Of a stretch of 45,387 nucleotides of DNA, positions 1 through 45,387 are shown piece after piece. The stretch spans positions 1-45,387 of the forward strand of contig CADDZF010000008.1 of NCBI GenBank assembly GCA_902812445.1, in the 5' to 3' direction. This stretch comes from Methylococcaceae bacterium. Lineage in GTDB: Bacteria; Pseudomonadota; Gammaproteobacteria; Methylococcales; Methylococcaceae. Position 1 is the stretch's first letter, and every line of letters begins with the position of its first letter. Made by a program: the position numbers and the translations under genes. A model generated the notes under the pieces. It did not search any database and was not told the origin of the DNA. It saw only the letters and a program-made list of their open reading frames with translations.

Positions 1-1521
1 GTGCTCGTCGGCGTCGGCGATGACCTCATCGTCGCGCACCGAACCGCCGGGCTGGATAACTGCGGCCACGCCCACTTCGGCAGCAGCGTCGATGCCATCA
101 CGGAACGGAAAGAAAGCGTCCGACGCCATGACCGAGCCGTGCACCGGGAGCCCTCCATCGAGGGCTTTGAGTGCGGCGATGCGGGCGGAATAGACGCGGC
201 TCGTCTGTCCCGCGCCGATGCCGACGGTCTGCAGGTCCTTGCAATAGACGATGGCATTGGACTTGACGAACTTGACCGTTTTCCAGGCGAACAAAAGGTC
301 ATTCATTTCCTCTTCACTGGGGCTGCGCCGGGTGACCACGCGCACGTCGCTGCGTTCGACTGCACCCGTATCGCGGTCCTGCACCAGCAGGCCGCCGGTC
401 ACTCGCTTGAAATCCCAGTGCGTTTTCGCGACCTCCGCCCATGGGCCGCAATCCAGCACGCGCACGTTTCGTTTGGCGGCCAAAACTGCAAGCGCCTCGG
501 CGGCAACGCCCGGCGCGATGATGACTTCGACGAACTGGCGCTCGACAATGGCGCGCGCGGTGTCGACGTCCAAAGCCCGGTTTAGCGCGATGATACCGCC
601 GAAGGCTGATGTCGGGTCAGTGGAATAAGCCCGTTGGTAGGCTTCGGCCAAGGTTTTGCCCTGGGCTACGCCGCAGGGATTGGCGTGTTTGACGATGACG
701 CAGGCCGGCGCCTCGGGAAAGGATTTGACGCATTCCAGCGCGGCATCGGCATCGGCGATATTGTTATAAGAGAGTTCCTTGCCTTGCAACTGCTTGGCCA
801 GCGCGATGCTGCCCGCCGGTGCTGCGGGCTCGATATAGAACGCCGCCTGCTGGTGCGGGTTTTCGCCATAGCGCAGGGCCTGGGCTTCTAGGAAGCGCAA
901 GAGCAGACGTTGTGGAAATCTCGGGCGCTCGTGCTGGCATTCAGCCAAATAACCGGCGATCGCACCATCGTACCAGGCGGTATGGCGAAAGCTCTTGGCG
1001 GCCAGGCGGAACCGGGTTTCTTCGGTCAGCGACCCCTGATGCTGCTCAAGTTCGGCGAGAATCTCCGGATAATCGACGGGGTCAACCACCACGCCTACCG
1101 AGGCATAATTTTTCGCGGCCGCGCGCAGCATGCCGGGTCCGCCGATATCGATCTGCTCTACCGCCTCCGCTAGGCTACAGGCGGGCTTCGCGATGGCAGC
1201 CTCGAACGGATACAGACTGACGACCACCAGGCCGATGGGCCTGATGCCGTGTACCGCCATGATCTCATCGTCGATGCCGCGCCGCCCCAGGATGCCGCCG
1301 TGTATTTTTGGATGCATCGTTTTGAGGCGCCCTCCCATCATTTCGGGAAAACCCGTGTAATCGGCCACCTGCATGACGGGGATGCCGTGCTGCTGCAACA
1401 GCGCCGCGGTTCCACCGGTAGAAAGAATTTCAATACCCAATTCGGTGAGCTTGTGGCAAAAGTCGACGATACCGGTTTTATCGGACACACTGACCAGTGC
1501 GGTGGATATTTTAACGTTCAT
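1..1521 (-). CDS. purH: Bifunctional phosphoribosylaminoimidazolecarboxamide formyltransferase/IMP cyclohydrolase, 3' end cut by window edge
   Basis: Reverse complement from ATG at 1521 reads [42 protein letters not shown]...[19 protein letters not shown]...[14 protein letters not shown]...[15 protein letters not shown]; uninterrupted to base 1. Not listed in the supplied ORF track, probably because it has no stop inside the window. Confidence 0.95.
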
Positions 1522-1572
1522 GTTCGCGATTGTTTGTAGCCATTCATACGCCGTTGCAGAACGTCACGGGCA

Positions 1573-1863
1573 TTATTCAAGCCCGTACTGGGTCATTTTC
1601 TTGCGCAGTGTACTACGGCTGAGACCGAGCACTTTTGCGGCCTTGCTCTGGTTGTGGCGGGCATAGTCCAGCACGGTTTCGATGAGGGGTTTTTCGACTT
1701 CGGTGATGACTATGGCATAGAGATCGTTCACGGGATAACCCTCGATCTGCGCAAAGTAGTCTTCTACGGCGATGCGTACGTGATCGCTCAACAAAACTCC
1801 ATTGCCGAATTCCTCATGCGGAAGATCGTGATTGATTCGAGGTTGCAGAGCTTCAGATTTCAT
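1573..1863 (-). CDS. fis: DNA-binding protein Fis
   Basis: 96 aa ending in ETVLDYARHNQSKAAKVLGLSRSTLRKKMTQYGLE, the Fis HTH; lies directly upstream of purH, a common gammaproteobacterial order. Confidence 0.95.
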   Translation of the reverse strand: MKSEALQPRINHDLPHEEFGNGVLLSDHVRIAVEDYFAQIEGYPVNDLYAIVITEVEKPLIETVLDYARHNQSKAAKVLGLSRSTLRKKMTQYGLE

Positions 1864-1899
1864 ACGGCTGATTCCTTGGATAATAAGACGTCTGACAAC

Positions 1900-2490
1900 G
1901 AATTGGCGAAAGCCGGTTGCTCTTGCCGGGTCCCGCCCGAACCATCGTCTGGACTCTGGGCGGTGGCGTGCCGCGGTAGGTTTTCATAAGCCGCTGCATT
2001 TCCGGGCGATCGTACGCCCGTGAAGGCGCTGTAACAATCATCGAGCGCATTCGGATACCTGATCGGTAGGCCAGCTAGTCCGGTCTGGAAAGGCAAAGCA
2101 AAACTCGGGCCTCCATCGAGATGATGGAGGGTTTCGCGGAACGGGTAGCGGCTCCTCCTGCCAAACATGGCGACATCGGCGTTGGTGCAAGTGCGACACT
2201 TCATCCGCTTTTTTGGTATGGCGCTGTCGCCCTGGGCGATCGCCGCATGGCCTTACAGCAGCGCCGAAGCGTCCGCGGCTCGGCTCCTCCCGTATGAGCG
2301 CTCTTGAGCCGGAGGCGTCGATGACCACGCAGAACCCGGTAAGATGAACCCCGCGCGCAAACCGTCACGCCGGCGCGGGACGCTTTACGAAATTGACCGA
2401 ACCAACGGTCGGTGATCCCCGCCATCGGTGCGAGAATAAACCCGCCGTCAAGCCAAATAGGACCTGTCTGCATGGGATCGAAGGTAAGCG
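1900..2490 (-). pseudogene. dusB: Decayed tRNA-dihydrouridine synthase B remnant
   Basis: Minus-strand fragments in different frames: FILAPMAGITDRWFGQFRKASRAG (DusB N-terminus) and QGDSAIPKKRMKCRTCTNADVAMFGRRSRYPFRETLHHLDGG (resembling NGDI-TPEKA-TGADAVMIGRAAQGRPW). The middle is missing, frames shift, and it sits upstream of fis as expected for dusB-fis. Confidence 0.7.
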
Positions 2491-2914
2491 AAAGGCTGAG
2501 AAGTCTATCCGGAACCGGGTTTTCAGGCAAAAATTTTTTCTTCTCGGTGTCAGGTTCTATTGACCTTTTAAGGGGATGCGATCAGAAGGTGGCCGACGTT
2601 GCACCCTTCAACGGTGGATCGAAGGCTCTTGAGCGAATGAACAAGGGGCCGCAGGCTGCCGTTTCATGACCCCCGCAGGTCTTGGCCGGCCTACCCGCTT
2701 CTTATAGGTAACGGACGGATTTATCTGCAACAGACGGATAGCAGAGATCGCAGGAGCCCGTTATAGCGGGCGTTTCGGGATGAAGTGATGGAGAATAGCC
2801 GTCAGGGTCCAGCTCTTTGAGGACAGCCGACAGCGGCAAGTCATTCGCTGAAACTCAGGAGATGAAAGGAGCGGGTTGGGAAACCGCTTAGCATTTATTA
2901 ATGCCGCTGCATGA

Positions 2915-2993
<79 letters not shown>

Positions 2994-3052
2994 AGACAAA
3001 AATCATAACATGCATCGGCCGAATGTACGAGCCACCTACCGCGAGACCTCTG

Positions 3053-3265
3053 TCAGTGTTTACAGCCGCAGGTTCCGCTTCCGCAACCCTGGCTCTGGAA
3101 ATCAGCCGCTGCTTTTTTTCTACTCGCCCCATGTATCGCTGGCGTCGATATTCTTTTTTGTGCATTACCGCCACAGCTGGGACATGGCGGGGATGGGTCA
3201 TTGATTTTATGCGTGGCGGTAAACGATACTTGACAGGACTGACATTGATAATCGTAGCTGGGCAT
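3053..3265 (-). CDS. FmdB-family zinc-ribbon protein
   Basis: [33 protein letters not shown]: two CxxC knuckles typical of the FmdB family, with a Cys/Gly-rich tail. Confidence 0.85.
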
Positions 3266-3412
3266 GGAAGCTCCTGAACTAAACAAGCGTAGGTCGTTAA
3301 ATACGCTGAAAAGTCATACCTCTAACTGGAATTTTGCGCTATCGCAAAGAAACAGGCTTTACAACGCTGACCGGAATGCAGGGTTGCCCTCGCACACCCG
3401 GTCGTTCGGATT

Positions 3413-3985
3413 TTAGTGATCGGTGTGGCCGCCGGAACCCGTTCCGCCGCCGCTATTGCCCGGCCCTCCCCCGCTGCCTCCGGCGCCAGGTCCGCCGCCA
3501 CCGACGGTCTGCCGCTGACCGATGGCAGCGCCGGACGCTTTGGCGATGTTTTCCGCGGTAAGTCCCCCTAGCGTCATGGCGGAATCCACTACGATCGTCG
3601 ATACCGAGCTGATATCTTGATTCTCCGCAAGCGGACTGGTTACGACAGCTTTCACGGTCGTGGCCAGATCACCGCTCGGCGTGGCGGTAATGACGATGGG
3701 ATAGGAAGTGCCCGCGGGCACCGTCACGGTATATCTGGAGGAGCCGCCTAGCGTAGTGGTCGTTACGATGGCGCCTTTACTGTCGCTGACTTCGATCCTG
3801 GCCTCGGTTATCGGGCCGTGTTGATCGCTGACATAACCGCTGATCTTGGCCTCCGTCGTACTACTCGAACTCTTGCCTTCCATGCCGCTATCACAGCCCG
3901 CCAACAATGCCGCGAATAAAATGAAAAGACCAAGGACTTCAAGGTAACGCTTGTCAAACTGTCGTCTTATCTGTTTCATGATCAA
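3413..3985 (-). CDS. Putative lipoprotein with carboxypeptidase-regulatory-like/Ig-like fold and Gly-rich C-terminus
   Basis: Hydrophobic N-terminus with lipobox-like LLAGC; KISGYVSDQHGPITEARIEVSDSKG...YTVTVPAG; tail GGGGPGAGGSGGGPGNSGGGTGSGGHTDH. Confidence 0.65.
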   Translation of the reverse strand: MIMKQIRRQFDKRYLEVLGLFILFAALLAGCDSGMEGKSSSSTTEAKISGYVSDQHGPITEARIEVSDSKGAIVTTTTLGGSSRYTVTVPAGTSYPIVITATPSGDLATTVKAVVTSPLAENQDISSVSTIVVDSAMTLGGLTAENIAKASGAAIGQRQTVGGGGPGAGGSGGGPGNSGGGTGSGGHTDH

Positions 3986-4218
3986 CCGATTTTTTACTCG
4001 TTATGCTGCGGGTATTCCTTCACGAAAAGCCGTGCTTGCCGCTAGCGCTGATCCCCGCGTGCCGGATTTTTTATAGCACGAAAACCCACCGGTTGTATAC
4101 GCCTCCGTCTTTCCGCGCTGTGTTGCTGCCGAGATCATTTGCCCTGGATCACTCACGATTATACTTTTCGCCAGTCTGCCTTGACCGAAAAGGTGTGGCA
4201 TAGGAAGCCGGAGGAGAT

Positions 4219-5670
4219 TTAGCTCAACGTCTTCGACAGGGACTGCAGCATCTCCATGAATGCTCCCGGATAAACTCCCAGCCACAGCAACAGGGCGACG
4301 AGCACCGTAAGCGTCAGGCACCCGACCAGGGGCGCTGGAGCGGCTGGGACAGCTGCGGTGGCTACACCATCGGCAGACTTCATCATGGCTAAAACGATAC
4401 GCAGATAGTAATACAGACCGACACCGCTGCCGATCACGACGGTCCAGACCAACAGCCATAAGTCCGCATTGACGCCTGAACTGAAAACATAAAACTTGCC
4501 GACAAATCCAACCGTCAACGGGATGCCGGCCAATGACAATAGGGAGGCGGTAAAAATGCTGGCAAGCCCTGGATTGCGCCAGAAAAGACCTTGATAAGCC
4601 GCTAGAGTTTCGGCTTCATCGCCGCCGACGGACAGGACAGCCACGACGCCGAAAGCGCCTAGTGTCGATACCACGTACGCGACCAAGTAAAAAGCCACGG
4701 CCTCTACCGCGAACGCGCTGCCAAGAACACGTCCCGTGATCAGGGCGACCACCACATAGCCGAGGTGAGCAATCGATGAATACGCCAGGATGCGTTTCAC
4801 ATTGTCCTGCAACAAGGCCAAAAGGTTACCGACCAGGATGGAAGCCACCGCGATGAAGGTCAATACCGCCGACAAGGATTCATAGCTATAGCTTCCGCTG
4901 ACCACAAAATAGCGCAAAAGCAGCGCAAAGATTGCGCTCTTGGATACCGTCGACAGCAAGGCCGTAACCGGCGCGGGCGCGCCTTGATACACATCTGGCG
5001 TCCATAGATGAAATGGAACCAGAGACAGTTTGAAGCCCAAGCCCACGATGATCATGACGATACCGATCAGTACCGACGGCTGGAAATCGGCCGTCGCCGA
5101 CAAGCGGCCTAATTCGGCGAAAGATAGCACCCCGACCTCGGCATAAATCAGCGCCATGCCGAACAATAGGAACGCCGAAGCCGCGCCCGACAAGGTCATA
5201 TATTTGATGCCCGCTTCGAGCGGCAACCTTTCCTTGATCGGATAGGCGATCATGGCAAACAGCGATACGCTCAAGGTCTCGAGTCCCAGAAAAAACGAGG
5301 CGAAATGGCTGCTGGCGGCCAACACCGCGCCGCCTAGTAAGGTGGTCAAAAGAAGGATATAAATCTCCTCTTTTTGTTCTTCCCGCTTGGCGAAGTAATC
5401 ATAGCAAAGCAGCGTGACGGCTACCCCGGTGGCCAATACGAGGCCGATGAAAAACAAAGCGTAACGATCGATCCGCATCAGCTCGGTCGCCGCCAGCGGC
5501 GCCCGTTCGGCCGCCAGCGGCAGCGTCGCCAGTGCGGTTACCAGACCCAGCAGCGTCAGAATGACCGTCAGCCGGTAATTGCGCCGCACCGCGATAGCCA
5601 GCATCACGACGATGGCAGCGCCGGCGACGACCATGATGGGCAGCAGGGCGATCAATGCATCGGCAGTCAT
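4219..5670 (-). CDS. nuoN: NADH-quinone oxidoreductase subunit N
   Basis: 483 aa multi-TM antiporter-like subunit at the nuo operon end; FKLSLVPFHLWTPDVYQGAPAPVTALLSTVSKSA motif. Confidence 0.95.
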   Translation of the reverse strand: MTADALIALLPIMVVAGAAIVVMLAIAVRRNYRLTVILTLLGLVTALATLPLAAERAPLAATELMRIDRYALFFIGLVLATGVAVTLLCYDYFAKREEQKEEIYILLLTTLLGGAVLAASSHFASFFLGLETLSVSLFAMIAYPIKERLPLEAGIKYMTLSGAASAFLLFGMALIYAEVGVLSFAELGRLSATADFQPSVLIGIVMIIVGLGFKLSLVPFHLWTPDVYQGAPAPVTALLSTVSKSAIFALLLRYFVVSGSYSYESLSAVLTFIAVASILVGNLLALLQDNVKRILAYSSIAHLGYVVVALITGRVLGSAFAVEAVAFYLVAYVVSTLGAFGVVAVLSVGGDEAETLAAYQGLFWRNPGLASIFTASLLSLAGIPLTVGFVGKFYVFSSGVNADLWLLVWTVVIGSGVGLYYYLRIVLAMMKSADGVATAAVPAAPAPLVGCLTLTVLVALLLWLGVYPGAFMEMLQSLSKTLS

Positions 5671-7172
5671 GGCAACATTGCGCCAACCGCGGCGGTGCGG
5701 TTGAGCTTCTCCACAGCCGGACTGGCGACTTCCAGCATCGATTGGGGGTAGATTCCCATCCAGACCATCGCCGCGATCATGAACGCCATCATCGCCATCT
5801 CACGAACCCCGAAATCGGCGATCGGGCGTGTTGCCCTGGCGCTGCCGTAAAACGTCCTTTGTATCGCGATCAGCGCATAGATGGGCGCTGCGATCAGGCC
5901 GAGCGCGGCGAGTGAGGTCATCGCGACGCTGACTTTGAAGGCCCCGAGCAACACCAGAAACTCGCCGATGAAATTGCCTAAGCCCGGCATGCCAAGTGTG
6001 GCAATGAAAAAAAACAGCGCAACCACGGCTATGCGCGGAATCTTTGGCCAAAGGCCGCCCAGGCGGCCCATCTCACGCGTGTGGAGGCGCTCCTGCAAAG
6101 CGCCGGCAACCATAAATAACGCGGCCGAGCTAACCCCGTGTGCCAGCATGGTCATCACCGCTCCCTGCAGCGCGAGCGCGTTCCAGGCGAATACGCCCAG
6201 CAGCACGAAACCCATGTGGCTTACGCTGGAGTAGGCGATTAGCCGTTTCAGGTCGGACTGGGCGAACGCCAGCTTTGCGCCGTAAAGAATGCTGAGAACG
6301 CCCAGCGTCATGGCGACCGGCGTAAATCGATGAGCGGCGTCCGGAAACAAGGGAACGACGAAGCGAATCAGGCCATAAGCCCCAGTCTTCAACAAAATGC
6401 CAGCCAGAATCACGCTGCCACCGGTAGGCGCCTGGGTATGAGCGTCCGGTAGCCAGGTATGAAACGGCACACTCGGAAGCTTGACCAGAAAGGCGGCCAA
6501 AAAGCCGAGCATCAGCCAGTCGGCGGTGCCTGGATCTAATCTGGAGCCGAGCAGGGTGAAATAATCGAACGTGTAAACGCCCGTACTTTGGCGGTGAATG
6601 AATGCCAGCGCCAGGATCGAAAGCAGCATCAATAGCCCGCTGATCTGGGTGAAGAGGAAGAACTTCATCGCGGCGTAGGCTCGCTTCTCATGCCCCCAGA
6701 TGCTGATGAGGAAATACATGGGAATCAGCATGACTTCCCAGAAAAAGAAAAACAGAAACAGGTCCATGGCCAAGAACACGCCCAGCACACCCGCGAGCGT
6801 CCATAACAGATTGAAATGAAAAAAGCCGCTCCGCTGCGTGATTTCCGTCCAGGAGCAGGCCACCGCCATAAACCCCAGGAACACGGTCAACGCGATGAGC
6901 AGGAGGCTTATGCCGTCCAGAGCGAGATGAAAGCTGATGCCGAAGCGCGGAATCCACGGCCATTCCAGCTCGCTCAGCCAAGCTCCGCCTGCCGGCGAAG
7001 CCGGCCACGCGGTCATCGCATCAGCGCCGCTTAGCAGCAGAATGGCCAGACCGGCAGCGAGCGCCAGAGCCGCCAAGGCTACCCAGCGTGGCGCAGCCGC
7101 CTGCCAGCGCTCGGCCAGCCAGGCCAGTAGGCCGCCGACAAACAGTACCGTTATCAGCCAGAACAACGTCAT
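5667..7172 (-). CDS. nuoM: NADH-quinone oxidoreductase subunit M
   Basis: 501 aa; VKLPSVPFHTWLPDAHTQAPTGGSVILAGILLKTGAYGLIRF; overlaps nuoN and nuoL by 4 bp. Confidence 0.96.
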   Translation of the reverse strand: MTLFWLITVLFVGGLLAWLAERWQAAAPRWVALAALALAAGLAILLLSGADAMTAWPASPAGGAWLSELEWPWIPRFGISFHLALDGISLLLIALTVFLGFMAVACSWTEITQRSGFFHFNLLWTLAGVLGVFLAMDLFLFFFFWEVMLIPMYFLISIWGHEKRAYAAMKFFLFTQISGLLMLLSILALAFIHRQSTGVYTFDYFTLLGSRLDPGTADWLMLGFLAAFLVKLPSVPFHTWLPDAHTQAPTGGSVILAGILLKTGAYGLIRFVVPLFPDAAHRFTPVAMTLGVLSILYGAKLAFAQSDLKRLIAYSSVSHMGFVLLGVFAWNALALQGAVMTMLAHGVSSAALFMVAGALQERLHTREMGRLGGLWPKIPRIAVVALFFFIATLGMPGLGNFIGEFLVLLGAFKVSVAMTSLAALGLIAAPIYALIAIQRTFYGSARATRPIADFGVREMAMMAFMIAAMVWMGIYPQSMLEVASPAVEKLNRTAAVGAMLP

Positions 7173-9016
7173 GTAAACATCCCGATGGCAATGACCACGG
7201 CGGCTCCGAACGCGATGCTGGCGGCATACCAGCGCAGTTTCCCCGACTGGGTCGGCGTCAGCAGCCGGTGTACAGAACGGCTGATCCAGACGATGGCTTG
7301 GTACGGTTTGTCGACCACGTCCTGCTTATTGCTCGCCGCCAGACGGAGATAGGGTTGAACCAACACCTTGTCGTACAACCAGTCCATGCAGAAGCCATTC
7401 AACAAAAAGCGATACAGGGAAAAGCCTGCAGAGTTCCTCAGCATCGCCTCTAACGAGAATCGCTTGGTTCCATAGAACAGGATCGCGACCACGATACCGG
7501 CGAACGGGGCCAGCGACGTAATAAGACCGATCAAAAGGCCGCTTTCATGTTCGCGCGACACGGGCAAAACCGGCTGCAGCGGCATCTCCAGAAGCCCACC
7601 GATGACTGCCAAAACCGCCAGCACAATGAGAGGCACGGTCATGCTCAGGCTCAACTTTTCCTCGACCGCATGGTGAGCGCGCGCAGGACCGAAGAAAACG
7701 ATCAATATCAGGCGGGAAGTATAAACGGCGGTCAAGAACGCGCCCACGACCCCGGCAGCCCACAACCAGGAACCGCTGGGGCCTGCCCCATACGCTGCGA
7801 GCAGGATGTCGTGCTTGCTGTAATAGCCCGAGGTAAGGGGCAGCGCGACGAGTGCGGCGGCGCCGATAAGAAAGGTCCAGAAGGCGATCGGCAAGCGCCT
7901 CCACAGGCCGCCCATGTTGAAAATATTCTGTTCGTGGTGCAGGGACAAGATCACCGCACCGGCAGCAAGAAACAAAAGAGCCTTGAAAAACGCATGGGTC
8001 ATCAGGTGGAAAATTGCAGCGGACCAGGCGCCCACGCCGAGGGCGAGAAACATGTAGCCGATCTGACTGATGGTGGAATAAGCCAGCACCCGCTTGATAT
8101 CGGTCTGCGTCAGTGCCGTGAGTCCGGACATCAGCAAAGTGATGGCGCCGACCACGGCCACCAGCCATTGCGCTTCCGGCGCCAAGCCGAACAGCACGTG
8201 TGTGCGGGCGATCAGATAAACGCCCGCAGTGACCATCGTCGCGGCGTGGATCAGGGCGCTGACCGGCGTCGGACCGGCCATCGCATCCGGCAACCAGGTC
8301 TGCAACGGCAGCTGCGCCGATTTGCCCACCGCACCGCCCAGTAGCAGAAATGCCGCAGCGGTGGCGAGCGGCGAGCCCGCTGACCATTGCGCGGCGGCTC
8401 TCTGCATCGCCGACTGAATATCCAGCGTGCCGAGCTGGGTGAACAACAGAAAAAGGCCGATCGCCATGGCGGTATCGCCTACCCGTGTCACCACGAAGGC
8501 CTTGCGCGCGGCAAAGCCGTTTTCCGGCTTCTCGTACCAAAAACCAATGAGTAGATAGCTGCACAGTCCCACGCCTTCCCAGCCGAGATAGAGCAAAACC
8601 AGGTTGTCCGCCAGCACCAGCACGAGCATGGCGAACACGAACAGGTTCATATAGGCAAAAAACCGGCTGTACCCGGGATCGCCCGCCATGTAGCCCGCAG
8701 AGTACATGTGAATCAGAAACCCGACCCCGGTCACGACGAACGCCATGATCAGGGATAACGCATCCAGGTACAGGGCTACAGGCGGCTGGAAGCCATCCAC
8801 CTGCATCCAGATCCATAGCGTCTGGCGGAAAAACTGGGATTCCGGCGGCTGGTTCCAAAACGCGATGCCGATGATGGCCGCCAACAGCGCGGCTGTGCCC
8901 ACCGAACCGGCGCCTATCCACGGCACAGCGCGCTCCGGGAGTTTTCCTGCCGTCAAGGAAAGCAGCAAAAAACCCGCCAGCGGCAACGTCGGTACCAGCC
9001 ACAGCGCGTCCAGCAC
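7169..9016 (-). CDS. nuoL: NADH-quinone oxidoreductase subunit L
   Basis: 615 aa; GKSAQLPLQTWLPDAMAGPTPVSALIHAATMVTAGVYLIAR. Confidence 0.97.
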   Translation of the reverse strand: MLDALWLVPTLPLAGFLLLSLTAGKLPERAVPWIGAGSVGTAALLAAIIGIAFWNQPPESQFFRQTLWIWMQVDGFQPPVALYLDALSLIMAFVVTGVGFLIHMYSAGYMAGDPGYSRFFAYMNLFVFAMLVLVLADNLVLLYLGWEGVGLCSYLLIGFWYEKPENGFAARKAFVVTRVGDTAMAIGLFLLFTQLGTLDIQSAMQRAAAQWSAGSPLATAAAFLLLGGAVGKSAQLPLQTWLPDAMAGPTPVSALIHAATMVTAGVYLIARTHVLFGLAPEAQWLVAVVGAITLLMSGLTALTQTDIKRVLAYSTISQIGYMFLALGVGAWSAAIFHLMTHAFFKALLFLAAGAVILSLHHEQNIFNMGGLWRRLPIAFWTFLIGAAALVALPLTSGYYSKHDILLAAYGAGPSGSWLWAAGVVGAFLTAVYTSRLILIVFFGPARAHHAVEEKLSLSMTVPLIVLAVLAVIGGLLEMPLQPVLPVSREHESGLLIGLITSLAPFAGIVVAILFYGTKRFSLEAMLRNSAGFSLYRFLLNGFCMDWLYDKVLVQPYLRLAASNKQDVVDKPYQAIVWISRSVHRLLTPTQSGKLRWYAASIAFGAAVVIAIGMFT

Positions 9017-9025
9017 AGCCGCCTC

Positions 9026-9334
9026 CTAACCCTGCATTTCGTTCAGCCGGTCCGCATCCAGCGTTCCGGACTGTCGGTAGATGCGCAAAACCAGTCCCAA
9101 GCCGACGCCGACTTCGGCGGCCGCCAGCGTCAGCACCAGGAAGAACATCACCTGGCCGTCCGCTTGTCCCCAGCGCGAACCCGCAGCGATGAACGCGAGC
9201 CCCGTCGCGTTCAGCATGATCTCGAGGGACATCAGCATGAAGATCAGGTTGCGCCGAACCGATAGTCCGATGAGGCCCAGCACGAACAGGATGGCGGCCA
9301 GCAACAGGGTGTATTCCAGCGAAACCGAACTCAT
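9026..9334 (-). CDS. nuoK: NADH-quinone oxidoreductase subunit K
   Basis: 102 aa from the internal ATG at 9334 ([43 protein letters not shown]...); the ORF track start is too far upstream. Confidence 0.95.
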
Positions 9335-9344
9335 CCCTTGTCCT

Positions 9345-9842
9345 TCAGGGCCGCTCCAGCGGGCGTCCCAGGTGGTAAGCGCCGACCAGTCCGGCCAGAA
9401 GCAGCATGGACGCCAATTCCACCGCCAACAGATATGGCCCGAACAGGGCGATGCCCACCTGTTTGGCACTGACCTGCTGACCGATCGCCGTGCCCTGCCC
9501 CTGAGCGAACAGATAGCCGAGTTCCAGCAGCAAGAGCGCCGCAAGCAGACTCGGGCCTATCCACATCTTGGCGTTCAGCCAGCTCTTTTCCTGCTCGATG
9601 GTTTGCCGTCCGAGATTCAGCATCATGACGACGAACACGAACAGCACCATGATCGCTCCCGCGTAGATGATCACTTCCAGCAAGGCGGCGAAATAAGCGC
9701 CCAGGAGATAGAAAATGAAGGCCGCTGCCAATAGCGAGACGATGAGATAGAGCAGCGAGTGCAGGGCGTTGACACCGGTAATGACCATGGCGGTCGAAAC
9801 CGCGCAGATGCCGGCCGAGAGGTAAAATAGAAACAGTTCCAT
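9345..9842 (-). CDS. nuoJ: NADH-quinone oxidoreductase subunit J
   Basis: 165 aa; [53 protein letters not shown]. Confidence 0.95.
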
Positions 9843-9913
9843 GGGGTGCTCTGGCGTTTTTATGTTTCGAAGATGGTTTCACCGATGCCCCTGTGCCCGG
9901 TTTGCGGCGGACC

Positions 9914-10429
9914 TCAAGGCAGTAAACTTTTGACGTCGATCGGCTTGGCTTCATTTTCTGCCTCTCCCTTGCTCTTGCCGCCGACGCTCTTGCCGGCGAC
10001 GCGGTAGAAATTGTAGCCATGATATTTGCCGGTGCCGCTGATCAGCAAATGTTCTTTTTCGTACACCATGTTCTGGCGGTCGTACTCCGACATCTCAAAG
10101 TCCGGCGTGAGCTGAATGGCATAGGTCGGACAGGCCTCCTCGCAAAATCCGCACATGATGCAGCGGGAGAAGTTGATGCGGAAAAACTCCGGATACCAGC
10201 GGCCGTTCTCGTCTTCGGCCTTTTGTAGCGCGATGCAATCGACCGGGCAGGCTACGGCGCAAAGATTGCAGGCGACGCAGCGCTCTTCCCCGTCCGGGTC
10301 GCGCGTCAACACGATGCGCCCGCGATAACGCGGGAACAGCGCCGGCTTTTCCTCCGGATACTGCACGGTGTCCGCCGGCGTGAACGTGTGCTTGAAAACG
10401 GTCCAGAGGGTGCGCAGTTGACTGAACAC
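9914..10429 (-). CDS. nuoI: NADH-quinone oxidoreductase subunit I (2x[4Fe-4S] ferredoxin)
   Basis: [15 protein letters not shown] and [15 protein letters not shown] binding motifs in operon context. Confidence 0.97.
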
Positions 10430-10439
10430 TGAAGATTTC

Positions 10440-11393
10440 CTAATGCTGTGTCGACAAGACCGCGGCGCCGGTGACCAGCAGGTTGAGCAGAGTAACGGGC
10501 AACATGACTTTCCAGCCGAAGGACATCAACTGGTCGTACCGTGGCCTCGGCAGGGCGGAGCGGACGAGGATGAAAAAAATGATGACCAAGGACGTCTTCA
10601 GCATAAACCACAGCAGGGGCGGCAGAAACGCAGGTCCCAGCCAGCCGCCGAAGAACAAAGTGACCATCATGGCGGCGTTCAACGTGACGCTCAGATACTC
10701 GCCGACGAAGAACATGCCGAACTTCATGCCGGAATATTCCATGTGAAAGCCCGCGACGAGTTCCTGCTCGCCTTCCGGAAGGTCGAACGGCGCGCGATGC
10801 ATTTCGGCGATGGCGGCGATCGTGAATGTGACCAGACCGGCGATCTGGGGCAGGCAAAACCAGACGTCCCGCTGCGCCTCGACGATCTCGCGCAGGTTGA
10901 AAGAGCCCGCCAGCATGACGACGCCCATCACGGACAGCCCCATGAATACTTCGTAGCTGATGGTCTGCGCGGCGGCTCGAAGGCTTCCGAGCAGGGCGTA
11001 CTTGTTGTTGGAGACATAGCCGGCCAGCACCACGCTGTAGACCGAAAGCGAGGAAAGCGCCAGAAAATAGAGCAGGCCGAAATTGAAATCGACGACGCCG
11101 ATCCCGGGCGCGAACGGAATGACGACAAAGCCTGTCAGCGTCGCGATCATGATGATCGCGGGCGCGATGAAAAAGACCGGCCTGTCGGCGAACGGCGGCG
11201 TCCAGTCCTCCTTGAAGAAGATCTTGATCATGTCGGCCGCGACCTGCATGAGCCCCAGGGGACCGAGGCGATTAGGGCCCAAACGGTCCTGCCAGATGCC
11301 GATCAGGCGGCGCTCGACCCAGATCAACAAGGCGGACACCGTGATGACGGAAAAGAGGATACCGAAAACATTCAAAGGCGAGCCGACGGTCAT
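10440..11393 (-). CDS. nuoH: NADH-quinone oxidoreductase subunit H
   Basis: Start reassigned to [56 protein letters not shown]. Confidence 0.96.
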
Positions 11394-11397
11394 GGTC

Positions 11398-14076
11398 TTA
11401 CGCCTCCGCCTTGCGAATCGATCCAGGTTCACTTAGCGGTGCGAACCAGGGCACGCCAGGCAAACCGGCCGGGATGCCCAGCAAACCTTCCGCCAGCTCG
11501 GCCTTCAATAACACCACCAGGCGCACCGTCACCCCCGCCAGTTCCAACTCGACTGCATCGCCAGCGCCAACCCCGAGCTCGCGGGCATCTGCGGGATTGA
11601 GCGCAAGATAAGGTTCTGGAGCACGCTCCGCCACGGGGGGCGACAACATGCTGAGCGCTTCGCTGCCGAAAACATGGTACAGCGGCGCCACTTGCCGTAG
11701 TTTCCGCTCGGCCCCCGGCACCCGGGTAAACCACGGAAATTCCGCGTTGACCTTGGGTTCTATCAGCCGCACACCAGGATCGCCGCCGCTCAACTGTCCG
11801 CCGGGTTCATCCTGAAGCTTGAAGACCGATTGGTTGGAGTTCCAGCCCGGCGCCCAGACGCTGGGATTCAGCGAAGGCGGGCAACCCGATGACACACCTT
11901 CCATCGAAAAAGACAGCGCTGAATCCTCATCTACGGGCTGTTTCGGCTCGCTTACCCGGACGTTCGCCCGTATCGCCGTGCGGCCGCTGTAGCGGTGCGG
12001 CTGTCGCGGAACCTTCATGCCCTCGATGCGGAAGTTCGCGCTCGGCGCGGCGCGCAGGATCGGTTGTAGAACCGGCAGGGCGCTGGCGCAAGCTTCGGTG
12101 ATGTAATCGAGATGACGCCACCGCACCTGCATGGCGTCGAGCAGCCAGCGCCAACTGTCCTGCACTTCGCCGGCGGGCGGGAAAACCGAGAAGAAGCGCT
12201 GCGCCCGGCCTTCGCTGCTTACCAGAGTGCCCTCGGTTTCCGCGAAGGTGCTCCCCGGCAGCACCAGTTCGGCCTTTTTCGCGGTGTCGTGGAAAATGTG
12301 ATCAATCACGACCACCCGTTTGGCGCCTGCTAGAAAGCGGTCGACCTTGTCTCTTGCGGCGCGTCGGTAAAGGTCGTTTTCAAGGATCACGACGGTATCC
12401 GCCGCGCCCTCGTCTACCGCCTGGAACGCTGCCTCCAGGTCGCCGCCGCCTATCAGCCCAAGACCCAGACTGTTGCACTCGGGGGCCACGAAGCTCACGT
12501 CCGCCGCTGCGCCACGCAGCCGAGCCAGCGCAACAGCGATGTTCGCCGCGGCTTCGATCACCGATTCGCTGTAAAGGCTGACGCCGGTGACGATCAACGG
12601 GCGTTTCGCCTCGCGTAGGGCTTGGGCGATGGTCGCGGCCAGATCATCCGCTGTGGATAGGAGTTCCTCGACCGCGGGCGATTCGGCGTCGAGCCTGTGG
12701 GCAACGGCGAATCCCAGGCGGGCGAGTTCCTCGGGGTGAGCCCGATACACTCCGGCCGCTACGTCGTCGAGACCGGTTGCCGCCAAACTGGCGATGAACA
12801 GCGGACTTTTCGCATCCTGCGCAGCATCGCGTACGCCAGCGTCCTGCCAGCGGGGAATCTTGAGCTGGTCGGCGATTTCGAAAGCCTCGTTACGCACCGC
12901 CTGGCGCAAGGCCAGCGCGAGCCGCGGAGCGGTACTGCCGACGTCCTCGCCGAGCACCAAGACGGCGTCCGCTTGCTCGATCTCTCGCAGACTCGGCAGG
13001 TGCACCGGAGCCTGCTGCACGATGTCGAGCATGAGTTTGATCAGGGCGCCTTCCCGGTCGGCGAATCCCGGATGAAAGCGTTCCTGCCCGACCAGTTCGC
13101 GCAGCGCGAAATTGGCCTCGAGACTGGCGCGCGGTGATCCAATGCCGATGACGTTCTCGCCGCTTTTCAGAATCGCCGCAAAGCGTTCCTGCGCGGCCTG
13201 CCTGCCGACGGCCTGCTGGCCGAGGATCGACGGCTTGCGGATGCGCGCGGGACTATTGACGAAGCCATAGCCGAAGCGTCCACGATCGCAGAGAAAATAG
13301 CCATTGATCTCGCCGTGGTAGCGATTGACGATGCGCCGCAACGTGCCGTAGCGCTCGCCCGGGCTGGTATTGCAGCCGAGCGAGCAATGCGCGCAGATCG
13401 ACGGCGCGTTCTGCAGATCCCATTTGCGCGTGTAGTGGGCGCTGAACGTCTTGTCCGTAAAGACGCCGGTGGGGCAGACTTCCGCCAGATTGCCGCTGAA
13501 CTCGTTTTCGAGGACGCCGTCCTCGTGGCGTCCGAAATAGACGTGGTTGTGCGCGGCGAATACGTCGAGATCGCGGCCGCCGGCATAGCCCTGGTAGAAC
13601 CGCACACAGCGATAACAGGCGATACAGCGGTTCATCTCATGATTGATGAACGGCCCCAAATACTGGTTGTAGTGAGTGCGCTTTTTGCCGCGGTAGCGCC
13701 GGAAGGTGTGTCCGGTCATCTCGGTCATGTCCTGCAGGTGGCACTCGCCGCCTTCCTCGCAAACCGGGCAATCGTGCGGATGATTGATCATCAAGAGTTC
13801 GATGATGCCGGCGCGAAATTGGCGGGCTTCCGGCCGCTCCAGGGAGACGCGCAGACCGTCGGCGACCGGCGTCATGCAGGCCATGACGATGCGGCCATGC
13901 CGATCGTCCTGATCCTTGAACTGCAGTACGGCGCACTGACGGCAGGCGCCGACCGAACCCATTGCCGGGTGCCAGCAGAAATACGGCAGGTCCAGTTTTA
14001 GGGAGAGGCAGGCCTTGAGCAAGTTATCGCCGGCGTCGGCCTGGTAGATCGTGCCGTCTATTTCGATTTCAGCCAT
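11398..14076 (-). CDS. nuoG: NADH-quinone oxidoreductase subunit G
   Basis: [79 protein letters not shown]; molybdopterin-type C-terminal domain. Confidence 0.95.
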
Positions 14077-15343
14077 GAGCGACCCTGACTTTCTTGGCAA
14101 TATAGTTCTCGAAATCTTCCCGAAAATATTTCAGGGCGCTCTGCAGCGGCTCCATGGCGCCCGGCGCCAGGGCGCAGAAGGTGTTGCCCGGCCCTAGAAA
14201 GCCAGTCATCCGCTCCAGTTGCTCGATGTCTTCAAGGCGGCCGCGGCCCTCGACCAGGTCTTGCAGCAAGTCCACGGTCCACGGCAGACCGTCGCGACAG
14301 GGGGTACACCAGCCGCAGGACTCCTGGGCAAAAAACTGTTCCAGATTCAGCACGAAACGCACCGCACAGGTTTTATCGTCGAGCAGGATCAGCGTGCCGG
14401 TGCCGAGGCGGCTGTCGACCTCGGTGACGGCATCGAAGTCGAGCGGGATATCGAGGTGCTCGGGCAGCATGAAATCGGTCGACGCGCCGCCCGGCAGAAA
14501 GCCCCGCAGCGAATAACCCTCCTGCATGCCGCCGGCGTGTTCTTCGATGATTTCCCGCGCGGTGGTGCCCATCGGCAATTCCCAGGCGCCGGGACGCCTG
14601 ACCCGGCCGCTCACGCCGTACAGCTTGGTACCGGCATCGGCGGTCTTGCTCAGGCCTTTGTACCAGTCGACGCCGTAGTGGACGATGTGCGGCACGTTGC
14701 ACAGCGTTTCGACGTTATTGACGATGGTCGGCTTGCCGAACAGCCCTGAGACCTGCGGGTACGGCGGCTTGGCGCGGGGTATGGCGCGCCTGCCCTCGAG
14801 CGAATTGAGCAGCGCCGTTTCTTCGCCGCAGATATAGCGGCCGGCACTGGTGTGGAGGTAGAGATCCAAATCGTAGCCCGAGCCGAAAATGTCGTCTCCG
14901 AGATAATTCCGCTCGTAAGCCGCACCGATGGCCTGGCTCAGCCGCTCGGCGGCGAGACGGTATTCGCCGCGCAGAAAAATATACGCCGTGCTGGCCTGAA
15001 TGGCATACGCGCTGATGATCACGCCTTCCACCAGCTGGTGCGGATCGCCCTCCATGAGCAGGCGATCCTTGAACGCGCCCGGCTCCATTTCATCGCCATT
15101 GACGATGAGGTACTTGGTTCTGGGCGCGTCATCGCCCATCGGCACGAAGCTCCATTTGACGCCGGTGGAAAAGCCCGCGCCGCCGCGTCCGCGGAGCCCG
15201 GTATCCTTGACCGTTTGCTGCACCTCCAGGGGCGCCATGGCCAGCGCCTTGCGCAACCCCTCGTAGCCGCCGCTCTGCAGGTACTCCTCCAGCGTAGCCG
15301 GCGTGCCATCCGCCTTGAAGTTCTTCGTTAAAGGTTTTTCCAT
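14069..15343 (-). CDS. nuoF: NADH-quinone oxidoreductase subunit F
   Basis: 424 aa; GLRGRGGAGFSTGVKWSF, ICGEETALLNSLEG, ESCGWCTPCRDG. Confidence 0.97.
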   Translation of the reverse strand: MEKPLTKNFKADGTPATLEEYLQSGGYEGLRKALAMAPLEVQQTVKDTGLRGRGGAGFSTGVKWSFVPMGDDAPRTKYLIVNGDEMEPGAFKDRLLMEGDPHQLVEGVIISAYAIQASTAYIFLRGEYRLAAERLSQAIGAAYERNYLGDDIFGSGYDLDLYLHTSAGRYICGEETALLNSLEGRRAIPRAKPPYPQVSGLFGKPTIVNNVETLCNVPHIVHYGVDWYKGLSKTADAGTKLYGVSGRVRRPGAWELPMGTTAREIIEEHAGGMQEGYSLRGFLPGGASTDFMLPEHLDIPLDFDAVTEVDSRLGTGTLILLDDKTCAVRFVLNLEQFFAQESCGWCTPCRDGLPWTVDLLQDLVEGRGRLEDIEQLERMTGFLGPGNTFCALAPGAMEPLQSALKYFREDFENYIAKKVRVAHG

Positions 15344-15349
15344 GGCTAT

Positions 15350-15817
15350 TCAGGTCTTGACCGGAAAAATCGCATCGAGCCTCGCCGGGTCGATCTCAAA
15401 ATAGGTCTCATCGCCCACCATCATCACCGGCGCCCGGTGGCAGGCGCCCAGGCAGACGATAGGCAGCAGCGTGTACTCGCCGTCCTGCGTAGTTTCGCCG
15501 AGCTTGATGCGCAAGCGCTTTTCCATTTGCTCCCGCAGTTCCTCCGCGCCGAGTATCCAGCAGCTCACGCTGTTGCAGTAATGGATCACCTTTTTCCCCA
15601 CCGGCCTTCGGTAGATCAGGTTATAGAACGTCGCCACGCCATCCAGCTGGTCGGGCGACATGCCGAGCACTTCGGCGATATCCTTGATATGTTCATCGGA
15701 CACCCAGCCGTGACGCTGCTGCACGATTTTCAGCGCTTCGATCGAAGCCGCCGATTTATCCCGGTAGTGCGCGGCCTCTTCCCGGATGGCCTCGCGTTCA
15801 GCCTCGCTCAGCGCCAT
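15350..15817 (-). CDS. nuoE: NADH-quinone oxidoreductase subunit E
   Basis: 155 aa; GVATFYNLIYRRPVGKKVIHYCNSVSCWILG and VCLGACHRAPVMM [2Fe-2S] ligands. Confidence 0.96.
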   Translation of the reverse strand: MALSEAEREAIREEAAHYRDKSAASIEALKIVQQRHGWVSDEHIKDIAEVLGMSPDQLDGVATFYNLIYRRPVGKKVIHYCNSVSCWILGAEELREQMEKRLRIKLGETTQDGEYTLLPIVCLGACHRAPVMMVGDETYFEIDPARLDAIFPVKT

Positions 15818-15832
15818 GTTTGCCCTTCCGCG

Positions 15833-17608
15833 TTAGCGATCCACATCGGCCATGACGAAGTCGATGCTGGCCAGAATGGCGATGAGGTCGGCGATCATCA
15901 GGCCCCGGCTCATGATCGGTATCATCTGCAAGTGCGGAAACGAGGGCGTCCGGATGCGCGTACGGTAGGACATGGTATTGCCGTCGCTGGTGAGGTAGTA
16001 ACCGTTCAGGCCTTTAGTCGCCTCGACCGTGATGCACGCTTCGCCGGGTGGGATCACAGGTCCCCAGCTTACGCTCAGAAAATGCTGGATCAAGGTTTCG
16101 ATATCGTGCATCGTGCGGTCCTTGGGCGGCGGCGTGGTCAGCGGGTGATAGGCTTTGTGCGGACCTTCCGGCATGTTGTTGACGCACTGCTCGATGATGC
16201 GGATGCTCTGACGCATTTCCTCTACCCGTACCAGGCAGCGGTCATAGCAATCGCCGTGCTGCGCGATGGGGATCTCAAACTCGAAGTTCTGGTAGCCCGA
16301 ATAAGGACGGGCCTTGCGGTAGTCCCATCCGAAGCCAGTCGCGCGCAGGCCCGGCCCGGTAGCGCCCCATTCGATCGCCTCGTTGGTCGTGTAGGCGCCG
16401 ATCCCTCGGGTGCGCCGCCGGATGAGTCCGTTTTCCATCACCATCGTGTCGTAGTCATCCAGGCGCGGCGGAAAATAGGCGATGAATTCGCGGATGCGCT
16501 TGGCCCAGCCTTCCGGCAAGTCCATCGCCACGCCGCCGATGCGAAAATAACTCGAATGCATGCGCGCGCCGGTGATCGCTTCGATGATCTCGAACAGCTT
16601 TTCGCGGTCGATGAACATGTAGAAGATGGGCGACATCTGGCCGATGTCCTGGGCGAAGGTGCCATAGAACAGCAGGTGGCTGGCAATGCGGTAGAACTCC
16701 GAGATCATGACGCGGATGACCTGGGCGCGCTCGGGAACCTCGATACCTGCCATCTTCTCGATAGCCATCAGGTAGGGCAGGTTATTCAGCGAGCCGCCCA
16801 GATAGTCGACACGGTCGGTGTAGGGAATATAGGTGTGCCAGCTCTGCCGCTCGCCCATCTTTTCGGCAGCACGGTGATGGTAGCCGATGTCGGGCACGGC
16901 ATCGACGATTTCCTCACCGTCGAGCTGCAGCGCGACCCGAAATACGCCGTGTACGCTCGGATGATTGGGACCGAGATTGAGGAACATGAAATCGGACTCG
17001 GCGCTGTGGCGCTGCATGCCCCACTCTTCCGGCACGAACTTGAGCGCTTCCTGTTCCCGCTCCTGCCTTTCCTCGGGCAGGCTGAACGGCTCCATCTCGG
17101 TGGCGCGGGCCGGATGATCCTTGCGCAAGGGATGTCCGTTCCAGGTGGGCGGCAGCAGGATGCGTCGCAGATTCGGATGGCCCTCGAAACGGATACCAAA
17201 CATGTCGAACGCTTCCCGCTCGTACCAGTTGGCGTTAGCCCACAGGCCCGTGATCGACGGCAGCGTCGGATGGCTCTCGGGCAGCGCCACTTTCAGGCGG
17301 ATGTCGTCGTTACGGCCGAACGAGAGCAGGTGATAGACCACCGTGAAGTCGCTGTCCGGCATTCCCTCCCGATGTACGCGGACGCGTTCATCGATGCCAG
17401 CGAGGTCGTAGAGCATGCCGTAAGGCTGGCCGATTTCGTGTTTGAGATAACGGAGCACTTCGAGCAAGCGCTCCTTGGGCAGCCAGACGGTCGGGATTCC
17501 GTCGTGGGTGGCTTGTGGCACGAAGCCTTCGGCGCCAAATCGGCCATGGAGCGCCTCGATGACGGGGGCAACGCCGGCGCCTTTTTGTTGTCTGACTGCG
17601 GTCTCCAT
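15833..17608 (-). CDS. nuoC: NADH-quinone oxidoreductase fused subunits C/D
   Basis: Starts [29 protein letters not shown]; NuoC part ([25 protein letters not shown]) continues in frame into NuoD ([60 protein letters not shown]). Confidence 0.95.
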
Positions 17609-17707
17609 CGAGCGCTCCAGGACGTTATATGGGGCTAGGCGGCGATTGGCGGGCTGCTGCGACCGGGCAGCGCTTCGGCTGCGCCTGCCTTCGGCACAGT
17701 CGGTAGC

Positions 17708-17734
17708 GCTCGCCGCCAGCGTGCGCCGGCGAGC
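17708..17734. repeat. Perfect 8-bp inverted repeat in the nuoB-nuoC intergenic gap
   Basis: GCTCGCCG - ccagcgtgcgc - CGGCGAGC read directly from sequence. Confidence 0.6.
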
Positions 17735-17807
17735 ACGGCCGCGATCTGAACCCGGTTCTGACCGTGATCGGGCTGCAGGGTCTGCATTCTCTCTATACCA
17801 AAGGGGC

Positions 17808-18446
17808 TCACAAGTGGTATGGATCCCGCAATGCCCGGGCACGCATCCTATCCGCCTGCTTGAGATCGCGCAAACTCGGCTTCGCTGCCTTTTCCACGCC
17901 TTGAGGACCCACGAGCCAGCTCAAAGGGCGCTTTTCCCTGCCGACGGCGTTCTGCAGCAGCAGCAAGCCTTCGAGGAGCGCTTCCGGCCGCGGCGGACAG
18001 CCCGGCACGTAGACATCGACCGGCAAAAACTTATCGACGCCCTGGACAACGCTGTAGACGTCGTACATGCCGCCAGAATTGGCGCAGGAGCCCATGGAGA
18101 TCACCCATTTGGGTTCCAGCAACTGATCATAGAGGCGCTTGATCACAGGCGCCATCTTCATGAACACCGTGCCGGAAATGACGATGAGGTCGGCCTGCCG
18201 GGGACTGGCGCGGATCACCTCGGAGCCAAAGCGGGCGATATCGAAACGGCTGGTGAATGCCGTCGCCATTTCCACGTAACAGCAGGAAAGCCCGAAATTG
18301 AACGGCCAGATGGAGTTCTTGCGACCCCAAGCAACCATATCTTCCACCCGCGCCATGAGAAAGTTGCGGCGGACGGCCTCTTCATAGGTCTGTTGCCCCG
18401 GCCCGGGTGCCGGATCATCGCGTGCATGGGTAAGCTGCCAGGACAA
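17808..18446 (-). CDS. nuoB: NADH-quinone oxidoreductase subunit B
   Basis: [76 protein letters not shown]. Confidence 0.96.
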
Positions 18447-18454
18447 GGAGCCTC

Positions 18455-18868
18455 CTAGTTATTTATTTTCGATTCCACCCGGCGCTGCCGGCGGGTACGC
18501 CAATCCAGCGCGCCGATAAGCCAGAGATAGGCGAGCGCCGCTATCAGCACGAAGATAAAGACCACAATCTCGATAAAACCGGCCCAGCCCGATTCACGAA
18601 AGGCAACCGCCCAGGCGAAGAGGTAAACGGCCTCCAGATCAAAAATGACAAAAAAAATGGCGATGAGGTAGAACTGCACGGAGAAGCGGATTTTGGTGTC
18701 GCCGACCGGAACGATGCCCGATTCGAAAGGCTCGACCGTCGCCTTTCCCCGGCTCCGCTGGCCCAGAAGATTCGGCAAGCCGAGCATGACGCCGACCACA
18801 ACCAGCACCGCTGCGAAATAAATGATGAGCGGCCATAAAGCTGTCGTCTGAGCCATTCCGGGATTCAC
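18455..18868 (-). CDS. nuoA: NADH-quinone oxidoreductase subunit A
   Basis: 137 aa; [44 protein letters not shown]. Confidence 0.96.
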
Positions 18869-19180
18869 AGCGCCTCTTTACTCGGTTGATTCTGCATTCT
18901 TTATTATTTGGAAGCGCGCGTTACCGCCTGCTAGCGCTCGCGCAGCCAGCCCGTCTCGCACTGCTTTTCGGCTCAGTTTGTAACATGCTTCAAGGCTGAG
19001 GACAAGTCGGCCCGAGGCGCCCAGTGCTGCCTGCGTATTATCGGCCTCGCCTCGGACAGCATCAGCACTAGCTGTGCCAAACGACGCACGTGTCTTTTTA
19101 CACTTCAACGCCACTCCTTATCGGTTCAAGAGCGTCGTGCAAGCACTAGACGGCGGCGATCTAGCGGTAATTCTTGCACG

Positions 19181-19205
19181 CCAGCCGGTAACTCTTACCG
19201 GCTGG
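19181..19205. repeat. Perfect 10-bp inverted repeat with 5-nt loop
   Basis: CCAGCCGGTA actct TACCGGCTGG; no adjacent T-run, so not called a terminator. Confidence 0.75.
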
Positions 19206-19352
19206 GGCAGCGCAATTGGCGGAGAAAGACCGGCTTGGTATGATGCTATCGGGCCGCTCTGCGATGGCATGGAACGTGATCGCCGGCAGTAGCGTTCTAC
19301 GACGGCCGGTGGTCCTTGGCGAGAACGGCATCAGCAATTTCGGTAGGAGCGT

Positions 19353-20810
19353 ATGAGCGCTATCTTTACGGCGGATTTTTTGGCTCCTTTGGGCCCCTTG
19401 AACCACTTCTGGGAGCATACAGTCGGCAGCGATCACGCTCCGGTCGCGCTGCGGGCGGACTGGCGGGAACAGTTGCGCACCGCGCATGACGAACTCGGTT
19501 TCCGACACGTGCGCTTCCACGGGCTTCTGTCCGACGACATGGGCACGCTGATCTGTCACCGGCAAAAACTCGTCTACTCGTTTTTCAACTGCGACAGTAT
19601 CATCGATTTTCTGTTGTCTATCGATATGCGTCCGTTCGTCGAACTCTCCTTCATGCCGGCGGCGCTCGCTTCCGGCGATGAAACGGTGTTTCGCTACCGC
19701 GCCAACGTGACGCCGCCGTGGGATTACCGGCAATGGTCGGCGCTGATCGGCAAGCTGGCGGCACACTGGGTCGAACGCTACGGCGTGAACGAAGTGCGGA
19801 AGTGGTTTTTCGAGGTATGGAACGAGCCCAACCTGAAAGTTTTCTGGCCCGCCTCGCGCGAGGCTTATTTCGAGCTGTACCGGCATGCCGCGGTGGCGCT
19901 CAAGGCGGTGGACGAAAAACTTAAAGTCGGCGGACCGGCCACCGCGATGAACGCCTGGATCTGCGATTTTCTCGAATTTTGCCAACGAGAGGCGGTGCCC
20001 GTCGATTTCGTCAGCACCCATCACTATCCCACCGACGCCTTCGGCGAACCGGGCGATGACACCGTGACGCAATTGTCCAAGAGCCGCCGCAGCGCGCTGC
20101 GCGAGCAGGCGCGGGCCAGCCGTGACAGTGCCCGCGGCAAACCGGTTTATTACACCGAGTGGAATTCATCGTCCAATCCGCGCGACCCGCTGCACGATGA
20201 GCCTTACGCCGCCGCTTTCGTAATCAAGACCGTCATGGAGGCGAACGGCTTGGTCGAGGGCTACAGCTACTGGACCTTTTCGGATATCTTCGAGGAGATC
20301 TACTTTCCTTCCGTGCCATTTCATGGCGGCTTTGGTCTGCTGACCCTGCACGGCATCGCCAAGCCGGCTTACCGGGCTTTTCAGCTGCTGCATCGTCTCG
20401 GCGAGGCGCGACTAAACGTGGAAGGCAAGCATGCGACGGTCGATGCCTGGGCTGTCCGCAATCACCGCGGCGCCGCGATCCTTCTCAGCAATTTCGCCTT
20501 GCCACGGCACCCTGTGGCCGAAGAGCGGGTGCAGTTTACGCTCGCCGGCGCCTCCGAACCGGAGTCAGCCACGATCGCGCGTATCGATCAGGATCATGCC
20601 AACGCGAAAAAGCTGTGGCAAGCGATGGGGGAGCCGGAATACCTCTCGGCGGGCGAGGTCACCCGGCTAAAAGATGCATCGGTGCTGCGCGAGACCGGCC
20701 AGCCGTTCGACTACCGGGACGGCTGCCTCTACCTGGATATCCGTCTGCCTCCGCAGGCGGTTGCCGCTATCAGTGTGATACTCCGGCCGCAACCGTCCCA
20801 CGACCGATGA
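19353..20810 (+). CDS. Glycoside hydrolase family 39-like (beta-xylosidase type)
   Basis: 485 aa; acid/base context KWFFEVWNEPNLKVFW and nucleophile context GKPVYYTEWNSSSNPRDPLHDEPYAAAF; GFRHVRFHGLLSDDMG. Confidence 0.88.
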   Translation: MSAIFTADFLAPLGPLNHFWEHTVGSDHAPVALRADWREQLRTAHDELGFRHVRFHGLLSDDMGTLICHRQKLVYSFFNCDSIIDFLLSIDMRPFVELSFMPAALASGDETVFRYRANVTPPWDYRQWSALIGKLAAHWVERYGVNEVRKWFFEVWNEPNLKVFWPASREAYFELYRHAAVALKAVDEKLKVGGPATAMNAWICDFLEFCQREAVPVDFVSTHHYPTDAFGEPGDDTVTQLSKSRRSALREQARASRDSARGKPVYYTEWNSSSNPRDPLHDEPYAAAFVIKTVMEANGLVEGYSYWTFSDIFEEIYFPSVPFHGGFGLLTLHGIAKPAYRAFQLLHRLGEARLNVEGKHATVDAWAVRNHRGAAILLSNFALPRHPVAEERVQFTLAGASEPESATIARIDQDHANAKKLWQAMGEPEYLSAGEVTRLKDASVLRETGQPFDYRDGCLYLDIRLPPQAVAAISVILRPQPSHDR

Positions 20811-21105
20811 CCATGCAACGAAGGCGGATGGGCACGAGCCATGGCGAACCTGGTGTCGCGCATCTCAAGCGGCTGCGCTTTCGGGCGGTTGGCGCGGCGG
20901 AACGTGGCCGGCCCGAACAGCGGCGCCAAACCGTCGCCTGCGAGCCTGACCTTTAGGGGGGAGTGGATCGCGCATGAGGCCGTTCGCATGAATCGAATCG
21001 CTCCCCGAGATCGTAAGCCATCGGGCATGATGAACCCATCACTGCAATTGCCGCCTCGCAGCGCGGTCCGGCTGCGGCCGAGTGATTTCCGCAACCGCTG
21101 AAGCC

Positions 21106-22557
21106 ATGTCCGGACCCGTTCTCGAACCCTGTCTCTGCGTCATTTTCGGTGCGACGGGCGACCTCATGCGCCGAAAACTCCTGCCGGCGATCTACCATCT
21201 GGCCGTACAGGGATCGCTGCCCCGACAATATGCCATTCTGGGCGTTTCGCTGGAAGCGGAAATCGACGATACGAAATTCCGCGGGCTTGCCCGGCAGGCG
21301 CTGGAGACGACCGGGGCGTTCGATCGGGAGCCTTCCGCCGCCTGGTGCGACGATTGCCTTCATTATCAGCCGATCGGCCAGGGCGATGCGGCGGCGTTTC
21401 AGGCACTGGCGGCGCGTATCGCCGGGCTGGAGCAGACCTGTGGCCTGCCGGGCAATCGCGTTTTTTATCTGGCGCTGCCGCCGGAGGCCTTTCCGAGTAT
21501 TATCTCCGCGCTGGGCGAAGCCGGTCTCAATCGCAGCGCCGGGTGGACGCGGCTGGTGATCGAGAAACCCTTCGGGCATGATCTCGCCTCGGCACGCCAG
21601 TTGAATGGTCTGGCGCACCAATATTTCGACGAGGCGCAGATTTACCGCATCGACCATTATCTGGGCAAGGACACGGTGCAGAACCTGATGGCTTTCCGCT
21701 TCGGCAACGCCTTGTTCGAATCGGCGTGGAACCGGGATCATATCGAACGCGTGCTCATCACGGTGGCCGAGGAGTTGGGCATAGAGGGGCGCGGAGCCTA
21801 CTACGAGACCGCGGGCGCGCTGCGGGACATGGTACAGAATCACTTGACGCAGCTATTGACGCTGACCGCGATGGAGGTCCCCTCGGCATTCGAAGCCGAT
21901 GCCATCCGCTTCGAGAAAGTCAAGGTGCTGCGCTCGATGGCGCCAATCCGGCCGGACGATGCGGTGTTCGGTCAGTATACCCGGAGCGAAAAAGGACGAC
22001 CGGCGCTGCCGGCTTACCGCGAGGAGCCGCGCGTCGCGCCGGATTCGAAGACGGAGACCTACGTTGCTCTGCGCCTTTCGATCGACAGTTGGCGCTGGCA
22101 GGGCGTACCGTTCATACTGCGTACCGGCAAGCGCCTGCCGTGCCGCTTGAGTCAGATCATCATTACGTTCCGCCGCCCGCCGGTATCGGTGTTCAAGTTC
22201 TCCAATGGGCGCACGGCCCATCCGAACGTTCTCACCATCACGTTGCAGCCGAACGAGGGATTCGACTTGACGTTTGAAGTCAAGACGCCCGGACAGCCGA
22301 TCAGCCTGCGTACGCAGCACATGGATTTTCGTTACGCGGATGTCTTCGGCGCTCTGCCGGAAGCCTATCAGACGCTGTTGCTCGATGTGCTGGAAGGCGA
22401 TCAAACCCTGTTCGTGCACGCCAGCGAAGCGGAAGCGTCCTGGCAGTTGTATGCGCCCATGCTGGAACGCCGCGGCCCGCCTGATCCTTATCCCGCGGGC
22501 AGTTGGGGACCGGCCGAGGCACGCCGTTTACTCGGCGATGAGGCACCCGCTGAATGA
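21106..22557 (+). CDS. zwf: Glucose-6-phosphate 1-dehydrogenase
   Basis: CVIFGATGDLMRRKLLPAIYHL; RIDHYLGKDTVQNLMAFRFGNALFESAWNRDHIERVLITVAEELGIEGRGAYYE. Confidence 0.97.
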   Translation: MSGPVLEPCLCVIFGATGDLMRRKLLPAIYHLAVQGSLPRQYAILGVSLEAEIDDTKFRGLARQALETTGAFDREPSAAWCDDCLHYQPIGQGDAAAFQALAARIAGLEQTCGLPGNRVFYLALPPEAFPSIISALGEAGLNRSAGWTRLVIEKPFGHDLASARQLNGLAHQYFDEAQIYRIDHYLGKDTVQNLMAFRFGNALFESAWNRDHIERVLITVAEELGIEGRGAYYETAGALRDMVQNHLTQLLTLTAMEVPSAFEADAIRFEKVKVLRSMAPIRPDDAVFGQYTRSEKGRPALPAYREEPRVAPDSKTETYVALRLSIDSWRWQGVPFILRTGKRLPCRLSQIIITFRRPPVSVFKFSNGRTAHPNVLTITLQPNEGFDLTFEVKTPGQPISLRTQHMDFRYADVFGALPEAYQTLLLDVLEGDQTLFVHASEAEASWQLYAPMLERRGPPDPYPAGSWGPAEARRLLGDEAPAE

Positions 22558-23867
22558 GCGCCATCCCGGAAACGCCGAAAAGCGATGTCGATCTGCTGGA
22601 CGAGGTTCAGCGCGAGACCTTCGACTACTTCTTGCATGAAGTCAACCCGGCTAACGGACTGATCGCTGACAGTACGCGGGCGGGCTGGCCCTGCAGCATC
22701 GCCGCCACCGGACTGGCGCTGGCGGCTTATCCGATCGCCGTCGAGCGCGCTTTCATGACGCGCGCAGAGGCGCTGGAGCGGACGCTGACGACCTTGCGGT
22801 TCTTCTGGAACAGTCCCCATGGCGAAGCGGTGGACGCCACCGGTTACAAGGGTTTCTATTATCATTTTCTCGACATGAAGACCGGGCGGCGCGCCTGGCG
22901 GTGCGAACTGTCGACGGTCGACTCGACTTTCCTGCTCGCCGGCGCCATGACCGCGGCCGCTTACTTCGATCAGGCGGCGGCAGATGAACAGGAACTGCGC
23001 GCGCTGGCGGAGCAGCTCTATCGCCGCGCTGACTGGCAGTGGGCGCAAAACGGCGGCGCCACGGTGAGCCACGGCTGGACGCCGGAATCGGGCTTTCTGC
23101 CCTACCGCTGGGAAGGTTATGACGAAGCCCTGCTTTTGTACGTGCTAGGACTCGGCTCGCCCACTCACCCGCTGCCCGAAGAGAGCTACCGGGCCTGGTT
23201 TTCGAGCTATGTCTGGAAAAACATCTATGGCCACGAGCACGTGTACGCGGGCCCTTTGTTCATTCACCAGCTCTCGCATGTGTGGATCGATTTCCGCGGC
23301 ATCCAGGATGACTACATGCGCGAGCGGGGAATCGACTATTTCGAGAACAGCCGCCGCGCAACGCTGGTACAGCAGCGCTACGCCATCGAGAATCCGCGCC
23401 AGTATAGTTTGTACAGCCGATACTGCTGGGGTATCACCGCGAGCGACGGGCCGGGACCTGCGACCTTGAAGCTCGGCGGCATCGAGCGCGAGTTTTACGG
23501 TTATCTCGCGCGCGGCGCCCCGTTCGGACCGGATGACGGCACGCTGTCGCCGTGGGCGGCGGTCACTTCTCTGCCGTTCGCGCCCGAAATCGTGCTGCCG
23601 ACGATGCGCTATCTGATCGACCACGTACACCTGAAACCCTGCGGCTGTGGCGACTATGGCTTCGAAGCCTCGTTCAACGCCGAATACCCAGACAAGACCT
23701 GCAACGAATACGGCTGGGTCTGCCCCTGGCACCTGGGCCTCAACCAAGGACCCATCGTGCTGATGATCGAGAACTACCGGACGGGCTTTTTGTGGCGCTT
23801 GATGCGGCAATGTCCAGCGATCGTCAATGGCCTGCGCCGGGCCGGGTTTCGGCAGGGGTGGCTGTAA
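22554..23867 (+). CDS. Glucoamylase-like domain protein (PF10091-type, GH144-related)
   Basis: LDEVQRETFDYFLHEVNPANGLIADST; GYKGFYYHFLDMKTGRRAWRCELSTVDSTFLLAGAM; WGITASDGPGP; 4-bp overlap with zwf. Confidence 0.82.
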   Translation: MSAIPETPKSDVDLLDEVQRETFDYFLHEVNPANGLIADSTRAGWPCSIAATGLALAAYPIAVERAFMTRAEALERTLTTLRFFWNSPHGEAVDATGYKGFYYHFLDMKTGRRAWRCELSTVDSTFLLAGAMTAAAYFDQAAADEQELRALAEQLYRRADWQWAQNGGATVSHGWTPESGFLPYRWEGYDEALLLYVLGLGSPTHPLPEESYRAWFSSYVWKNIYGHEHVYAGPLFIHQLSHVWIDFRGIQDDYMRERGIDYFENSRRATLVQQRYAIENPRQYSLYSRYCWGITASDGPGPATLKLGGIEREFYGYLARGAPFGPDDGTLSPWAAVTSLPFAPEIVLPTMRYLIDHVHLKPCGCGDYGFEASFNAEYPDKTCNEYGWVCPWHLGLNQGPIVLMIENYRTGFLWRLMRQCPAIVNGLRRAGFRQGWL

Positions 23868-23909
23868 GCCATAGCCCACCAGATTCCGACCTAAAAACTA
23901 CTTTCCATC

Positions 23910-24827
23910 ATGAGTTCTGCTCCATCGCCCGAAACCGGTTCCACGAAATCGATCCTCTATGCGCTGGGCGCCAATCTCGCCATCGCGGTGGCCAAGCTGC
24001 TCGGCGCTTGGTTTACCGCATCCGGCGCGATGCTCGCCGAAGCGGTGCATTCGCTCGCCGATTCGGCCAATCAGGGACTCCTCATGTGGGGTCTCCGGCA
24101 AGCCAAACGGCCGCCCTCGTCGGTCTATCCCCTAGGACACGGCCGGGCGATCTATTTCTGGTCGTTCATCGTGGCGCTGATTTTATTCAGCATGGGCGGC
24201 GTGTTTTCGATCTACGAAGGCATTCACAAGCTTGAGACTCATCAAGGCCTCGAAGCGCCGTGGGTGGCCGTCGCCATCCTGGCCTTCGCCCTCATCGCGG
24301 AAGGCGTCTCGTTTTCGGTGGTTCTGCGGCAAGTCAATCGGATACGCGGCGAGCAAAGCCTCTGGCGCTGGTTTCGCGACACCCGTCAGAGCGAGCTGAT
24401 CATCGTTCTCGGCGAGGATGCGGCGGCGCTGCTTGGCCTATCGCTGGCTCAGGGCGCGGTGGCGTTGACGATTGTGACCGGGGATCCGGCCTATGATGCC
24501 GCGGGCAGCATCGCCATCGGCATTCTCTTGGTCATCGTGGCGCTGGGCCTGGGCGCTGAAATCAAAGGACTTTTAATCGGTCAGAGCGCCGAGCCGGCGA
24601 TGCAGAGTGCGATTGCCGCCTTTCTGGAGCGGCGCGAGGAAATCCAGGGCTTGTTTCACCTCATCACCCTGCAGCAGGGCGATGATATCGTGGTCGCCGT
24701 CAAGGCCCGCATGCGGGATACGGCGACGGCGCGCGAAATGCTGGAAAACATCAATCGCTGTGAAGCCGCCCTGAAACAGACGTTTCCCCAAGTGATCTGG
24801 ATATTTTTCGAGCCCGATTTCGAATGA
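23910..24827 (+). CDS. Cation diffusion facilitator family transporter
   Basis: 305 aa; SGAMLAEAVHSLADSANQGLLMWGLRQAKRPPSSVYPLGHGRAIYFWSFIVALILFSMGG. Confidence 0.88.
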   Translation: MSSAPSPETGSTKSILYALGANLAIAVAKLLGAWFTASGAMLAEAVHSLADSANQGLLMWGLRQAKRPPSSVYPLGHGRAIYFWSFIVALILFSMGGVFSIYEGIHKLETHQGLEAPWVAVAILAFALIAEGVSFSVVLRQVNRIRGEQSLWRWFRDTRQSELIIVLGEDAAALLGLSLAQGAVALTIVTGDPAYDAAGSIAIGILLVIVALGLGAEIKGLLIGQSAEPAMQSAIAAFLERREEIQGLFHLITLQQGDDIVVAVKARMRDTATAREMLENINRCEAALKQTFPQVIWIFFEPDFE

Positions 24828-24836
24828 TGCGCCAAG

Positions 24837-25436
24837 TCACCTACCCCACAATTCTTCCAGCCGCTTGTCACGGCCGCAAGAATAGCGGTAAAACTTGTAG
24901 CGCACCGGATTTTTCCGGTAATAGTTCTGGTGGTAGTCCTCGGCGGGATAAAACTCGGTAGCCGCGGTGATTTCGGTGACGATGGGTTCCTTGAACGGCT
25001 TGGTTTTTTCCAGCCTGGCCTTGGATTCTTCTGCCAGCGCCCGCTGTTCCTCATCATGGTAGAAGATGGCCGTGCGGTATTGATGTCCGATATCGCAGAA
25101 CTGCCGGTCCGTCACCGTAGGGTCGATATTCTGCCAAAATACCTCGAGCAGTTTCTGATAGCTGATCTTGGCGGGATCATAGATCACTTGCACGGCTTCT
25201 GCGTGACCCGTGCCGCCGGCGGAAACTTCCTCGTAAGTCGGATTTTGCTTGTCTCCCCCGGTGTAGCCCGAAATCGTCTCGATCACGCCTTCCAGCTCGT
25301 CATAGGGCGGCTCCATGCACCAGAAACAGCCTCCGGCGAAGGTGGCTTTGGCGGCCGCCTGAGCGAAATCGCTGTACAGCAGATTCAAAAAGACTAGGCC
25401 GCAGACCCATAAACCGCTGATCACTAAACGCCTCAT
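24837..25436 (-). CDS. msrA: Peptide-methionine (S)-S-oxide reductase with N-terminal signal
   Basis: ATFAGGCFWCMEPPYDELEGVIETISGYTGGDKQNPTYEEVSAGGTGHAEAVQVIYDP; hydrophobic N-terminal leader. Confidence 0.95.
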   Translation of the reverse strand: MRRLVISGLWVCGLVFLNLLYSDFAQAAAKATFAGGCFWCMEPPYDELEGVIETISGYTGGDKQNPTYEEVSAGGTGHAEAVQVIYDPAKISYQKLLEVFWQNIDPTVTDRQFCDIGHQYRTAIFYHDEEQRALAEESKARLEKTKPFKEPIVTEITAATEFYPAEDYHQNYYRKNPVRYKFYRYSCGRDKRLEELWGR

Positions 25437-25534
25437 GTAGGTGTTCCCCCCGAGCCAGTTGTTCCACTCATAGACCTGCCTGCTCTGCAGCGGTTCCTGG
25501 CCCGGAAAGCCGCTTTATCATTTAGTGGCGCTAG

Positions 25535-26404
25535 CTACTGTCGTGTGGTCGGCACCTGAACCCTGACCTCATCGGCGAACAGCGTTTCAATGTCTATTTT
25601 ATCGAAGCTGTAGTGATGATTGCAGAATTCGCAGTCGATCTCCACGCTATCCTGTTCGTCCAGGATCGACTGGACTTCGCTCTGACCGAGCGTCAGCAAC
25701 ATGTTTTCGATCCGCGAACGGGAACAGCTGCAGCGGAAAAAAACCGGCTCCGGTTCAAACAGGCGAACGCATTCTTCGTTGAACAGGCGGAACAGCAGCT
25801 CATCACTCGGCAATGTGAGCAGTTCCACGTTCCGTACGGTATCGGCTAGCATGGCGACCCGCTCGAAGTCCTCCCGGTCAGGCTGACGCCCTGGTAGCTC
25901 CTGCAGCAGCAGGCCGGCGACATGCTGGTCATTGGCCACCAGCCAGAGCCGCGTGTGCAATTGCTCGGAACGGGCAAAATAGCCCTCCAGGGCGCTGGAT
26001 AGACTGGCTCCCTCGAGCGCGACGATGCCTTGATAAGGGTCGGCACCCTCATTCTGGATGGTCAGCGCCAAATGTCCCGGACCATAGACTTCGCCAAGCG
26101 GGCCCAACGGCACCGTGCCTTGCCACTGAGCGATGCCGCGAATGGCGCGCTGATGCGTCGCCTGGGCGACCACCGTCCGCAACGGTCCCCTGCCCTGCGC
26201 CTGCAGGATCAAAGAACCCTTGAATTTGATGGTGGCCGACAGCAAGAGCACGGCCGCCAGTGCCTGGCCCAGTTGAGCGCACACGGCGAAGGGGTACTGA
26301 CGGCGCTCGAGCACGATCCGCCAACTGGTTTCCAGCCGCACCAATTCGCCCCGCACACCAATGTCTTCAAACAAAAAGCGTTGAAAACTATCTCGATTCG
26401 TCAT
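25535..26404 (-). CDS. hslO: Redox-regulated chaperone Hsp33
   Basis: Start MTNRDSFQRFLFEDIGVRGELVRL; C-terminal Zn-binding CSCSRSRIENMLLTLG...IDCEFCNHHYSFD. Confidence 0.95.
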   Translation of the reverse strand: MTNRDSFQRFLFEDIGVRGELVRLETSWRIVLERRQYPFAVCAQLGQALAAVLLLSATIKFKGSLILQAQGRGPLRTVVAQATHQRAIRGIAQWQGTVPLGPLGEVYGPGHLALTIQNEGADPYQGIVALEGASLSSALEGYFARSEQLHTRLWLVANDQHVAGLLLQELPGRQPDREDFERVAMLADTVRNVELLTLPSDELLFRLFNEECVRLFEPEPVFFRCSCSRSRIENMLLTLGQSEVQSILDEQDSVEIDCEFCNHHYSFDKIDIETLFADEVRVQVPTTRQ

Positions 26405-26566
26405 TGTCCGATTGTCGTCTATGGGTTTGCCGTGCATTATACAAGGCTCATGCCAGGATCGGGATACGTTTCAGCGCGCTGAACGCAGTCAGCCTTGCAC
26501 TTCGCCTGCAGCCGGTCAGACTAGGCAGCAACGTTTACGATCGCATTACTGGAGCACACCGCTTTT

Positions 26567-27223
26567 ATGTTCACGAAAACTGCATCATTACCGGACGCCG
26601 AGGAGGCTTTGCCGGGTCGCAACGAAAAAACGAGCGTGCCAAGGCAGCACTATGTCAACGGTCATCCGCTTGAACCGCCTTATCCTCAAGGCATGGAAAT
26701 GGCGTTGTTCGGCATGGGCTGCTTCTGGGGCGCGGAACGGCTGTTCTGGCAGCTCAGCGGCGTTTATGTCACCGCGGTGGGCTACGCCGGCGGTATCACG
26801 CCCAACCCGACGTACCGGGAAGTCTGCACCGGCATGACCGGGCACGCCGAAGTCGTGCGGGTCGTCTATGATCCTCAGCGGCTCGGTTATGAGGCTTTGC
26901 TTAAACGGTTCTGGGAATCGCATGATCCCACCCAAGGCATGCGTCAGGGCAATGATGCCGGCACGCAGTACCGCTCTGCGATTTACACGTACTCCGAGGC
27001 GCAGAAACGGCAGGCGCTGAGCTCTCGCGACGGCTACCAGAAGATGCTGACTCGGGCTGGCCTGGGCGCCATCACCAGCGAAATCCGGGATGCCCCGGAA
27101 TTCTATTATGCGGAAGCCTATCACCAGCAATATCTGGCCAAAAACCCAATGGGTTATTGTAATCTGCGCGGAACCGGCGTGCCTTCCCCGCTATCGGGTG
27201 CAGCAGGCGGAAAAGCCTGCTGA
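26567..27223 (+). CDS. msrA: Second peptide-methionine (S)-S-oxide reductase
   Basis: [74 protein letters not shown]. Confidence 0.95.
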
Positions 27224-27313
27224 TTGCATCCGGTTTGAATCAGCCAGCCGCTCTTCGCTATGATGATCTGTCACCCGATTAAGGTCTTTTTTCCCATCCA
27301 GCCAAGGAATCCG

Positions 27314-28096
27314 ATGCTACGTCGAATGTTTATCAGCGTACTGATCAGCGCCTTGATCGTCGGCTGCGCCACCTCGCCCTTGGGCCGTAGCCAATTGACG
27401 CTGCTGCCGGATAATCAGATGGTCACGATGGGCGTGCAGGCGTTTGCCAATTTCAAGAGCAAGCTGCCGGTCGATAGCAATTCGCGGGTGGACGCCTACG
27501 TCGACTGTGTGGCCGGCGCCATTACCCGGGAAGTGGGCGGAACGTGGGAAGTCGTCGTGTTCAAGGATGAATCGCCCAATGCGTTCGCCTTGCCCGGCGG
27601 CAAAATTGGCGTCCATTCCGGGCTGCTGAAGGTCGCCACGAATCAGGATCAGCTCGCGACCGTGCTCGCCCATGAGGTCGCCCACGTTTTGGCTCATCAT
27701 GCCAATGAACGGGTATCCCAACAACTTGCCGTTCAGGGCGGACTTAATCTGTTACAAGCGATCGCCAATCCGACCAGCGCTGGCGGGCAGACTTTGATGG
27801 GGTTGCTCGGGGTCGGCGCGCAGTTCGGCGTTTTGCTGCCCTATAGCCGGTTGCAGGAGAGCGAAGCCGATCTATACGGCCTGGATCTCATGGCGCGAGC
27901 CGGTTTTGATCCCCAGGAAAGCCTTCAGCTGTGGCAAAATATGGAGCAGGCGGGCGGTGGACAACCCGTCGAATTTCTATCGACCCACCCATCCCACGCG
28001 ACGCGAATGCGTGATCTGCAGAGCCGCATACCGAGCGCGCTGGCAATTCGCCAGCAAGCTCGGGCACAGGGCAAAGCCCCCCAGTGCTCTGGCTGA
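27314..28096 (+). CDS. M48-family metalloprotease lipoprotein
   Basis: MLRRMFISVLISALIVGCATS lipobox; HEVAHVLAHH (HExxH) and RLQESEADLYGLDLMARAGFDP. Confidence 0.9.
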   Translation: MLRRMFISVLISALIVGCATSPLGRSQLTLLPDNQMVTMGVQAFANFKSKLPVDSNSRVDAYVDCVAGAITREVGGTWEVVVFKDESPNAFALPGGKIGVHSGLLKVATNQDQLATVLAHEVAHVLAHHANERVSQQLAVQGGLNLLQAIANPTSAGGQTLMGLLGVGAQFGVLLPYSRLQESEADLYGLDLMARAGFDPQESLQLWQNMEQAGGGQPVEFLSTHPSHATRMRDLQSRIPSALAIRQQARAQGKAPQCSG

Positions 28097-28478
28097 TCCG
28101 CTGCCAGAGCGATCCGCCGAATCGGCGGCCGGCGTGAAAAATGCGCAAAAAAAAGCAGGAAGAGTGTTGCATCTTCCTGCGAACGAAAAGGAGGATTAGA
28201 GCACAGAGTGTTCTAACGACTTTCTAAGCTACTTAGCAAGTCGGTGAACAGCTTACCAGCGTCCTCAATACATTGAAATGTGACAAATTGTCGCGGCACA
28301 ACCAAAGCCCGCCGGCAAGAAATATCAGCTTGGCAGGAAACCTTGCCAACAGTCTGCGCCGACACAGCTTAGCCGATGTGGACGGCAAAACGGCCGAGCG
28401 GTGCCACGCAAACCAAGCGCGGGTTCCGAGCCCTTAAGGACGGCTGCAAGCTTGAACCTCGTTCGACAGCCAAGGCCG

Positions 28479-28976
28479 CTATGAGCAATCGATCCTCAGC
28501 GACTTGAAATGATCGAACAGGCCCGCCTTCTCGCTCATGTCAGGTACCTTTTTGTCTGCTGCAACCTGTGCGGAACGGTCCTTGAAGTTTTCATTGGCAT
28601 AGAGGGTGACAGCCGCCCTCGGTCCGGTCTCGATGCTTTCAATCTTGTTTTCCCAGTCCTGACCGAATGGACCGCGCAGGTTGGTCATGGCGACGGGCCC
28701 GATCAGCGTGAACCGATCGCCGCGAAAGCCGTCCTGAGCGTATAGACGCGCCCAGCAACCTTGTTTTTCGGCATCCTCCAGAATCTTTACCGGCGCCATC
28801 ATCAGAACCGGTACTTCAATGGTGATAGTCTTTTCGCCTGGCTGATCGCTAGGTTTTTCCGGTTGCTCTTGCGTGGTCGGTTTGTGCCGGCTCTTCTGCG
28901 CCGCCATGGCGCTGTCCAGCAGGAAAGCTAAGGCAAATGCGGCAAGTGCCGCTCTCCAAACGCTTAAACGATTCAT
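28479..28976 (-). CDS. Secreted beta/gamma-crystallin-like protein
   Basis: Signal peptide; CWARLYAQDGFRGDRFTLIGPVAMTNLRGPFGQDWENKIESIETGPRAAVTLYANENFKDRSAQV resembles a Greek-key crystallin repeat. Confidence 0.6.
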   Translation of the reverse strand: MNRLSVWRAALAAFALAFLLDSAMAAQKSRHKPTTQEQPEKPSDQPGEKTITIEVPVLMMAPVKILEDAEKQGCWARLYAQDGFRGDRFTLIGPVAMTNLRGPFGQDWENKIESIETGPRAAVTLYANENFKDRSAQVAADKKVPDMSEKAGLFDHFKSLRIDCS

Positions 28977-29372
28977 CGCTGCTCCTCTTTGTTTGCTGGG
29001 GACGTTCCCGAATGCACCGGATGCGAGGAGCTGGAGCGATGCCTCTCGTTCAAACGCTCACCGTTCCCCTCGATGGCTGAAGATTTTTTAAGGCAATGAA
29101 TATGCCGAGACGGCGAAATCAAAACGCCAACTCGCTCCGATAAGCCCATTCGAGCGAACGCTCATGATCAGCCGCCAGCACTTCTTGTCACTGTGGGATC
29201 TGCCGTGTAAGGCTTACAAGGCAATCTGGTAATTCTTACCGGCTGACCCGTTCAGCATTGCCCAGTCAGACCGGTTCACCTCGGAGCCCAGGCCGCGGAG
29301 CTTTGTTGTGCGATGGAAGCGCGCCGATCGCGCGCCTGCCAGCTTCCCCGGCGCTCCTTTTCGGATAAACGT

Positions 29373-29400
29373 TTGCAGTTCCATCACTGCTTGCTAAAGT
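29373..29400 (+). promoter_or_regulatory. Possible sigma70 promoter upstream of the Wzz-like gene
   Basis: TTGCAG - 16 nt - TAAAGT, 36 nt before the ATG at 29436. Confidence 0.3.
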
Positions 29401-29435
29401 GTTAGCAATTTTTTGGAACCACTCAGGTCTCAGCA

Positions 29436-31472
29436 ATGCCTATTCAGCCTCCGCTCTTGGAAGTCCTTTCCGGTCCATCGCATGATCAGGATGTCAAAGC
29501 GCTGCCCCGCCCCAAGCGGGCCAAGCCGCGTCCCCGCCGGCTGGTTATTTTCATCGGCGTCTTTTTAAGTTGTCTGTTGCTCGGCCTGATCTTCGTGTTC
29601 GCGCGCCCCCCGGTTTACCAGAGCAGCGCCTCGCTACTCACCGTCGCGCCCGCCGCGGTCGATCGCGACAATGCCGAAGCCGATGTGCAGCACGCCACCA
29701 TCCAGCGCCAGATTCTGACTGGACAGCCTATCCTGGTCGAAGTATTGAGCCGTTTAAACGCCGAAGGCGAGCTGAGCGAGCCGCTCGCCGTGGATGATCT
29801 CCAAGGCATGTTTAGTGTCACCCCGGTGCCCGAAACCAACGTGGTGGAACTGCGCGCCCGCGGATCGGAACCGAAGATCCTGCCCCTGCTCGTCAATACC
29901 TGGATCGACGTGTATCAGGAGACGCGCGCCCGTGAAATCAAGCAGGCGACCGGAAATACCTCGGGCGCCCTGCAGGAGGAATTTCAGGCGCTGAGCCAGA
30001 AAATCGAAGACAAGCGCCAGCAACTCGACCGCTTTCGCGAAACTCACAATATTCTGACCCGAAAGGATGCAGACAATCAGGCGCTTGCCCGTCTCAAGGG
30101 TCTCAACGAATCGCTGAACAAGGCGAACGAAAAGGAAGTCAATGCGCGGTCCCGGCTCGAGGCGATCAGGCAGGCGGTCGCCCGCGGTGAACCGGTCGTT
30201 CCGCCGAGCGACGAGAGAACCATGGCGAACCTGGAAAGACGAGCCCAGGAGCTGCGCGAAGAATTGACCCAGCTCAACCGGCGCTATACCCAGGGATACA
30301 TCGCGCTGCAGCCGCAGCTTAAGCTGATTCCGGAGCAGCTCCGGAAACTCGAGGACGAAATCAAGCAAAAGCAGCTCTACGGCAAACAAGCCGCGGTCAA
30401 TGAAGCGGCACAACTGCACGCCGCGGCCCGCCAATCGGTTCAGGAAATCCAGCGCCAGATCGATGCCCACAAGCGCGAGGCAAGTGAATTCACCGCTCGA
30501 TTCGCCCAATACGAAGCCCTGCAAAAAGAGCTCCAGCAGCTCGAAAATCTCTATCGCAAAACCGAGCAGCGCCTGGTCAAGATCGAAGTCAAGCAACAGG
30601 AAAAATATCCCCAGATCGATGTCGTGGAGCGCGCTTACAAACCCAGCAGACCGATCAGTCCCAATTATTCGCGTGACAGCGGCATCGCGCTGGGCGCATC
30701 TTTCATCATCGCCTTGCTCGCCGTCTGGCTGGACGACTACTTGACCCGTAAAGAAAAAGCAAGCGAAGCCGCGCTAACGCTTTCCGGTATCCATGTTTAT
30801 CCATCTGCCGGCGCCCGCTCGGACGTGGAACGGTTCGCTCGCAGCGTTACCCAGAGCGTGCTGCCGCAGCAAGCGAACACCGCGCTGGCGCCAGGCAGCC
30901 CGAAAGCGCTGGAAAGCCCGTCGGTTCACGAGTTATCGGAACCCGAGATAGACGATCTACTGAATGCCGCTGAACTCTCCTCTCAGCAGATCATTATGGC
31001 TCTGCTCAGCGGCTTCACCCTGGAAGAAATCGCCGCGTTGCGTCCAGAACACCTCGATCTGCAGGAAAATAAGATCCATGTGCCGGGCGCGCACGCCAGA
31101 ACGCTGCCGCTCGCGGAGCGCTTCAAGGCTTCACTTGCGCGATCCGCCGGCAGGCCCGCCTGGACTCAAGGCCCGCCCGTTGCCATCGAGGATCTGTCGG
31201 CTTTGTTGACCTGCGCCGTGATCGATGCAGGTCTTGCGAACCCACAGGAGATCGATGCGTATACGCTGCGTGATACCTATATCCTTTACCTGGTCAAGCA
31301 GGGTCTGCGGCTTTCTCTTCTGGAGAGCGTCGTCGGCCCGCTGCCCACGACAAGGCTGGCGGCATACGGGAAGTTTTCACCGTCCGGTCCGGGTGTTCCG
31401 CTGGAAGCCATCAATCTGACTTATCCCGCCCTGACGAGCCGGGGCGCTGGCCTTCATGATGAACCCTCCTAG
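29436..31472 (+). CDS. Wzz/GumC-like chain-length determinant protein fused to a degenerate tyrosine-recombinase-like C-terminal domain
   Basis: TM1 RRLVIFIGVFLSCLLLGLIFVFARPPVYQSSASLLTV, long coiled coil, PNYSRDSGIALGASFIIALLAVWLDDYL TM2, then MALLSGFTLEEIAALRPEHLDLQENKIHV...LPLAERFKASL...DAYTLRDTYILYLVKQGLRLSLLESVVGPLPTTRLAAYGKF. Confidence 0.75.
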   Translation: MPIQPPLLEVLSGPSHDQDVKALPRPKRAKPRPRRLVIFIGVFLSCLLLGLIFVFARPPVYQSSASLLTVAPAAVDRDNAEADVQHATIQRQILTGQPILVEVLSRLNAEGELSEPLAVDDLQGMFSVTPVPETNVVELRARGSEPKILPLLVNTWIDVYQETRAREIKQATGNTSGALQEEFQALSQKIEDKRQQLDRFRETHNILTRKDADNQALARLKGLNESLNKANEKEVNARSRLEAIRQAVARGEPVVPPSDERTMANLERRAQELREELTQLNRRYTQGYIALQPQLKLIPEQLRKLEDEIKQKQLYGKQAAVNEAAQLHAAARQSVQEIQRQIDAHKREASEFTARFAQYEALQKELQQLENLYRKTEQRLVKIEVKQQEKYPQIDVVERAYKPSRPISPNYSRDSGIALGASFIIALLAVWLDDYLTRKEKASEAALTLSGIHVYPSAGARSDVERFARSVTQSVLPQQANTALAPGSPKALESPSVHELSEPEIDDLLNAAELSSQQIIMALLSGFTLEEIAALRPEHLDLQENKIHVPGAHARTLPLAERFKASLARSAGRPAWTQGPPVAIEDLSALLTCAVIDAGLANPQEIDAYTLRDTYILYLVKQGLRLSLLESVVGPLPTTRLAAYGKFSPSGPGVPLEAINLTYPALTSRGAGLHDEPS

Positions 31473-33318
31473 CGCAGCACCACAGCGATTCGACTGGGCT
31501 TTCATCTGGAATATCGTCCGCAAACATCAATCCAAATTGGTCAAAGCGCACGTCATCGCGATACTGGCGGCGCTGACCAGCGTGCCGGTTCCCCTGTTGA
31601 TGCCGCTCTTGGTTGATGAAGTCTTACTGCACCGCCCCGGCGTCACCGTCGCCACCATCGATCGGCTGTTTCCCGTCGCGTGGCATGGCCCCGTTCTGTA
31701 TATTCTGGCGGTACTGTTACTTACCTTACTGCTGCGGCTCATTGCCGTGGTTTTCAACGTCTGGCAGTCGGGCCTGTTTACTTTCATCGCCAAAGACGTC
31801 GCCTTCCACATCCGCCGTCGACTCATCGCGCGGCTACAGCGTATTTCCATGGCCGAATACGAAAGTCTCGGCAGCGGCACGGTGGTGACCCATCTGGTGA
31901 CCGATCTTGATACGCTCGATCACTTCATCGGCAGCACCATCAGTCGACTCCTGGTCGCCGTGCTTTCGATCACCGGCACCGCGGCCATCTTGCTGTGGAT
32001 GCACTGGCCGCTCGCCGTGTTCATTCTTCTCCTCAATCCGCTGGTGATCTACTTCACCGGCATACTCGGCAAGAAAGTCAAGCAGCTAAAAAAACAAGAG
32101 AATGCCGCCATCGAAGCGTTTCAGCAGGCGCTGACCGAGACGCTGGAGGGAATCCAACAAATACGCGCCAGCAATCGCGAACGCCACTATACGGATCGGC
32201 TGATGAAGGCCGCGCGGTCGGTCAGGCAGCGCTCCGCCTCGTACTCCTGGAAAAGCGACTCGGCTAACCGGCTGAGCTTCTTGCTGTTTCTGTTTGGCTT
32301 CGATATTTTTCGCGCGCTGGCGATGTTCATGGTGTTCTTCTCCGGTCTCACCATCGGCCAGATGCTGGCGGTGTTCGGCTATCTTTGGTTCATGATGACG
32401 CCGGTGCAGGAAATCCTCGGCATTCAGTATGCTTTTTACGGGGCGAGGGCCGCACTCGAGCGTATCAATGGGCTGCAAAAACTCGAACTGGAACCGCGCT
32501 ATCCCCACCTGACCGATCCGTTCAGCAACAAGACGACCACCGGCGTAGCCGTGGAAAATCTGCATTTCTGTTATCCCAATGGCGCCGAAGTCCTGAAAGG
32601 CATTTCGATGGACATTCGCCCGGGCGAAAAGATCGCCCTGGTCGGCGCCAGCGGAGGTGGCAAATCGACCCTCGTGCAGGTGCTGATCGGCTTATATCCG
32701 CCCACCTCCGGCATGGTTTATTTCGACGGCGCGCCGATCACCAGGATCGGCATGGACGTCGTGCGCGAGCATGTGGTGACGGTGCTCCAGCACCCCGTAA
32801 TCTTTAATGACAGCGTGCGCGCCAACCTGACTTTGGGCCGCGAGAGGGATGATGATGAGCTGTGGCAGGCGCTGACCATCGCCCAGCTCGAATCGGTGGT
32901 GGAGAGCGCACCCAACGGCCTGGATACGATCGTCGGGCGCTCCGGCATGCGCCTTTCGGGCGGACAACGCCAGCGCTTGGCGATCGCCCGCATGATCCTG
33001 GGCGACCCGCAGGTCGTCATCCTCGATGAGGCGACCTCCGCGCTCGACAGTGAAACGGAGCACCGGCTGCACGCGGCGCTGACCCAGTTCCTCAAGAACC
33101 GGACCACCATCATCGTCGCCCACCGCCTGAGCGCCATCAAGCAGGCCGACCGGGCATTCGTTTTCGAGGACGGGCGCATTTGCGAACAGGGCGAGCATGA
33201 CCTGCTGATCGCCCGCAAAGGCCTTTATGCCAAACTTTACCAGGAGCGCCAGAAAGCATCCTCGGAGCACCTTGATCTCGCCCGCTTCAAACCGATCAGC
33301 GAAGTCGGTCAGAGCTGA
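31456..33318 (+). CDS. ABC exporter, fused TMD-NBD (MsbA-like half transporter)
   Basis: Walker A GASGGGKST, signature LSGGQRQRLAIARMIL, Walker B VVILDEATSALD, H-loop IIVAHRLS; overlaps the preceding ORF by 17 bp. Confidence 0.95.
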   Translation: MMNPPSAAPQRFDWAFIWNIVRKHQSKLVKAHVIAILAALTSVPVPLLMPLLVDEVLLHRPGVTVATIDRLFPVAWHGPVLYILAVLLLTLLLRLIAVVFNVWQSGLFTFIAKDVAFHIRRRLIARLQRISMAEYESLGSGTVVTHLVTDLDTLDHFIGSTISRLLVAVLSITGTAAILLWMHWPLAVFILLLNPLVIYFTGILGKKVKQLKKQENAAIEAFQQALTETLEGIQQIRASNRERHYTDRLMKAARSVRQRSASYSWKSDSANRLSFLLFLFGFDIFRALAMFMVFFSGLTIGQMLAVFGYLWFMMTPVQEILGIQYAFYGARAALERINGLQKLELEPRYPHLTDPFSNKTTTGVAVENLHFCYPNGAEVLKGISMDIRPGEKIALVGASGGGKSTLVQVLIGLYPPTSGMVYFDGAPITRIGMDVVREHVVTVLQHPVIFNDSVRANLTLGRERDDDELWQALTIAQLESVVESAPNGLDTIVGRSGMRLSGGQRQRLAIARMILGDPQVVILDEATSALDSETEHRLHAALTQFLKNRTTIIVAHRLSAIKQADRAFVFEDGRICEQGEHDLLIARKGLYAKLYQERQKASSEHLDLARFKPISEVGQS

Positions 33319-33382
33319 GTGTTTATAAAACCGGCCTTGAATAGGCCGGGTTAACCCGCGGCAGGGAGCCGGCCTTGGTGAT

Positions 33383-33414
33383 GGCCCGAAATACCAGGAG
33401 GGTATTTTCGGGCC
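33383..33414. terminator. Hairpin between ABC exporter and PHP gene, terminator-like but lacking a strong T-run
   Basis: GGCCCGAAATACC agga GGGTATTTTCGGGCC, stem with a 1-nt bulge. Confidence 0.35.
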
Positions 33415-33435
33415 GGAATAATAGCAAACGCCATC

Positions 33436-34278
33436 ATGTCAGCCGATTACGACCTGCACACGCACTCTCGATCATCCGACGGCTTTTTCTCGCCCGCCGA
33501 GCTCGTCACAGCGGCCGCCGTAAGCGGCGTAAAAATGCTTGCGCTGACCGATCACGACTGCATTGACGGACTGGAGGCAGCCGCCAAAACGGCTCGCGGC
33601 CAAGGCATCGAGCTGATATCCGGCATCGAATTATCCGTGACCTGGCGGGAGAAGTGCATTCATATCGTCGGCCTCAACATCGATGCGGCTTCGGCGCCGC
33701 TGCTGGGAGGCATCGAGCGTCTCCAGCGCACACGTAACGCGAGGGCAGAGGAAATGGGGCGACGCCTGGCCAAACACGGTGTCGAAGGCGCTTATGCGGC
33801 GGTCAGAGCGCTCGCCGGCGCGGGCATGATTACGCGCACGCATTTTGCCCGGTTCCTGGTGCAGCGTGGGCACGCCGCGAGCGTCAGAGCGGTGTTTGGA
33901 AGCTTTCTGACGCCGGGAAAGCCGGGCTATGTCGCCACGCAATGGGCGGAGCTCGATGAGGCCGTTGGCTGGATTCGTCACGCCCAAGGCGTCGCCGTGC
34001 TGGCTCATCCGTTACGCTATCGTCTGACGGCGTGCTGGATGCGACGCCTGTTGGCCGATTTCAAGGACGCAGGCGGTCAAGGCATCGAAGTGATCTCGGG
34101 TAACAGCAGCCCGGCCGATACGCGAAGCTGCGTCGACTATGCACAGCAATTCGAACTCCATGGTTCGGCCGGCTCCGATTTTCATAGCCCGGCGGACAAC
34201 TGGCTCAAGCTCGGACGCTTGGCGCCGTTGCCCGATCAAATCAAGCCGGTGTGGCAAATCTGGCATGCGCGGGACTGA
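33436..34278 (+). CDS. PHP-domain phosphoesterase (RNase AM/nucleoside bisphosphate phosphatase-like)
   Basis: YDLHTHSRSSDGFFSPAELVTAAAVSGVKMLALTDHDCIDGL; HPLRYRLT; GSAGSDFHSP. Confidence 0.88.
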   Translation: MSADYDLHTHSRSSDGFFSPAELVTAAAVSGVKMLALTDHDCIDGLEAAAKTARGQGIELISGIELSVTWREKCIHIVGLNIDAASAPLLGGIERLQRTRNARAEEMGRRLAKHGVEGAYAAVRALAGAGMITRTHFARFLVQRGHAASVRAVFGSFLTPGKPGYVATQWAELDEAVGWIRHAQGVAVLAHPLRYRLTACWMRRLLADFKDAGGQGIEVISGNSSPADTRSCVDYAQQFELHGSAGSDFHSPADNWLKLGRLAPLPDQIKPVWQIWHARD

Positions 34279-34538
34279 TCACATCCCCGACTATCGAGGC
34301 TACTCGAAGGTATGCCTCTTGCACGGACGGTATGCTAAAATCCGCTGTCGATCTTTTCTACTAAGACGTGATGGTAAGACCGCCGTCTCATTGAACGAAT
34401 AAATCGCCGTTACCGACGACAGGCTGTTGTCGAAACGACATACCAGAACAAAGTCGGTAGGTCTGGGCGAGGATCATTCAATCCTGGACCCGACCGACAA
34501 AGCCCGACTCGAGGCACTAAGAGGAAAAAGCTACCGCC

Positions 34539-34859
34539 ATGAAATTTAATCTCCTGTTGACCAAGTCGTTGCAATTTGTCACGTTCGCGCTGTTTACGTT
34601 CATGACCTTGGTTTACTTCGGTGTTTTATTGTTGTTGCCGCTGGATCTGTTGTTCCAAATCGTTCGCTTACTCCATTCGCTGGGACTCCCGACGCTAGTT
34701 TCCCTGGCGCTTGGCGTCTCGTTGCTGACCTACGTCGGTTATCACGTCTACCGCATGCCTGATCTTTACACGCTCGTGATTGATATAGGCCGCGAGCTGA
34801 TCAGCTTCGGCCATGCACAGGTCAAGCGCTTCGACCCGCTGATAGAACTGGCCAAATAA
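34539..34859 (+). CDS. Small conserved-looking membrane protein, unknown function
   Basis: 106 aa with two strongly hydrophobic segments; RBS-like AAGAGGAAAAAG upstream. Confidence 0.6.
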   Translation: MKFNLLLTKSLQFVTFALFTFMTLVYFGVLLLLPLDLLFQIVRLLHSLGLPTLVSLALGVSLLTYVGYHVYRMPDLYTLVIDIGRELISFGHAQVKRFDPLIELAK

Positions 34860-35005
34860 CGAGCCTCAAGCTCGACCACCAAAAGGAGATCCAGTGCGTC
34901 GCGTAACAAGTCCACGCTACGAGGGCTGGATCGCCGGCAATGCGTTGCCCGGCAGCGCGGTAGCGTGTCGCTGCGGCCATATTGCCCACTGTGCGAAAAG
35001 CGGTC

Positions 35006-35608
35006 ATGTTCACTAAAAAGGCAGCAACTCAGGTCGCGGTCATCGATGTCATTGCCCGCCGCTGGAGCGGCCGCGCTTTCGACCCGCAGCGCGGTATCGA
35101 CCACCAGACTCTCATGGCCCTGCTGGAAGCCGCGCGCTGGGCGCCGTCGTGTTTTGGCGATCAACCCTGGCGTTATTTGATCTGGGATCGCTCGGCGAAC
35201 CCGGACGACTGGCGGCGGGCGTTCAACTGCCTGTCCGAAGGTAATCAGGCCTGGGCGCGGCACGCACCGGTTTTGATGCTGGCGACGGCGGATAGCGTGT
35301 TCACAGCCAGCGGCAAAGCGAACCGCTGGGGCCAGTACGATACCGGGGCGGCCAGTATGAGCTTGATCCTGCAGGCGACGGCGCTGGGTTTGATGGTACA
35401 CCAAATGGGCGGGTTTGATGCGGACAAGGTCCGCGCCGAATTTCAGATCCCTGAGCGTTTCGCCTGCATGGCGATGATCGCCCTGGGCTACCAACTTCCG
35501 GAAAACCAGATTCCCGAGGAACTGAAAGAGCGCGAATACGCTCCCCGCGTTCGTAGACCGCTGGAAGAGAGCTTTTTTCTAGGCCGCTGGAACAACGGGT
35601 TCAAATAG
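35006..35608 (+). CDS. Nitroreductase-family protein
   Basis: IARRWSGRAFDPQRGIDHQTLMALLEAARWAPSCFGDQPWRYLIW; ALGLMVHQMGGFD; MIALGYQLPE. Confidence 0.88.
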   Translation: MFTKKAATQVAVIDVIARRWSGRAFDPQRGIDHQTLMALLEAARWAPSCFGDQPWRYLIWDRSANPDDWRRAFNCLSEGNQAWARHAPVLMLATADSVFTASGKANRWGQYDTGAASMSLILQATALGLMVHQMGGFDADKVRAEFQIPERFACMAMIALGYQLPENQIPEELKEREYAPRVRRPLEESFFLGRWNNGFK

Positions 35609-35631
35609 CGCTACCGCCGAAGGCCGCGTGC

Positions 35632-37758
35632 TCAGGCTGCCTCCACCGTATCCCGCGAAGTGCGAAACGACGGGCTCGCGCTTTGTCCCAACACGATCAC
35701 GCGGTCGACCGAGGCGATGGTCTCGGGACGGTGAGCGATGATCACGCGCGTCAATTTGAGCTGCCGCACGGCCTCGTTCACCTGCTTTTCGCGGGCCACG
35801 TCTAGATGGCTCGTGGCCTCATCAAGAAACAGAATTTGTGGGTTTTTATACAGCGCCCGCGCCAGCAAAACGCGCTGTTTCTGGCCCCCTGAAAGCACCG
35901 TCCCCATGTCGCCGATGAGCGTGTTGTAGCCCATCGGCATCGCCATGATGTCCGGGTGAATGGCCGCCAGCCGGGCCGACCTTTCGATGTGTTCCTGATC
36001 GTATTCCGGCTCGAAAAAGCAGATGTTGTCGGCAATGGAGCCGGCGAATAGCTGATCTTCCTGCATTACCGCGCCGATCATCTCGCGGTAGTTTTGGACG
36101 CCCAGGCGCGATAGACCGAGGCCGCCGATCAGCACCTCGCCTGTGGTCGGCTGCAGCAGGCCGAGCATGATTTTGACCAGTGTCGTCTTGCCACAGCCGG
36201 AAGGCCCTACGATGGCCACCGATTCGCCGTCCTGGATGGTTAAATCCACGTTCTGCAGCACCGGCGGATCGGCCTCCGAATAGCGAAAGCTGAGCCCGCG
36301 CACCTCGATCGTCCCCGGCAAGGACGGGACTGCGGCCGCGACTTCGCCGGTCTCGGGATCGCTCAGGGCGATGTCGGCGACTCGCTCGGCGTGAAGGCCC
36401 AGCATCCTGAATTCAATGCCTTTTTCGATAAAGCTGATGATGCGGCTGGTGAACTGTTCCTTGAACGAGACGAAGGCGAACAGCATGCCGACGGAGAAGC
36501 CGCCGTCCAGCACCAGCCTGGCCCCCAGCCAGATCACGGCGGTGTTTTCGATGCCAAACAGTCCGCCGTTGAGCAAGCGGTACAGTATGCCCAGCTTCTG
36601 CACCCGAATCCCGGCGTTGAAATGATCAATCATCAGGTTCTTGTACGCGGTGTTGCGCTGAGGCTCGCGGTTGAACAGCTTGACGCTCTGCACGCCGCGC
36701 ACCGTCTCCAGCAGATTGGTCTGCTGCTTGGCGGCGCGCAGGATCTGCTCCTCGCTCGCCCGTCGCAGCGGCAGGAACAATCCCAGTCTAAGAAGTCCAT
36801 AGAGCGCTGCGGCGAAACACACGATCGCGGCCAGCTTCCAGCTATAAATCAGCATTATGGCCAGCGTACCCAGCGCCATGAAGCCATCGACGATGGCTTC
36901 GAGGAAGCTCGTGGTGAGCGTACGCTGAATGACGTTGAGCGATTCGAAGCGCGATACCACGTCGCCGAGATGGCGCTTTTCGAAAAAACTCATCGGCAGG
37001 CGCAGCAGATGGCGGAACAGATTGCTCATGAGCTGCAGGTTGAAGGTCGTGCTGAGCACCATCACCACCCAGGCGCGCAACGCCGTGACCCCCGCCTTGA
37101 TCAGGGCCAGCAGCAGGAAACCGGCGCCCAGCACCGCCAGCAAATCGCGGTCCTCGGCGACGATGGCGCTGTCCACGACCCATTGCATGAAAAATGGGCC
37201 GGCCGTGGCGAACACTTCGATGGCACCGGCCAACAAAAAGATTTGCAGGACCGCGCCGGCAGCGCCGGGCAGTCGGCCCAGGAGCTGTGACAACTTGATC
37301 GGACGGTGCTCGGTTTTTGGCGCAAAGTCGTGTGCCGGCGCCAGTTCCAGTGCGACGCCAGTAAAATGCTTGGACACTTCGGCGACACTCAGCAGCAGCC
37401 GGCCGCGGGCCGGGTCGTGGATGACGGCGGCACCGTTTTTGATCTGCGCCAGCACCACGAAGTGGTTGAAATCCCAGTGCAGGATCGCCGGCAGAGTCAA
37501 TTTATCCAGCTCGCCCAGTTCCATTTTGACCGGGCGCGACGATAGCTTGAGCTGAGCCGCGACGCTGATCAGATGACTCAGGCTGGTTCCCTTGAGTGAC
37601 GGCGAGTGGTTGCGGCGCAAACCGGCCAGATCGATGCGATAGCCGTGATAGGACGCCACCATCGCCAGGCAGGCGAGACCGCACTCGGTGGCTTCGCTCT
37701 GCAGGATCAGCGGTGTCCTGCGGCGGCCGGACAGATTGAGCGCGTGCTGAACAGCCAT
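35632..37758 (-). CDS. Peptidase-containing ABC transporter (C39 peptidase + TMD + NBD)
   Basis: C39 Cys motif ILQSEATECGLACLAMVASYHGY, His motif ILHWDFNHFVVL, HDPARG; Walker A GPSGCGKTTL; LSGGQKQRVLLARAL; FLDEATSHLD. Confidence 0.96.
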   Translation of the reverse strand: MAVQHALNLSGRRRTPLILQSEATECGLACLAMVASYHGYRIDLAGLRRNHSPSLKGTSLSHLISVAAQLKLSSRPVKMELGELDKLTLPAILHWDFNHFVVLAQIKNGAAVIHDPARGRLLLSVAEVSKHFTGVALELAPAHDFAPKTEHRPIKLSQLLGRLPGAAGAVLQIFLLAGAIEVFATAGPFFMQWVVDSAIVAEDRDLLAVLGAGFLLLALIKAGVTALRAWVVMVLSTTFNLQLMSNLFRHLLRLPMSFFEKRHLGDVVSRFESLNVIQRTLTTSFLEAIVDGFMALGTLAIMLIYSWKLAAIVCFAAALYGLLRLGLFLPLRRASEEQILRAAKQQTNLLETVRGVQSVKLFNREPQRNTAYKNLMIDHFNAGIRVQKLGILYRLLNGGLFGIENTAVIWLGARLVLDGGFSVGMLFAFVSFKEQFTSRIISFIEKGIEFRMLGLHAERVADIALSDPETGEVAAAVPSLPGTIEVRGLSFRYSEADPPVLQNVDLTIQDGESVAIVGPSGCGKTTLVKIMLGLLQPTTGEVLIGGLGLSRLGVQNYREMIGAVMQEDQLFAGSIADNICFFEPEYDQEHIERSARLAAIHPDIMAMPMGYNTLIGDMGTVLSGGQKQRVLLARALYKNPQILFLDEATSHLDVAREKQVNEAVRQLKLTRVIIAHRPETIASVDRVIVLGQSASPSFRTSRDTVEAA

Positions 37759-37760
37759 TC

Positions 37761-39008
37761 TTATAGACGTCCGCTAATGCTGTAGAGCGGATCGAACACC
37801 CAATCGATGATGCGTCGATGATCCAGCCAGATATCCGCATCCAGCAGCATGCCGGATTGCAGTGGAACGCGCTGTCGATAAACCTGCACCGCCTGCGCAT
37901 CCAGCGCGACGGTGATGCGATAGACGGATTCCTGCAGGTTCACCGGCAGATTGGCCTCGTTCGGGGTAATGAGCGTTTTGGAGATTTCTCGAATGCGTCC
38001 CCGCTGGCTGCCGAAGCGCTGATAGGGAAATGCCTGATAGCGCAGCGAAACGGTTTGCTGCGGCGCGATGAAGCCAATCGCGCGGGAAGGCACCAGAAGC
38101 TGCGCCTCCAGCTCGGCGCCCGCCGGCAAGATGGATAACAGGGGATTTGCGGTGTTGGCTTTCTGCCCCCGCTCGACCAGTATCGCGGTCACCGTGCCCT
38201 CGCCGGGCGCCGTAATGACGATATTACGCCGCGATTCGTATTCGGTGAGCTCTTGCTCCAGTGCCGAGATGTCCCGCTCGATGGCGGCGCGCTGATTGCT
38301 GAACTTCAGTTGGCTGGAGGCGAGCTGCAGCCGGGCCGAGCTCAGCTCCCGCTCCAGTTCCAAATGGCTGCGCTGGAGATTTTGCAGTTTGCCTTGCTGG
38401 TCGAGCAGTTCTTCGCGTCTTTTCTGAGCTTCAATTTCAGCGACGAATTTTTTTGCCAGCAGGTGCTGGTAGCGGCTTGCCATGTTCTCCGCGCTGGCCA
38501 GCCGTAGCAATTGCGTGGCGATTTCGGATGTGATGTGCGCCAGCTCGCGTTCCATGCCAGCGATGCGCTCCCCTAAGGCGCGGTACTCGATCTGATCAAT
38601 GCTCTGCTGTTTGGTCAGCTCTTCTTTCAGGCTGTCGCGTCGCTGCTTGAGCTGGGCGATGGCGCTAGCCTGGGCCTCGGGGGTCGCGCGCGAACTGCGC
38701 TCGGTGGACAGGATAAAAAGGGCATCGCCTTTTTTCACGCGCTGGCCTTCGCTGACATATTTTTCAATCAACGTTCCGGCCTCCGGCGCATAGACCTTGA
38801 TCAGACCCTTGCTGGGCGCCAGATAACCAGTCACGTGAGACTTGCGGGTATACTCGCCCCAAAAAGCGAATGCGACGAGCGCTGCCGCGATCGATAGGGC
38901 AACAGCAGTGAGAAAGGAGTAGGAAAGGTGACGTACCTGCATCACTTCGCCGAAAAGCCTCTCTTTCCTGAAATCGAGGGCTTCCTGCCGGAACAGATGA
39001 TGACTCAC
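37761..39008 (-). CDS. HlyD-family periplasmic adaptor of peptide exporter
   Basis: FRKERLFGEVMQVRHLSYSFLTAVALSIAAALVAFAFWGEYTRKSHVTGYLAPSKGLIKVYAPEAGTLIEKYVSEGQRVKKGDALFIL; coiled coil; adjacent to C39 transporter. Confidence 0.93.
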   Translation of the reverse strand: MSHHLFRQEALDFRKERLFGEVMQVRHLSYSFLTAVALSIAAALVAFAFWGEYTRKSHVTGYLAPSKGLIKVYAPEAGTLIEKYVSEGQRVKKGDALFILSTERSSRATPEAQASAIAQLKQRRDSLKEELTKQQSIDQIEYRALGERIAGMERELAHITSEIATQLLRLASAENMASRYQHLLAKKFVAEIEAQKRREELLDQQGKLQNLQRSHLELERELSSARLQLASSQLKFSNQRAAIERDISALEQELTEYESRRNIVITAPGEGTVTAILVERGQKANTANPLLSILPAGAELEAQLLVPSRAIGFIAPQQTVSLRYQAFPYQRFGSQRGRIREISKTLITPNEANLPVNLQESVYRITVALDAQAVQVYRQRVPLQSGMLLDADIWLDHRRIIDWVFDPLYSISGRL

Positions 39009-39056
39009 CGCTCGCTTCTCCTTTCCACTACCTTGTCGCTTTCTCCGCGCTATGAC

Positions 39057-39491
39057 CTAGGTCGTCAGAACATCCGCCGCTCGGCGCATCACGGCGGACG
39101 GTTTCAGGTTATGGGTCACTACCTGAGGACAGCGCAGACACGCCGCACGGCCTTCCTGTTGCCACCAGCGGCAGTTCGGCCGGATCGAGCAGGCTGGCAG
39201 TCGCGACACTGCCACGGGCACCCAGCGCACCACCTTTTCTGCGAGCCGACACTTCGATTCCCCGCTCGCGAAATGCGCGCAGCCGCTGCAGGCGCACGGG
39301 GCGGCGAAGCGGAAGACCTCGGATGGCGCAACCGGTTTGGCCAGCGCCAGCAACTTCTCGGTCACCGGCTCGGCTGAGCTCAGATACGCCATTTCGGGCG
39401 CATCCGGAGTGCCGCCGACGACGCCGATCACCTTACTGCCTTCCCAATCCGGCTGGGCGCTGGGACACAGCGTCAGGTCTTGGTGGTTCAT
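39057..39491 (-). CDS. Conserved-looking Cys-rich protein (9 Cys), function unknown
   Basis: MNHQDLTLCPSAQPDWEGSKVIGVVGGTPDAPEMAYL...FRFAAPCACSGCAHFASGESKCRLAEKVVRWVPVAVSRLPACSIRPNCRWWQQEGRAACLRCPQVVTHN. Confidence 0.75.
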   Translation of the reverse strand: MNHQDLTLCPSAQPDWEGSKVIGVVGGTPDAPEMAYLSSAEPVTEKLLALAKPVAPSEVFRFAAPCACSGCAHFASGESKCRLAEKVVRWVPVAVSRLPACSIRPNCRWWQQEGRAACLRCPQVVTHNLKPSAVMRRAADVLTT

Positions 39492-39504
39492 GGTGGCGTT
39501 ATCC

Positions 39505-39780
39505 TCAGGCGAATCCGGCAGAGGCAAAGCCTGCCGTTTCCACTACCGGCACGCTCAATCCGCCCTGTAAGCCCTGCAGAATATCGGGACGGATGCCCCC
39601 CGCGATGATGCCGATGTCCTTCGCAAAGGTATATCCGCCTCCACCGACCTCCTCCACTTCCTCCTCACTCAACTCGATGCCAGCGGCCTTGCGGGCGTCC
39701 AGTGCTCGTTCCACACCTTGAGCCGCTACGCGGACCAGATCGTCCATTGATATGCGCAATGATTTCCTATGGTTCGACAT
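39505..39780 (-). CDS. Putative double-glycine-leader peptide precursor (91 aa)
   Basis: GIELSEEEVEEVGGGG leader immediately before core YTFAKDIGIIAGGIRPDILQGLQGGLSVPVVETAGFASAGFA; AAGGAGAA ribosome-binding site; same strand as and upstream of HlyD/C39 exporter. Confidence 0.85.
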   Translation of the reverse strand: MSNHRKSLRISMDDLVRVAAQGVERALDARKAAGIELSEEEVEEVGGGGYTFAKDIGIIAGGIRPDILQGLQGGLSVPVVETAGFASAGFA

Positions 39781-39815
39781 GACGTTCTCCTTCGATCAAC
39801 AACGGAAAAACCGGT

Positions 39816-40034
39816 TTACTGTCCGAATATCGCCGCTTGGGGCGGCAGAGGTTGTGGATTGAGCGCTACAGCATCAAGCTTGCTAATGAAATCAGCAGGA
39901 CGTATGTAGGGCCAGACCCAGCGGGGGAATGACGACAAGTCCTGATCGGGACCGATCAGCCCGCCGGCCACTTTTTCCAGATCACTGGCAGCGATGGGCG
40001 CCAAATCGCCGCTCATCCGTATTTGCTTACTCAT
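39816..40034 (-). CDS. Putative double-glycine-leader peptide precursor (72 aa) with LNPQPLPP motif
   Basis: IAASDLEKVAGG leader then LIGPDQDLSSFPRWVWPYIRPADFISKLDAVALNPQPLPPQAAIFGQ; GGAGAA RBS upstream. Confidence 0.82.
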   Translation of the reverse strand: MSKQIRMSGDLAPIAASDLEKVAGGLIGPDQDLSSFPRWVWPYIRPADFISKLDAVALNPQPLPPQAAIFGQ

Positions 40035-40260
40035 AGCTATTCTCCATGAATGGACGTTGACAGAATCCGAGCGATTCTGTAGTTAAAAGCGTGATAGCGA
40101 AGGTCGTTGCAGTCGCTTCCTGCCCGCAAAAACAACTCGTCCCTGCATCGCTATCACTCCCACCTGCCGAAACCCCTGTCCTGCGTTCGGCAGGTGAGTC
40201 AAGCCTACGCGGGGCGTGCGAGCTGCGCTGTGAGCCATTGCACGCGCGCGCTGTGCACTT

Positions 40261-41325
40261 TTACCTTCGGCGGCAATGTCGATGTTGAACACGCGCTTCA
40301 AGCGCTACACCCAGCTCATCGCCGCCTGCCGCTCGGCGGGTGTTGGGTTGGCGGCCTCGTTTGGCGCTTTGGCCTTGTTGCCTTTGCCGCGTTTGGCTGG
40401 TGTCACCCGCGCGGTGCTTAACTGTTCGGGGGAACACCCCATGGAAGCGGGTGAGGTTCACCCTGGGCTTCGGGATCAGGGCAGCTAGCCGGGCGCTAAA
40501 GTCCTACGGTTCGACAAAATCGCCGGGAGCGATTTTGAACAGCCGAAGGCTGGCCCGCAGGGCAGGAGGCCCGGAGTCACATCACATGTGTCGTCCCATC
40601 CCGGTAGGGTGTCTTCAGTTGATAGCGGATGTTGCCGACTTCGGTCAGTGAGAAGCGCTTTTCGGAAGACCGCCGGACGGCTGACGTAACGACACAGCCG
40701 TTTCCGCTTGGCTCGTTCATTCGCTTTGGCCGCCACACCGACATGCAGGGAAAAGCCGGCTACCTTGCCCGCCGTGTCCATGATGGAATCGTACGGATCG
40801 CAGACCGGCAGCATTTGCAGGGTAAACACCTTGGGACCTTGCTGGGGTCCCACGGGAATGCGGCATGTAATGGAATGTCCCAGCAGTTGATCCATCGGCC
40901 CGTCATCCACGGCCTCCGAGGCGAGATAGCTGTTCTCCGCATCCCGCTCCAATAGCCCTTCCCGTTCCAGAAAGCGGGCAATGCGCACGGCGATGGTCTG
41001 GGCCAGTTGCGTGAATTCGTCCCGGCTCAAGCGCCTTGGCCCAGCGAAACCGGGCTGCCGATCCGTTGGCGCCATCGAGATAAACACCATCCAGAAACAG
41101 CATATGGAAGTGAATATTCAGGTTGAGTGCGGATCCAAACCGCTGGATCAATGTGATGGTACCGGTTTGTGCCGTGGCCCGGGTATAGCCGGCTTTTTTC
41201 GTCAGATGTGCGGCGATGACGCGGTAGACGATGCCCAGCACCTGGCCTATGATCGCCGGCCGGCTGGCAAACAGAAACCGGAGCGGGAAAGGCACACTGA
41301 GCACCCTTTGCCGCATGTTTGTCCG
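40261..41325 (-). pseudogene. IS91-family transposase remnant, truncated and frameshifted
   Basis: Fragments in several minus frames: [131 protein letters not shown]. Confidence 0.88.
40515..40579. repeat. About 65-bp insert within the IS91 transposase remnant, containing a 9-bp perfect hairpin
   Basis: CAAAATCGC cggga GCGATTTTG followed by agccgaaggct; separates the THVM and FEP coding segments of the transposase. Confidence 0.5.
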
Positions 41326-41341
41326 TCAATGCCATTCTAGA

Positions 41342-41725
41342 AGGCATGACCTGGCTCGGTCATGCCTACGACGAAGGCCCTTTCTATCAGAGCCAGCGGT
41401 TTGATCGCTACAAATCGCTACAAAAAGGTGATCCAAACTTTATTGGATCAAGGCAAGGCGTATCATTGTTATTGCATCAAAGAAGAGCTTGAAGCGCTGC
41501 GGGCTCAGCAAATGGCACGCAAGGAAAAACCCCGTTATACCGGGATATGCCGCAGCCGTACCGAACCCCGCGAAGGCGTGGAGCCGGTGGTGCGCTTTCG
41601 CAGTCCGGATGAAGGCGAGGTGGTGACCGACGATGTGGTCAGGGGCCGAGTTGTTTTCCAAAACAAGCAATTGGATGATTTGATCATCATGCGCTCCGAC
41701 GGGACGCCGACCTATAATCTCACGG
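41342..41725 (+). pseudogene. gltX: Glutamyl-tRNA synthetase internal fragment
   Basis: [25 protein letters not shown] then, after a frameshift, [101 protein letters not shown]; lacks both ends of the enzyme. Confidence 0.9.
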
Positions 41726-41798
41726 TCGACACCCATCCCGCTGAAGTGAGGCGACCTTTGTATGTCTGGAAAACGCGCCAGATGATTTCGGAGTCCGG

Positions 41799-42413
41799 GT
41801 GACCCAATCACGCAACCGGCAAAATGTGGTGAACTTGGAAGATTTCGCCGCGCTCGCTGAGCGCCAGTTGATGTGACAGCAAACATTACAGATGGCCGGC
41901 ATCGAGTATCTAGTCGAGCGCGGCGAAGACGATTCAGCGCTGTCGGATAAGTGTTTCAGCACTCGTGAGGCTGCTCCCATTCTGGCATGCACAGTAATAT
42001 CAGCGAATTGGCACGAGTTTGTCGTTGCAGCCAAAGGCGACAAGAAGAGGCTGTTCGGGCGAGAGGGATTTGTTGTCTCGACTGATCCCTTCCGTAAAGC
42101 CTATGAGCAGCTTTTTCCCGATTTGCTGACTGGGCGGCAGCTTTGGAGAACGGTTCAGGTCGGCAGGATCGTGCAATCATGGATTCGAGACAGGGCAGCC
42201 TCGGAGCCGGATCCCAAGATTCTGCCTGAGGATGTTCTTCCGGCGAGAGAAATTCTGAGGCATGCCGCATGGTTACTGTTGCATATTTTGTTTAGACGGC
42301 CGCAGCTGCAAAACGGTCCGACCTTGGAATTGACAGAAGACGAGCTTAATAAATTATCGATGGAGATGGATATCGTTGCTCAAAAGCTGGTGGAAGTGCC
42401 TCAGGCTATTTAA
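41799..42413 (+). pseudogene. C-terminal fragment resembling AIPR-family (abortive infection phage resistance) protein, interrupted by in-frame TGA
   Basis: [25 protein letters not shown](TGA)QQTLQMAGIEYLVERGEDDSAL...REAAPILACTVISANWHEFVVAAKGDKKRLFGREG, one frame with TGA at 41874-41876. Family assignment from memory of AIPR motifs. Confidence 0.5.
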
Positions 42414-42511
42414 TGGGGTAAGCAGGCACGGAGCATTTTCGAGAACCGAACCGACTGCCGCACATTGAAAGGCCGACTGATGGCAGCATTGGCATAGCGG
42501 AAAATAAGATA

Positions 42512-44212
42512 GTGATGACGAAGCAAAAACTGGAACTCACTTGGATTGGCAAGGAAAAACGGCCCCAACTGGAGCCGCGTATCCTGCTCGAAGATCCGGA
42601 AAAGTCCTACCATGCCAAGCATCGGGTTTCGGATAACGACATTTTCGACAACCGGCTGATCTTCGGGGACAACCTACTGGCGCTCAAGGCATTGGAGCAG
42701 GAGTTCACCGGCAAGGTGAAATGCGTGTTCATCGATCCGCCTTACAACACCGGCAGCGCGTTCGCGCATTACGACGACGGGCTGGAGCATTCGATCTGGC
42801 TGGGGCTGATGCGGGACCGGCTGGAGATCATCCGGCGCTTGCTGGCGGAGGATGGATCGCTGTGGATCACGATTGACGACAACGAAGCTCACTACCTTAA
42901 GCTGCTCTGCGACGAGATATTTGGCCGACAGAACTTCATTGCTTCAAACATTTGGCAGAAGAGATATTCACGAGAGAATAGAGAGGCGATCGGAGATGCA
43001 CATGACTATGTTTTCCTATTTGCGAAGAACGCTGAACGTTTCAAGGCTATTCGCAATCGGGTACCAATAAGCGAAGAGCAGGCAAAGGTCTACAAGAACC
43101 CAAACAATCATCCACGTGGTCGTTGGCGTCCTATTCCAATGACTGCGCAAGGATATCGACCGAACCAGATGTACGAGATCGTTGCGCCGGGTGGCGCTGT
43201 GCATCGACCACCCGAAGGACGTTGCTGGTCCACGATAGAAAGCGAGTTCCTAAAGTTGCGAAACGCTGGCCGAATCTACTTCGGCAAGGACGGTAACAGC
43301 CAGCCAAACATCATTCGCTTCTTGGATGAGGTTGAAGGTATGGTGCCTTGGACATGGTGGCCGCACGAGGAAGTGGGCCACACGGACGAAGCGAAGAAGG
43401 AAATGCACGCGCTGTTCGGAAAGGGCGACCCGTTTGTTACACCGAAACCAGAGAGACTGATCGCGCGCGTTCTCCACATTGCCACAAACGCCGGAGACCT
43501 CGTCCTCGACTCCTTCGCCGGCTCCGGCACCACCGGCGCGGTCGCCCACAAAATGGGCCGCCGCTGGATCATGGTGGAGTTGGGCGAACATTGCCACTCG
43601 CATGTTATCCCGCGCCTGAAGAAGGTGATTGACGGCGATGACAAGGGCGGCATCTCCGAAAGCGTCGGCTGGAAGGGTGGTGGCGGCTTCCGTTACTACA
43701 CCCTTGCTCCTTCCCTGATCGTCAATGATCGCTGGGGCAACCCGGTCATCAATCCCGAATACAACCCGGCACAACTGGCCGAGGCGCTGTGCAAGCTGGA
43801 AGGCTTCAGCTACGCGCCTTCGGAGATGCACTGGTGGCAGCACGGCCACTCCAGCGAGCGCGATTTTCTGTTCGTCACCACGCAAAACCTGTCTGCCGAC
43901 CAGTTGCAGGCCCTATCCGATGAAGTCGGCCCCGAGCAGAGTCTGCTGGTATGCTGCTCGGCCTTCCGCGGCGTGACGGCGGCCAAGGCATCGCAACGCT
44001 GGCCCAACCTGACGCTGAAGAAGATTCCCAAGATGGTGCTGGCCCGCTGCGAGTGGGGCCATGACGATTACAGCTTGAACGTTTCGAATCTGCCCATGGC
44101 GACAACGTCTCCCCCGACGGCTATCCCGGCAGCGGACGATGGGCGACGGGCGGCCAGGCGCAAAGAGACCGCGCCCGGGCAAGGTGCGCTATTCGAGGAG
44201 GACAAGGTGTGA
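42512..44212 (+). CDS. Site-specific DNA methyltransferase, type III-like Mod (beta class order)
   Basis: FIDPPYNTGSAFAHYDDGLEHSIWLGLMRDRLEIIRRLLAEDGSLWITIDDNEAHYLK; later DLVLDSFAGSGTTGAVAHKMGRRWIMVELG. Confidence 0.95.
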   Translation: MMTKQKLELTWIGKEKRPQLEPRILLEDPEKSYHAKHRVSDNDIFDNRLIFGDNLLALKALEQEFTGKVKCVFIDPPYNTGSAFAHYDDGLEHSIWLGLMRDRLEIIRRLLAEDGSLWITIDDNEAHYLKLLCDEIFGRQNFIASNIWQKRYSRENREAIGDAHDYVFLFAKNAERFKAIRNRVPISEEQAKVYKNPNNHPRGRWRPIPMTAQGYRPNQMYEIVAPGGAVHRPPEGRCWSTIESEFLKLRNAGRIYFGKDGNSQPNIIRFLDEVEGMVPWTWWPHEEVGHTDEAKKEMHALFGKGDPFVTPKPERLIARVLHIATNAGDLVLDSFAGSGTTGAVAHKMGRRWIMVELGEHCHSHVIPRLKKVIDGDDKGGISESVGWKGGGGFRYYTLAPSLIVNDRWGNPVINPEYNPAQLAEALCKLEGFSYAPSEMHWWQHGHSSERDFLFVTTQNLSADQLQALSDEVGPEQSLLVCCSAFRGVTAAKASQRWPNLTLKKIPKMVLARCEWGHDDYSLNVSNLPMATTSPPTAIPAADDGRRAARRKETAPGQGALFEEDKV

Positions 44213-44499
44213 AACGCGATCAGGCACTATCGCTGCTGGCGCGCAGCAAGCCCGTGCTGGCCGAGCGTTATGGGGTCACCCGGCTGGCCCTGTTCGGCTC
44301 CACCGCGCGCGATTCGGCGCGCCCGGACAGCGATGTGGACGTGCTGGTAGCCTTCGATGGCGCGGCCGGTTCCGCGCGCTACTTCGGCGTCCAGTTCTAT
44401 CTGGAGGACGCTTTGGGTTGTCCGGTCGACCTGGTCACGGAAAAAGCGTTGCGCAAGGAGCTGCGCCCGTCCATCGAGCGGGAGGCCGTCGATGTCTGA
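44209..44499 (+). CDS. mntA: MntA-type minimal nucleotidyltransferase antitoxin
   Basis: GSTARDSARPDSDVDVLVAFDG matches GSX10DXD; GTG start overlapping the mod stop by 4 bp. Confidence 0.9.
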   Translation: MKRDQALSLLARSKPVLAERYGVTRLALFGSTARDSARPDSDVDVLVAFDGAAGSARYFGVQFYLEDALGCPVDLVTEKALRKELRPSIEREAVDV

Positions 44500-44845
44500 C
44501 GCCACGCCGCGCGAGTGGCGCTTTTATCTGGACGATATGATCGGCTTTGCCGAAAAGGTGCTGGCCTATACCCATGGCCTCGATCAGGCCGCTTTCGAGG
44601 CCAGCGGACTCAACTATGACGCCACGCTGCGCAATCTGGAACTGATCGGCGAAGCGGCGATGCACATTCCGGAATCGGTGCGACAGACCCATCCGGAGAT
44701 TCCATGGCGCATGATCGTCGCCACCCGAAATCGCCTGATTCATGGCTATCTCGGCATCGATAATGACACTGTGTGGAGCATCGTCGAGGACGATGTGCCG
44801 AATCTTCTGCAACAATTGAAGCTGATGCGGGAGAAGTCGGCATGA
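44492..44845 (+). CDS. hepT: HepT-like HEPN ribonuclease toxin
   Basis: MSDATPREWRFYLDDMIGFAEKVLAYTHGLDQAAFEASGLNYDATLRNLELIGEAAMHIP...ATRNRLIHGYLGIDNDTVWSIV; RNRLIHGY matches RX4HXY. Start reassigned from the ORF track; overlaps mntA by 8 bp. Confidence 0.92.
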   Translation: MSDATPREWRFYLDDMIGFAEKVLAYTHGLDQAAFEASGLNYDATLRNLELIGEAAMHIPESVRQTHPEIPWRMIVATRNRLIHGYLGIDNDTVWSIVEDDVPNLLQQLKLMREKSA

Positions 44846-45387
44846 ATCAAGTCTTTCACCATGTCAGCGGCCGTCTGTCGCTTCGCCCGCCGCAAGCGGA
44901 ATCGCTTTCGCGTCTGGTACACGCCATCGGAGCGACGCCGGCGCTCTTGCGTCACGAACGGGATGTCCCGGCCATCCTCTCCACGCTGATGGCCGAGTTT
45001 CCAACCCTGGAAGATTTCGAGCGCGAATTCCCCTCGCTGTGCTTCGCGCTGGCCACGGGTGTGGGCAAGACCCGGCTGATGGGAGCCTTCATCGCCTATC
45101 TGCATCTGGCGCACGGCATCAACAACTTCTTCGTGCTGGCCCCGAACCTGACGATCTACAACAAGCTCGTCACCGACTTCACGCGCAACACGCCGAAGTA
45201 CGTGCTCAAGGGTATCGCCGAGTTTGCCCAGCAGCCGCCGCTGATCATCACTGGCGACAACTACGACCAGACCGGCGCGGCGGTGGACGATCAGTCGATG
45301 GGCTTTGCCCACGACGTGCGCATCAACATCTTCAACATCTCCAAGATCAATTCCGAAGTGCGCGGCGGCAAGGAGCCGCGCATCAAG
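44842..45387 (+). CDS. Type III restriction enzyme Res-like helicase subunit, 3' end beyond window
   Basis: MNQVFHHVSGRLSLRPPQAESLSRL...FPSLCFALATGVGKTRLMGAFIAYLHLAHGINNFFVLAPNLTIYNKL: Walker A ATGVGKT; ATGA overlap with hepT. Confidence 0.9.
   Translation, partial: MNQVFHHVSGRLSLRPPQAESLSRLVHAIGATPALLRHERDVPAILSTLMAEFPTLEDFEREFPSLCFALATGVGKTRLMGAFIAYLHLAHGINNFFVLAPNLTIYNKLVTDFTRNTPKYVLKGIAEFAQQPPLIITGDNYDQTGAAVDDQSMGFAHDVRINIFNISKINSEVRGGKEPRIK

Follow-up and report, generated by a model that had tools for sequence, protein, structure and literature searches.

The 72-residue peptide p1, encoded on the minus strand of the window (the whole 45,387-nucleotide stretch of DNA that was analysed), is probably an exported double-glycine (GG) peptide whose core ends in a modular tail held by selection. 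Its precursor gene heads a conserved cassette with a C39 peptidase exporter, and its tail carries the octapeptide LNPQPLPP, which looks like a reusable tail and not the badge of one peptide family. The cassette family with its Cys-rich member p3, a group of GG peptides from Bradyrhizobium and the quantified recurrence of LNPQPLPP are new; a full-text literature search found no paper on the motif.

The p1 precursor

The open reading frame at 39816..40034 (minus strand, read from 40034 to 39816) translates to 72 residues (MSKQIRMSGDLAPIAASDLEKVAGG/LIGPDQDLSSFPRWVWPYIRPADFISKLDAVALNPQPLPPQAAIFGQ) and has a GGAG ribosome-binding site upstream of its start (ATGGAGAATAGCT-ATG), confirming the predicted precursor with LNPQPLPP and a Trp/Pro-rich core. 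A simple scan revealed no sigma-70-type promoter for the cassette. Residues 1-25 (39960..40034, minus strand) read as a leader ending ASDLEKVAGG, with I at -12, D at -8, L at -7, V at -4 and G at -2 and -1. The GG end and the hydrophobic residues at -4, -7 and -12 fit the double-glycine leader pattern of PMC2887384. The predicted core, residues 26-72, comprises 47 aa with no Cys, eight Pro, two Trp and few Ser or Thr; it is acidic (pI 4.6), and the cores of the cassette orthologs lie mostly near 10. Two parts can be told apart in it: a block at residues 26-47 (LIGPDQDLSSFPRWVWPYIRPA; 39894..39959, minus strand), defined by the alignment of p1 orthologs, and a window-specific tail at residues 53-72 (LDAVALNPQPLPPQAAIFGQ; 39819..39878, minus strand), in which LNPQPLPP occupies residues 58-65 (39841..39864, minus strand). 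Neither p1 nor its neighbour p2 matched Pfam or NCBIfam above cut-off, and neither has a nitrile-hydratase- or Nif11-like leader. Searches of plasmids by tblastn with p1 and with two motif-bearing GG peptides gave no match.

A conserved five-gene cassette

On the minus strand, p1 is the first of five genes in the order p1, p2, p3, HlyD-like adaptor and C39 ABC exporter. The p2 gene (39505..39780) encodes a second small GG peptide of 91 aa, with a leader ending VEEVGGGG and a Gly-rich core, and is kept in all eight cassettes. It is followed by the 144-aa, Cys-rich p3 (39057..39491), by a 415-aa HlyD-like membrane-fusion adaptor (37761..39008; PF13437, E 7e-14) and by a 708-aa C39 peptidase-containing ABC exporter (PCAT; 35632..37758; PF03412, E 6e-37, with PF00664 and PF00005), all on the same strand. 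The catalytic residues of the C39 domain are present at the expected places (Cys26, His99 and Asp115). We found no outer-membrane channel gene in the cassette and, p3 aside, saw no modification enzyme there.

Among 100 relatives searched, p1 was detected in eight genomes, all from a single further genus in this order, and the gene order is intact in every one of them, with 67-72% identity to the window cassette for the exporter and 63-69% for p3. The p1 orthologs (seven distinct sequences) retain the 25-residue leader and the block LIGPDQDLSxFPRxxWPxINPG, in which D32, L33, F36, P37, W41, P42, I44 and P46 are invariant; one has a leader that ends in GA, not GG. They stop about ten residues before window p1, and LNPQPLPP occurs in none of the seven distinct sequences aligned, so that within the cassette family the LNPQPLPP tail belongs to window p1 alone. 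Because the orthologs keep leader and block without the motif, the Trp/Pro block is the conserved core of the p1 family, and LNPQPLPP in the window lineage would, judging from this alignment, be either an addition or a unique retention. The original prediction of an exported-type peptide beside a C39 exporter is supported by the canonical spacing of the leader, the C39 triad, the adaptor and exporter genes on the same strand and the retention of the cassette.

With a C39 ABC exporter bearing catalytic Cys, His and Asp near p1, the cassette is a double-glycine/PCAT peptide system in the tested features. It shares the GG leader and the C39 peptidase-ABC protein with catalytic Cys with systems of the colicin V/CvaB and microcin type, and the HlyD-type adaptor with Gram-negative type I systems. 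EbfG1-4/PteB of Synechococcus elongatus (PMC4997328), which served as the PCAT comparison, is likewise similar in GG leader and C39 peptidase-ABC protein. Unlike in these PCAT systems, there is an additional Cys-rich p3 in the window; the peptide sequences are unrelated to theirs, and export in the window is a prediction. The NHLM/NHLP export cluster (PMC2887384; Haft et al. 2010) also combines a C39 exporter, HlyD and GG precursors, and has p3 homologs beside NHLP clusters and one Bradyrhizobium LNPQPLPP peptide beside an NHLM cluster. However, its second ABC gene is not present in the cassette, and the p1 leader has 25 residues and is not nitrile-hydratase-like. We rejected the cassette as an NHLM system, as its exporter (487.8 bits versus a TIGR03796 cut-off of 853.3) and adaptor (64.9 bits versus 156.2 for TIGR03794, and also under the TIGR01843 cut-off) fall below curated thresholds.

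The host order is inferred to be methane-oxidising, since four of the six relatives tested, from the same order or family, carry PmoA/AmoA-family genes; none was seen in the genome of the window itself. Just upstream of the cassette (40903-41802), the minus strand has the remnant of a Y2-type transposase and the plus strand a truncated piece of a glutamyl/glutaminyl-tRNA synthetase gene, which suggests a past insertion or recombination at this site. Further along, the window encodes an N6/N4 DNA methylase about as large as the Mod subunit of a type III restriction-modification system (42512-44212; PF01555) and a nucleotidyltransferase with a HepT-like RNase, together an MntA/HepT-type toxin-antitoxin pair (44209-44845).

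The Cys-rich companion p3

The p3 protein, which has no match in Pfam, NCBIfam, PHROG or PDB sequences, tracks small-peptide cassettes across several phyla. Its homologs are few and scattered (7 of 399 phylum genomes, the window's own included) and also occur on plasmids of Nostoc, Agrobacterium, Streptomyces, Spirosoma and Polymorphobacter. A small ORF directly adjoins the p3 homolog in most loci read: in Spirosoma the neighbours are a GG peptide and NHLP exporters, and in Nostoc an NHLP-leader precursor, with genes for a SagB-type dehydrogenase and a radical SAM protein nearby. Within 250 bases of a motif ORF, p3 was found in 2 of the 116 motif stretches listed (L074 and L108), versus 0.004 expected if p3 were as dense as in phylum genomes (taking 3.7 Mb as the average size), with L108 coming from another phylum. 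The L108 copy is apparently frameshifted, and the motif in L074 stands at the end of a peptide with a p2-like N-terminus.

This N-terminus (IsxeELxxxAxxgvxxaL) recurs in p3 partner ORFs (L074, L141, L144, L146 and L147), and in L148 a small peptide with a leader ending VDQVSGAG lies directly 3' of the p3 homolog. An AlphaFold model of p3 built from two sequences was unusable (pLDDT 35). By its company, p3 would be an accessory of peptide cassettes that perhaps binds metal and serves in maturation, in immunity or as a chaperone.

Recurrence of LNPQPLPP

LNPQPLPP occurs once in the window, with no occurrence in 100 shuffles, and once in the whole source genome. Among 349 phylum genomes, its own included, the back-translated pattern gave ten matches, compared with none for the reversed pattern, none for the codon-permuted pattern and one for the reversed codon-permuted pattern. 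An unbiased pattern scan of genome contigs yielded at least 116 stretches with the motif from many phyla. The 134 matches listed comprise 115 distinct 24-mer DNA spellings and, because the spelling varies in nearly every match, the motif is conserved at the peptide level. We rejected a phage-borne origin, there being no excess in viral contigs (15 vs 12).

The carriers are mostly unrelated proteins among the matches listed. Of 58 clear ORFs listed, 22 have the motif no more than 30 residues from the C-terminus, versus 7.7 expected. Its settings include C-terminal tails (also of membrane proteins), linkers of 2-oxoacid dehydrogenase E2-like or acyltransferase-like proteins, tandem repeats, and mature N-termini right after Sec, Tat or lipoprotein signals. 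The suggested recurrence in small proteins of diverse bacteria thus holds for the diversity, at a frequency above chance, and not for a restriction to small proteins. GG-leader peptides number about three among the 116 stretches listed (L020, L059 and L125), and a C39 domain or close HlyD homolog was found in none of them, the stretches being 8-kb tiles not centred on the motif, in which distant neighbours would be missed. By a looser count, 2 of 41 small motif ORFs listed have a GG leader versus 15 of 5,821 (Fisher p 0.006, on small numbers), a suggestive excess. Most carriers among the matches listed therefore lack both GG leader and exporter neighbour, the outcome that had been named in advance as speaking against LNPQPLPP as a marker of exported peptides. 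That claim fails in general, also in view of the motif-free orthologs of p1, and survives in a narrower form in Bradyrhizobium.

A separate, widespread family of 144-160 aa (IIGKRxPAIxDVIPRGP...VALNPQPLPP) has a conserved VALNPQPLPP and no Pfam match (L032, L046, L080, L100 and L153-L155), and comes mainly from rhizobia (Mesorhizobium, L032) and actinobacteria among the matches listed. It is like p1 in VALNPQPLPP, but longer and without a GG leader; its profile match to p1, 28 columns around the motif only, was not accepted as a sign of common descent.

GG peptides with the motif in Bradyrhizobium

Starting from L059, we reached a Bradyrhizobium GG-leader family whose eight copies, 57-62 aa long, are spread over 6 of 149 genomes and have the leader ELDRVAGG and the core II(I/V)VSGLQHRFTSALDRVALNPQPLPPKVFxFG; a seventh genome has a weak match with internal stop codons. 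All combine a GG leader with a C-terminal [LIF][DE]xVALNPQPLPP (alignment A1). Across the eight copies, the ten codons of VALNPQPLPP show 101 synonymous and no non-synonymous pairwise differences, versus 80 synonymous and 104 non-synonymous differences in the last ten leader codons. A query without the motif recovered the identical eight copies and no member lacking it, which shows that the choice of query did not create the invariance. VALNPQPLPP is thus under purifying selection in these peptides.

One copy (L176) lies on the same strand and 3' of NHLM_ABC1 (1034 bits), NHLM_ABC2 (850 bits) and a cyc_nuc_ocin (bacteriocin-type) transport-associated gene; no C39 exporter was seen near the other seven within the roughly 6 kb read. 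NHLM_ABC1 was found in all six carrier genomes (five over cut-off, one partial match on a short contig) and, over cut-off, in three of six non-carrier genomes. Run against 308 Hyphomicrobiales and 274 class-mate genomes, the A1 profile returned no further GG peptide. Also in Bradyrhizobium, near-identical GG peptides ending STVMCPW lie near NHLM exporters (L193 1523-1843 and L199 13282-13608). The window tail KLDAVALNPQPLPPQAAIFGQ can be aligned with the Bradyrhizobium tail, the two having about 12 strongly matching residues in common. With so few strong matches and so common a motif, independent origin and transfer of the tail are indistinguishable.

Proposed mechanism and alternative explanations

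In the reading that we favour, p1 would be a ribosomally made double-glycine-leader peptide whose 25-residue leader is most likely cut off after VAGG by the C39 domain of the neighbouring exporter; the exporter, the HlyD-like adaptor and an outer-membrane channel would then secrete the 47-residue core, along with p2. Cleavage and export are the default expectation because of the established biology of C39 exporters (PMC6363468, PMC6959990 and PMC4997328). The core would consist of two pieces, the cassette block IGPDQDLSxFPRxxWPxIxP and a C-terminal LDxVALNPQPLPPxxxxFG tail that the window lineage appears to have in common with the Bradyrhizobium GG peptides and not with its own cassette orthologs. 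Presumably held by selection, this tail most likely serves for docking, as a short segment in an extended (polyproline-type) conformation, and many bacterial proteins may have acquired the same segment independently, in linkers or at their ends. For such peptides there are precedents for roles as bacteriocins, as signals and in biofilms. EbfG1-4 illustrate that GG peptides of this kind need not be toxins (PMC4997328).

Alternatively, disordered Pro-rich tails and linkers could simply favour the sequence LNPQPLPP, which in p1 would be a neutral extension that contributes to neither export nor activity. We consider this possible but rather unlikely: it would suit the unrelated settings of the motif, from E2-like linkers and membrane-protein tails to tandem repeats and positions after Sec, Tat or lipoprotein signals, as well as the p1 orthologs that manage without it and the single sequence known in the window lineage, but strict identity of eight residues across phyla, spelled in so many ways among the matches listed, exceeds what composition would give, hardly any match is seen for the permuted or reversed patterns, and purifying selection is complete in the Bradyrhizobium peptides. 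It is very improbable that p1 and the latter belong to a single family, whether through descent over their full length or through horizontal transfer, with the tail lost from the methane-oxidiser orthologs. A tblastn match of p1 to L176 (E 1e-8, residues 18-72) points that way, as does a 57-column match of p1 to the A1 profile, which is inflated by p1 itself being a row of A1. Yet the likeness is confined to leader and motif, the IGPDQDLSxFPRxxWPxIxP block is not found in Bradyrhizobium, and a single exporter with HlyD in the window stands against a two-ABC NHLM system.

We give as little credence to a RiPP pathway in which p1 and p2 are substrates and p3 the maturase. Homologs of p3 do adjoin NHLP-leader and GG peptides, in Nostoc with SagB-type dehydrogenase and radical SAM genes nearby, but the p1 core offers no Cys and few Ser or Thr, and p3 matches no enzyme family, has no usable model and is accompanied by no other modification enzyme in the cassette. 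A more speculative extension, which we think a long shot, would make LNPQPLPP a portable motif, recognised outside the cell or in the periplasm by one conserved partner in many bacteria and grafted onto GG peptides (window p1, the Bradyrhizobium family and the p2-like peptide of L074) and onto Sec- and Tat-exported proteins.

For the exported GG peptide with a modular tail, the reading that we prefer, a loosely described motif has become a set of testable facts: a string held letter for letter by selection in peptides with an export signal and, in one lineage, joined to another peptide core. Its companion p3 could guide the search for new exported peptides.
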